NCBI RefSeq assembly: GCF_026151205.1
Contig: NC_087077.1
Span: forward strand, 18,026,475-18,090,474
Source: Bolinopsis microptera
Lineage: Eukaryota > Ctenophora > Tentaculata > Lobata > Bolinopsidae
Reading direction: 5' to 3'
Length of the DNA stretch: 64,000 nt
Shown: piece after piece, positions 1 to 64,000 of the stretch
Position numbering within the stretch: position 1 is the stretch's first letter
Layout: each line of letters starts with the position of its first letter
Notes under the pieces: model-generated
The model's database searches: none
The model's input: only the letters and a program-made list of their open reading frames with translations
What the model was told of the DNA's origin: nothing
Program-made: the position numbers and the translations under genes

Positions 1-864
1 TTGTTTTGTTGTTTTATTTGTGTTTTTTTGTTCATTCTGTAAACAATTGGTGTGTAAAATTGTAGATAATTATAAAATGAATGACATTCAAATAATTCAT
101 ATAACTGTTATGCCATTTCTTGGTGTTAAATTCGCGATATGATCGATTATAAATTATCATTGTGACTATAGTTAGATATAATATTATGAACTATTATGGC
201 TAGATAATATAATTATACACAGTAAGACAGTACACACCCCTTATAAGCTTTTAGTCAGCCATAAATAATAAGCTTCTAAGGTTACAACATAATAATACAA
301 CAAAAATAGACCGTGTAGATTGCAGTAGAGGTCTAGTATAGCTGTTATAGTCTGCGGTCTTCCAGTCCAGCACATTCCAGCAACCACATATTATTATCTC
401 AGCCACATATTTCGCAAATAATATCCAAACCTCAACCTCCAGGATATTAAGGTTTCCGTGTGTCCTCAGTTGTTAATCCACTGTGTAACCACGATAGCAA
501 TTATCCTACGTCTGGTATATCTAGCTAGTCACGTGGTGTAGAATTAAGTAAGTAAATGTTTGCCGTCATCTGGCAGTTAAACTGTAGGTTTGGGTCCACT
601 CCAAACATTTTAAACTCTGTAATTTACTACCTCTGTAGCAATTAAATGTGAGTGGTGGAATGGTGATGTACAATGTTTCATACAATAGATAAGTGTTTGC
701 TCAATTGGCCTTAATTACCTACCACTCTACATTAACTCAATAGCAAAAACGTAGTAACATTATACCGTAATATTATCTTAATAACATTACTAATAACATT
801 ACTAATATTACTAATATCCTAACTAATTAAACTCATTATCTAATTAACTCATCCCTCTTCTCAG
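1..864. other. Non-coding AT-rich tract
   Basis: No exon, RNA gene or repeat array is visible. The last part (about 851-864) is a pyrimidine run ending in tcag, read here as the acceptor of the next exon, so this is probably intron. Confidence 0.5.
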
Positions 865-1023
865 AGTGTAGCAGGCAGTAGACGAGTATCGTTTGCAGAT
901 CGAATATACGACATATCATCCAGCGTGGCTACTACGTCCGAGAAAAGGAGATTGTCCTGCATTGACCTGAAAAACTCAGATAACGGGAGTAGCAGATATA
1001 ATCTGTTTCAAGAAAATAATGGG
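865..1023 (+). CDS. Candidate internal exon with RVSF motif
   Basis: Seen: a pyrimidine-rich acceptor (tcatccctcttctcag) and a strong donor (ggg|gtaagta) bound 159 bases. Exactly one frame is open throughout (53 codons, phase 0 at both ends), and it closes just past the donor. The peptide starts SVAGSRRVSFADRIYD and later has EKRRLSCIDL. It is Ser/Arg rich and hydrophilic with no membrane segment. RVSF matches the RVxF docking motif for protein phosphatase 1, and RRVS and RRLS match basophilic (PKA-type) phosphosites. These are short motifs and could be fortuitous. The protein family is not recognised. No ATG lies in the exon, so it is internal and its start lies upstream of the window. Its phase-0 end differs from the phase-2 exons further on, so it may belong to the same or a different gene. 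Confidence 0.6.
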
Positions 1024-2616
1024 GTAAGTAAAATATAAACTACAATAACTAACTAGATAAACATTATGTTTTCGACCCTCGCACAGCTCTTTCTTCTTTA
1101 TGATTTTGGAATAAGCTAGGTCAATTAAATAAGATTTTATTAGAATTTTGTTGTTTCGACCGACTGTATTTCTAAAATTCTAGCTCATAAGCTCATAGGA
1201 AGAATATAAGGTTAACATTTTCTTTTAGAACATACCCAAAAGTCACACCGGTTCGAGACTCGGCAAAATTTTGTTCGTCCAGGTTATTTGATAGTAATGT
1301 ATAATAAGTATATAATATAAGTAATGTATAATAAGTATATAATAACCAATATATGACCGACACACAATACAATACACGACGTGCATTATGCACATCATGG
1401 TGCACGTGCGATATGCGTGATGCACGTGTACTATTCACAAGATCCTAAATCCAAACCACAGAAATCGTTTGAAGTGGTCAGAGAGTCCTTCAAGATTCTG
1501 CAACAGCTCTCACACTAATTAATTGAACCACCAAAGTTTAATCTTCCCCTTACATGCAGGAACCCCGGATGGAGGAGGTACCGGTTGAAACTGTAGTAAT
1601 TACATACTTTGTAGTCTTATGTGTATATTGTTGTGTTGGTTCATCCTCCTGTTGTTCTCTTGTTGATACTGCTTGTTACTATGACGTGTAAATTAGGGGA
1701 TGTATTATTTAGGGGATTGCTGTTTAAAATGTACATTATGCAGTGTGAAATATAGCGTACATTTAATTATAAGACAGTGCACATAGTGTATTTAACAGTG
1801 TATAATACGAGACATGGTATGCTGCGTATACTTGGAAACTATCCAGAGTTAAGATACCGAACAACAACAACTGTATGTTGAGCGCTGGTAGGAATGTTTA
1901 CATTACAATAATGCTATGTTACATCCAGCTGTAGGTCTAACGATAATAACAGCACCCGTCCGTTTTAACAAGTACCACTTACCACTTGCACCACAATTAA
2001 CTCCATACCCCCTGGTAATGTTATCACTAATTAACAGGTGCGTGTCAGGCCTGCTGACCAAGCCCTGGTACTAATGTAATGTTACCTTGGTCAAGGTTAA
2101 AATATAAGGTAATAAGGTAATGGTAGTGTCACAGTTAGTTGCGCACAGAGGGGGTGGGAGGGTCATGTTAAAATGTTAGGTAATGTTAAAGTCACTGTAC
2201 AGTTGTTTTAACAATCTGCCAACTCCTCAAATACTGATGTATTATATTGTGATAATCTATTGGTGGTGGTATTTCATGGAAAAGCAGTTATGTTAATTAA
2301 TATATCGATAGAAACGTGAGTGGTTATAATATTAATTAAATCAGGTATATTAATTAATACTTTGTAAGGAACTTGAGTGGTCAGTTCAATAACAGAATCC
2401 TCCTAATGATACCGAGAGTAGGTTTAATCATCCGACCAGGAAGTCCGTCCTAACTGGTGACGCTTACAAAGCGGCTGCTAACGGTTATTTAACGGCTATT
2501 TAACGGCTATTTCTTTATGCCTCACGAGCCTGTATTCCCAAGGGACTAGTTCCTGCAATCATCTTGGATAAGCCGCTACCTTTCCCTAGCACGGAGTTAC
2601 CCGAAATCAGTTGAGG
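1024..2616. other. Non-coding, probable intron
   Basis: No coding signal. It holds a 27-bp direct repeat (1294-1320 and 1321-1344). Small open frames near 1200-1440 on the - strand are simple-sequence (Tyr/Leu/Ile) and are not supported. Confidence 0.4.
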
Positions 2617-2769
2617 TTCAAAGTAGACCCTGGTTCAAAGTAGACCCTGGTTCAAAGTAGACCCTGGTTCAAAGTAGACCCTGGTTCAAAGTAGACCCTG
2701 GTTCAAAGTAGACCCTGGTTCAAAGTAGACCCTGGTTCAAAGTAGACCCTGGTTCAAAGTAGACCCTGG
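2617..2769 (+). repeat. 17-bp minisatellite, 9 copies
   Basis: The unit ttcaaagtagaccctgg is repeated nine times with no visible variants (153 bases). Near-perfect homogeneity indicates recent expansion. There are no unique spacers, so it is not a CRISPR array. Confidence 0.95.
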
Positions 2770-5263
2770 TCCCTGACACTCTGGTGGCATTTAAAATAAC
2801 ACTCCTTCAGAGGCTCCAGCACTCATTCATAGGTTACTGGTTAAGTTCTCCAAGTTTAAACGGATAAGTGTAAACAAAGATTCTTCCTCCTCACTTCTCA
2901 TGTGCTGTAAAGATAGGGTATGTCGTATGAGGGATCACAATATTATCTTAATTATGATGGGGTACGAAATTTTTGGTTGATCCATTGGTACTCAACAACA
3001 GCTATGATGACATAGTATCTTGCTGTCCTGCATTGTCAAAGTTTTTCATAAGGGTACAAAGTTTCATGATCTATTATAATATTTAATTGTGACTATAAGA
3101 TCCCAGCCATTGTTTCTGACGTCATTGCATTGTTTGCTGAAGACTGCAGAGTTGATAAGATCAACCGTCTCCCAGTTCACTAGAAAAACTAAATCTACTT
3201 AAAACTCATGGCACGATTCCACAGAATGATCAAGTTGGAATGCCTGGGAAGTTTTGGCTTGGTACTTTAAACATTTTATAATGTTAAGTTCAGGATTTAA
3301 ACGAGTTAAAAACTTTGTCAGTTTACAGTTCTACTAATGATCAGAAAATGTTCACAACATTTAAAGCTGTGTTATGTATGGGTATATTATGGGCGACAAT
3401 GGCCAACACGTCCTCATTGTCTTTCCGCCCTCACACAACTTTGAATTTAGTTGCGAGGTTATGTTTATAATAATATGTTTATGATATATATAATATGGTT
3501 TGATTTGGATAGTATGAAAGAACACAGCTACTTTTTTACCAATTCATTTCAAATTCAACCTATTGTCTTTAAAAGCTAGAGAGAGACCTTTTAACTATTG
3601 TAACAATTTCAAGAACTTCCATCCACCACTATATTTAACATTAACTAATTTAATCTTTTCGTTTGGTCATTAGACGTCACCGTCAATTGTTTGTGATGTC
3701 TTCAAATTTATGTGCCGACCAACATTAATTATACCGCTGATTGTGAAACACATTATAATTAACGATCCACCCCGATTGGATTGAATCCTCTTTATTCTTT
3801 GGTTGAACCACGTAACCATGGTAACAGCATGTCCACGTACAAGCCCTTTGTTTTCAAATTTTATATCGAAATCTAAGGTCGACCATGCGATGCCTTCGCA
3901 ATCCAATCAAAGCGATATGATTGTCTTTTTGTTTTTTGTCGCAGGTCTGAGATATCAGAGGATTAGGTTACTGGTGAGGCGTTTGATTGGTTAAAAAAGT
4001 TCGGGACCTGTCGTGCTTCTAGCTTGATGGTGGACTACATTTTGCTCTAGACATCTTGAAATGTGTTGACGTTTATCATAGTCAGATAGTTGTTGTTTGT
4101 TGGTCATATCCCTTTTCAATTCAACATAACATTATTTCGTCACCAGGACTAGGAACCGACCAGATCAGCTTTTTTTTCAGCAGAACCGGGCCGAATTTCA
4201 ATTTTCGAATCGATACCGGTTGTTTTGAGCATATCTTTCTTCCTTTAAAGCGGATTGCACCGTATTTTCTTTGTGTTAGACCTTCAACACATTCCGAAGA
4301 AACATATTTCATTACTAACAGGATCTGGGCGTGGTTACTCCGTATAGTAAAGCCGTGGTAAGGTTGTACATCAGTGCTTTTCATTTACAACTGAAACGAA
4401 ACCTACATGATATTTAGCAGGTAGCTAGGATTTGGACTATAATATGTAGCTGCTACAATGTACCTAACTAGGCTGCTCTGTACCATTAGATACCATTAAA
4501 AGTGTATACTATATTGAACTAAGGCTCTGTACCAGTATGTAGTCTGACCAGTAAGCCAGTAAGGGGCTACTGGTATTGACCTACACCAGATCGTCTTTTG
4601 TATCATTATCATATAGCTTTATTTTATTTCCATTACAAAGGGGGCCAATTATCCAGACCTTATTACAATAAAGACTTCATTACATTACTAAGAGTTGTAA
4701 CTTGCAGGGTCATGCTAACAATAGAAATTACTGTCGAACACACAGCCCATGAAATTTAATGTGGCACACGGAAATCTTCAATCAATGAACTTTGATTGTG
4801 ATTAGGTCTACACTCTACAATATATTGAATGGGGGAAAACTACCGATAGTAGCTTTATCGGATAGTTCAAATCAGTCGATGAAGAAATTGACGCAATGTT
4901 AATTAATGAATTCAACCTCTTTACCCAATTCTTGGCAGTATGTATGTCTGAAATGATGTGTAGAATTTCTATTCTCGTAGCCATTGTTTGATTTTGCTGT
5001 TTTTATCAATTAATAGAAACACAACAGCCGAGAACAATAAGGAGTGTTGACTATTACATACTGTTTTGCATACTGTAAATATAAATGTTAATAATGTGAA
5101 TGTTAAAACTTAAAAGTGTAAATTGTTCTAAGAATTATAAATAATTCAAATCATCAATCATTACTATAAATATAGGAAACTTTATAACGAGGGAAAATCA
5201 AAGTATATCAGCGATAACGCTGCTAATGAAGCACTTGATTCCGTTGAAACGTGGATACTATTT
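2770..5263. other. Non-coding tract
   Basis: Nothing supportable was found. Overlapping open frames near 3670-4000 and 4056-4384 run on both strands with no splice, family or composition support, and are treated as chance. Confidence 0.4.
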
Positions 5264-5586
5264 CACCACTAGTTCTACACCACTAGTTCTACACCACTAG
5301 TTCTACACCACTAGTTCTACACCACTAGTTCTACACCACTAGTTCTACACCACTAGTTCTACACCACTAGTTCTACACCACTAGTTCTACACCACTAGTT
5401 CTACACCACTAGTTCTACACCACTAGTTCTACACCACTAGTTCTACACCACTAGTTCTACACCACTAGTTCTACACCACTAGTTCTACACCACTGGTTCT
5501 ACACCACTAGTTCTACACCACTAGTTCTACACCACTAGTTCTACACCACTAGTTCTACACCACTAGTTCTACACCACTAGTTCTAC
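5264..5586 (+). repeat. 14-bp minisatellite array, left of LINE
   Basis: About 23 head-to-tail copies of caccactagttcta, each carrying the palindrome ACTAGT, with one variant (actggt) near 5490. The same unit in the same orientation recurs at 16716-17066, so the LINE sits between two blocks of one satellite. Confidence 0.95.
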
Positions 5587-5794
5587 CTCATAAAGGTAAA
5601 GGTGAAATTTACTTAATTACTGTAGATAAGTCACGGTACTTTCTACACACAGGACTGAAAGTCTTCGTTAGAAGTATCTGACTAGGTCACGTTATTATTA
5701 TCATATTTTGTATTAATAGTAAGTCTATACTCTCTTAAATATATCATAATATAACTATAATACTAACGAATATAATACATTATCTCATAGTTCT

Positions 5795-6906
5795 ATGAAC
5801 GAATCTCAGCGTTGCAACAAATGTTATACACGTATTCCTAAAGCACGTTCGTTCCTAATTTGCAGTCACTGCGACAAAATAAAACATATGAAATGCATGA
5901 AGTTATCTAAGTCTGAGGCAAAAATAATTGTAGATTCTGGCTCTGCCTGGATATGTTATGACTGTATTTCCAGCGCCTTACCAGTAAATGCATGCCCCTC
6001 GGCAAAGCCACCGAGACAAGGGCCCGTCATAGGTCCTAAATTTAAAGTTCAATGCACATGCTGTAATGGCTGGATTTACTCCCCCGCCAACCTGAAAACC
6101 TGCCACTGGTGCGAATCTAAAGTACATACCAAATGTCACTCCGACTTATTAGGATGCAGAAATTGCTGTGAAAATATGATCCCGGGATACTATGTACATT
6201 GCTATCAGCTATACTCATTACATACACATACTCACACCGGCGTAATCCACAATCCCTACGATCGCTATCAGTTGATTAACGAAATAGGAAATACAATTGA
6301 CCAAGATCAGGAACTCGAATATTGGAATGAGATTTCTGATATTTTAGTTAGCTGCAATTACATGGAGCCGACAAATGTAAGTTCGTCAGGACCATGTGAT
6401 CTTAAGATATTTACCTTAAACATACGGGGACTTCTTAAAAACGTAGACAAATTAAGAGAAGATATATTCACGTACTCGAAGTATGATGTCCTTTGTTTTA
6501 ACGAGACTAATCTCTTGCAGGATAAGCTTCCTAATGGTATTAATGACCTAGTGCTTGAGGGATTTTATGAACCACTGTTACGAGATCCAATACGTAGTTC
6601 TGGTCGTGGTGGGGGTTTAGCAATTTATATCAATACGCGCGTATGCGAGTCTGAAAATATTGAAAAATTCTTTCCCCAAAACTTTGATGTGACAGACAAG
6701 AGTGGTGAATTCATGTTGGTAAAACTCCATAACTGCAAAGGCTTTAACAAAACAAAGATAATCGTCAATATATATCGGTCACCAGCATCAAAAAATCCTG
6801 ATAATTTTAACAAACTCATTGACTCCCTATTACACGGCATGGAAAGGCACTCGAGAAAACATACTATATTAGTCGGTGATTTCAATGTAGATCTTACACA
6901 TTATGA
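5795..6906 (+). pseudogene. LINE ORF, 5' part: PHD fingers and endonuclease
   Basis: About 371 codons from ATG 5795 to the foldback insertion. A first zinc finger shows C7, C10, C23, C26, H31, C34, C54, C57, the C4HC3 spacing of a PHD finger. A second Cys/His cluster (about C87 to C124, with H111) looks like another treble-clef finger. From about residue 203 comes an APE-type endonuclease with LNIRGL, FNETNL, GGGLAIYI, IYRSP and the GDFNVDL catalytic-site motif. PHD plus endonuclease plus RT in one frame is known in CR1-clade LINEs. After 6906 the frame runs 23 codons into insertion sequence and stops at 6976, so that tail is not native. The remaining endonuclease motifs (SATLIDH, SDH) lie in the other piece. 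Confidence 0.9.
6901..6906 (+). repeat. Target-site duplication TTATGA, left copy
   Basis: TTATGA directly abuts the left terminal inverted repeat of the foldback element. The identical hexamer follows the right terminus at 13549-13554. Confidence 0.85.
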
Positions 6907-6949
6907 AGGCCTCCCCCAGCCTCGGATCTTAGGATTAGATTTGCAAAAA

Positions 6950-7335
6950 TTCCTGAGACACAGGTGCAAAAGTTAAGACAGCAGAATAATCCTAAGACAG
7001 CAGAATAATCCTAAGACAAAATTTAAGAAATCCTGAGACAGCGAAAAATCCTGAGACAAAATTTAAGAAATCCCGAGACAGCGAAAAAACCTGAGACAAA
7101 ATTTAAGAAATCCCGAGACAGCGAAAAAACCTGAGACAAAATTTAAGAAATCCCGAGACAGCGAAAAAACCTAAGACAAAATTTAAGAATCCTGAGACGC
7201 GCGAAAAAACCTGAGACAAAATTTAAGAAATCCCGAGACAGCGAAAAATCCTGAGACAAAATTTAAGAAAACCTGAGACAGCGAAAAATCCTGAGACAAA
7301 ATTTAAGAAAACCTGAGACAGCGAAAAATTTTTAG
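6950..7335 (+). repeat. 40-bp tandem repeats in left foldback arm
   Basis: About eight to nine copies of a 40-bp unit containing cctgagacaaaatttaag and cgagacagcgaaaaa, with variants. The inverted counterpart is at 13065-13510. Confidence 0.9.
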
Positions 7336-8148
7336 ATACAATTTATACAATAGCCACAAGAATATACATGGATATTACATCTTTTAATTTCTTGCAAAGA
7401 ATATAATAAATACAATATAACTAGGTATAGTAGGAATGTCAATAAGTCAATAGAATTTGTCTGAAACCTCTATGTGCCTGCTAATGAAGTGAGTATCCTA
7501 GATCATATCTTTACAGGTAGGACTGTATAATGGGGGCCCGACGTTATAGTTTTTTAGCGGACATCATCTCACCCCCCCCCCCCCCCCCCCTTACCCCTTC
7601 TTACCCCCAGTTCCATAGCGGATATTATGCCAAATTATTGGACGGAGATCGTCAACTAATATTTCTTCGGATGTTTCTCCGGTTTGCAGTTCCATAACCT
7701 TATCCGGAGACCATCTACGGTAATTTTGTTGATTCTCACAGAGCAAAGTGCAAAGAAACTGCCGCAAACTGCTACAATCTCCGAGAAATATACTTATTGA
7801 GTTATTGACTAGCTTGCTAAAATTCATCGTCAAATTACCGCTGCTCGAGTTACCTAGCCAGGCCCATTTCAGTTTTGAGTACTAGAGTCGGTTATCTAGT
7901 CAAAGCCTAGCTTTTTTGTAACTTGCAAGTGCTTTTGCGGATTGTCGTGGATTTCGGCAAATAGTCGTGGATTTCGGCGATATTTTCAGATTATTCTTCA
8001 ATGTCCTCAAACCTGAGCACTGGGACTACTTAAGTTTTTGCTACTATCTGAATTATTTGCTCAAGCTACTGGCTCGCTAGGTTCAAAGGTTTATTTCCTA
8101 TTTATCATGAAAAAAAAATTGTGCTGGGTAAAAGTTTACATGGTGTTC

Positions 8149-8212
8149 ACGCAGGTTTGAACTCCCGACCTCGCGCAGAGCTAGCCGATCGCCTAGCCGC
8201 CAAGCTACTCGG
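8149..8212 (-). other. tRNA-like (SINE-type) block, left arm
   Basis: Reverse complement of the block at 12231-12302. The - strand shows B box GTTCAAACC (8154-8162) and an A-box-like TAGCTTGGCGG (8197-8207), the latter one base off consensus. Transcription would run leftward, out through the 40-bp repeats and the terminus. No convincing acceptor stem is seen, so it is tRNA-derived and not a tRNA gene. Confidence 0.6.
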
Positions 8213-8387
8213 GTGATGTACTCATGAAATTTTTGATGTAATTATATATTTACCCCTTTTTACCCCCAGTTCCATAGCGGATATTATGCCAAATTATTGG
8301 ACGGAGATCGTCAACTAATATTTCTTCGGATATTTCTCCGGTTTGCAGTTCCATAACCTTAGTCCTTATCCGGAGACCATCTACGGT

Positions 8388-9044
8388 AATTTTGTTGATT
8401 CTCACAGAGCAAAGTGCAAACAAATTGCCACAAACTGCTACAATCTCCGAGAAATTCCCGGAGAGCTTCATCTGCGTATAATACAGTAGACGGAGCCGGA
8501 GAATCATCACCGTAGAAATGGACCTCCGTCTAATAATTTGGCATAATATCCGCTATGGAACTGGGGGGTTAATCTGATTAAAAGCTACAAAAAATTCCAG
8601 AAATGAGATGGCTGGTTAACACCTACCTTTGGAAAGCTCTGATGAACCTGCCTGTGGAGAAATAAACGCACTTAACTTCACCTCAATTGAGCAATAACTA
8701 TTTATCGCTTATTACTTCATTTATTTTGGATGTACAGTGTGCTTCGTAACTAATTTATTATTACAAAGTTTACTTTCTAATAAGCTAAAACGACAACTAA
8801 TCTTTCGTTTTACTCCCTACTGTACAGGTTTACTCGTCAATCCAGGTATATGAGAATGTGTGAGAATGGTCTTGAAACTCTGAAAAGAGGGAAGCAGTTT
8901 TGGGGACGGGGAGATTGAAGCAGGTGGCCCCCTGGCTTACAATTGACCCCCCATGCAATTACACTGAGTCAATTGATCTCAGTATAATAACATGGGGGTT
9001 AATTGTCGGGGGTCAATTGTCGTACTAAGCCCTAGGCTTGCGTC
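8388..9044. other. Left part of the foldback loop, no gene
   Basis: It continues the block shared with 7720-7790 up to about 8470, then holds a short reversed copy of the same block (about 8515-8570). The rest is unique sequence without a supported gene. An imperfect inverted pair around caattgac/gtcaattg lies near 8940-9020. Confidence 0.5.
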
Positions 9045-9252
9045 AAGGCGTAACAGATTTGCTGGGCACTGCATGAGAGCTTCTGACCAAGTTATCTCCT
9101 CTATCCTCCCCTGGCGACTTACCCAGTCCGGCCGTGGAACTGTGGAAGGAGACCACTCACCTTCCTGGACGTAGTAGCTCGTGACACTGGGCTCCAGTTG
9201 GACGACCTTCGAACTGTTATGTGCGATCAAGACGTGTGGAGGCAGACAGTCC
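9045..9252 (+). pseudogene. LINE RT C-terminal tail fragment, frameshifted
   Basis: One frame reads RRNRFAGHCMRASDQV followed by SILPW. After a frame change near 9130-9150 another reads GRRPLTFLDVVARDTGL, then DDLRTVMCDQDVW. This order (R-R-x-R-x-A-G-H-C, then W, G-R-R/P, D-T-G-L, M-x-D-x-x-W) is the familiar C-terminal tail of many RTE/CR1-like LINE polyproteins, recalled from knowledge and not searched. The fragment is a remnant of a LINE different from the host LINE, whose own C-terminus at 16102 lacks these motifs. It runs straight into the (CCT)-type repeat, which may have grown from that LINE's 3' tail. Confidence 0.6.
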
Positions 9253-11892
9253 TCCTCCTCCTCTTCCTTTGTCCTCATCCTCCTCCTTCCTCCTCCCTCC
9301 TCCTCAGTCCTCCTCAGTCCTCCTCCTCCTCCTTTTTCTCCTCCTCCTTATATCCTCCTGCTCCTTCTCAGTCCTCCTCCTCCTCCTCAGTCCTCCTCCT
9401 CCTCATCATCATCAGTCCTCCTCCTGATCCTCCTCCTTATCAGTCCTCCTCTTGATCCTCCTCTTAGTCCTCCTCCTCCTCTTTCCTCAGTCTTCCTCCT
9501 CTTCAGTCCTCCTCCTCATCCTCCTCCTCCTCCTCTTCCTCATAATCGTCCTCTTCAGTCTTCATCGTCCTCCTCGTCCTCATCAGTCCTCGTCCTCCTC
9601 ATCCTCCTCCTCCTCCTCCTCAGTCCTCCTCCTCAGTCCTCCTCAGTCCTCAGTCCTCCTCCTCCTGATCCTCCTGATCCTCCTCCTCCTCCTCCTCCTC
9701 CAGATCCTCCTCCTCCTCCTCCTCCTCAGTCCTCTTCCTCAGTCCTTCTCCTTATTCTCCTCCTCCTCCTCATCATCAGTCCTCCTCCTCCTCCTTCAAG
9801 TAGGGCGGACCAAAACGGACAAAAAATGGAAATAACATTTAGATGCTTCCTCCTCCCTCAGTCCTCCTCCTCCTCATCCTCCGCCTTCCTCCTCATCAGT
9901 CCTCCTCCTCAGTCCTCCTCCTCCTCCTCTTCCTCATAATCGTCCTCTTCAGTCTTCATCGTCCTCCTCGGCCTCATCAGTCCTCGTCCTCCTCATCCTC
10001 CTCCTCCTCCTCCTCAGTCCTCCTCCTCAGTCCTCCTCAGTCCTCAGTCCTCCTCCTCCTGATCCTCCTGATCCTCCTCCTCCTCCTCCTCCTCCAGATC
10101 CTCCTCCTCCTCCTCCTCCTCAGTCCTCTTCCTCAGTCCTTCTCCTTATTCTCCTCCTCCTCCTCATCATCAGTCCTCCTCCTCCTCCTTCAAGTAGGGC
10201 GGACCAAAACGGACAAAAAATGGAAATAACATTTAGATGCTTCTTCCTCCTCCTCCCTCTCCACCTCCTCCTTTTCTTCCTCCTCCTCCTTCTCCTCTTC
10301 AGTCCTCCTCCTCCTCCTCTTCCTGAGTCCTCCTCCTCCTTCTCCTTGCTCCTCCTCAGTCCTCCTCCTCAGTCTTCCTCAGTCCTCAGTCCTCCTCCTC
10401 CTGATCCTCCTCCTCCTCCTCCTGATCCTCCTCCTCCTCCTCCTCCTCAGTCCTCCTCCTCAGTCCTCATCCTTATTCTCCTCCTCCTCCTCATCATCAG
10501 TCCTCCTCCTTCAAGTAGGGCGGACCAAAACGGACAAAAAATGGAAATAACATTTAGATGCTTCCTCCTCCTCCCTCTACTCCTCCACCTCCTCAGTCCT
10601 CCGCAGTCCTCTTCCTCCTCCTCCTCCTTCCTCCTCACCAGTCCTCCTTCTCAGTCCTCCTCGACCTCAGTCCTCGTCCTCCTCATCCTCATCCTCAGTC
10701 CTTATCCTCCTCGTCCTCCTCGGTCCTCCTCAGTCCTCCTCCTCCTCCTCGTACATCTCATCAGTCCTCCTCCTAGCCTCCTCCTCATCAGTCCTCCTCA
10801 TCAGTCCTCCTCCTCAGTCCTCTTTAGTTCACTCAGTCCTCCTCCTCCCCTTCCTCACAGTCCTCCTCCTCAGTCCTCCTCCTCCTCGTCCTCAGTCCTC
10901 GTCCTCCTCATCCTCCTCCTCCTCAGTCCTCCTCCTCCTCAGTCCTCCTCCTCCTCCTGATCCTCCTCCTCCTCCTTCTCCTCCTCCTCCTCAGTCCTCC
11001 TCAGTTCACTCAGTCCTCCTCCTCCCTTTCCTCTCAGTCCTCCTCAACAGTCCCCCTTCTCAGTCCTCCTCCTCGTCCTCCTCGTCCTCAGTCCTTGTCC
11101 TCATCATCCTCCTCCTCGTCCTCAGTCGTCCTCAGTCCTCCTCGTCCTCAGTCCTCGTCCTCCTCAGTCCTCCTCAGTCCTCCTCCTCCTCCTCCTCCTC
11201 CTCAGTCCTCCTCCTCAGTCCTCCTCAGTCCTCCTCAGTTCACTCAGTCCTCCTCCTAGCCTCCTCCTCATCAGTCCTCCTCCTCAGTCCTCCTCCTCTT
11301 CCTCGTCCTCAGTCCTCGTCCTCCTCATCCTCCTCCTCCTCAGTCCTCCTCAGTCCTCCTCAGTTCACTCAGTCCTCCTCCTCTTCCCCTTCCTCTCAGT
11401 CCTCCTCAACAGTCCTCCTTCTCAGTCCTCCTCCTCGTCCTCAGTCCTCCTCGTCCTCCTCGTCCTCAGTCCTTGTCCTCCTCATCCTCGTCCTCGTCCT
11501 CCTCCTCCTCAGTCCTCCTCAGTCCTCCTCGTCCTCCTCAGTCCTCCTCCTCCTTCTCAGTCTTTCTCCTCCTCCTCCGCAGTCCTCTTCAGTCATCCTC
11601 CTTCTCTTCTTACATCTCATCAGTCCTCCTCCTCCTCCTCATCAGTCCTCCTCCTCATCATAATCAGTCCTCCTCCTCCTCCTTCAAGTAGGGCGGACAA
11701 TAACGGACAAAAATGGAAATAACATTTAGATGCTTATTCCTCCTCCTCCCTCTCCACCTCCTCCTTTTCCTCCTCCTCCTCCTCCTCCTCCTCTTCAGTC
11801 CTCCTCCTCCTCCTCCTCCTCCTCTTCCTGAGTCCTCCTCCTCCTCCTCCTTGCTCTTCATCAGTCATCCTCACCAGTGCTCCTCCTCCTGT
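9241..11892 (+). repeat. 2.65-kb polypyrimidine (TCC/CAGTCC) repeat
   Basis: Almost only C and T on the + strand, built from tcc triplets with interspersed cagtcctcc. A non-repetitive module of about 50 bases (caagtagggcgga, then acggacaaaaaatgg, then aacatttagatgctt) occurs four times at about 9796, 10190, 10513 and 11684. A larger block is duplicated (about 9518-9846 and 9920-10242). Long Ser/Pro/Leu open frames across it are by-products of the repeat. Such tracts can form triplex DNA (established knowledge). Confidence 0.95.
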
Positions 11893-12057
11893 TGTAAAAT
11901 AAGTATTACACGAAATTTTGAAAGGATTGCAAAAAACCTGGTCATTAATGTCAGTATTATAGAATTTTGCTGAAATATACATATACATTAATGCACATTA
12001 ATGCCCATTTATGCCCATCTATGCCCATTAATGCACATTAATGACCGTTGTATCCCC
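11893..12057. other. Right end of the foldback loop
   Basis: AT-rich junction with short tandem atgcccat/atgcacatta motifs (about 11990-12040) and a short C run just before the right arm. No gene. Confidence 0.6.
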
Positions 12058-12230
12058 CCCGTAGATGGTCTCCGGATAAGGACTAAGGTTATGGAACTGC
12101 AAACCGGAGAAATATCCGAAGAAATATTAGTTGACGATCTCCGTCCAATAATTTGGCATAATATCCGCTATGGAACTGGGGGTAAAAAGGGGTAAATATA
12201 TAATAACATCAAAAATTTCATGAGTACATC

Positions 12231-12302
12231 ATCCGAGTAGCTTAGCGGCTAGGCGATCGGCTAGCTCTGCGCGAGGTCGGGAGTTCAAACCTGCGTGAAC
12301 AC
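12231..12302 (+). other. tRNA-like (SINE-type) block, right arm
   Basis: A box TAGCTTAGCGG (12238-12248) and B box GTTCAAACC (12283-12291) both match Pol III consensus, with a tRNA-like spacing of about 45 bases. Transcription would run rightward, outward through the arm. The acceptor stem and anticodon arm are not convincing, so this is a tRNA-derived promoter block. It is the better preserved of the two arm copies. Confidence 0.7.
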
Positions 12303-13064
12303 CGTGTAAACTTTTACCCAGCACAATTTTTTTTTTCATGATAAATAGGAAATAAACCTTTGAACCTAGCGAGCCAGTAGCTCGAGCAAATAATTCAGAT
12401 AGTAGCAAAAACTTAAGTAGTCCCAGTGCTCAGGTTTGAGGACATTGAAGAATAATCTGAAAATATCGCCGAAATCCACGACTATTTGCCGAAATCCACG
12501 ACAATCCGCAAAAGCACTTGCAAGTTACAAAAAAGCTAGGCTTTGACTAGATAACCGACTCCAGTACTCAAAACTGAAATGGGTCTGGCTAGGTAACTCG
12601 AGCAGCGGTAATTTGACGATGAATTTTAGCAAGCTAGTCAATAAATAGATTTCTCGGAGATTGTAGCAGTTTGCGGCAGTTTCTTAGCACTTTGCTCTGT
12701 GAGAATCAACAAAATTACCGTAGATGGTTTCCGGATAAGGTTATGGAACTGCAAACCGGAGAAATATCCGAAGAAATATTAGTTGACGATCTCCGTCCAA
12801 TAATTTGGCATAATATCCGCTATGGAACTGGGGGTAAGGGGGGGGGGATGATGTCCGCTATAACATCGGGCCCCCATTATACAGTCCTACCTGTAAAGAT
12901 ATGATCTGGGATACTCACTTCATTAGCAGGCACATAAAGATTTCAAACAAATTCTATTGACTTATTGACATTCCTACTATACCTTAACCTAGTAATATTG
13001 TATTTATTATATTCTTTGCAAGAAATTAAAAGATGTAATATCCATGTATATTTTTGTTGTTATT

Positions 13065-13510
13065 GTATAAATTGTATCTAAAGATTTTTCGCTGTCTTAG
13101 GTTTTCTTAAATTTTGTCTCAGGATTTTTCGCTGTCTCAGGTTTTCTTAAATTTTGTCTCAGGATTATTCGCTGTCTCGGGATTTCTTAAATTTTGTCTC
13201 AGGTTTTTTCGCGCGTCTCAGGATTCTTAAATTTTGTCTTAGGTTTTTTCGCTGTCTCGGGATTTCTTAAATTTTGTCTCAGGATTTTTCGCTGTCTCAG
13301 GATTTCTTAAATTTTGTCTTAGGATTTTTCGCTGTCTTGGGTTTCCTTAAATTTTGTCTCAGGATTTTCCGCTGTCTTAGGTTTCCTTAAATTTTGTCTT
13401 AAGAATTTTCGCTGTCTTAGCTTATTTTGACATCTCAGGTTCGCTTAAATTTTGTCTCAGCTTTTTTTGCTGTCTTAGCTTTTCTTAAGCAGTTTGTCTT
13501 AGGAATTTTT
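13065..13510 (-). repeat. 40-bp tandem repeats in right foldback arm
   Basis: Inverted counterpart of 6950-7335, with about ten to eleven units. Copy number and variants differ between arms, so the arms have drifted or been rearranged since formation. Confidence 0.9.
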
Positions 13511-13548
13511 GCAAATCCAATCCTAAGATCCGAGGCTGGGGGAGGCCT

Positions 13549-13554
13549 TTATGA
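13549..13554 (+). repeat. Target-site duplication TTATGA, right copy
   Basis: Pairs with 6901-6906. Joining 6906 directly to 13555 keeps the LINE frame: the split GA_T codon is completed and no stop is created. Confidence 0.85.
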
Positions 13555-16102
13555 TACTGACAAACATTGTCAAAATTTGATTGAAACTATGACTAAATAC
13601 GGTTTCTTTCAGCTAGTCTCACGTCCCACACGTATCACTGATCACAGTGCCACTCTTATAGATCATGTTTACAGCAATAACGTACAACACACACACAGCT
13701 GCAATGTTCTTACTGTTGACCTGTCTGATCATCTAGCCACTCTTGTTACTATCTCACTTGGGCAATACAGCCACATTGCAGGGAGTAGAAACAAACGACA
13801 CAGAGTCGACCATGGAATGAATATTGAAAAACGTATGTTTAACGAGTCGAACAACCTTAAATTTATAGAATTAATTGGATCCGAAATGTGGGAGGAAGTC
13901 ACACGTGAAAATTGTGCTGATGAACAATATAACAAATTTATTGAAATATACGGTCAGCATTATGATGAGGCATACCCAGTGAAAACCAATCATGTGCGCC
14001 GCAAATTTGAAAGGCAGGACCCCAAACCTTTTATGCTACCCTGGCTTGAAATTGCCTGTGCTCGTAAAAACAAATTATTCCATGCCAAAATAGTGGACCC
14101 AACGGAGGAAAACTACAAGGCTTACAAAAAGCATAAGGCATTCTGCGACAAGCACGTCAATAAGGCAAAAGACAAATACTACAAAACACAATTTGATAAG
14201 TATAAAGATTGTTCAAAGAAACAATGGCAGCTGATCAACACTCTACTTGGCAGAAGATCTAAATCTCATAACAAAATTAAACTCCAAAACGCCGACGGAA
14301 ATATCATAAATAGTGACAGTGATGTAGCTGAGCACTTTAACTCTTACTTCTCCAACATTGCCACAAAAATCAAAGATGCGATCAGCGCGCGTACTGTATT
14401 CGATCCAGGGGGTTTTAAACATTACCTTAGCAGCCCAGCTTCGCAGTCTATGTTCGTAAGACCAACTACCGAAAGTGAAGTTGAACAAATTATTAGCAAG
14501 CTTAAGAATAAATCCACTCAAGACACTAAAATTGAACCCCTAAAAATTGTAAAAGACTGCCCCTCCTTCTGTAAAGTCTTGTCCATAATCATTAACACAT
14601 CATTTAGTCAAGGTATCTTCCCATCATCTCTCAAAATAGCTAAAGTTATACCAATTCACAAAGGAGGCAGCAAATCCGACGCCACTAACTATCGACCCAT
14701 ATCTTTGCTGTGCACCTTTTCCAAATTGTATGAAAAACTTATGCATAATAGAGTAATGGACTTCCTTGACAAGAAAGGCTCGCTCTTTGAAGGGCAATAT
14801 GGCTTCCGGCCAGGCCGATCCTGTGAGCATGCTCTTTTGGATGCTCAACACACGATTCTGAATTCCCTTGCCAAAAAGGAAGTTGCTCTATTACTCCAAG
14901 TCGACTTTAGTAAAGCTTTTGACGTTTTGTCTCATGATGTATTGATTGACAAACTCCAGCACTATGGAATCCGTGGGCAAGCTTTGCAATGGTTTCAATC
15001 CTACCTGAGCACACGTCAGCAATACGTATGTTTGAATGGTATTAAATCAGCTCTTAAACCTATTACATACGGAGTTCCACAGGGCAGTATTATGGGACCT
15101 TTGTTATTCCTAATCTACATCAATGATATGCCAAATATCAACAGTATGATAAAGTTTATACTCTACGCTGATGATGCGAACATCATAATAAAAGGCAAAA
15201 ATGCAAACGATGTTATACAAAAATTCAACCAATTCTCCCACGAGTTTGTACGCTGGGTTGACTGTAATGGACTTGCACTTAATCTAAAAAAGACCTGCTA
15301 TATGCTTTTCGGTGTTAGAAATACTGATAATACTCCAAATATTCATATTGCAGACACACAATTAGAACGTAAAAGGGAAGCACGGTTCCTTGGCGTTATA
15401 ATGGATGATAAACTAACATGGTCTAAGCATATAGCAGCTGTTAGATCAAAAATGATGCGGTATGTAGGAATTATGTATAAAATAAAACGTTACCTATCGA
15501 TTCAAATAAGGCTACAGATATATCAAAGTTTTGTTCAATCGCATTTAAACTTCTGTTCAATTGTATGGGGGTTTGCAGCAAAAAATCACATTGAATCACT
15601 CTTCTCACGACAAAAACAGGGTATCAGGGCAGTAATGCCAGGTCACATTAATTACTTTTACAAAGACGGTCGACTGCCAGAACACACAAAACAATTTTTC
15701 AATAACAATGGTATACTCACGGTGCACAGTGTTATTGTAAAAAACACACTAATTCTCATGCACCGAATCAAACATTTCCGCAGCTCAGTCCCTCAACAAA
15801 TCTGTATGACTATCCCAGAAAATGCACCCACTGCAAACTCAGATCACGTGACTGCAGCATCCTGGTTAGCCGAGTACAACACCACACATTTCAGATCTTC
15901 GATGTTCTTCAAAGGACCTTTACTCTCAATTTATGCTGTAAATGCAAATGTAAGCACCCTACCCACACTTTTTTCCATAAACCTTTTTAAATCGGCTACA
16001 AAACGCATGCTCTTGAACCTGCAGAGTGAAAATGATGATGACACGTGGCCCAGTTTCTTATTACATAATATTCCAGGTCTAAGAAGGTCACAACGTGTTT
16101 GA
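13549..16102 (+). pseudogene. LINE ORF, 3' part: endonuclease end and reverse transcriptase
   Basis: About 850 codons in frame to TGA at 16100-16102. The open frame extends upstream to an ATG at 13427, but those 42 codons are foldback sequence. It begins with the end of the endonuclease (PTRITDHSATLIDHVYSN, then LSDHLATL), followed by a Lys-rich linker and the RT: IPIHKGGSKSDATNYRPIS (near 14650), YGFRPGRS, VDFSKAFD (near 14900, first catalytic Asp), GVPQGSIMGPLLF and LYADDANI (near 15165, catalytic Asp pair), then LNLKKTCYMLFG and RFLGVIMDDKLTW. All RT motifs look intact. There is no RNase H and no AGHC tail. It is the same gene as 5795-6906, disabled only by the insertion as far as can be read. 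Confidence 0.92.
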
Positions 16103-16715
16103 AAGTTACTGGACACAACGGTCATTATATCAGTTTAGTGAATTAGTTAATTAGTTAATTAGTAAATCAGTTATTAGTCATATGGTTATTATTAAGTACT
16201 ATATATTATATGATATTACAAAAATAAACTATGAATATATATTTGCACACAAAAAAACCAGAACAAACTGATCACAGACTAGCAGCAACTAATATTAATG
16301 GATTAGCCACACATCCTAAATTCCAGGTCCATATTTACACTGCCACATTCCCCACTATCACTATTTTCCTATCAGCACAAACCGTAATTAATTGATTTCA
16401 ACAATCACAAACACTACATATCCAACTAATGGCATAACATAGCAATATCTACGATATCCTAAATCAGTCCCTAACAAACTTAGCGCGAGTCTGAAAGGCT
16501 GTTGGAAGCACAGAGTGCTCCATATTTTGTTTTTATCAATAAACCTTTTTTTTTCATTTTCTTTTTTTTAATAAATTTATTAACTGCGTGCAAATTTGTG
16601 TTTCAGATTTGATCTATTTATGATATATATTTATGATTATGTAATAAAGTTATTAATATTATATTCGTAAACATTGGCTGGCTTACAAACCAGTCCCCAA
16701 ACAAACAACAAAAAA
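16103..16715 (+). other. LINE 3' untranslated tail
   Basis: AT-rich, with aataaa-like signals (ataaaaata near 16220, aataaa near 16570), ending in a caaacaacaaaaaa run directly before the satellite. No open frame of note. Confidence 0.6.
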
Positions 16716-17066
16716 CACCACTAGTTCTACACCACTAGTTCTACACCACTAGTTCTACACCACTAGTTCTACACCACTAGTTCTACACCACTAGTTCTAC
16801 ACCACTAGTTCTACACCACTAGTTCTACACCACTAGTTCTACACCACTAGTTCTACACCACTAGTTCTACACCACTAGTTCTACACCACTAGTTCTACAC
16901 CACTAGTTCTACACCACTAGTTCTACACCACTAGTTCTACACCACTAGTTCTACACCACTAGTTCTACACCACTAGTTCTACACCACTAGTTCTACAGTC
17001 TACACCACTAGTTCTACAGTCTACACCACTAGTTCTACAGTCTACACCACTAGTTCTACACCACTA
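16716..17066 (+). repeat. 14-bp minisatellite array, right of LINE
   Basis: Same unit and orientation as 5264-5586, about 20 copies. The last part has three longer variants of about 21 bases with an inserted gtctaca segment. Confidence 0.95.
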
Positions 17067-17293
17067 CTCGGTTCATGTATTATATTTAGCCTGGTACAGC
17101 GCACGGAGAGCCACTCTAACAGGACTCCTTACTGATTCAGCAGCTGGGAATTTGTAATGTCTCTGTCATCGGTTCTTTTAATTGTTTGGATCATCTGGAA
17201 GACAATGCACCTGCCTCTCCAGTCTCATTATACAGTTGTTTTTTTCGAAAATTGTATTTATCGTTTCAAGATATCATTCACAAGTTGTCCTGA

Positions 17294-17470
17294 TCAAGAG
17301 CAGCTAGTCCCTCTGCTGTTTTTTTGTGGACTCTGATAGTGTAGATCTAAAGATGTTCTGATAGTTTCTTCAATTATTGCTGTTATCTGTGACTGAGTAA
17401 TAGAGTCTTCGACCTTAACAAATAATAACCAAGCAGCAATATCATCATTTAGGTTTAGTGTCTCGACCAA
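17294..17470 (-). pseudogene. Possible decayed coding fragment
   Basis: One - strand frame reads ETLNLNDDIAAWLLFVKVE and then DSITQSQITAIIEETIRTS before a stop. Composition and amphipathic pattern look protein-like, and the frame has no simple sequence. The family is not recognised with confidence. It resembles the short helical segments seen in transposon-associated proteins of invertebrates, but that is only an impression. There is no clear acceptor, and a possible donor (aag|gtaaga) lies just upstream at about 17497. Confidence 0.25.
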
Positions 17471-17778
17471 TAATATAATGATACTAAATCGTCTTACCTT
17501 CATATCCATTAAGAGTATAATTACTAGTATATTAATTAATTAAATAAACTAGGAACCAGGAGTGAAGTGTTAGATAAGAGCAAGTCAGACTACTCACTTA
17601 GTCAAATCTGCCACTGTTTTTTAATAATTTTGTCGTAATTTGCTTCTGCAACCACTAAGCCTATTAGACTGTCGTTTAGTCAGCACTCAGCAATTATCCT
17701 GAAGTATATTTGTACAATGTACATGTGCTATTCCAGCATTTCCGTCCTATAGTAAAACATGTAGCTTCGCCCTTTTCT

Positions 17779-17890
17779 GCAATGTATGTTTTGTAATGTA
17801 TGCTTTGTAATGTATGTTTTATAATGTATGTTTTGTAATGTATGTTTTGTTATGTATTTTTGTTATGTATGTTTTGTTATGTATGTTTTG
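17779..17890 (+). repeat. 14-bp imperfect tandem repeat
   Basis: About eight copies of gtaatgtatgtttt with variants (gttatgtatgtttt, one shortened copy). Confidence 0.85.
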
Positions 17891-20800
17891 AGTTAATTTC
17901 AGTGTTCCGTGTACCTTGATACGTCTGTTGTGAACCAATGTTGCCACAATTACTACCTTTGTGTGAGTTTTAAATTCAGTGAGCGTCATTTATTTAAGTC
18001 GTTAATTCCGACATTATTTGATATTTTAACTAATCCTGTCCTGAATATTGTGCATAGCGAATATCTGAATTATCTAACCACATTTGCAATATGTTATCAG
18101 CAGGTCTGAAGACTTAAGAAATTCATAAATTCTAGAAAATTTATAAATTTGCTAGAATTTATAAATTTGTCAGGCAAATTACGTATAATATGTACATAAC
18201 CAATAATAATGATATTCCTCACTTCTTTTGTTACTCTCGAATAAAAGCCAGAGATAAGGGTTTAGTGCTACATATCAACATGCAGTAATAGTTATACAAC
18301 GTAATATTGATTACAGACTAGAGCTTATCTACATTACCGTGTACGTACACACGCGTAGATTGTAATTTACTGTTTAGTACAGTTTATTGAACAGAACTGT
18401 AGCAACCGCTGCGGTAATACACTGCGGTCTACTTCGCGGTTACGTGGTACATTACACTACATAATACAGGCCTGTCGTGACGTAACTAATAAGCTAATTG
18501 GTAAATGGTGCTGAACAAGTCTGGTGTGACGTTGCTATTAGTAATTAGCTAATTGGTAAACAGTGCTGTACAGTGTACACACAAAAAGCACGTGTTGGAC
18601 TCTGTCTATGATAAGTGGTGAGTTGACTGTACACATGTGTGTGTGTAATAGAAATGGGTCATGTATAATTTCAGTAGTTTGAGGGATCACCATAATATTG
18701 GGTTCCTGGGATCAGTGGTACAAGTCAGAAGGAGATCTGGGGACTGGGTAGTGGGGAGTTGGGAGTGAGGATGTGCCAGCTCCAAAAGCTCAGCATAATT
18801 GTGCGTCAAAATTTCCGACTTTAGCGTTATCCTGCTTCTATTGCCATTTTTACTGCTTTTATCTGTCGAGAACGCGATTATAACTCACCGTTCCACTATG
18901 TCATACTCCAATGAAAAAGTTGATATTTTAATGTCAAATACCTGCAGCGATCTATTAACTTTTACTATTATCTAACTATTATCTCATTCTATACCCGGTT
19001 AAAGACACCATTTAAAAATTCTATATTAAATAACTTAGTGAAAAAGTAGACTACTTAACATGACTACGTCACTTGTAGTTATTCGTCATTGTTCAAAACA
19101 TTAAACAGTAAACAAATGTACAAAATAAAGACATAATAGCATAAGAAGTATTTAGTAACGCATAATATTTTCCATGTGATTGAAATTTCTCGCAGAGCTC
19201 ATTTTATTTAAGTATTAATGAACTTCAAAGTTTTGTTGTGAGGACAGGAAGTTGAAGAAATGCCAGTTATCGTATTATTATAACGGTCTCCCCAATTCTA
19301 GTGAGAGTGTTCACAACCACTCAGCTGAATACCATTCATATCTGATATGAGGTGATGATGGGTTGATAATTCAATAACAGTTATTTGACCGGCTGTGACT
19401 GAGCACCTTGAATTACATAACAATATAACCGTAGTGTCACACTGCAGATTCATACTCCTCCAATACTCCTCCAATACTCCTCCGATACTCCTTACACTTC
19501 TCCAACATACTCCCTAGTACCCATACCCCTCGTACAACCTTTTCTTCCTGAACTAAATTAATTACAAGTTAATCAGTCCACTGTGAAGGTCCCAGGTAGT
19601 CCTGACCCGTTTTTATTCGCCACACTCCAATGCTCGGTTATTTAGTTATATTTAGCCCACTGTTTGCAGCCACCCGGTTAAATTCGTCTCCTGATTTGGG
19701 AAAATGAAATCTAGAAGGATGAGGTCCCTGTGAATATGACTGGTGGTCTTATCTTGGGCTCTCTGATCGATGAGGGTTATCAATTTTGTCCTTTGTAACT
19801 TCTGACATCCTGATATCTCTTATCGATAGACAATCCAGAGCTAAAACTTCAAAGGCACAGCCGAAACGTATAAATTCTTAGATCCAAATCTGCTTAGAAC
19901 CTAATTCTCGAACCATAATCCTAGAGGGAGAGAGAGAGAGAGCTTGGTAACCTAACCCAGCATTTATTCTGTGTTCCCACTCTGGTGCTCATTATCCTAC
20001 TGGAGAAGGTGAAAATTCCTAACCATTGACGTCACTAATGGCTGGGTCCTACGTCAGGTGACTTTGCAAAGTATTGTGTTCTCTATCTAGCATTTAATTA
20101 GCACTGAGCCAACTCTGACTCTCCCCTCCACAGGGCACCACGTCAGTGAAGCAGCGGGGAATCATTTCACCGGGCTGGGTGTACAATATAGTAGTAGCTC
20201 CTAAATCTACCAAATTTATTAATATTATGAACGCGTAGCAAAAAGTTGTGTAAAAATAGATTTTGAGATAGTCTTCAATTAGAACTAGAGCTGGTGTGGG
20301 GGTAGCACGTGTAATGTGTATTAATTATTTGGGTTAACATCTGTATGCCTGTTAACGTGACTTATAGCTACAAGAAGAGCAGCTACAAAAAGAGAACCAA
20401 CTAGCTTCGTTTTGAGCATTTCTAGGCGATTTTGCATTTTGGGAAATAAATGAGAAAAATTGGCGTGGCCTTCCCCCGTCAGTGGTTGTCGCTCAGAGAC
20501 CACAACCCTTCAAGAGCTCAGGGTGAACCCCCTCTTCCGTAAACGAACAACTAAAGAGCGAAAATATCCGAAAAAACTGAAATCATAATGATATTTTGAA
20601 AATCGTGATAATCACAACGAGGCCCCAAAAAACCGGCTCTTAAGAGAGAGAGAGAAACAGAGCCGCTCACCATCTGCTCGCCTTCTGCACCTCAATCTAG
20701 ATCCATTACAAAATTAAGCTCACTAGTTTTCTCTCCGGAGGGCGTGATTGCATGTTTCAAAATGATAGAAATATAAGCGACTAGATCGTGACCCGGTGGT

Positions 20801-21245
20801 TGGTTGACCACCTACGCGGGTGGTGGTGGTGATGAGAAAATAATTTCGTGATTACTGAGTTAGTGAGGGCAGAACTTTAGGAGGTAGTATTATGTTGGGC
20901 AGCTGAGAGACGTGGTGAGGCCTCAGTGCGTGCCGGGTGTTGACCGGGTATACAACTATAAAATGGGTAATTGAACGGTAGGAACGTTATGGTAGGGCAC
21001 CCTTGTTTTGACGGGGGTCACGTGATTGCTTTGTGTTGTACCACGTGATTTGTTTCTATCAATCAGTGAGGCTTGTACACTTGTAGCGTAATTGTTGCAG
21101 AATTATTGTCTACTCTATTGTTAAGAATTGAAGCAAGATGCTTGAAGAAAAGGCTGAGTTATTCTGACGTACTTGCTATTCATCATCTAGTGTCTTGTTA
21201 ACCAGGGTAGTGCCTAATTTGTGGGTACTGGAATTATATTTGCAG

Positions 21246-21295
21246 TTCAGAAACTTTGATTTGTTACAAATGAAGTGTTCAGGAAGTACATTTAC
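21246..21295 (+). CDS. Candidate short exon with ATG, phase 2 end
   Basis: Acceptor ttatatttgcag, then 50 bases, then donor ttac|gtaagtat (consensus). The open frame reads FRNFDLLQMKCSGSTFT and ends two bases into a codon (AC). The in-frame ATG (21271) has A at -3. It could be an internal exon (0 to 2) or, with 5' leader, an alternative first exon. It is short, so chance is a real possibility. Its phase agrees with the six other phase-2 exons listed. Confidence 0.3.
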
Positions 21296-24105
21296 GTAAG
21301 TATAATGTACCGGATCAGCTCTAGTGAGCTCTTTTCAGTCGGACTGGATTTCAATTGTCTATCCGGAACTTTTTTAGCTTTCTTTCTTAGTACTTTAGTA
21401 CTGGATTGCACTTTCCCAGTAAAAAATTTCATATGAACATGTTGTAGATCTTTCTACCCTCCCTTTCTGCCTCTCTTTCTCCTTTTCTTTCTCTCTCTTT
21501 CTCCCTCTCCCTCCCTTTATCCCCTCTCTTTTTCCCTCTTTCTCTCTCTTTCTCCATTCGTCCCTCTATTTCTCCCCTGCCTTCTCCCTCTCTTTCTTCC
21601 CTCTCTTTCTTCCTCTATCTCTTCTTCCCTCTCTTTCTTCCCTCTATTTCTCCCTCTCCCTCCCGTTCTTCCCTCTCTTTCTTCCCTCTATTTCTCTACC
21701 TCTCTCCACTATATTTCTCTCTCCCCTCCCTTTCTCCCCTCCTTTTCTTCCAGCTACTAAATAGTCGGATTTAGACCACTTGCACACACTTCCCAACTCC
21801 TCATCAGCTACGTAGACTAAAGTCACCTCCTGAGAAATACCTCTCTGACGTATCCAGTACTGTAGGCTACTATTTGTAAAGTGCACATTATAATATGACT
21901 TTGCTACTAGACTTCAGATTTTGATGAACCGCATTGCATCTGGCCTTTGACGTCATTTTCGAGTCTTATGATTTGTGTAGAGCGTAGATGAAGGAGGGGT
22001 TATCTTTATAGTAGTTCGTCACTCAGACAGTACGGAAGTAATTGGGCCTCTGTATTTCAAATTCTATTCTAAAACCCAGAAACAAAAGGGCCTTAAACAA
22101 AAATATTTTTTGAGAATCGAATTGTTTACCAATGTCCACTGAAAAGTTGGGTGAGGCTGTGATGATATCATTAACGCAGAAAATATAGCTGTTTTGCTAG
22201 GAGCTAGGAATGGTGACTGAAAAAAAATGAAAGCATGTAGTGACAAGGTGGATCTAGGGTTGGGTAGCTACGTCATTATAACTACTTAATCTTTGTGCCT
22301 GACCACGTGTTATAAGAACTGGATATGATCTTGGCGCCACATGCGCGACCCAGTTCCCCTCCCAGATTTGATACTACTCAAATATACAGCAAATTGAAAT
22401 AGGAGCGCAGAGTTTACTATGGCATTTTCTGGTATTTTCAGGTCCTTTCTGTTGGTACCGGTCTGGTGTATTTGTACGGGCTTCTGAGGGATTTTAGTTC
22501 TGTCATTAATCATAAGTTGATCTTGTGTTCAGTCGTATCTTCGCACAGGAGCTTTTAAACGGTCAATAGACTTTGTTCAATCCCAGTGAAAAGGAGAGGT
22601 TGCGAGTCATTTCTCCATATTTTAATTAGAATTGGGGGTATTATCACTTAAATCTTTCACTCTAAACTTTTAAATGTTTTATATTCCTTGGTCTTTGTGT
22701 TGTTGTAATCTGAGATTGACGGTTCTTGATTCCAATTTGGTGTAAAAAAAGAAATTTTTTCCGCTGATGTTGTTGTTCCAAATAATTTAATCAGATTCTC
22801 AACATAAATCTGTCTAGAATAAAGATTAAAATTTCCCTCTTAAATTGGTCGCTCTCTAGTCTGCTAAAATCTCAACTTATTGTTAAAGGGAGAGAGGCTT
22901 GCCCTGGACTGTTCAGTGTAGAGTGTAGTTACTAAGTTATTAATGATAATTGCGATACGAGGCCGAAGTGGTTATTGTGCAATTAATCTTGGGATTTTTC
23001 TTTAAATAGAATTTGATTATCAATTTAATGTCATTTGGGTCAATGGCCCCCATTAACTTGGATCGGTGCATAAGTGAGTTCCCACTTTCCACTAATTTGA
23101 TTAATCTCAACCTTATACAATAAAACCATATTGGCTGATACAAATGTGATTTAATTAGTTAACGTGATAACTAGGGAAAGTGAATTTATGCCAGCTTTTT
23201 TTCTTTTTTTAAATTTCTTTTTTAAATTTTTGACTACTCGCCACTTAGGTCCAGGATCGTTATAATATACAACGCTAGACTTCTAGGCAAAGTGTTTGGT
23301 TGTGGGACACACTCAACTAAGTAAGGTTGAGAGACCACAAATCTCCCTAAAGAGATATCAACAGAGTGCGAGCCACTGCCTGACTAACCTGAGAATAGAG
23401 TTTGCCCGACTCTATGAGATAAAAGTAAGGGTGAAGACAAAAGTAAAGTCATAATAAAACTTCAACGCAAAAGAAATAGTAGATGGATTAATGTAGTGGA
23501 ACACCAATCAGAATTTGGATGTGTTATTGTAATGAATTTATAAAGTGTTATCTTATATTGATGCCTTTTCGCTGAGATGATAATTGGTTTTTACCTTTCG
23601 CACGAAACTATATACTAAAATTAGACTTAGATATTATAACTATCCATTAGGTTAATGGACTAACCACTCCGCTTATTATAGCTTATCCTTTTAATGAACG
23701 ATTGAATAAGCGATATATATAATATTTACTATTTGGCTTGTATTCAAGTGATCGCTCTCTTCACAATAATTTGAATAGTTTGAATATCCTCATATCCGGT
23801 CCTAAACCCTCGTTTCTTCCCCATACCGAGATGAGATGCTCTGAAAGCTGCACGGTCATCTCATTGTCAGTTTTAACTAATAATGTCAAGTAATTAACCT
23901 TAATTGTTGTTATTTTGTTCTTAATTTGTCCTTGCGGTCGAACCGTTTCGTTGATAGTTTGATATTCTATAATACAATCTATATAAGTATATAGCAATTA
24001 TCGCTTACTTATCATGAACATTGCCTATTTTTTAAAACTATTTCTGTATTATACTGGTAGCAGCTGTTGTTATCAACTGTTACAGAACTCATATCTTGTA
24101 AATGT
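21296..24105. other. Non-coding with a pyrimidine tract
   Basis: About 21447-21750 is a ctttctccctctccc-type pyrimidine tract. The rest shows no supported gene. Open frames of 60-80 codons are unsupported. Confidence 0.45.
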
Positions 24106-24478
24106 CATTAGTCCTGAGTCTGCTCACCCCCCCCCCCCCCTCCATTAGTCCTGAGTCTGCTCACCCCCCCCCCCTCCCATTAGTCCTGAGTCTGCTCACC
24201 CCCCCCCCCTCCCATTAGTCCTGAGTCTGCTCACCCCCCCCCCTCCCATTAGTCCTGAGTCTGCTCACCCCCCCCCCCCTCCCATTAGTCCTGAGTCTGC
24301 TCACCCCCCCCCTCCCATTAGTCCTGAGTCTGCTCACCCTGAGTCTGCTCACCCCCCCCCCTCCCATTAGTCCTGAGTCTGCTCACCCCCCCCCCCCTCC
24401 CATTAGTCCTGAGTCTGCTCACCCCCCCCCTCCCATTAGTCCTGAGTCTGCTCACCCCCCCCCCCCCCCCCACCCCCC
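24106..24478 (+). repeat. C-run minisatellite, about 10 units
   Basis: Repeated cattagtcctgagtctgctc followed by runs of about 9-13 C and ctc. Unit length varies with the C run, and one unit has an internal duplication of ctgagtctgctcaccc (near 24326-24350). The opposite strand is G-run rich and could form G-quadruplexes. Confidence 0.95.
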
Positions 24479-25342
24479 TCCTGACTGCTCCGCTGCACCG
24501 AGCCTAATGCCCTAATCGGTCATTATTTACAAGTAAAGGGAGGGGACAATTTTAACGCTGACATGATGTTTTTATCATGTTCTTGAAAAGATTCTTTACG
24601 TTCTTTCAAGTTCTTTTCAGTCCATTTAAGTGCATTGTTTCATTCGATCATCAGATTTATTTGTATGACTTTGTTAATATGCTTATATAATATGCGAGCA
24701 TTGCAATCTCTCAACCTGACCCCGAATGAATACTGGTAATAAGAACTGCAGCAGTGCTGGAGGTTCATTGTCAAGTACTTATTAGTAGGTTTGGTGAATG
24801 AGCCAATAACGAAAAGACTAGACTCTGATTAAAAATACAATAACGTGCATATTATATCTGATGAAACACCAGACTGTCACTCTGAAATAAAACGGTCTAG
24901 TACCAGAGTTAGTGAGACACATTGTGTTCTATTCCCCGGTATTCTCTACTTCTTGATAATCACGTGCCTGGTCTTCATTCTTTAAGAATATGCTCGGGTT
25001 ATATAAAACATTGTATCCCCGACTGGGGGGATACTTCTGCTTTCATCTTGCCTCGTCTCAGTGCATGTCCGTATCATCCGTAGCCTTGCTATCTTGAAAT
25101 TTTCCTATTTGTATTTCGTGGTATGATAATTATTCCTCTGGTGTTTAGAATCCACATTGTCCGTCTTTTCAGAGAGAAACATCAATCTTGTCTTGTAAGC
25201 TTAGCTTGTTTCTTATAGCCGCTTATTGATAAATTATTTATCGCGGACGATCAATTAACATAATCGTCTATAGAAGGATCCTTTTTATGATACCTATGAT
25301 ATATGCTGGTCAAGAAATAGTGGAGTCTGTTCAAGAATCAAG
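24479..25342. other. Non-coding tract
   Basis: Nothing supportable seen. Confidence 0.4.
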
Positions 25343-25390
25343 ATGAAGTTCAACATTAACTTATTGGGCAAGTTATGCGAGGCTACCAAG
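25343..25390 (+). CDS. Candidate short first exon, phase 0 end
   Basis: ATG in context aagATGa, 16 codons (MKFNINLLGKLCEATK), then a strong donor (accaag|gtgagtac). It ends in phase 0, unlike the phase-2 group. There is no acceptor-like pyrimidine tract close upstream, so it would be a first exon. Not recognised, and too short to be sure. Confidence 0.3.
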
Positions 25391-28144
25391 GTGAGTACAA
25401 ATATGAGTTAGAGCAAAATATGAGAATTATTTATAAAATATGTAAATCATTCGTTGAACGACGTTTTATCAGGGGCTTAAAACCAATAGATACGCTAGGT
25501 ATAGGTAGGCTAGTACCTATACATACCTATATAGTATATACCTATATAGTAGTACTGAAACATACGCAGCACGCTGGGTTGTATTCCGCGGAATATCGGG
25601 GGACCGACCTTTTCAGGCAATATGTCGTTTCTACCAAGTCAATAGGCACTGTATTATTAGTATTGCAATCAAATTAGTGCTTGGTGACGATAGTGGTGCG
25701 GTGAGAAAATCATGCAATTAATTAAAAAATTTCCACCGGAGCAGTCCAAAAAAACTAGTCGTCGTTCAGTGACTGTTCATAGAAATGGAATCAGAAATTT
25801 TATGAAAATCCCGCAGCTCAAGTACTGAAATAGATACAATCGGCCGCTTGAATTTTCTGAACTGTGGGAATATTTTACAATAAAAATACAACTTTATTCA
25901 ATCACTAGTGTTAGTATGATATTTCCTAGCGAACTTTCTTTATAAATAAGAAGAGCTTCAGTGTGACTGTATAGCAGGAGGAAAAGGTAAAGTTGCTTAT
26001 CTCAGGTTGCAATGTAGATAAGCAGACCACACTACATTACAAACACTCACTGTAAAACATTATATTAGATCAAGTATTCTTGCAGCTAGCTATTCTCAAC
26101 TCTCAAATATGAACTTGTGGGTCGACCAGACAATTAAAACATTTATCAGGAGTCACATTCCAAAAGATAAGCTGCTGATAAATTTTATCAGCTTTTGGAA
26201 TGTGACTGCTCTAATATCACGTGACAATAAATGAACCAGTCGCAGTTTCCCTACATCCGTCATCACTGTTAAAATATTCACACTGGCAAAAGATAGCACC
26301 TTACAATTTGTTATAGATGTGTCTAGAGCCCTGTGAATGAATCTACTCTCTACAACTTTGTGGACTGCGAATTAACTAAGGTAAAGTTTATTTTCTCACG
26401 GGATATAAAACGATAGATCCATCACATACAATATACATTGATACATCCATGCATGATTCATAGTCGCTAGTGTAAAATTTTACTGCGTCTTGTATAGAAT
26501 CAAAGACGGGAAAAGTCTTGTTTTAAGCTAGACTCTTAACTAATGAGCAATTTAGCTTAAAGTTATGTATTCATTGGTGATCAGAATGCAGACATCATTA
26601 AGTCCTTAGACCACTTTATGTAACAATGATTCATAACGTAACAATTATTCGTAGCGTAATATTGCCATTGATTAATATCTTAACAATGATTCGTCCCCGG
26701 GCTGAAATGTTTGCGGAGATATGGTTCTGAAACAAGTTGAAATGTATTACCAAGTCACGTGATCATCCCAGGATCTATAGTTCAGACTATTGCTTAATAC
26801 TTGAATATATCATGTTAGTGAGATGGTAAACTATTGTTGGATATTTGCCAGGACCGCTACTTCTACCACGGTTATATGGTTTGTACTGCAGATGGCGCAC
26901 ACCAAGGAATTAATTACTCCTGTGTAGTGTAATATTAGAACCTGGTAACTTGCAACCTGGTAACCTGCAACCTGGTACCCCCTCCCCTGATGTAGCAAGC
27001 ATCGGTTTGCCTGCTATAGCTAATGTAGCAAGAATTGTAGCTCCCTCTACTTGAAAAAAGATCAGGGAGTTGTTTGTACCATCTGTCTACCTAGGGCGAG
27101 GTTTATATGTTAATTTTACAGTACTCTTATTGTAAGAGGACTTGGTCGAGCAGAACGGGTGTTTGAGTGTGCAAGTCATCCGTTTAATGTGAGCTTTAGA
27201 GCGGTGAGCTTGATGTCTGTCCATGAATGGACGTTCTTTTAAACTAAAACCGCTTTAAAAAATTTTTGGAAGAAAATGTTTAACTTTAACTTCGTAAGAA
27301 AATTTTAAACCTTAAATTATCGTAACAATGGTGATAAAATATTTACACCCTGACCTTTATCTCTTTACGGTTGAACGACAAATGCCTTACATACCATGGC
27401 AGTGTGTTGGGGTTGGTGTTAATTACTATGTTGAACTAAAATGTTGCTCAGCTGGTGTAAACTTTACTATATAATATATACTAGCTGACCTTTGAGATAA
27501 TACACAAACGTCAACAGCTTCTATTTGGATTGACTGAGCCTATGATAACTCTTCAAAACAAGGAAATTCCGCTGAACTTACTGCACAATATTCTTGGCAC
27601 CTCCCCAATAAGGTCCTCCTTCTTGTTATTATATAAAAGATAATAACAATTTTTGGCTTCCTTACCACACTCTCTATTCCAGTCTGGACTACTAGTCTGA
27701 GAGTTAATACACAGCAGCTGCTGTTAACCCTGCTTACACTGCCGTCTATACTTTGCGTTATAATCACCAATCTAATAATGACAATCAGCATATCTCACTT
27801 CACACTTGGCAAATCTCTCTTTAAAAATGAAAATCTTTTCAAAATTATGCATACAATTAACTAGAACATTTGGCGCAAAACTAAAATCACAATATGATGA
27901 CTGGATTCACGATTAAAGGTCAAATTTTATCATAAATTTCAATTATAATAAGAACTTTTTAAAATTAGTAGTCTAGAATCACAGACAAATCAGTTGGTTA
28001 ATGAAAAATCATAATTTAGTGTTTGATAAAAAAGTCTTCCCTCACCATTGAGGCTACGATATGTGAAGTCTTACGTTTGATAACAATGAACTGCAGACGA
28101 TAGCATTTCCAAGCACCGTTTCTTAATGCATTTCAACTTCAAGA
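25391..28144. other. Non-coding tract with a short palindrome
   Basis: No supported gene. At 26150-26206 arms agtcacattccaaaag and its reverse complement flank a smaller ctgataaa/tttatcag hairpin, together about 57 bases. Confidence 0.45.
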
Positions 28145-30150
28145 CTAACTACTGAAGCAGCTTATGTAGAGTATGTGGTGGTTTAAACATGTTACACTTG
28201 CAGTCATAACTCATGTCCTATTTTCCACCTTCATTAACATCATTGCGCAAATAATGAATGTCCATGAATGTTGATACATTGAGTAAGTATTAATAATGCC
28301 TTCCTAGCTGAAGTACTGTTACCAACCTTGTAGAAAGTGACGTTTTACCTACTATTTGTTATATAGTACAGTATGAAGAATGTGTATTACGGATTACTCA
28401 CACGTCGGACACACAGAGATGTCCAATATTGTTGAGTGACTAGATGACAGATTGATAACCATTCCTTGTAAGGACGTTTACAAGAAGCGTTTCATTTATT
28501 TGTGCGCTTGCATCCATTTGCTAGGCCTGATTCTTCAAATGATGGCGATCAGGCATTGAGTTTCGCTTTTCGAACTGTCGATGTAATGAACAGATGGTTT
28601 AAAGCTTCATCTTTTCTTCTCAAGTATTCTGCCTTCCATTACCGGTTTAAAACACAGTGTTCGATCATCTTTATCCTTCATCAGTCCTTCATGTGTTGCT
28701 GAAATTAGAATCTGAACGTAGGTGATGAAAAAGCCGGGTGACCATAAGTCGAGAAATTGTCATTCTAGTTTCCATATACCAATACCAACACGATGACGTT
28801 TCCTTGGCTAGTTGGGACTTTGTTATGATATTAGCATTTTATATAATAACTCACTGCCAAACAATTTATACCTACGAAGGAGGTGTCACTTTGGCTTGGT
28901 CAGGTTGAGGAGTTAGCTGAAATTGTTATCACTGTTGGAGATTATGATGACGGCATTACACGATTAAGATCATTTTTATCATCAAGTGACCTTCAAATTA
29001 TTATTTTAAGTTACTTTTCTAAAAATCTTAGCAGAACTCAAGATTCAAGTACAAAATCATTTGATTTAAAAAGTCATGATTTGGGGGAGTGGCCGTTTCT
29101 GAAAGAGAGGAGGGGTCTCCCTGACCAATGTATGGCTCACGTAATATGTGAAGGATCTCTAACGTAGATAAATCATTGATGAATCGTTTGGGCAGACGAA
29201 TAAATCTATTTCCCAAGGCAACCGATATTCTGTGAATGGGCTCCATTTCAAGCATATCAGACTATCAGTACTAATAGAGTTATGTAGAGGTATGTTGGTG
29301 GTTATAAAACATGTGGTATGCACTGTGCAGCAATAATAGCATCATGTCTGAATTTAGCACACCTTCATTAACATTACATTGACGTCAAATAATGAATGTC
29401 ATATAATATGCTTATACTATTTGAGTAATAATTGCAGAAATAATGCTCTTCCCAGGCTGAAGTAGCCCTGTTACCAACCGGTTGTAGAGTGGAACTAATT
29501 ATTATAGCCTACTATTTGGTTATATAAGGTACATGTATATGGAAGAAATGTGATGAATTACTGATTACTCAACCGGTCAGGACATCAAAAGATCCGCGGT
29601 CCTCCAAATTATTGCTATCAGAAGTGGACAAGTTTTTAAGAGTCTGACTATTAGGGATAGACAGCATTCCATTGTCATAGATGGTTTACTCTAAAGAAGC
29701 GGTATAATGAGACTATTGGATAATTTGTTTGCAGTTTGCAAATACCAAATTATGCTTAAGGCCTGGAAGTCCATATATTAGTATGGCGATCAGAGAATTG
29801 AGAATCGTCTGTTTTGAAACGTGATAGTAATGATATTGACGATGGGATGGTTCAGTAAGCTCAGTTGCTATGGGGTGGGGCTTGTCTGCAAGGTATTCTG
29901 GGACCCTTCCATTACCTGGTTCTTAGGAGAAACCAGGCAGCTCTCCGACTCATCTTTACCTGTCAAACTCATGTTCCCTTGCAGTGTGTCTGCATGAATA
30001 GAAATCTGAACGAAGTTGATAAAATGCCCGGGGTTAGACCATTAAGTGATAAAATTTTATATTTCCATTCTGTGACGCATTTCCAGTATGGACTAAGTAG
30101 CCAAACGTCCGATTGACGTTTCCTGGCTCAGTTTGGTGAACATTTTTTAA
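28145..30150 (+). repeat. Old diverged tandem duplication
   Basis: Segments of 28145-28830 recur in order at about 29270-30150: accttcattaacat, aataatgaatgtc, ctgttaccaacc, tatttggttatat-like, gatcag-c-attgag, ccttccattacc, atctttatcct/acctgtca, tgacgtttcctggct. There are many substitutions and indels and no shared intact frame. About 430 bases between the copies (28831-29260) have no counterpart. Confidence 0.7.
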
Positions 30151-30714
30151 TTGTTAAAACTTTTAATTGTTCCCTTGATTCTTTCATGAAGCTGTCCGGG
30201 TGGCAATCTCATTCATCATGCTGGGCGACAAATCTACAGATCATTGTTTTTGTTAAAAAGTGAAATTGTTTTTCATTATTTTACGGACTTGCCAGAATGT
30301 TTACGTACGGCGCAGAGACAATTTTCAGTATCAAGCAATTTTGTCATCGTTTACCTTGATATCTTAAAGCCGCGTGCGCGCATCGCGCGCTCGCGGTTTT
30401 AATTCTACATACCATGTGCCTCATTTACTCATCGATTCCTCGGCCTGCATCTCACACCATGCAGTAAATCTGACAGTACAGTTGACTGACAATACAACAC
30501 AAATTTACTATTCAAAATAATTACAGCTCAAAAAAATTGACAATTTAATAAAATTAACGATACAGCCCAACAAACATTTTGTAAATGCTTCCAGAATCCA
30601 GTCCCAGTTTTAACTCCCAAGTTTAAATTTCGATAATTTTAAAATGATTAAGTGTTATGTTTCGCGATCTTCTAAATAAGGAGAAGAAATTCCATTAATA
30701 TATTTAATTTTCAG
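30151..30714. other. Non-coding tract with a CpG-rich spot
   Basis: At 30369-30397 an imperfect GC palindrome (ccgcgtgcgcgc / gcgcgctcgcgg) stands out from AT-rich surroundings. Otherwise probable intron. Confidence 0.4.
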
Positions 30715-30830
30715 TTGCGCAGAAGAGGTAAGATGGGGAGGAGTGAGAGTGATCCTGGACATGATTCGTGGATACAGGACAAGTACAAGTTACCTCCCCT
30801 TATAAACGTCACTCCCTGCGCTGAGAACGA
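30715..30830 (+). CDS. Candidate exon, phase 2 end
   Basis: Acceptor tatttaattttcag and strong donor (aacga|gtaagtc) bound 116 bases with one fully open frame: LRRRGKMGRSESDPGHD, then SWIQDKYKLPPLINVTPCAEN. The stop comes right after the donor. It can be an internal exon (0 to 2) or, from the ATG at 30733 (AAG ATG G, strong context), the coding part of an alternative first exon. The segment KLPPLINVT faintly recalls residues ahead of the UCR1 region in long PDE4-type phosphodiesterases. This is from memory and weak. No domain is recognised. Confidence 0.55.
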
Positions 30831-33800
30831 GTAAGTCGGTTGTTGCCCACACCGGGGATTTGTGTACGTTTGTTTGTTTGTTACTGTGTTTATTGGTAGT
30901 GTGGGGTGGGTCGTGGTTAGGTGCCTTGTCAATGATTTGCTAACTATGTATTTTAAAAATAAAACCATGTATCTTGCTTCAATTATAATAAGCAGTCAAA
31001 TAATGGTTTAAATTTGGTTGTCAGGTTAACAGAAACCTTCTGGATAAGTTGAGGTGTGAGATTTATAAAATTTAGGTATTAACAGTGTGATACTGATGTG
31101 AGAGGTAGTTTACCAAGCTCATAAAACGTTAATTTTGAGAGTAAATTCTATCATATTTTGAGTATTTCAGTATTTGGTGAAATTGCGAATATTTACTTAC
31201 CTTATTATACCATATTCTCTGTAATTTCAATTTGTTTGTCTGTTATGTTACTGTTGATTAAATATCTATCCAATCAAGAATTTAGAAGGCAAGGGTGGGG
31301 AGTAATCCTCACGGTCTGCACTCTCCCGTATCATCCTGGATTCTTCTTGACGTATTCTTGCAAAAGGTTTACCGTTTATGTCTTATAATCACTCATTAGC
31401 TACTCCAATCTCGTAACATTCAAACTTAAGAGTTCTATAATATACAACATTTTTTTACTTGCTTTTCTTGATTTCTCCGTTTTATTGTTAGCTGACAACA
31501 CGGATTAACAAATTAAGTCAGCACTTCAGACTTGCTTAATTAGTTAATTGAAAGTATTTACGAATGAGGTGTTTTTTGCGCCGTATCTTTCAGATTTTAT
31601 TATTAAGTTCGGACGTAAGGTACACGGTTTTCCTGGAATCACACACTACACGGATGTTGTAGTAACAATGAAACAAAAAGTACAATTTGTTCTTATTTTA
31701 TTCCGACCACTTTGTGCGGACATCATCTCAACTAGTGAAGAGGAAATGCATTGACCTCATGGAGTGTTCAGTGTTGACATCTATCACTATGTGTACATGT
31801 ACTCGACTCCGTGCTTTCTTTATGTATTGTTAGACTGCAGTAACGATCGTCCCTTTGTGCTGACAATTTGGAGCGGTCTTATTTTCACTCAAATTTTGGA
31901 AACACACCTTTCACGACCATCCACGACTTTTCTCAATGCCAGGGTAATAGTTGTCTTGCACCTTGCTCGCATCACATCTACTTGGACGGCTGGTGCCAGG
32001 TGCATACTTGTTACGATACCATAAATGGTATAGTATAATTAAATACAAGAAATATGGTCCATGACAGCTTCTGATTTGGATAATTCACGCTGTCCAAGAG
32101 TCCCAAAATGAGAGGGCCTGTTGAATATTTATCAGCATCTAAACATACAAAGCAACTGGTTTAATTACGGTATTACGTCTATGTCCTATGAGAGTCTTTG
32201 AAGCTTCTAGTCTAACATTACAACTGTGTTGAGGTAAGTGGTAGAATGTTATGGAAGAGTATAACCCACACCTTGATTCCGGAGGAGGGATATTAATTTG
32301 GCACCTCCAGGGTCTCACAGTCTGAGACCCTGTGCTGTTGTGTCACAAATCGTTGATCCTGCCATGATGCTACTCAGCAGTAGATAATTCATTAGTTTAA
32401 TATGATATTGACAAATGAAGTGGGTGATGTAAGCAATGCGAATTATATTATAATACTGTTAGAGGTAACTGCAGTCTTCCACTGGATCGATTAACCCGTT
32501 TTATTGCAACCCTTGTTCAACCGATTGATGACTTGGCTTGTTACACCCGTGCAATCAGTTAGTCATTTATTCCCTTTGAGTTGTAGTTTATAGCAATTAC
32601 AAGTATCGGAGCATGTGCCATAATTGGTGTACAGTGGCCGAAGTTCCCTGTAGTTATTATAATACAGCCTGTAAGTAATACTGCAATACTGTTTATTATC
32701 TTTATCAGCGTTCTACATTTGAGTTGGGTCTACATCCTCTGTACAGCTGGTAGATATTAAATGGCTGATTGACGTGGTGCATTTCATTCCGCCCTGTCAC
32801 TGATAAACCACCTGGCAGCCACCCTGTATCACCATCACATGCACTTTAAATAGAATATCGTATCAAACACCACCACCCCTTGCTCTGTCGTACCTTCTCA
32901 TCACTTATCTGGTGCCTTCATGCACATCGCTGGATTGCACCACCGACAAGTGGCGTTTTTATTTGCTCATTTAGGAGTTTAGCGTTTTCTGCTTGATACA
33001 TCTGTTTTTATTTGCTGTGGATTTGGCAACAGCTCAAAAGAACAACAATCTAGAACACCATCAACAGTGTTCAACACTAAGCTTTACTGAAACTTTTCCC
33101 GGATGACCCCCGACAGTGTTTCCATCGGCCATCCAGTCCCAATTAATTAGAATACAAATATTGGTTGATTTGTCATATTATATGGCTGTTAGAATATATT
33201 TTCCTATACAAATAGCTTACCTAGATTTACTGCGAAGGTCTTCTGGCCAGTAGTTTTGGCTTACCTCCTGGAAGGTAGAAACATTCATCAGCAAAATCAT
33301 AATCAGTAAGAATGATAGTCATCGGTCTGAACCGTTGTACGACTTAACCCTGTCAATAAAGAAAATCAGATCAGATTATAAGACATAATAAGTCAAGGTG
33401 ACCTCAACCTGTGGGTGTCGGCACTATTTTTCATGCTTTTTCTTAACTCCATGAATGAGGTGTAACTGGTTCCACGTATTTTTGAATAGTTAGAATCGTT
33501 TACTATTGAATATTCAGCAATCAGCTCGTAAACAAATATCCACTCAGTCCGTTTAGACCTAGTATCATTGTAATAATACTCGCTCCAAACTCAGAAACTA
33601 GGTGAATGGAGCCAACTTAAGCAGTTCAAAATTGGATTGGTTCACCCGTCTCAATTTCCAATGTACGATTAGGCTGAAGTCTGTATGAAACGATCCCACA
33701 TCGTCATTAATAACGCCATATCATGATGTTTACTAACGTTTTTAGCTACCTCCATAGTAACTCCATAGTAACAATATAACCATAGTAACTCGGCCAATGT

Positions 33801-34327
33801 TCGCCGACTTTCTCAGTTCACAAAACATCTCACCTGCACGCGTCCAATATTCATTTGCTTGATGCATTTATATTTCTGCGAAAGAAATGATTTCGAGGTA
33901 AAAATTTGAAGGAAGTCTGGACTGTGGGTGGAATAGTTGGATAGTTAGTTACTTGATCAGCGTGGTGGTTTTAATCCGTTTCCGCTGAACGAGTAGTGAC
34001 CGTTAAAATCCGCGTTTATTATTCTCGCTGACTCTCGGAACGGTCAATCATCAAGCTATTTCATCATCGAGTTGTTTTTTTCTTCTTCAGAAGTCTGTAA
34101 TACCTTTTAAATTTTCCCAACAAAATTAAGATATTATCTCGATTCGCGATGGTCTGAGCCTTTTATAATATGGCCACTGCATAATATGACCCCGAGCACA
34201 GAAATAGTTGTGACAAATTAGTCCCCAGAAAATATTCATAATGCCGTAACTATTGCAAAATATTGCAATAATTTCCCTGTAAAGTCGACAGTAATGTCCC
34301 AAATAAAGTGCTGCCGCGTATATATTA
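30831..34327. other. Non-coding tract
   Basis: No supported gene. It includes a perfect 10-bp hairpin (cagggtctca / tgagaccctg, 32308-32332) and short repeats of ccatagtaac (33750-33790). Confidence 0.45.
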
Positions 34328-35393
34328 CCTTACTCGGGAATATTATAGCGGGTTAATTTATGACTGGGAAAATTAATGACCGGGAAAAATATGGCGGACT
34401 TTCCCAAAACCCGCCAAATTATCCCGGTCATGTATTTACCGGTGGCCGACCTTTCAAGTTTTTTTTCAGAGGTCAACAAATTTTCAACCGAAATTTCTGT
34501 TTTTGTTACTTGTTAAAGAAGTTATTTCAATTTACAGTTATTGATATTACTCAGAAATAGAAAAAAAGACACGTCTATTTAAAGGAAAATAAATCTAAGC
34601 AATAATAAGTCAAATTTTCATTAAAGCGTATTCTCATTCTCATTATCGCTAATGTCCCCGCCATTATCATTATTGATATCCCCCTGAGCTGCTGGCCGTC
34701 AAATTCGAAGTTGTATTGTTGTCTTAACAAGACTTTCATTTTGTCCGCTAATGGGGCTACCCGCTACTGCTCTGAAGGTCAGCCGGAGCTTAATTTCCTG
34801 CCCACCGCTTGGTATTGGGGAACGTCTTGGTTTTGCATCTTCAACTGCTCCAGTAATCAATCCACCGTGGACCATGAAATAGTGGCACAGTTTACTCACT
34901 TCTAGCGGGATGTGGCCACAAGTTACTTTAACGGGAAAAACTCCCTCTTTCTTTAGTCTACACACTGCACACGAGAAGCGATCAATCTTTAGAGACATTA
35001 TTATTATAATATATATTATATATTATTATTATATTCTTTTTCTTCTATAACATATAAATTGTTTTCTTCTCTACGATTCACTGATTCATGGGCAAGAGAA
35101 GTGAGAATCACGGTCCACCCTGAAATCTGATTTCTATAACCAAATTGTGATTTTTATAACGAAATTATGGTAGCAACCGCCAATAAAGTTACAGCCCTCC
35201 ATCCACTGCTTCAAAAGTTTTCTCTAGCACATATGAGACTTCAGGTAAAATATGATGATCACCACCCCCTTGGAACCCCATAATCTGAGTCGGCGGGTTT
35301 TTTTATGACTGGTAAAATTTTTGACCGGGAAAAATATGGCGGAAACTTCCAAAACCCACCACTTTATCCCGGTTATAATATTCCCGAGTAAGG
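34328..35393 (-). mobile_element. TA-flanked TIR transposon, copy 1
   Basis: Both ends carry CCTTACTCGGGAATATTATA as inverted repeats, flanked by TA (34326-34327 and 35394-35395), as in Tc1/mariner-type insertions. Subterminal modules (gaccgggaaaaatatggcgg, aaaacccgcca) recur at both ends. Compared with copy 2 (59147-63634) it has an extra internal segment of about 400 bases (about 34659-35061) holding the HIRAN-like fragment and an AT microsatellite. No transposase is seen. Strand is given by the HIRAN-like frame. Confidence 0.85.
34699..34998 (-). CDS. HIRAN-like domain fragment inside the transposon
   Basis: A 99-codon open frame. Seen: DRFSCAVCRLKKEGVFPVKV, then GHIPLEVSKLCHYFMVHGG, then GGQEIKLRLTF. 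Known: HIRAN domains (as in the fork-remodelling helicase HLTF) read roughly N/D-P-Y/F-D-x-x-A-V-x-V ... G-H-V-P-R-x-I-x-x-x-x-x-F, then a Gly-rich hairpin and an E-I-P/K strand, and this order matches. The start of the domain seems shortened: the usual residues before DRFSCAV are missing or lie beyond the ATG. There is no helicase nearby. HIRAN modules occur in transposon-linked frames of invertebrates, so this may be element cargo or a captured exon. It is absent from copy 2. Confidence 0.5.
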   Translation of the reverse strand: MSLKIDRFSCAVCRLKKEGVFPVKVTCGHIPLEVSKLCHYFMVHGGLITGAVEDAKPRRSPIPSGGQEIKLRLTFRAVAGSPISGQNESLVKTTIQLRI

Positions 35394-38300
35394 TACATCA
35401 CGATTCCGAGGGTCGAGAGTTTATGTTTTACAGTAATTACGTTGGGGTCTATCTCCAGTGGGCCTGGGACACTTCTGGTAGAGATTTGATGTGTTTGCTC
35501 TCCGTAACACGGGAATTTTTTTTGCTAAATTCCAAAATGTTCAAATGCACGCTTCACTTCACCGTTTTAATTCTAATAGTTGTCATTTGTACATACTTCT
35601 ATTACTATAAAATATGCGCATAATTGGAAAGGTGCCAAGTTCAGCCACCCGACGCATCTGAAGCCTGATTACAAGGCAGCTGGCAGAGGGCCAGTAACGG
35701 GAATGTAGCCTGCCAAAATACCTGGTTATCCTCAGAAGTAGGCCCGGAGTCTGAGCTATTTGAATAAGTTGGTTACCTGTCCATAGCTCTGTCTCACTAT
35801 GCATACGGTTATTGTTAGTTTATATTCGCTTTTGATTATTATAATCAATGTATTACTTAACTATGTTGTTATAATGTTAAACTCACTAATAACGGTTGAC
35901 CTGGTGTAGCCGTTATATCATTTCATAACCACGCTGGTGGCCATAAAGTTAGTCCTTGTGTTTTGACTGTGTTTTGTAGATATATAATATGGATAAACTA
36001 TACCTGCATGAGCCAGAGAAAGGGCCCGTAGCAGGGTAAATTAATCAGGATGGCCCGGTACCCAAAATCCTGATTAACTAGTTTTGTGGATAGTGATGAT
36101 ATACAAAATCAGAATCCAGGGATAATGACTCTCCGTGGACAATGGACATGGCGAATATTAGCAAAGTGGTTTTGACCTTTCTGATTACTTGTTTCGAACA
36201 GATAGTTTGCTGATGAGAACCTAATCTTTGCCCACCCCCGTTTATGGTAGTACATCAGACCACTGCTGACTGCTTGCAATGGTTCAGACGTCACTACGGG
36301 GTAGCCTATACCTCATTAGTGATTATACCACACAACGAACTGAATTTCCAAACTTGCAATTCTGGAACATCGTTTGCATTGTTCAATTGGCTATCTGGAG
36401 GTATTTTGTCTAAGGTTATCTCAGATACCCTTATATTCCAATTGAACTTGTCTGCTGGTATTTCGTCTCTTTGATCATCATCCATTTGTTTGTACAATGC
36501 AGATTGTGCTGACAATTCAATCTACAATGCCAGAACAATATCCGGCTTGTGACTTTTAGTTTCCTATCCTGTTTAGTGACGGACCTAAGTCGGTACACGC
36601 TTCGTAGTGAATAGAGCGATCAAGGCTCCATTGTAGAACTTGTTTAGAGAATGGTCTTCTGCAGTAACTGGAAACTGGTGAGGGGTGATCTTAGGGTAGC
36701 GGGTAAATTGTCTTTGTTTTGTTCAGGTGACAGGATTAATTTGTTTTGACTGGTCTTAGCTGCTTTGAGATTTCATTGGTAGTTGCTTCAAGCTGGTAGG
36801 TAAATTGCAGAATTGTGCTAAAACAGAGTGGTGTTTTCTCTGGAACATTACCTTACCAGCTTTAAATTTACTTAAAATCCTCCCAATTTCCACTGCCCAG
36901 TGTTTCTTCTGAAATATTGAAATGTGACAAGCGTATTACGTAAAAGTGTGGTTATATGATTATGACATTACCGACTGAGTATTGTACTTAATATAATGGT
37001 TTTCAGTTAAAGATTTGCGTCTCGATCATTGATTTTGTGCTCCATTTTCTCAATTTCCTAGGAAAACACCATATTAGTCTGGGACCTCTGTTACCCCATT
37101 TTAACTTTCTTTACTCTCAACTCCCGAATATAATTTTGTTGCTACGTGAGTCAGGTCAGTAGGCCAGATATCAAGAGTATAGGACACAAGAGTATAGGAT
37201 CAAGAGTATAGGACACTAGTATAGGGCGTAGCACAAAATCTGCTGCTGAGTTGGCTGAGAATTGAGATATTTAAGGAAAATCTCTCAATTTTTGGTTCGT
37301 TTAAATCTGGGTGATTATTTGTCAAATCACTATGTTTTGTTTCAAATTTACACGTGAGTAGATCCACTGATCCAATGCTTCGAGCTAAGCTTTACCTCAA
37401 CCAGACTGTTGAAAACATCAAAAAACCCTTTTGTCTGGATGTTAAAGTGATTCATGTGATTCGCCCTCGTGTCCACCCTTTTAAGAAAGTACCGCCCTTT
37501 TGTCCTACGCCCTCGTGCCCTCTGCTATTGTGTCTACCGCCCTCGTGTCCGATTCCCATTCATTCCAATCGCTGAATTTATACCAATAGCAGGGTAAGCA
37601 CAGGGGTTCAATTCTCTATCTTTTAGTGGACACCTTGACCACAGCACCTACAAAGAAGAAAAAGACAATAAATGAGAAGCTAAGATGATGTAACCATATC
37701 CTGAAGGGCCTTGATGGCGAGTTCCCCGTTGACACTTATGATTTCTCCATTATCTTGAACGTCATTGATATATGTATGAGTCAAAATAAACTGGATCCAT
37801 GTTCTTGGCTCTTTGCCAAGGTCCATCCAGTCAGTGTTATCAGTGAACAGTACGTTCATGGTGGCTTGTAATCTGTCAGCTAATGTTAAATACCCGTTTA
37901 TGTGAATTTATCTTATTGTAACACAATTAAAGGAGTCGAAGCATGACGTCCCCAGACCAACAACATAACAAAGTTTCATTCATGAGCATTACAAGCAGGT
38001 TAGCAGGGGGTTCCTGCTTTGTTGTGGCAAACAAACCCGTTGCTAACTCCCCATAAACCCAGGATTGAACAAAGGCCATTATGCCATTAGAAAAAGGCGG
38101 CTATTAACCTCGGTTAGAGGGTCGGTAAGACCTTGAGAGAGCTGGATCTTTGGTTATTTCTAGAACACACTGTACGATCTAGTTGAGCTAGGCACAGTGA
38201 TTTCTTGGCGTGTTATTTTTGATATAACTCCAACTTATTTCTGCCTCCACAGCAGTGCCCAGAATGGTCTTTCCAACGAGGAGGGTACTTTGACTCCTTC

Positions 38301-38752
38301 TGCTAGTGTAACAGACATAGTGGTCAAAAGCACAGTAGTTCCCGATTTAAAGTCACAATAGTTCCTGTTTCAGGGCACAAAAGTGCTAGCTTCCCATGTA
38401 AGGGCAGGTGATCACTGGATCAGACGACTCAATAGTTCCCATTTTTAGAATTATCGAATCGGAGCCAAAATTTGATCGTACTAAAAAAGCAATACAAGAG
38501 CTACCGTCGCATTCGTTATAATATTTTGAAAGTTGTTGCACCTCGATATTACATAAAAAGCTTAATTTTCCAAGGATTTGAGTCAAGCCGAATATCCGGC
38601 CGGAACCGGATTCAGCCGGATATCCGGTCGGTTCCTAGTCACTAGTCAGGTACACTGATTTTTACTTATTACATTTACATGAGTTGAAATCCAAATTTGA
38701 TGATTTTCACCTCAACTAGCAACCCAACTAAAATACTATCGACGGTAAAAGA
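35394..38752. other. Non-coding tract
   Basis: No supported gene. Small repeats are agtataggacac (37175-37225) and ccctcgtgtcc (37465-37550). At 38585-38635 a GC-rich spot repeats atatccgg-cgg units in direct and inverted form. Confidence 0.4.
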
Positions 38753-38841
38753 ATGTTAGAGAAACGTAACGTTATTGATGTTCGGCGGAGGTCGGGCCAA
38801 CGCAGGAAGACTCATCCCCGTCTACAACCAGCGTACCAGCT
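38753..38841 (+). CDS. Candidate first exon, phase 2 end
   Basis: ATG with A at -3, 29 codons plus two bases to donor ccagct|gtgagtaa. The peptide is very basic: MLEKRNVIDVRRRSGQ, then RRKTHPRLQPAYQL. An in-frame stop (taa) lies a few codons upstream without an acceptor in between, so a first-exon reading is favoured over an internal one. No family is recognised. The basic, low-hydrophobic N-terminus would suit a nuclear or membrane-surface address, which is inference only. Confidence 0.45.
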
Positions 38842-39158
38842 GTGAGTAATCTTATTCGTCATTTAACCAGCAATTAGCAATAATACGATATCATTACTTA
38901 TATATATTTTATTAAAGAATTAAGATGTTCGGTTCAATAATTGAGAGATGATACTTCTTTACTTGTTCTGTAATTTAACCCAGTTTTATTTTCTGGTTTA
39001 ACCAAATAAAAATAAGTGCGTTAGTGCAGGATGATATTAAACGATAATCTCTTACATTTTACAGTTTCGTTCAGTTTTGAAGCGTGGTTTTGAAACCAAT
39101 CATCCATTTTTTGAGAAATTTTGAATATAATTTGAACATTTGAAGAGGTCATTGAAAT

Positions 39159-39666
39159 CAAGGTTGTTAAATACGTATTAGGAGGGAATACGTATTGGAA
39201 TACGAATACGTATTAATCCTCGAAAATTGACGTATTACGACGTATTCTTTATTCAAAAAATTCAAAAATTCAAATATGTTGAGGGGACTGAGCTTTAGAA
39301 AATGGTCTTAAACTTTGATAATTGCGAGATCGTTTTAGGAAACGAAATCAGAAATCATTAAATATGTATTAATATGTAATTGATAATTTCGCAAAAATGT
39401 TAGCTTATTATCCATGAAATTTGATTACAAATTTAAGTTATCATGTATAACTGCACTCCTTTAATGCATGATCAATGATGAGGGTGGCGCGCAGCTGTAA
39501 TGTTTAATTTTGACAAATCAGCGTATTACGGCGTATTATGGCGTATTCGTGGACGTATTTAACAATCCATGGAAATTACCGTATTCCGGCGTATTACGAC
39601 GTATTCTTTATTAGAACCGAATACGTCGTATTCTTTCACGAAAATTTGACGTATTTAACAACCTTG
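39159..39666. mobile_element. hAT-like MITE with 8-bp TSD
   Basis: Terminal inverted repeats CAAGGTTGTTAAATACGT at both ends are flanked by perfect 8-bp direct repeats ATTGAAAT (39151-39158 and 39667-39674). The interior is dense in tacgtatt/cgtattacg motifs in both orientations and has no transposase. An 8-bp duplication and a CAxGG-type terminus fit the hAT superfamily. Confidence 0.9.
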
Positions 39667-40049
39667 ATTGAAATTGAGTTCATTGAGAGGCCGTTACGCT
39701 CGTTCCGTCTCGTTATTTAACTCTCAAGTCTCGAACGGTTTTCCGTTAATTTCATCATTCAGCTAAATGTAAAAAATCCAAGCGAAATTTGTGGTAGTGA
39801 AGAATGAATTCACGCCCATCCAAATGGTTAGGTAAAGGTAACTCAGTAAGTGTAGTAATTATGTAACTCAGTAAGTGCAGCGACATGAAACTATTTAATT
39901 GTTTGACTTTCCCCTCGTAATTAGGATATGTTTCAGCGAAGACGTCATGCAATATTTTGGTAACTTTTAATTGAAGATTTCTCGGCAACCTGTTGACCGA
40001 TTGATTTCTGGGAAAATGACTTCTCAATCGTAGCCCTATCTATTACAAA

Positions 40050-40333
40050 AGTAAATTCCCTTAATTGACCAAAACAACATTATCTCTCCAGTTACCTGGA
40101 GGGACCCGAAAGTAAACTCCCTTAATTTATCAGAACAATATTATCTCTCCAGGTACCTGGAGGGACCCGAAAGTAAACTCCCTTATACATGTTATATGTT
40201 ATAATTAATCAGAACAATATTATCTCTCCAGGTACCTGGAGGTACCCGAAAGTAAACTCCCTTATACATGTAATATGTTATAATTAATCAGAACAATATT
40301 ATCTCTCCAGTCTCCCTGGAGGTGCCCGAAAGT
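40050..40333 (+). repeat. Tandem repeat with ctccaggtacctggag palindromes
   Basis: Four units of about 60-80 bases, each with attatctctccag, a near-palindrome ctccaggtacctggag, acccgaaagt and, in the later units, a ttatacatg-tatgttataattaatcag extension. Units three and four are the longest and most alike. Confidence 0.85.
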
Positions 40334-41501
40334 CAATCCTGCAGAACTAAATTATCCGACCACGTGACCCCCTGAAATTACTTCAAATTATCGCGTTCAG
40401 CAGTATACAGTGGAACGTACAGTGGAATGTGTGATTTCATACTTCTGTTCTGTGTGACTGCTGCTTATTTCATCCTTCGTGTCACACGCACTCACAATAT
40501 TCTTCTGCCTTGAGAGTTTCTTAATGATATTTACGATTTAAATTATCTTAGAAATATTGCTTTTGACAGAGCAAATCGCAGAATACAAGCCTTATGATTC
40601 TGATTTTTTAGAGAAAGATTAATAGATAGCAGCGTTGTGTTTACACTATCTGTTATTTAGAACTTAAGTATACGAGAGTTTTCTGAAAATAGAAACCAGA
40701 TTGCACCGGGGGAAATATGAAATGCCCTCTGATGTGTCCCCTAATGTCACATGATATGCCATGAAGTTGAGACCGGTGTGAATCGCGGCTGGATTATCCA
40801 GAAGTACCGCCGGCGAATTCATAACTGCTATTTCACGGTCGTTGAGTCATATTGAATTAATTACCAAGGTTTCCAGGGCAACCGTTATTTACATCATCAT
40901 AGTTGTACCTGATTTTATTTCATCACCCAAATTGAATAACAAACTTTTAATCGATTGCTGCAATTTATTGTAATTATTGCCAACATTCACCGCATCTTTA
41001 TCTGGAATGGCCAGTTTTAGTTTAGTTTTCCTTGTACTAATCTGTTAACAGGTGTGAACACTTGACTACATCTCCAAGAATGGCCTGCGTCTTACAGTGG
41101 AATATTTTTGCGAATATTTGTAATATTTTTGTGGACATATTTGCGGAGTAATACGGTATTTTTCGACATAAAATGTTCAATAATTGCCTTATTTCTTCAT
41201 TTCAAAGTCAGAGAAGATCAAAAAAATTTGTAGCTGTTTCTGTTAACTGTTGTTTAAGTTGCTATGTTGAAGCTTGTGTTTATAATTACTATAGTGGATC
41301 ACGAAAAGGGAGAATCATTCTTTTTATAGTTTATTATACGGTATTTGGGCTATGTTTAGAGTTTTGTGACTGGCTTCCCTTTCTCTGACATCTTTACTGT
41401 CGATGTAAAACAACGCATTACTCAGCATGATTACAATTCCCCCTAGCTTTAGTTATTCCCTACTTACACTATATCCAACGAGTATAATTATTGCTTTTTA
41501 G

Positions 41502-41621
41502 ATGGTATCTCAAGATGATCCACTTATGGAATCTCGACGTTTAGTTTCGGCTTCTGACGGCTATCAACAGGAGTATCACCTAAATAAATGTAACATATTT
41601 ATAGTTAAGATTTATAGTTAA
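41502..41621 (+). CDS. Possible terminal exon
   Basis: A good acceptor (attattgctttttag) is followed at once by an open frame MVSQDDPLMESRRLVSASDG, then YQQEYHLNKCNIF and a stop at 41619-41621. AATAAA occurs at 41583. No donor is convincing, so if real it would be a last exon entered in phase 0. It is short and unrecognised. Confidence 0.25.
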   Translation: MVSQDDPLMESRRLVSASDGYQQEYHLNKCNIFIVKIYS

Positions 41622-42952
41622 GTGTTGTAATTAGTTTAAAATCAATACTTTCCAGACACCACCAATCTAACCCTGGGCTGCTCAATTCGGCCGGATTTCC
41701 TGTCATCTTGTCATTACTCTCTCGATCCTATTGTGTGTTGTTTCTTTGCTAGCAACTATTGTACTATTAACCTCGCCGCCGTGCTAGTCACCGAATTAAG
41801 ATAATATCATGATAAGGAAATATATCCTATTCAGTATTTAGACGACTGCCGAGCACCTTGATGCTTTTTATCTACTTCTTGACATTATTGTTTGTACGAG
41901 TTGGCCAGGAATATCTTTAAATCCTCTACAATTTGGCAACAACCCAATTTCCACCTCATCTGATCAGATCTCATATTGAGTACGGTAACCTGATATCCTT
42001 AGAACGATGGTATACATGTATACACTATATACCATCATCTGGTTTGGGAACGCAATTCCAAATTGTTGAGATGATTTGACCAGTACCACAAGGCTCTCGA
42101 GCTCCGGTTCAAATTAAATGAGAATAAATCGCTGTCAACCATGTTTAGTAGTTGCTGGTGTGTTCGTCTTAGTTTTAGAGCAACGAGTGAACTCATGTCA
42201 TGTGAAGATTTCTGATTAGTTTGTGACTTTTAAAATGTCTGGTGAAACAGCATAATCCTGATCTAGAATCGTATTATAGTGCACATGAGTTACCCATCAT
42301 TGCTGTGCGTTATTGATGCGTATCCCTGTTGTATCTTTGCTGTGACACAGTGTTACTGCTGTATCCATGGACCCTGTTGTGACACTAATTGTGACACTAA
42401 TTGTGACACTGCTTTGTTATTGCTGTGTGTCACTGCTGTTGTGTCACTTCCTCCCACGAGGAAAGTTGTTTGCCTCCCACGAAATGTTGAAGGATCTCCC
42501 CTCCTGCCTCCATAATGAATTAAACATGATTTGATTGCGCTTCATCCACTCATTATGAACGGGGGAGTCTCGAGAGAAATGTTTCTCTCTTTGAGCCTCG
42601 CCGATCTCATGCTGTTAACAATTTTTGAAGTTTTCCGGTCTTAAGCAATGTATGCTTTTTAGTTTAAGTATCATGACGGATTATCCAAACTTGTGTCCTA
42701 TCTATCTGTGAACTTTAGTGCTCAGCATGACATAACAGAGAAGGGCTGTTTGGAGTGTTTACTTACTACATTGCCACTAAACTTTTAAGTCATCTTGATT
42801 GTCATCCTCATTTTACAGGGGTAGTCTCGTCGCTCTTTTCATGCCTCTCAGTTGTTAGCTGTTTCATTACTTCAATAACAACCACCAAGTATTGGCATTG
42901 TTAGGCACACTGGTTGTTGGGTTCTGTCTAATAACTCCGTCATTGTTTGTGG

Positions 42953-42988
42953 TGACGTCACCGCAATGACGTCACCGCAATGACGTCA
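42953..42988 (+). promoter_or_regulatory. Three tandem CRE palindromes
   Basis: TGACGTCA occurs three times at exactly 14-base spacing (42953, 42967, 42981) within a tgacgtcaccgcaa repeat. The full 8-base site is the CREB/ATF consensus. Tandem full sites suggest a cAMP/ATF-responsive element, or simply a short minisatellite. Confidence 0.6.
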
Positions 42989-45405
42989 TCGCACGATTTG
43001 GCACACGCTCACAGGGGACACGTGTCAAGAAACCACCCTACCGTGACTGCTCCAGTTTAAAAGAGAGTCAGAAATTTGTTTTACCTTGTCAAGTTCTCAG
43101 CGGCTTCTTAATACACAATGAAGCCACAGCTGTTACATAAATTATTTCACCCAGCTTTATAAATGTTAAACTAAAATGTACCGTCCAGTCTAGATCACGG
43201 GATTATGGAGCACTTTTAGTTGCGCCCTCCTTTAAGTAAAACATCTGTTGTACTGAGCCCCTCCATCTACAGCAGCTGTATCTAATATCTATATATATAG
43301 TATACACGATAAGTTATTAACATTATCACTTTATTATATAATGGTAACTATTTAGCTCACTTTTTGGGAGGCTTGTTGAGGTTAAGTTCAATGTCACACT
43401 CTCTCTCGATTGTTCGAGTTTTATTAATGTTAAGTTATGAAAGTGCCCCGTGCTACTATGAGTTCCATGCGACTAAGCTACTTTCCGTTGTGTGAATTCA
43501 AGTATGTAACGTTTTTAACACGTTTAAGTGCTGGTTTGGTCAGTCCACAGCTGTTGTGAAATACAGGTGTGGTCAATCTCTACGTGACGTCATAGTCTGG
43601 ACTATGAAGTCACGTGGTTATTATAATCACGTGACTCATTTGAATTTTCTGAGCTCTCGCTTTTGGGGCTATTGTACACTAATCAATACGTCTGTGAAAT
43701 TGCATATTTTGTTGTGGAATAATCAAATCTTTAGGATTAGCTTACCTGGTATTCTCCGAGCTCATGCTGAGTACATTTATTCATTCTACGCAGTTATTTC
43801 TCAATTAGTATGGGACTTGATATGTTATCATTGCGCATGTTACCAATATCTAATTCTCATCTTGGTATATGCTCAGTTTGTTGCCTCACAATTTTCTGTT
43901 TTTAATTGTTTCACCAATTTTCTGGTGTGTATTTTTATTGTCAATTTCATCACATGGAGCTCTTGAATGGTTTTGAAGTTTAAGATCATTATACCTTTAT
44001 GGTGCAGTATGATACCAATTAGCATACAATTATGCAATTACATCCGATTGTTTGAGGGCTGTCCTACATCCGTGCCTTTTTCACTATATTTCCGTGATTT
44101 CCGCACGTGCAAAATCCACCATTCTCTCTGTCTAGACTCTGGTCCGCATCTTTGATGTACATAATTAAAAAGTGTGTTTGTTTAAAATAACCCGGTGGGA
44201 CATCAATGCCCGCAATCATCAACATCAGAAATACATTGCCTTTATAGTGGTGTAACGCTGCATACAACGCTGCAAGAATTTCTGTAAAACTAGCCCGACT
44301 TTATTTTTGGGGTGACATTTGAGAACAGTCATGACGATTGTAAGTACAATTTGCACGTTCACTCATCTCAACTCAAGATTTGGCCATCGAGAATAGCTGC
44401 ACACTGCAAAGTCTGCAATTCTGCAAGTTAAAGTTGTGACCTTTTGAAAATAGTGACGCCTGTCTTCTTCCTATTCATATTCGCTCGCTCTTTTAAACTC
44501 TATTTAATCATTTGAATAAGCCTTAAGAACTTTTCTATGATTGTGACTGTAAGGGGGTCCAGTCTTTACAGCGGTAGATTTGTCGGCGCAAATAATTAGG
44601 GCTACACTTAGCTACTTAGGTTTGGGTATGATCAGTTTCTCTCAATCTAAACCTTACCCTTATTTTTTTGCCCCGACAAATGTCCCTCATCCCGGACCCA
44701 CTTTACCCACTTTACGCACAACCTGGATATTTTCTCAGCTGAATTAAAACTACCTGCACTGTTCTGCATGCTTGGAACCCCAAGCAGTTGAGGGTGGGGC
44801 TGCTGAGCTTTTCTTATCTAGATTTACTAAAAGCGTTCTATTTCTTAATTCATCAAAGTGGTGCAAGCGTAACAATATAGAGCTGTTCGGCCGAGTTCGG
44901 GCATCAACTGTGACAATTTATAGTCTACGGACTTGTTTCTATCTGCAAAGTGCCTACCTCAGCTCCATTTAAACACCTTAGAAGTTAAATGTAGGCATAA
45001 TTTAAACATAAAGTTGCATTCACAATAACTTTAGACCTTTCGTCACCATCGTAAAGTGGTTAGTGGTGATATTTGGGCAACGGATTCGGCGATGTTGATC
45101 AAACTTATTCGTGCACAGTGCACTTCTGCAAATATTTGTATGTCATTAAACTGTTAAACGTTGTCTAAACAAACACATTATTTTGTATTACATTGTTTGT
45201 CGTTGTCACTTTCTCTGATCTGCCACTTTCTCTGACAGACCCGCTCTTAATGTTTTAATCTCCAGAGTTCTAATCACTCTCTCTGGCTCAACTTTACTGA
45301 AATTCACATTCAAATTTTATCATACCATCTTTTTACCTAAATCGCTAATCCAGCTGCCCACCTTAAAGCAAAAAGAAACAAAAGAACGCTGCCCTCGTTT
45401 ACCAG

Positions 45406-45552
45406 TTCACCGAGTGTGGTAAGCAGTGGTGGTGGGATGTCAGTGTTTGACGAGGTAGAGTTGTTAGGTGACCACTGTTTCAACTCTGCAACCCCCACTC
45501 CTGATGATGTCTTCTATCAGCACGCTGACCCCCTCAATACTTGTCACTTCAC
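45406..45552 (+). CDS. Candidate exon, phase 2 end
   Basis: Acceptor cgctgccctcgtttaccag and donor ttcac|gtgagtat bound an open frame: SPSVVSSGGGMSVFDEVELL, then GDHCFNSATPTPDDVFYQH and ADPLNTCHFT. A frame stop lies at the donor. An alternative acceptor at 45353 (branch-like gctaat then ccag) would add KAKRNKRTLPSFTS in the same frame. Entry at 45406 takes one base, which fits a preceding phase-2 exon such as 30715-30830. Alternatively the ATG at 45433 starts an alternative first exon. The peptide is acidic and Ser/Gly rich, with no recognised domain. Confidence 0.5.
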
Positions 45553-46330
45553 GTGAGTATATTATCTTTCAGCCAGACTTTTCAGGGTCTTATTAGGGAC
45601 TTTTCAGGGTCTTACTACTTAGGGACTCGTAAATTTCAGGGTCTTAATTTGAAAAGACGGTGCTATAATGATTGATTTAATACTGCGGGTTAGCCATCAT
45701 AGTGCATCTAAAATAAGTGATTAGATGTTGATGTAAGTTATAGAGTAAAACTATTAACGGCTTTATATTATATTTCTGACGACACCACCGGGTTACCTCC
45801 GAGAGTCGCGCAGTTGGATGCCCATCATTAAACCAAGCGGTAGTGGCTAAATGTTTCTGCACCAGGCCGGTCATGCAGCTGTCTTAGGCAGCTCAGACAT
45901 TAATTAATTATAATATCATTAAATTACATTATATATATTATATATTATATTATGTAGGAAACCGTCCAGGATAGTTATATAGTTTGCCGTGCAGCGAAGC
46001 CACGCGCGAAGAAAGTCTAGTACATGGTAATCGTTGCTATGGTGATCGTTGGTAATCGTTGCTATGATGATCGTTGCAGGCGTTCGAGACGTATTTGTTC
46101 TTACTACTACTACTAGCAATTTACTAAGATTGATAAACTAATTTATATTTATATAAATTAGATTTATAAATCTTTAATTCTAGACCTGAGGATATTAAAG
46201 TTGCTTTTTTGATCTTTGAAACTACAGGGTCATAAATGGTTATATACACTAAATTAAAGTTCAATAACGTCGACTGCTGCAGTGCGTAGTGCGTTTTATA
46301 ACATTATTACCATATTCTAAATTCTTGAGA
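45553..46330. other. Non-coding tract
   Basis: Nothing supported. It holds short direct repeats of cagggtctta (45586-45645) and ggtaatcgttgctatg (46026-46070). Confidence 0.4.
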
Positions 46331-47007
46331 AATGTTTTATAATTGTGATCAAATGTTAAAGTTCGATTGCAAAATTAATTCGTTGGTTCTCGCGTTTTAT
46401 CCACAGTGAACTCGTCTGTGGTATTTCACAAAAATAATTCATTCGCAAAAATAGGGATGTAAATGAAACATATCTACGTATCTTATTAGCTTATTGAATT
46501 ATTGATAATATTGGATTATGATATCGGTTTATGATCATTTCGCTTTACCTTGTGTCAACAGCTTTTTTATTTGTCTAATACATTTTTTCGTATTGAATCT
46601 CCGTTATCTTTATTCTTGTAGTTTTTTTTGCGCTGCTGACATCACATGTTATGTTAGTTGTCAATTACTACACCGCATAACACACCGCTAAGTTGATATT
46701 GTTTGTTTTTTCATAATTCAAGTGTTACACTGTTAATTATATTTATAATATATATATTTTTATTCAGCCACAACTGTCAGTAAAACAACGCCTTGACTTC
46801 AAATGTCGGTAAAATGTACCTTTACAGTCATCCTCAATAAATGTATTTAATTGTAGTTGTGAAAATAGTTTAAAACTATTTAGTTATAAAATATATATTG
46901 CTTTCATCAATATATATATATTAATAAAATGATGCAAAGAACTATTTCGAAGATCTAATCAACACCGACTTTTAATGTGTAGGAGTACAGCAACAAAATA
47001 TATATAT

Positions 47008-47064
47008 GTATATCCATAGTCACATTGTTTCGTCCTATTAGGACTCATCAGTATGGCTCAAATC
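47008..47064 (-). ncRNA. Hammerhead ribozyme motif, copy 1, mutated cleavage triplet
   Basis: The - strand has the core CTGATGA, stem II GTCC/GGAC, GAAAC, a short stem III and stem I CCATA/TATGG. The cleavage triplet reads GAC where the intact copy reads GTC: one substitution breaks the A15.1-U16.1 pair. Expected to be inactive or very weak. Confidence 0.75.
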
Positions 47065-47084
47065 ATCAGGGTTGGTTTTGCCGA

Positions 47085-47151
47085 TGGCGGGTATCGACCC
47101 AGCAACCTTGCGATTACTGGCTCGGCGCCACACCACTGGGCCGCCAAGCCC
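47085..47151 (-). other. tRNA-like promoter block upstream of hammerhead
   Basis: The - strand begins GGGCTTGGCGGCCCAGTGG (A-box-like, 47133-47146) and has GGTCGATACC (B-box-like, one mismatch, about 47090-47099), then GCC-ATCGGC. Spacing is tRNA-like. It lies directly upstream, in - strand sense, of hammerhead copy 1, so Pol III transcripts would start with this head and run into the ribozyme. Confidence 0.6.
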
Positions 47152-47284
47152 TTAATGATGAGGGAGTTACAGAGGTACCTCACTGCTCTACAAACTCATT
47201 ACAAGTTAGGAGCTTTGCATTTAAGCTGAGCGGTAGATCTATTCATTCCCTAGAGTGCTCAAGCTTAGAAAAATAGGCGAGCAT

Positions 47285-47340
47285 ATTTATCCATAGACAC
47301 AGTGTTTCGTCCTATTAGGACTCATCAGTATGGCTCAAAT
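47285..47340 (-). ncRNA. Type I hammerhead ribozyme, complete
   Basis: Read on the - strand: stem I 5' strand CCATA (47329-47333), core CTGATGA (47322-47328), stem II GTCC/GGAC with loop TAATA (47309-47321), GAA (47306-47308), stem III ACA/TGT with loop CTG (47297-47305), C17 (47296), then stem I 3' strand TATGG (47291-47295). An outer ATTT/AAAT helix extends stem I past an internal bulge. All invariant hammerhead positions are present and the cleavage triplet is GTC. Cleavage is predicted between 47296 and 47295. Short stem III and open stem I make it type I, as in retrozymes, schistosome Sm-alpha and Penelope-like elements. Confidence 0.9.
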
Positions 47341-48357
47341 CATCAGGGTTGGTTTTGCCGATGGCGGGTATCGATCCAGCAACCTGCTTATATATATATA
47401 TATAATTCAAACCTGCCCAAGCTAGATAGCCATGGCTTGGGGGTACTGTTAATTATGATCAGTACAGTTTATTTTCCCGCATGATAGGGATATCAACATC
47501 AATATTAGTAGAGGAACAATACCATCACTTGGTTTGTTTAGGGTTCGGGATTCAGTCGGCCACCAGATTGATGGGACTGTCTTAGTCTCGTATATTCGTC
47601 AGAAGTACGTGGTGTCTTCACTCTTCTACAGTACTTCTCTCCATACAGCACTCAGAAGTAACTTTACAACTCTTTCACTCACCTCTAATAACTTTGTCCT
47701 TCCGCATTCCTCCGCCCTTTTTACTCATGGTCTAATTTTCCAGCTCAGAGAGCACTACACCTTTCTATTTTTTTCCTCGCTATAGCTGCTAATCAGTTAT
47801 AGGCTGTGGCCAGGCTTTGTTGTTATTGTTGTTATTATTGTTGTAGCACCCACTCTACTACAATATAGCTACGCACGAAGGAGGCGACTATTTCTAATGG
47901 GGTCCCGCCCGTTTCTCTGGTGTCGAACTTGAGTGCTAACCTCACTGTGTCGTCAGAGAGTTCTCAGAGTACAAGGACCGGGTCAGGGAGGTGCCTTTTT
48001 TGTAGAAATACTCACACCCACGCACACCCATGGTCACGTTTTGATTTACAGGGGTCTCGGGCGAAATGAATGAAATTAGCACTTGCTTGGAATGCGTCCG
48101 TTTTCAATCTACCCACTCTCTCAGCGGCGTGTCTTTACGCCATGCTCCACAGCACATCTTTTAAACTAAAATATCGGCCCAGGCCTCTGCTGTGCCTAGG
48201 CCTCTGCTTCAACTATAAGTTTTATCTGTCCACAGTATGAAATTTATTGGCTTGGCAGGTTTACTGGTTAAGTGACAAGAAATGTCGGGATAGATGCTGT
48301 CATTGACTGGCTGACGAGTTAAATATACCAAGTTAAATTAATCACGTTTAGATGGCT

Positions 48358-48528
48358 GAATGACGGTCAGTTTGATACTCCTGACACAGTAACAGTAAAC
48401 AGAGCTATCTCCGTCAGAAGGTTATCAAAATATAATACAAATATTATCTCCGCACCTTATTATAAACCAGCATTGCTAAAAATCCTAAAATTCCCTGTGT
48501 TCTTAGTCTTCAAAATGGGACACTTATA
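48358..48528 (+). other. Duplicated open segment of unknown nature
   Basis: Within segment C both copies (here and about 49557-49733) keep an open frame WLNDGQFDTPDTVTVN, then RAISVRRLSKYNTN and KFPVFLVFKMGHL with the same stop. An acceptor-like tcacgtttag precedes it. Recent duplication alone explains the conservation, so it is not strong evidence of coding. Confidence 0.25.
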
Positions 48529-49411
48529 AGGCATAGACATTAGACATGTCACTTAAAAATCTAAATTTGTCAGTGAACCCGGTATGACAGATTAATCAGT
48601 CTGTTGCACATTATGTCACTAAAAATTCATTCCCAGTATTCCTTGTAGGATTCTTGTGTCAACTTTTGATTTTAGCCCCTCTCTCAAATTGTTGCTTTTG
48701 CTACACGTTAATATTCCTGCTTATTTTATTTATTAATTACTATATATAGTCTTGCTTTTTTATAATTGTGATCAAATGTTAAAGTTCGATTGCAAAATTA
48801 ATTCGTTGGTTCTCGCGTTTTATCCACAGTGAACTCGTCTGTGGTATTTCACAAAAATAATTCATTCGCAAAAATAGGGATGTAAATGAAACATATCTAC
48901 GTATCTTATTAGCTTATTGAATTATTGATAATATTGGATTATGATATCGGTTTATGATCATTTCGCTTTACCTTGTGTCAACAGCTTTTGTATTTGTCTA
49001 ATACATTTTTTCGTATTGAATCTCCGTTATCTTTATTCTTGTAGTTTTTTTTGCGCTGCTGACATCACATGTTATGTTAGTTGTCAATTACTACACCGCA
49101 TAACACACCGCTAAGTTGATATTGTTTGTTTTTTCATAATTCAAGTGTTACACTGTTAATTATATTTATAATATATATATTTTTATTCAGCCACAACTGT
49201 CAGTAAAACAACGCCTTGACTTCAAATGTCGGTAAAATGTACCTTTACAGTCATCCTCAATAAATGTATTTAATTGTAGTTGTGAAAATAGTTTAAAACT
49301 ATTTAGTTATAAAATATATATATATTAATAAAATGATGCAAAGAACTATTTCGAAGATCTAATCAACACCGACTTTTAATGTGTAGGAGTACAGCAACAA
49401 AATATATATAT

Positions 49412-49468
49412 GTATATCCATAGTCACATTGTTTCGTCCTATTAGGACTCATCAGTATGGCTCAAATC
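49412..49468 (-). ncRNA. Hammerhead ribozyme motif, copy 3, mutated cleavage triplet
   Basis: Duplicate of copy 1 by the tandem duplication, with the same GAC triplet in place of GTC. The tRNA-like head is cut short at 49528 by the deletion junction. Confidence 0.75.
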
Positions 49469-49968
49469 ATCAGGGTTGGTTTTGCCGATGGCGGGTATCG
49501 ACCCAGCAACCTTGCGATTACTGGCTCGATACCAAGTTAAATTAATCACGTTTAGATGGCTGAATGACGGTCAGTTTGATACTCCTGACACAGTAACAGT
49601 AAACAGAGCTATCTCCGTCAGAAGGTTATCAAAATACAATACAAATATTATCTCCGCACCTTATTATAAACCAGCATTGCTAAAAATCCTAAAATTCCCT
49701 GTGTTCTTAGTCTTCAAAATGGGACACTTATAAGGCATAGACATTAGACATGTCACTTAAAAATCTAAATTTGTCAGTGAACCCGGTATGACAGATTAAT
49801 CAGTCTGTTGCACATTATGTCTCTAAAAATTCATTCCCAGTATTCCTTGTAGGATTCTTGTGTCAACTTTTGATTTTAGCCCCTCTCTCAAATTGTTGCT
49901 TTTGCTACACGTTAATATTCCTGCTTATTTCATTTATTAATTACTATATATAGTCTTGCTTTTTTATA

Positions 49969-51332
49969 GTCTTGCTTTCAAAATAAAAGTCCGTTTTGAG
50001 ACAATGAAAAAATTCAAACCATCCAGCTGAAGCTGTAGAACACTCCATTTCCTTGTAAGAACCCTCTGTTTCGCGCCCTCCGTAACGCGGATATAGCCAG
50101 GTATACATACAGTGACTTCAGATTCGAACCGATAACCAGTTGTTTGCAATTCTGTGTAGCGACCATGGCACCTGAACATGGTCACATTAAATTTATTAAT
50201 GCTTTTCATACAAAGTTACAACAAAGTCTTCATGTTATGCATCCTGGGTTTGGACAGACCCGCTTAAAATAATGCATTGTGTAGCCCGTAAACGTATTGC
50301 TCCCATTAATGCAGGAAGATTACATCATAATAGAATATCTTGATAGCATCTGCATTGTGATATCTTGGTATTGCATCATATCTGCATTGTGCTCTTAAAG
50401 TAATGCGACCTCGTGAGACGTTTTAACAAAACTTAACCTGGGACGGTCCTACACAGCTGACGCCTACCGTCAAATATAATAAAGATATTGTCCAATGAAA
50501 ATCCATTAGTTGGCTATAAAGCCAGCTACTTGCGCGACTGTAATTCCTAGCACAGTGTTTTGCGTAGTACGTGCAACGATGTACTGCCTGCTTGTTTACC
50601 ATTACAATGTTTATAATCATGTATTGCCTGGCTGAGAACCCATATCGTGGTAAGAATAAGTGGAGGTTGATATATCAGCCAGCTGAAATACGTAGCCTCG
50701 TGACGCTATTCAGTATTCCTCCTACTTCTCCATAATGCAGTGCTAACCTACCCTGCTCTAGCCTCGTTGTATTTACCTTACTCTTAGCAATGTTATTGTT
50801 AACCATGCGGGTTTATAAAGCGATGCTGAGCAGTTAGCACATAATATCACAATCACATCGGGCAATGTACTCTTGGGGAGGCACATTTTACGTGTAAATT
50901 CCTTATCCTGCATTATTCCATCAATCAACATGAAAAGTAGCAGTGGTCTCTAATCTTGTAATAGGAGTTGCTACTTTCCTTCGTGGTACTCGTTACTAAC
51001 TACTATTACTAACTAACTGCTGTTATTGCCGGTCATCATGACCGCTTTGTTTTGATAATGTTATGCTTCGTCTCTGTGATATAGTTTTGTTTTCGGTATT
51101 TTGAGTTTATTAGAATTGGAAGTACCTATACTATTATACGATGAAATAATTTTGTCAGATCGTAATAAACAAATATTTGGGATTCCTAAATATTAGCAAT
51201 AGAGCAGAGAAAGTTTAATATATGTTGTAATCGTAGTATACTTCTGCTATCAATTGTAACTTGAGTGCTGTTGACAACAAAGTACTTTTTACCAAAAAGG
51301 AAACTTCCAGCAAAAGACACTGATAGTGGAGG
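49969..51332. other. Non-coding tract
   Basis: No supported gene. Confidence 0.4.
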
Positions 51333-51388
51333 ATGGATGAGCTCTCACTGCTGGGAGGTAGTCTGTACCGGCTCAAACTGAGATATGG
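51333..51388 (+). CDS. Candidate first exon, phase 2 end
   Basis: ATG in strong context (AGG ATG G), 18 codons plus two bases to a consensus donor (atgg|gtaagtg): MDELSLLGGSLYRLKLRYG, the last codon split. In-frame stops lie just upstream (tga, tag) and no acceptor falls between them and the ATG, so a first-exon reading is favoured. Not recognised. Confidence 0.45.
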
Positions 51389-53421
51389 GTAAGTGGTGTG
51401 CGGTGGCGTTACAATTCGGCACCTTATTATGCACAAGTCTAGACTAGTAACAAGGCACACTGTCAGTGTATCCACACAGATTCTAGACTTTTCTCCCTCT
51501 TAAGTCTTATCTTATCTTTTAGGAAACTCTCCTACAGTACCCCATGTTCACAAACAATCTGTCAGTTTTACTATAATTCACTTACCCCGATTACGGATTA
51601 CATGTATAGAATATTCTAGTATTTATTCGTATAACCAAATTATTTGTAAAACTTTTGATTTGTAACTATGTTTGTTCATAACTATTTTGTTGCTCACAGT
51701 TCACGTTGATTGATAAGAGTCGGGATACAAAATAATCACGCATATTGTGCGTGATTGTTTAATCGAAAGTATCGCTTTGATTATATCCTGGCAATTTGAT
51801 TTAATTTATATTAATTCATAATATTATTGTTATATCATGTTTCACAAGTTATACCAATGACCGACTATAAATAGATATTTTGAATAGACTAGATACGGTT
51901 TAGTACAATCTCACTAGATTACAATAGAAGTCGAATTATAAATTATACCAATGACCTACTATAGATGAGGTTTTAAATAGAAGCGGTTTAATAAAATCTT
52001 ACTTCCGCTACATCGCAATTGCAGTCGAATTGAACGATTGATGTTGTTTATTCTTTTCTCCATGACGTATATTTTTTCGAATATTTGACATCAGTTCAGT
52101 CTTGAGTCTTTACTTATAAGTGTGACCTTGAACTCGATGAATTATTTGTTCTTCGGAATAACATTTCTCTCGAGGAATTTGCCAATTCGAGAAGACGCTA
52201 ATTTTCGGAGACTAATAACCGCCAATATGTTCGTGGGAAATGGAAACTTTCAGTAGGGCTATAACTGGCATTTGCAATCACGTGTAACAGCTCCACTCTA
52301 ATCGTCTTATCAGCCCGTGATTCAGGTCTTCCAACCCCCTCTTCGTTACTTATCGATCAAAAATTCATTATTCTTTAATCAAGAATTCATTTTCAAAATT
52401 AACAAGGGGTTTGGTTACATCCTCTAAATTTTATTGGACAGTGAATGATAATTTGGCGATCAAAAGGATGCTACATAAGGAATCAGAAATAAATTCCAAC
52501 GATTGTGAAACGAAATTAAGATTCCATTGATCCACTAAACTCTAGAATATTTGGTTGGCACGGTACCTTTTATTGTTTTGTTAGCCAGGTTTAGTTCCGG
52601 TTTGTTTGTTATCCAAATATGTGACGTTTCAACTTTCACTCCTTGTCACACATTCTTGGCGTACTGATGACGTCACTTGATTAAATTTCGGGCAAACATT
52701 TTACTTATTGAATTTGACAGCAAATTCTGACAAGTCATAGTAAATGCTTTATCTTTAGTAAATGCTTTATCTTTGCGATAAGATTTGTTCTACCTATTTT
52801 GTCCAATTCTACTTTTTTGCCCTGACGTCAGTACTCAACTTTTATTGCTTCAATATTCCGCAATTGGTGCTATCAAAATCGATTATCGTTATCAGCTATC
52901 ATATCTTGACATTACAGAGTGGCAATGATTTTCTTTACCAGCGCTTACATCTAGTATTCTTTGTGCCTATCATGTTTTTTAGCAAATACCAGGTGAATTA
53001 TACACGCCTGCCTTTTACAAATCCCATTTGTTTGAAGTGCTTGCATATATAGAATCGGAACTGCTCATTTATTTTCATACAGAGGAACGTAAAAATTTAA
53101 CTTCTATAAGGTTTGATTACATAATATCGCCTGGTTAAACAAACAGCTGAGGAATTCACTAGATTTTCTGAACACATAATTCAGAAATTAATACATAATT
53201 CGCAGTTCTTTCCTTGTTTTATGGGCAATTTTCCAAATTGGACGCTCACTAAATGACCACGATAATTATGTCCTGCCAGTATTCAATGTGATGAGGCTCA
53301 TCATTTTTCATTTTTGCTGATAATTTTGCCGTGTTTGAGATATTTCTTCAGCGCCATCAGTTTTTGTCGCTTACCAGATATTTATTTTGATCGTTCTCTT
53401 CAACTCCGACCTTATCTCAAG
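51389..53421. other. Non-coding tract with a small diverged tandem repeat
   Basis: At 51849-52036 a segment of about 95 bases (ttataccaatgacc, then cggttta, then gaagtcgaatt-like) is repeated twice with divergence. A near-perfect palindrome aatcacgcata/tgtgcgtgatt lies at 51735-51757. No supported gene. Confidence 0.45.
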
Positions 53422-53567
53422 ATTACCACAAATAAAGCACGTGATCTACTCGAGCCCTCTGAAGTTGCCATGAAGTACGGGGTGAGGCAACGTGTCATGA
53501 TGCAGCGGAGATCTTCTGATCAGACGGATTATTGCTCCATGAACTATAGGAGGTTCAACAATGCGGG
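53422..53567 (+). CDS. Candidate exon, phase 2 end
   Basis: A pyrimidine-rich acceptor (cttcaactccgaccttatctcaag) and a donor (gcgg|gtaagac) bound an open frame: ITTNKARDLLEPSEVAMKYG, then VRQRVMMQRRSSDQTDYC and SMNYRRFNNAG. The same frame is open back to 53314, and other acceptors at 53350 and 53377 are possible. An in-frame ATG at 53470 (gccATGa) would allow use as an alternative first exon. RRSS is a basophilic phosphosite-like motif. No domain is recognised. It ends two bases into a codon like the other candidates. Confidence 0.5.
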
Positions 53568-56500
53568 GTAAGACAGCTTTGTACATGCAAATTATTAATA
53601 TTAACAATTTATTAACTTATTATTAATATTAACTATAAATAAAATTCAAATCATACGATTGGCACAATGATCATAAATTCAAGATAATTTGTTCTCCTAA
53701 TTTTAGAAATATCTACTCAATTTGTAATTTGTTTACTGTTTACTTACTACTTATTCAGATATTACACTTACTACTTAGTTATTTTGTCGGAAAGTTTTTC
53801 TTTCATTTGACAACACCAGACGCATATTCATTTCTTTAGTTTTACTTCAGACTCTGACACTATCAGAGTCTGAAGTAAAAACTTATCCGGGATTATAGGT
53901 CAAGCTAAATGATGGTTTCAATATCTTGTTTGCAGTGATTTACCACCTTATCATGATCATGGTTACCAATCCAAATGCTACGATTGTTAGAAATCATATA
54001 GTAGCTCCAGATTTAATTATGTGTATTAATCTTGGCAATATATTCATCTTTACTTTACTTTACATCATTATATTGAACTGAATTTTGCGGATAATAACTA
54101 ATTAGTTACCTTTAGTAACTAGCTACAGTTACTATAGTCCATAACAACATTTCAACAAGGTGATCAGTGTCCTCTCTCAGTCTTGTTAACATTCTGTGTC
54201 GATCTATAATCTGCTGAGGAAATAAAACTTGTTAAATCAATTAAATGTCCTCCGCAAGTAGTTGTGAAATCAATAAATCTTTGTTCCTAACCTATCGCAA
54301 ATACCTTTGATTCAGTCAGGGCTATTTTGTGACAAGTCAACCCTATAATATCGGGTTAATTCGAGTATTCAGGTCTCACATGAAGCAGAGTAAGTGTGTA
54401 ACGACAATATTACACACATCTCACATACACAATATCGGTGAGGGTCACAGTATTCTATCACTGCACTACTTTTCTTTGTTGATCACCAATGACTCTGCAG
54501 ACGTTTCCTAATGTGTTTTGATTGTTTCACTCCCCTTGTTCATTATATTACTTCGTTAAACCTTTGTTTGTACCCGTTTGTTGAAACGGTTATATGATAA
54601 TTGTTTTGTACATAAATGGAGTTGTGCAATGTGCATACAATGACCATTGCCTAATACCTTGATAAGATTATATATTATCTCCTGAGTGCAGTTGACTCAG
54701 TTATAAATCTAGCCTAATCTAACTTTTTCCGGAACTTTTATGAATTTTCTGGGCATAATCTTTGATGCACCTCGTTATCGCCACAAAATGCATTTGTTTC
54801 TTCTTAACATTTTCCCGAGTTAGTTTTTTAATTGTGTTATCACCCACCGAGTCTGACCTTTCTTGTGAGAATTAATTACAATTGCCCTCTTCTCTCATTC
54901 CCGTGTGCTGTCCCAACATTCTTCTAGGCTTGTTCCAAGGTATCATGTCACTCCACTGTTATCCCTACATGAAATATCTACACGACTCAACTCCCGATTT
55001 AAGATCATATGTCCCTTGTGCCGCGGCTGCAGGAGCATCAGAGTTACAACAATTGTTTTTCTTGGGCCTGTGCCAAACATGGTGACTCAACGCGGTGTGT
55101 GTATGCCTCACTATCAGTTGTGTAGTATCACCGTTGTAGAGCGATGGCGAAATTGCGTTTCTTCATTTGTGTTGTAGCAGAAGTTTGTGAACACAGAAGA
55201 CGCAACCCACTTTTTGTTTGATTGGAGACGTCGCATTATCTGAATTTAATTGTGGTGAGAAACTGGTAGCGCAGAGATACAGATATGATCACATTTGAAT
55301 GGTTTCACCAAATACTATTCTTTATGTCACACACTAAAATAGTATGATTAGTAGCAATAGTATAGTGACTACTAAGAATGTCAGGACCAGATGACTGATG
55401 AAGCACAGTAACATTGTAGTAACCATGGTAACAAGACCTTGTAACCATGGTAATGGCGTAATGAGGTCCCGTAAAGTGTCCTAATGACATTATTTGTCTT
55501 AGTGTGGTCTTAAGTTTATGTTTAGGACTCTTGGCTTCCAAACAGCTCCTTTATTTCATGTGGTTCGAGACCAGTGACGTTAACAGCAGTTTAAGGATCA
55601 CTTTTGTAATTAGCTACTATCTTTTGAACAGTTGGTGCTTTATCACAAATTTGGAGCATTTGTCTGTCTAATTTTGGTAAAGGGTACTACTGTGTCATTA
55701 TTGTTTGAAAGAAACAACAGTTTATGAGCTTATCGTTATGCTATTCAGAAATAGGTAAATGAGTCTCAAGATCTTGAAAATGGTTCTCATTACGTAACCA
55801 TGCGTCCCAAAATTGTTTGGTTTTGGACAACGACGTGTAATTTGTAGTATATTAAGGTCCTGAAATATTTAACCCTGTACCAATAACCATACTGCAGCTA
55901 AACTCTTATTTTTTCTCTGGTTGGTTTTACATCGCATCATGTGGCTGTAGTCATCGAACAAATACGAGTAATAGTATGTCAATCCTATAAAATTGCACAT
56001 TTTGTAAAATTGTTAACTATACATGGAATAATTTGAAACCTTGAAACACCGCGGCTGTTATTGGTATTTTAGAATTACTATGCGATTCTCCACACACACA
56101 GTCACTGTACTTCTGTGTCGTGTGCCAAAGTATGCAGAAAACTTAGTCGACCTCTTTTTTCTCTTTCAGGAATCTAGAACAGAACTTGTACATTTTTTAA
56201 ATACCCGTTTTCCATGTGCTGCGGTATTTTTCTCTTTCTACTTCATGGTCGATTTATATAAATTAGTGTTCAAAGGAAATTGTCTTCTGTTGAACGACAG
56301 ACAACATTGTGAAGTAAGCCGATTGTTGAAAAATTAGTGAACTTAATTCCAAGAGAAAACCTACAAACGAAAAATTGTAGAGAATTTGTTGAGCTTGTCA
56401 AGTACTGTTGGTGTAAATTGTTGTTTCTCGCAGGCAAAACACTTTTAATTATCCTGTTACTACTAACACAAATACTGATACCACTTTTGTCTCCTACATT

Positions 56501-59146
56501 AATATTGCGGTTTCCGCCTCTAGAACGTATTGGTACAGTGAAGCTACTTCTCGCGTTTTCGTTGCGTGTTGGCATTCATCAGAAGGTTGTGTGCATCTCT
56601 GATTTTTCTAATGTAGTTTCTAATTGTCACATAGTTCGCCTTATAAGGCTCAGTGATGTTTGGGATTGTTAGTGACTTTATCTTCTCTTCTTAATGTGCG
56701 TCTTCAAGGTTACTTCAGATACAGTATGATCGTTAATCAGTCTCGATTAATCAGTTTCCACACCAAAGATGAAGGTAGTTGGTATAATTATGAACCTATT
56801 GGCTTGTATGCATATAATAATATGAGCTACAATCAAATTTGTACGGTGGTCCATTTCTATTGATTCTCCAGAATCAAAAAATTAAAATACGATCGAGATC
56901 AGACGTACTAGTAGCAATGAAGGACAGCGTTCTCTCGTTTTGTTTTGTTCACTTGGCTTGCAACAAAAGCTTTCATTGGAGTGTCACGTGCCAATCAGCA
57001 TCGACTTAACAATCTGATCACTGGATCACTCAAGTGGCGTTGAGAAAGCTGGCCTCGTAACATTGTTGCTTGTATGATGACGGAGATAGACTGATAGTTC
57101 TGTTGGCGTCGTGGTAAGCATCGGTCTGTGTTATCACTTATCTCTGCCTCGAAAATGGGATCCTCGAGCCTTTCTGCAGTTGAGATAACAGTTTTTAAGC
57201 AAAAATCGCCCGCCTGCTCCGACAACCTCTTTCTGAGAAAGAGTCTTTCTCTAAATCCGTTATATATATATATAAGATAAGGTTTATGACGTTATAATTG
57301 GTATTCCTTTCGTGACGTGATTCTCCGTGGACGGCATTAAAGGCTCTTATAGACGGTTATACAGTTATACAGGCTAGACGGTAAAAGTGAAATACTGTGC
57401 AGCAGTTGAGCAGTCATCACCTACCGTCCATAAAGGAGAAATGTTAACTTTCTGTGGAAGTCATCCCAGTTTATCATTCCTTGCTTTGTGTTTCCTACAA
57501 TCCTATGTTTCTCACGTGTTACTTATCCTAACAAAGCAGATATTCCAATCAAATCAACAGTTGGTTAATAGTAAGGTGTCAGGTATTTGCGGTAGAGCCT
57601 ACCCGTTAGTCATTAATTCCTGGTGTTCTAACTTCCACTTTGCAATAGTCATTAGCTCTCTGGGCTGGGGTGGTAATTAGAAATCGTGTTTTTTTGTGTG
57701 ACAGTATTAGACCTAGTGACCTACGTCACTTTTGATAAATCTGATTGGTTGTTCAATGTTTTATCAATCAAATCAAGAAGAACCCTGGCATAGCCATAGG
57801 TGTTCAAGCTGTGCGCTAAAGATGACGACATTTCCTTTCTATGAGAGCTCTGTAGCGTGGATAAATAGACACCTTATCCACGGTTGAGAGCTGTGTGCTT
57901 ATTTGAAGAAGGAAGCTGACAGTTTCCTCTAACGATCCAGATTACGTCTGTAGAGCTCACAACAGATGGTAAATCACAATAATCCTACAAAGGGCCCCCT
58001 CGTGCTCCATTGTGATGTTTACTGGACACCTGGTCCCCTGCAGATACTAGTCTCTTTTCTGAGTTGTAACTTGTTGTATTATGCTATAACAACTACTGTG
58101 TTACTCTAGGAGACTCTTCACATCTGACCTTTGTGCTTTTATTACTAGTTTTCTCTCCGGTTGTTTGATGTTTCTTTTAAAAGTGCAATTTGTTAATTGT
58201 TTACTTTTTAAAGTAAATGCAATTTGTTGATTGTTTACTTTTAAAAGTAAATGCAATCTGTGGTGTCACATCTGATAGGTTTCTGAATTACTGAGAGAGT
58301 AGTGACGGCCACGGTAAAAGCCTAAAAACCAGGCCTTACAATGTGACTAAATGACGTTGAAAGTTCATTATATCGTTCTTTGCATAGTTGTTGATATGGC
58401 TCACTGATTCCCAACTCAGTTACAATGTTGTTGAGTTGTTGTAGTCCATAAAAACATCATGTCACTGTCAGAGCCTTGCAGATTCAGATTATTACCAGTC
58501 GTGTAACTCCCCTGTATCAAACTGTTTTCTGGTGTTGGTCTCAGGAACGATCAAACACAGTTGGGGGGAGGTGACGTTACTACTCCTCTGTATTAAGTTA
58601 GAGAAACTTGCACTATTGTCGCACCTCCAAGTTCGCGGCCCTTCCACCGTCAGTCCTCAGTTAGTATTGACCCTACTGTGGATATCAATTAAACATGCCT
58701 TGTTCCTCTTATAATAACATATGACATAAACTGTGGGGGAGGCACACGGCAACAATTATCAGCCCAAATTATGCCTCTTCTCATTGTTACCGTGGCAGTT
58801 TGTTGATGGCAGGGCATTTAATATTCATGATGAACTCATCACTCACTCTACCCGGGGTCGGTGAGGTACAGCAGGATGCGTGGGGGTCAGGTTGTTTCTC
58901 CTTGGTAAACATTACTTACAGCAATTTAGTTTACGCTACACGGCACAGTGAGCTCATTGTCCTAAGTAGTAAAGTAGTCCCCTCCTGCTCTAGAGTTGAT
59001 ATGTAAGAGCAGGTTTAATGAGCTAGTTGTGTTTGTCTATTGAATCTTATCTTGCTGTTAGTACCTCTTTTTCTGGTACCTGGTGAATCGTTGTTTATTT
59101 ACACTATCTATATCCGCTTGATATTTCGTATGTTTGATATTGTATA
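53568..59146. other. Non-coding tract
   Basis: No supported gene. It has a perfect-armed hairpin at 53838-53882 (arms of about 20 bases around cacta), an imperfect repeat of gcaatttgttgattgtttac at 58185-58250, and a short ccatggtaac repeat near 55425-55450. Frames of 98 and 111 codons at 56041-56672 are not supported by splice sites or motifs. Confidence 0.4.
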
Positions 59147-59410
59147 CCTTACTCGGGATTATTATAACCGGGATAAAGTGGTGGGTTTTGGAAGATTCCG
59201 CCATATTTTTCCCGGTCAAAAATTTTACCAGTCATGAAAAAACCCGCCGACTCAGATTATGGGGTTCCAAGGGGGTGGTGATCATCATATTTTACCTGAA
59301 GTCTCATATGTGCTAGAGAAGACTTTTGAAGCAGTGGATGGAGGGCTGTAACTTTATTGGCGGTTGCTACCATAATTTCGTTATAAAAATCACAATTTGG
59401 TTATAGAAAT

Positions 59411-59738
59411 TTGACCAAAACCCATAATCATGGGTAGAGTGTACCGCTGCCAGTGTCTCTCTTTTCCAAACAAAAGGAAATGATATTAATTTGAATAACC
59501 GTCCGAAAATGCAAATTGATACCGAGAATGAAATCGGTCGCTCGCTTTTTCCATTCGATCACGGCTAACGAATTGTAATATAAAGCTTATTGATTGGAAA
59601 AAGCGAGCGACCGATTTCATTCTCGGTATCAATTTGCATTTTCGGACGGTTATTCAAATTAATATCATTTCCTTTTGTTTGGAAAAGAGAGACACTGGCA
59701 GCGGTACACTCTACCCATGATTATGGGTTTTGGTCAAA
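59411..59738. repeat. Long near-perfect hairpin H1
   Basis: The left arm begins ttgaccaaaacccataatca and the right arm ends with its reverse complement. Arms are about 145 bases, loop about 40 bases. The arms are almost identical, including gagcgaccgatttcattctc. Confidence 0.9.
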
Positions 59739-60742
59739 TATCATCTCTTTTTGATTATAATGTCAGGATAATTTACAAAGCCGAAATGTAAACTCATAAC
59801 TTCATTAATATTTATATTAATAATTAGGAGGTAATTTCATCGATTTCGAAATTTTACCTGACTGAATATGGCACTTTTTACTCATTCAAGTTGGCATTAA
59901 ATTCATATATAATGCCATTTAAATATCGTGGGAAAGCAGAATTTATTCGAAATCACGAATGAGCAAAATTCTCACCTTTCGCACGTGCAAACTTTGAGCG
60001 GACGTTGCGTGCGGATACAATATCTAATCACCGTAAATTTTTGCGTAGCAGTATTTTATATATAGTTTAATAAGCATGCAAAGTTTCAGAAGATTTCATA
60101 TAGAACTTGGATCACAACGGGACTCCAAAGTTGATAAAAATGGTGAAAACAGCAATTTTCAGTAATTTTAGCAATTTTCTATCAAATTGGGCGTGTCCCC
60201 ACGTGTGCAACTTTTTGATTTTCAACTTTAAAACTAGCCTATAACACAATTTAGACCTTTAAAAAGCAAAATTGAGCTCCACAACCCAAGGGATGGCCCA
60301 ACACCAGAGAATACTAATTCACAACTTTTGTGTTTTTATAAAATTATTCTTCAAAAAAGCACTTACTTCAATAGCGAATATCTTTATGAAGGAGCAAAGT
60401 AAGAAACTTTTTCGGTAGATTTTCAGAATGCTTGAACAATTATATAAGGTGAAAATGTTCTCAGATTTTGAATAAAATTACTCCTTAATGGTTTAAAATC
60501 GATTTGAAAAGTTGTTACTTTGTCAAAAATCAAGTTTTAAAAACACTTAATTTGATGACGTCATCAAGTGATGATGATGAAAATAAATTATTTTTTGATA
60601 TAATGTAAACTAAAGTATTAACAATTATCTTTAAAACCTGTGGTTCGAAATGACTGTATCTTTTATACTTTTGAATCTACGGACACTTAAATGTAGGCTA
60701 CAATTGACTGCAAAAGCGTCTATATATATATAATATATATAT

Positions 60743-61235
60743 TTGACCAAAACCCATAATCATGGGTAGAGTGGACCGCTGCCAGTGTCTCTCTTTCCCA
60801 AACAAAAGGAAATGATATTAATTTGATTGACCGTTCTCAAATGCAAAATGATACCGAGAATGAAATCGGTCGCTCGCTTTTCCCATTCATTCACGGCTTT
60901 CGAATTGTAATAAGTTTCGATTGATTACATCAATCAGATGCTGTAAAAATCTCTTTGGGTTGCGTTCGGGTCGATACCTAGTATTTCGGGATAAGGGTGG
61001 TAGTTACTACTGCTGAAGTTTATTGAATCTTTATTGCCGAGTACAGCTGCCTTTGGGTAGTTTTTCTTAGTCTATTACAATTGTAAATGAATGGGAAAAG
61101 CGAGCGACCGATTTCATTCTCGGTATCATTTTGCATTTGAGAACGGTCAATCAAATTAATATCATTTCCTTTTGTTTGGGAAAGAGAGACACTGGCAGCG
61201 GTCCACTCTACCCATGATTATGGGTTTTGGTCAAA
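60743..61235. repeat. Long hairpin H2 with a larger loop
   Basis: Same terminal sequence as H1, but the arms carry shared variants (gaccgttctcaaatg in place of aaccgtccgaaaatg), so arms match each other better than they match H1. The loop is about 190 bases of unique sequence (about 60905-61085), unlike the 40-base loop of H1. Confidence 0.9.
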
Positions 61236-62637
61236 TATCATCTATTTTTGATTATAATGTCAGGGTACTTTATAAAGTCGAAATATAAACTGATATCTTC
61301 ATTAATAAGGAGGAAGTTTCAACGATTTCGAAATTTTTCCTTAAAAAACATTTCCTTGTGTTTAGGTAAGCATATCGGTCGATCACTGACTGAATATGCC
61401 ACTTAATACTCATTCAAGTTGGCATTAAATTCATATATAATGACATTAAACTGTCGTGGCAAAGCAGAATTTGTTGGAAATCACGAATGAGCAAAATTCT
61501 CACCTTTCGCGCGTGCAAACTTTGAGCGGACGTTGCGTGCGCATCCAAATTTGAATCGCCGTAAATTTTTGCATGTAATTGTTTTATATATAGTTTGATA
61601 AGCATGCAAAGTTTCAAAGTATTTCAAGAAGAATTGTAATCACAACGGCACTCTAAAGTTGACAGAAAATGACGAAAACAGCAATTTTCAGTGATTTTAG
61701 CGATTTTCTATCAATTTGGGCGTGTCCCCACGTGTGCAACTTTTCGATTTTCAACTTTAAAACTAGCCTAATACACAATTTATACCTATAGGAAGCAGAA
61801 CTGAGCTCCACAACTCAAGGCATGGCCCAACACCAGAGAATACTAAATCGCAAAATTGACGTTTTTATAAAATAATTCTTCAAAAAAGCACAAACTTCAA
61901 TGACGAATATCTTTATGAAGGAGCAAGCTAGAAAAACTTTCCGGTAGATTTTCAGAATGCTTGAACAATTATCTAAGATAAAAATTTCCTCAGATTTTGA
62001 ATACAATTACTTTTTAATGGTGTAAAATCATTTTTAAAAGTTATTACTTTGTCAAAAATCAAGTTTTAAAAACGGTTAACTTGATGACGTCATCAAAGGG
62101 TGTTCATGACGTCAAATAATTTGTTTATACAATGTAAACTAAAGTGTAAACAATTATTTTCAAGACCTGTGGTCGGAAATGGCTGTATCTTTTATACTTT
62201 TCAATCTATGGACAATTAAATACAGGCTACAATTGACTGGCAAAGCGTCTATCCCTGAATATATGTATATGTATATGTATGTATGTATGTATCACGACAA
62301 TCTGTCGTAAAACAGGGGTTCTAGAAAACCCACTTCCCGATGTTCCTGAAACCTGAAACTTTTTTTGCAGTCGATTTGGTCAACGTCTAGACGCCCTGAA
62401 AAATTTCAGATCTCGAACTCAATTTTAACATGGTTTTTAAAGCACCTGAATATGGCGATTTTGGGTTTTTTACCGAATTTCGTATAACAGTGCTGGCGAG
62501 TATTTTATGCAAATTTCTTAAAAATCTCAACATAACTATTTTTTATTCCTGTCATCTTTGACATCAAATTAGAATGTTTTGAACTAAAATAAATCTGCTG
62601 AACGACTTCCGATGAGTCTTAATGTCTGAAAAACTCC

Positions 62638-62697
62638 TGCCGGAGGCGGCGGCCTTCGGCCGCCGCCTCCGGCCGGAGTGCACGCTTCGCGTGCACC
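62638..62697. repeat. GC-rich double palindrome
   Basis: Stem ccggaggcggcggcc with its complement around a short ttc loop, followed by a second hairpin gtgcacg/cgtgcac. It is pure GC in AT-rich DNA. The tandem partner segment (62813-63235) lacks it at the same place, so it looks like a small insertion. Next to it is an 18-bp repeat (ggtataatagtaaagggg, about 3 copies, 62703-62757). Confidence 0.85.
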
Positions 62698-63691
62698 AAA
62701 GAGGGTATAATAGTAAAGGGGGTATAATAGTAAAGGGGGTATAATAGTAAATGGGGTACATAGTATACCCACAATAAATGCAACGGTCGTGCTTGCCAGC
62801 ACTGTGATATACTTCACGACAATCTGTTGTAAAACAGGGGTTCCAGAAAACCCACTTCCCAATACTCCTGAAACATGAAATTTTTTTTACAGTCGATTTG
62901 GACAAGGTCTAGACGCCCTGCAAAGTTTCAGATCTCTAACTCAATTTTAACATGGTTTTTAAGGCACCTGAATGTGGCGATTTTGGGTTTTTTACCTAAT
63001 TTCGTATAACATGCTGGTGCGTATTTTGCTCAAATTTCTTAAAAACCTCCACATAACTATTTCTTATTCCTGTCATCTTTAACATTGAATTAGAATGTTT
63101 TGAACTTAAATATAACTGCTGAACTACTTTCGATGAGTCTTAATGCCTGGAAAACAATAAAGGGGATATACTAGTATAGGGGGTAAATAGTATTGTGAAT
63201 ATAAGGGCGACGGTAATGCTTGCCAGCATTGTGATCAGATTTCAGGGTGGACCGTGATTCTCACTTCACTTGCCCATGAATCAGTGAATCGAAGAGAAGA
63301 GAGAGGACATTAGCGATAATGAGAATGAGAATACGCTTTAATGAAGATTTGACTTATTATTGCTATAGATTTATTTTCCTTTAAATAGACGTGTCTTTTT
63401 TTCTATTTCTGAGTAATATCAGTAACTGTAAATTGAAATAACTTCTTTAACAAGTAACAAAAACAGAAATTTCGGTTGAAAATTTGTTGATCTCTGAAAA
63501 AAACTTGAAAGGTCGGCCACCGGTAAATACATGACCGGGATAATTTGGCGGGTTTTGGGAAAGTCCGCCATATTTTTCCCGGTCATTAATTTTCCCAGTC
63601 ATAAATTAACCCGCTATAATATTCCCGAGTAAGGTAGTCGATTTATTGAACTTTTTTAACAACAAGGTTATTCCATTTTAAGTTTTAACAC

Positions 63692-63822
63692 ATGGTAAAA
63701 GAACGGTATATTATGCTCGCCTCCGTTGAAACACAAGGAAATATTTTGCTTGACCCCCTGAACAAGGACCCGCTCTGTGCTATGGATATAGTTCTGTATT
63801 CCATCAACGGAGACCCAAAAAG
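63692..63822 (+). CDS. Candidate first exon, phase 2 end
   Basis: ATG at 63692 (+4 G), 43 codons plus two bases to donor aaaag|gtatta: MVKERYIIMLASVETQ, then GNILLDPLNKDPLC and AMDIVLYSINGDPKR. An in-frame stop precedes the ATG by one codon and no acceptor lies between, so a first exon is favoured. The donor is weaker than the others (gtatta). It lies just right of transposon copy 2. Composition is protein-like, family not recognised. Confidence 0.45.
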
Positions 63823-64000
63823 GTATTAATGATTGTGTACTAATAACTTTGTACTTTCAATAAGTAAATTTTATGTAAATGTTATTTAACGAGTAAATTT
63901 ATAATAAATTAGCCATCTTCAAGTCATTGTCTGCAGCTGGGTTATTCGACCACGTTACGTTTAGACCATATTTGATATATATTTTGAACTAAAATATTAT
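63823..64000. other. Non-coding edge of window
   Basis: AT-rich, no signal. Confidence 0.4.

Follow-up and report, generated by a model that had tools for sequence, protein, structure and literature searches.

A probable hammerhead-ribozyme retrozyme of the ctenophore Bolinopsis microptera, with a sharp 3' end in TA tracts

A 64,000-nt stretch of Bolinopsis microptera DNA (the window) encodes on its minus strand a type I hammerhead ribozyme, which is the 3'-terminal part of a repeat unit of 277 bp that starts with a tRNA-like head. We consider it likely that the repeat is a metazoan non-LTR retrozyme, non-autonomous and built like Sm-alpha, moved via circles and by priming at TA tracts, the enzyme probably being a Penelope-like one supplied in trans. 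Elements of this kind are already known; this family adds a readable insertion anatomy, namely a sharp 3' end in TA tracts. The preliminary description had offered retrozymes, Sm-alpha-type SINEs and Penelope-like elements as candidate carriers of the ribozyme. The unit, short (277 bp), tandem and equipped with A and B boxes, matches a metazoan retrozyme of the Sm-alpha type; it is not a Penelope-like element in its own right. Metazoan non-LTR retrozymes are recognised by type I hammerheads in tandemly repeated units 150-450 bp long, as found here; other marks of the group are target duplications of more than 4 bp, the lack of LTR, primer-binding site and polypurine tract, and expression as both linear and circular RNA. 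The unit (coding capacity at most 92 codons) is too short at 277 bp for a frame with reverse transcriptase and GIY-YIG domains, and such frames belong to neighbouring elements.

The invariant core and an NUH cleavage triplet (GUC) are present at 47289-47335 (-), as the preliminary description had read them. The covariance-model search that it proposed was run and gives Hammerhead_1 (RF00163) a score of 35.9 bits against a gathering threshold of 34, with E = 6.1e-6 for the 15 kb searched and E = 2.6e-5 when the whole window is searched; no other match in the window reaches gathering level. Stem I has 6 pairs and one G.A mismatch, stem II has 5 pairs and an AAU loop, and cleavage is predicted between 47296 and 47295, in agreement with the position 47295 named earlier. 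The hammerhead had also been called complete, which holds for the sequence (core, GUC, stems I and II) and less so for stem III, which in the monomer has only 2 bp and a CUG loop. Matches to Rfam RAGATH-1 and miRNA models fell below gathering and were disregarded.

The minimum-energy fold of the isolated 47-nt ribozyme RNA is not the hammerhead (z -0.89), and the hammerhead-constrained share in a 61-nt stretch is about 1e-4. For this stretch the hammerhead reaches -3.6 against -10.1 kcal/mol for the best fold in the monomer, and -18.9 against -28.6 kcal/mol in the dimer; that it is less stable than other folds in both forms counts against our reading. Stem III of the dimer hammerhead has six pairs and one U.U mismatch, which accords with the dimer-acting minimal hammerheads described in parts of PMC7761336. 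Among schistosome W-element hammerheads, which have an extremely short stem III, three of the five candidates assayed cleaved, according to passages of PMC8490949.

The ribozyme had been placed in a repeat, and two more copies indeed lie in the window, at 47012-47058 and 49416-49462. Across the genome (264.65 Mb, 232 contigs), a 33-base ribozyme pattern finds 86 sites when as many as 3 mismatches are allowed (62 match exactly), spread over contigs C1 to C13 and C70, while the reversed control pattern finds 0. Other hammerhead types were sought by fixed patterns in the genome and within the fetched loci. A hammerhead pattern with free loop positions gave 85 sites (0 in the control) and added only forms of the 277-bp family, and another scan for hammerheads, over 331,342 bases (the window and 42 loci, both strands), gave four matches of non-standard form, all of them family variants. 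A genome search with 139 bases returned 101 candidates; among the best 40, which were scored and include the window's own, many lie 277-278 bp apart.

At the window locus, a 5'-truncated unit with the intact ribozyme (47385-47289) is followed by a full unit (47288-47012), both on the minus strand (Table 1). The A and B boxes of the full unit are each one base off the consensus form, so that this copy fits neither, and its hammerhead is predicted to be non-cleavable because it carries GAC instead of GUC. Judged by sequence, the window locus is probably a relic, since the intact ribozyme sits in a unit without an A box and the triplet of the next unit is non-cleavable; in many other copies the ribozyme sequence is intact. 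The hammerhead copy at 49416-49462 (-) likewise has the triplet GAC (22.2 bits) and belongs to a duplicated segment that matches 46909-47124 at 100% over 216 nt. Two segmental duplications are present in the window (46335-47124/48758-49528 at 97.5%, and 48325-48764/49529-49968 at 99.3%), and part of the retrozyme is copied in them. LINE-type frames lie elsewhere in the window (5750-6973 and 13421-16099, plus strand). They encode an endonuclease domain, accompanied by a weak match to a PHD finger, and a reverse transcriptase, and are separated by long TCC and minisatellite repeats. Matches to a 7tm_1 receptor and to C2H2 fingers accord with an animal host.

Table 1. Retrozyme features and neighbouring sequences in the window (coordinates of the window).
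Feature	Position	Strand	Basis
Intact-core type I hammerhead ribozyme	47289..47335	-	Rfam RF00163, 35.9 bits, E 6.1e-6
First unit, unit positions 181-277 only (5'-truncated): last part of tRNA-like head including B box, intact ribozyme	47289..47385	-	blastn to the 277-bp unit, 96.9%
Second unit, complete at 277 bp	47012..47288	-	277-bp spacing of two ribozymes; genome matches
tRNA-like head of second unit	47074..47163	-	A-box region 47143-47133, B-box region 47099-47091
Second hammerhead copy, GAC for GUC	47012..47058	-	Rfam 22.2 bits, below gathering; alignment
Unit fragment with mutated hammerhead (49416-49462)	49416..49528	-	Segmental duplicate of 46909-47124
TA-rich tract, 5' side of array	47389..47406	.	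Sequence
TA-rich tract, 3' side of array	46997..47011	.	Sequence
Match to Penelope-like 3' end, facing the array across the TA tract	46921..47003	+	blastn to Penelope-like pieces of L013 and L032
Second Penelope-like 3'-end match, same arrangement	49325-49407	+	blastn to pieces of L013 and L032

The head of the unit was scored with A- and B-box forms that we take to be the consensus. The A-box form fits 42 of 43 units and the B-box form 53 of 56 (both locus groups), with varying letters, and the two boxes occur together, mostly 33 nt apart, in 34 of the 40 units of at least 130 nt. On the two strands of the window just one further strict pair of boxes occurs, at 12238 (+), where ARAGORN finds no tRNA. 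The unit head was not recognised as a tRNA by Rfam (two loci) or by ARAGORN (the window and 19 loci). Along its head, a unit variant from L025 aligns with a resident tRNA-type SINE at a score of 43 (best of 300 shuffles, 26); the majority unit sequence scores 18 (shuffles up to 26) and L026 scores 25 (29). The unrecognised head, and two of three unit sequences that do no better than shuffles against the SINE, weigh against our reading. The SINE itself lies at L025:540-659 (-), inside a Penelope-like 3' part, and has 655 candidates in the genome, the best 40 of which were scored and are 97-100% identical.

For conservation we counted differences in 49 units whose loci had come up by similarity to the unit. 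Loci that came from the ribozyme pattern were kept apart because that search is biased towards intact ribozymes, and L029, L041, L044, L048 and one window array, taken as duplicates, were left out. The ribozyme is the most conserved part of the unit, with 9 differences from the majority in 2,273 sites, compared with 48/3,868 in the spacer, 16/457 in the A box and 26/429 in the B box. The head is the most variable part of the unit (170/3,061 outside the boxes), a further point against our reading. The absence of TTTT from 28 of 30 units might be taken as selection for Pol III read-through, and this idea was rejected, as 59% of dinucleotide shuffles lack it too. We also rejected the idea that the minus-strand copy of L039 and the copies of L048 and L049 belong to a different element sharing just the 3' half of the ribozyme; the sequences of L048 and L049 suggest copies truncated on the 5' side within a duplicated repeat.

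We read 48 arrays, taken from the window and 42 fetched loci, which cover all but 15 of the 86 ribozyme sites. One unit or part of one makes up 32 arrays, 12 have two units, and there is one array each with 3, 5, 6 and 7, so that 16 of 48 hold 2-7 units when truncated units are counted. The 3' end falls at unit position 277, 7 nt beyond the predicted cleavage site, in 43 of the 48 arrays, although the query, too, stops at 277 and a few additional bases would escape the search; the sequence immediately 3' is TA-rich in most arrays, and L035 is perhaps four bases longer. The remaining five arrays end at 275, 273, 272, 267 and 183, and none of the 48 ends at the cleavage site (position 270). The copy that ends at 267 (L020) looks like an array split by an element of about 3 kb with inverted arms (L020:2007-4986). 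First units start variably, at positions 1 to 245. A minus-strand copy in L037 starts at TATGGAT, the predicted 5' end of cleaved RNA, a single case that may be due to chance.

Of 46 arrays, 43 have TA repeats no more than 25 nt from the 3' end and 29 have them equally close to the 5' end; among background 25-mers, a set that includes the array flanks themselves, the figure is 499 of 13,251. The 17 arrays with no TA repeat within this distance on the 5' side count against our reading. The 3' flanks vary from locus to locus, and each matches its own 5' flank better than those of other arrays: in a suffix-prefix test for target duplications (41 arrays), own flanks share a mean of 6.3 nt and swapped flanks 4.3 (p 0.0008), while a local-alignment version, a weaker measure that we count against our reading, gives p 0.04, the lengths in both being blurred by the low complexity of the flanks. 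Locus-specific 3' flanks that match their own 5' flanks look like target sequence and not like a carried tail.

Units within an array are close relatives, diverging by 1.9% (60 pairs) against 5.5% between arrays (1,495 pairs), and the lowest within-array value reached in 500 shuffles of the labels is 3.3%. With ties counted, 27 of 35 units have their nearest relative in their own array. The homogeneity test and the suffix-prefix flank test left out L029, L041, L044, L048 and one window array as duplicates, together with L015, whose copies are two separate insertions. The array of L014 is an exception to this homogeneity; its mixed unit types would not be expected from one circle and thus speak against our reading. 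In L015, L016, L019, L027, L029, L031, L034, L037 and L042, retrozymes adjoin common stretches, at least about 1 kb long, of another dispersed repeat, in both orientations.

We propose the following route. The tRNA-like head would direct Pol III transcription through the tandem units, and the hammerhead, which is weak by itself but can pair with another copy, would cut the transcript into 277-nt pieces that would then be joined into circles. A TA tract would be nicked by an enzyme acting in trans, most probably a Penelope-like one. Reverse transcription of the circle would then begin at AUAAAUAU, starting in the last bases of ribozyme stem I, where the RNA resembles the TA primer and may pair with it. 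More than one trip round the circle would give tandem units, and a stop anywhere would leave a truncated first unit. The RNA across the unit junction reads AUAAAUAU and agrees with a TA repeat in 7 of its 8 bases, so that a nicked TA tract could prime there. The fixed end 7 nt beyond the cleavage site could not come from cleaved linear RNA, which ends at GUC; a circle or an uncut transcript could supply it. The AUAAAUAU stretch exists only across the unit-unit (circle) junction, a place for which cleaved linear RNA has no sequence.

Penelope-like elements are the most probable source of the enzyme. Penelope-like frames occur in 7 of 43 sources: GIY-YIG matches exceed the Pfam cut-off in L013, L025, L032 and L047, and the 818-residue frame of L033 matches RVT_1 (E 0.0014) and GIY-YIG (E 0.021) weakly, in each case under the cut-off. 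Penelope-like DNA starts 13 to 31 bp from the array in L013, L025, L036 and L047. The idea that arrays favour Penelope-like neighbours was nevertheless dropped, because such DNA comes within 80 bp at 14 of 48 arrays, and at 8 of the 22 TA tracts that served as controls from these loci; proximity no commoner than at control tracts indicates shared targets and is no proof of partnership. Penelope-like elements and retrozymes both use TA tracts, with no further link between them. One Penelope-like family is very young (L013:1994-3347, L025, L047), its 3' part being 98-100% identical in 40 of 41 matches among the best 40 of 341 candidates. This family ends in AAATATAT beside TA repeats. For a lizard Penelope-like protein, passages of PMC11167929 describe cutting of AT-rich DNA and reverse transcription that begins within the RNA.

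The same retrozyme might instead be mobilised by a LINE enzyme, which we think rather unlikely. The window does hold a LINE-type reverse transcriptase frame (RVT_1 E 2.4e-35), and Nematostella retrozymes with 15-bp duplications of LINE type are described in part of PMC4918200. Two observations point instead to the Penelope-like enzyme, namely the use of the same TA tracts by Penelope-like copies and the youth of the family just described.

The main rival to a circular template is an uncut transcript that runs into its own TA flank. The repeat would then be an ordinary SINE with linear RNA, whose (UA)n tail primes and whose ribozyme takes no part in insertion. The TA repeats that follow the 3' end in 43 of 46 arrays do resemble SINE tails, tandem units could arise by read-through of existing arrays, and mixed arrays such as that of L014 fit. 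The hammerhead of the lizard Penelope-like element is protein-assisted and dispensable for insertion in vitro, and hammerhead mutants of PAc still insert in vitro (both from passages of PMC11167929), which counts against a need for cleavage. The variety of the 3' flanks, with their preference for their own 5' flanks, speaks against a carried tail; the homogeneity of the arrays and the ribozyme's standing as the best kept part of the unit also count against this rival, and we judge such a linear SINE unlikely.

That the unit is only the pseudo-LTR piece of a hammerhead-bearing Penelope-like element, with no separate element involved, is very improbable. Published Penelope-like elements do carry minimal hammerheads in their pseudo-LTRs (PMC7761336, in part), and Penelope-like frames lie 3' of arrays on the same strand in L013, L025, L036 and L033. 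Yet Penelope-like copies at these loci end in sequences other than the 3' end of the unit, they also occur opposite in strand to the arrays (L032, L047), and no hammerhead was detected in the long copy of L033, a result that weighs against our own reading as well. Least probable of all is satellite DNA spread by unequal crossing-over or segmental duplication and not through RNA: apparent segmental duplicates exist (window 47012/49416, L028/L029, L040/L041, L042/L044, L048/L049), against which stand the spread of sites over C1 to C13 and C70, the single 3' end with varied 5' ends, and the preference for TA targets.

Among known systems, the family resembles the metazoan non-LTR retrozymes of Cervera and de la Pena 2020 (PMC7229834, in part) in its type I hammerhead, short tandem units (150-450 bp in that paper) and dispersed arrays, and differs from them in its internal A/B-box head, its 2-bp stem III and its fixed 3' end beyond the cleavage site, in TA tracts. 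The terms 'polymerase III', 'SINE' and 'microsatellite' are absent from the main text of PMC7229834, and TA-tract ends beyond the cleavage site were not found described in the portions of the retrozyme literature surveyed. Retrozymes seem to lack promoters, and any motif that would indicate the mobilising element, according to excerpts of a 2020 review (PMC7761336). With schistosome Sm-alpha/Sj-alpha, as described in parts of PMC2770079 and PMC4918200, the unit shares a type I hammerhead in a short repeat and probably a tRNA-derived part; Sm-alpha has a full tRNA-Gln and an estimated >10,000 copies, whereas in the present family only A and B boxes were recognised and 86 ribozyme sites were counted, and the likeness is one of description. 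The same holds for schistosome W-elements (PMC8490949, in part), which are other sequences that share satellite-like repeats and a very short stem III.

The likeness to Penelope-like minimal hammerheads extends to a very short stem III, likely better as a dimer (parts of PMC11167929 and PMC7761336), and to AT-rich targets and an internal start of reverse transcription (PMC11167929, in part). Unlike Penelope-like elements, the unit has no frame for reverse transcriptase and endonuclease, and the Penelope-like copies in the arrays' loci have other 3' ends and no detected hammerhead. The tRNA-type SINE of the same genome shares the A/B-box head, and one unit variant aligns with it; the SINE has 655 candidate copies, and the stretch of it that was read has no hammerhead.

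Taken as a whole, the genomic anatomy may record target-primed reverse transcription templated by circular RNA, and metazoan retrozymes may be SINE-headed circles that use Penelope-like enzymes and TA repeats, a generalisation that we advance tentatively and to which we give somewhat less than even weight. The family offers a lead on how retrozymes are transcribed, through its internal A/B-box head, and on the enzyme that mobilises them, through its sharp end and TA target.
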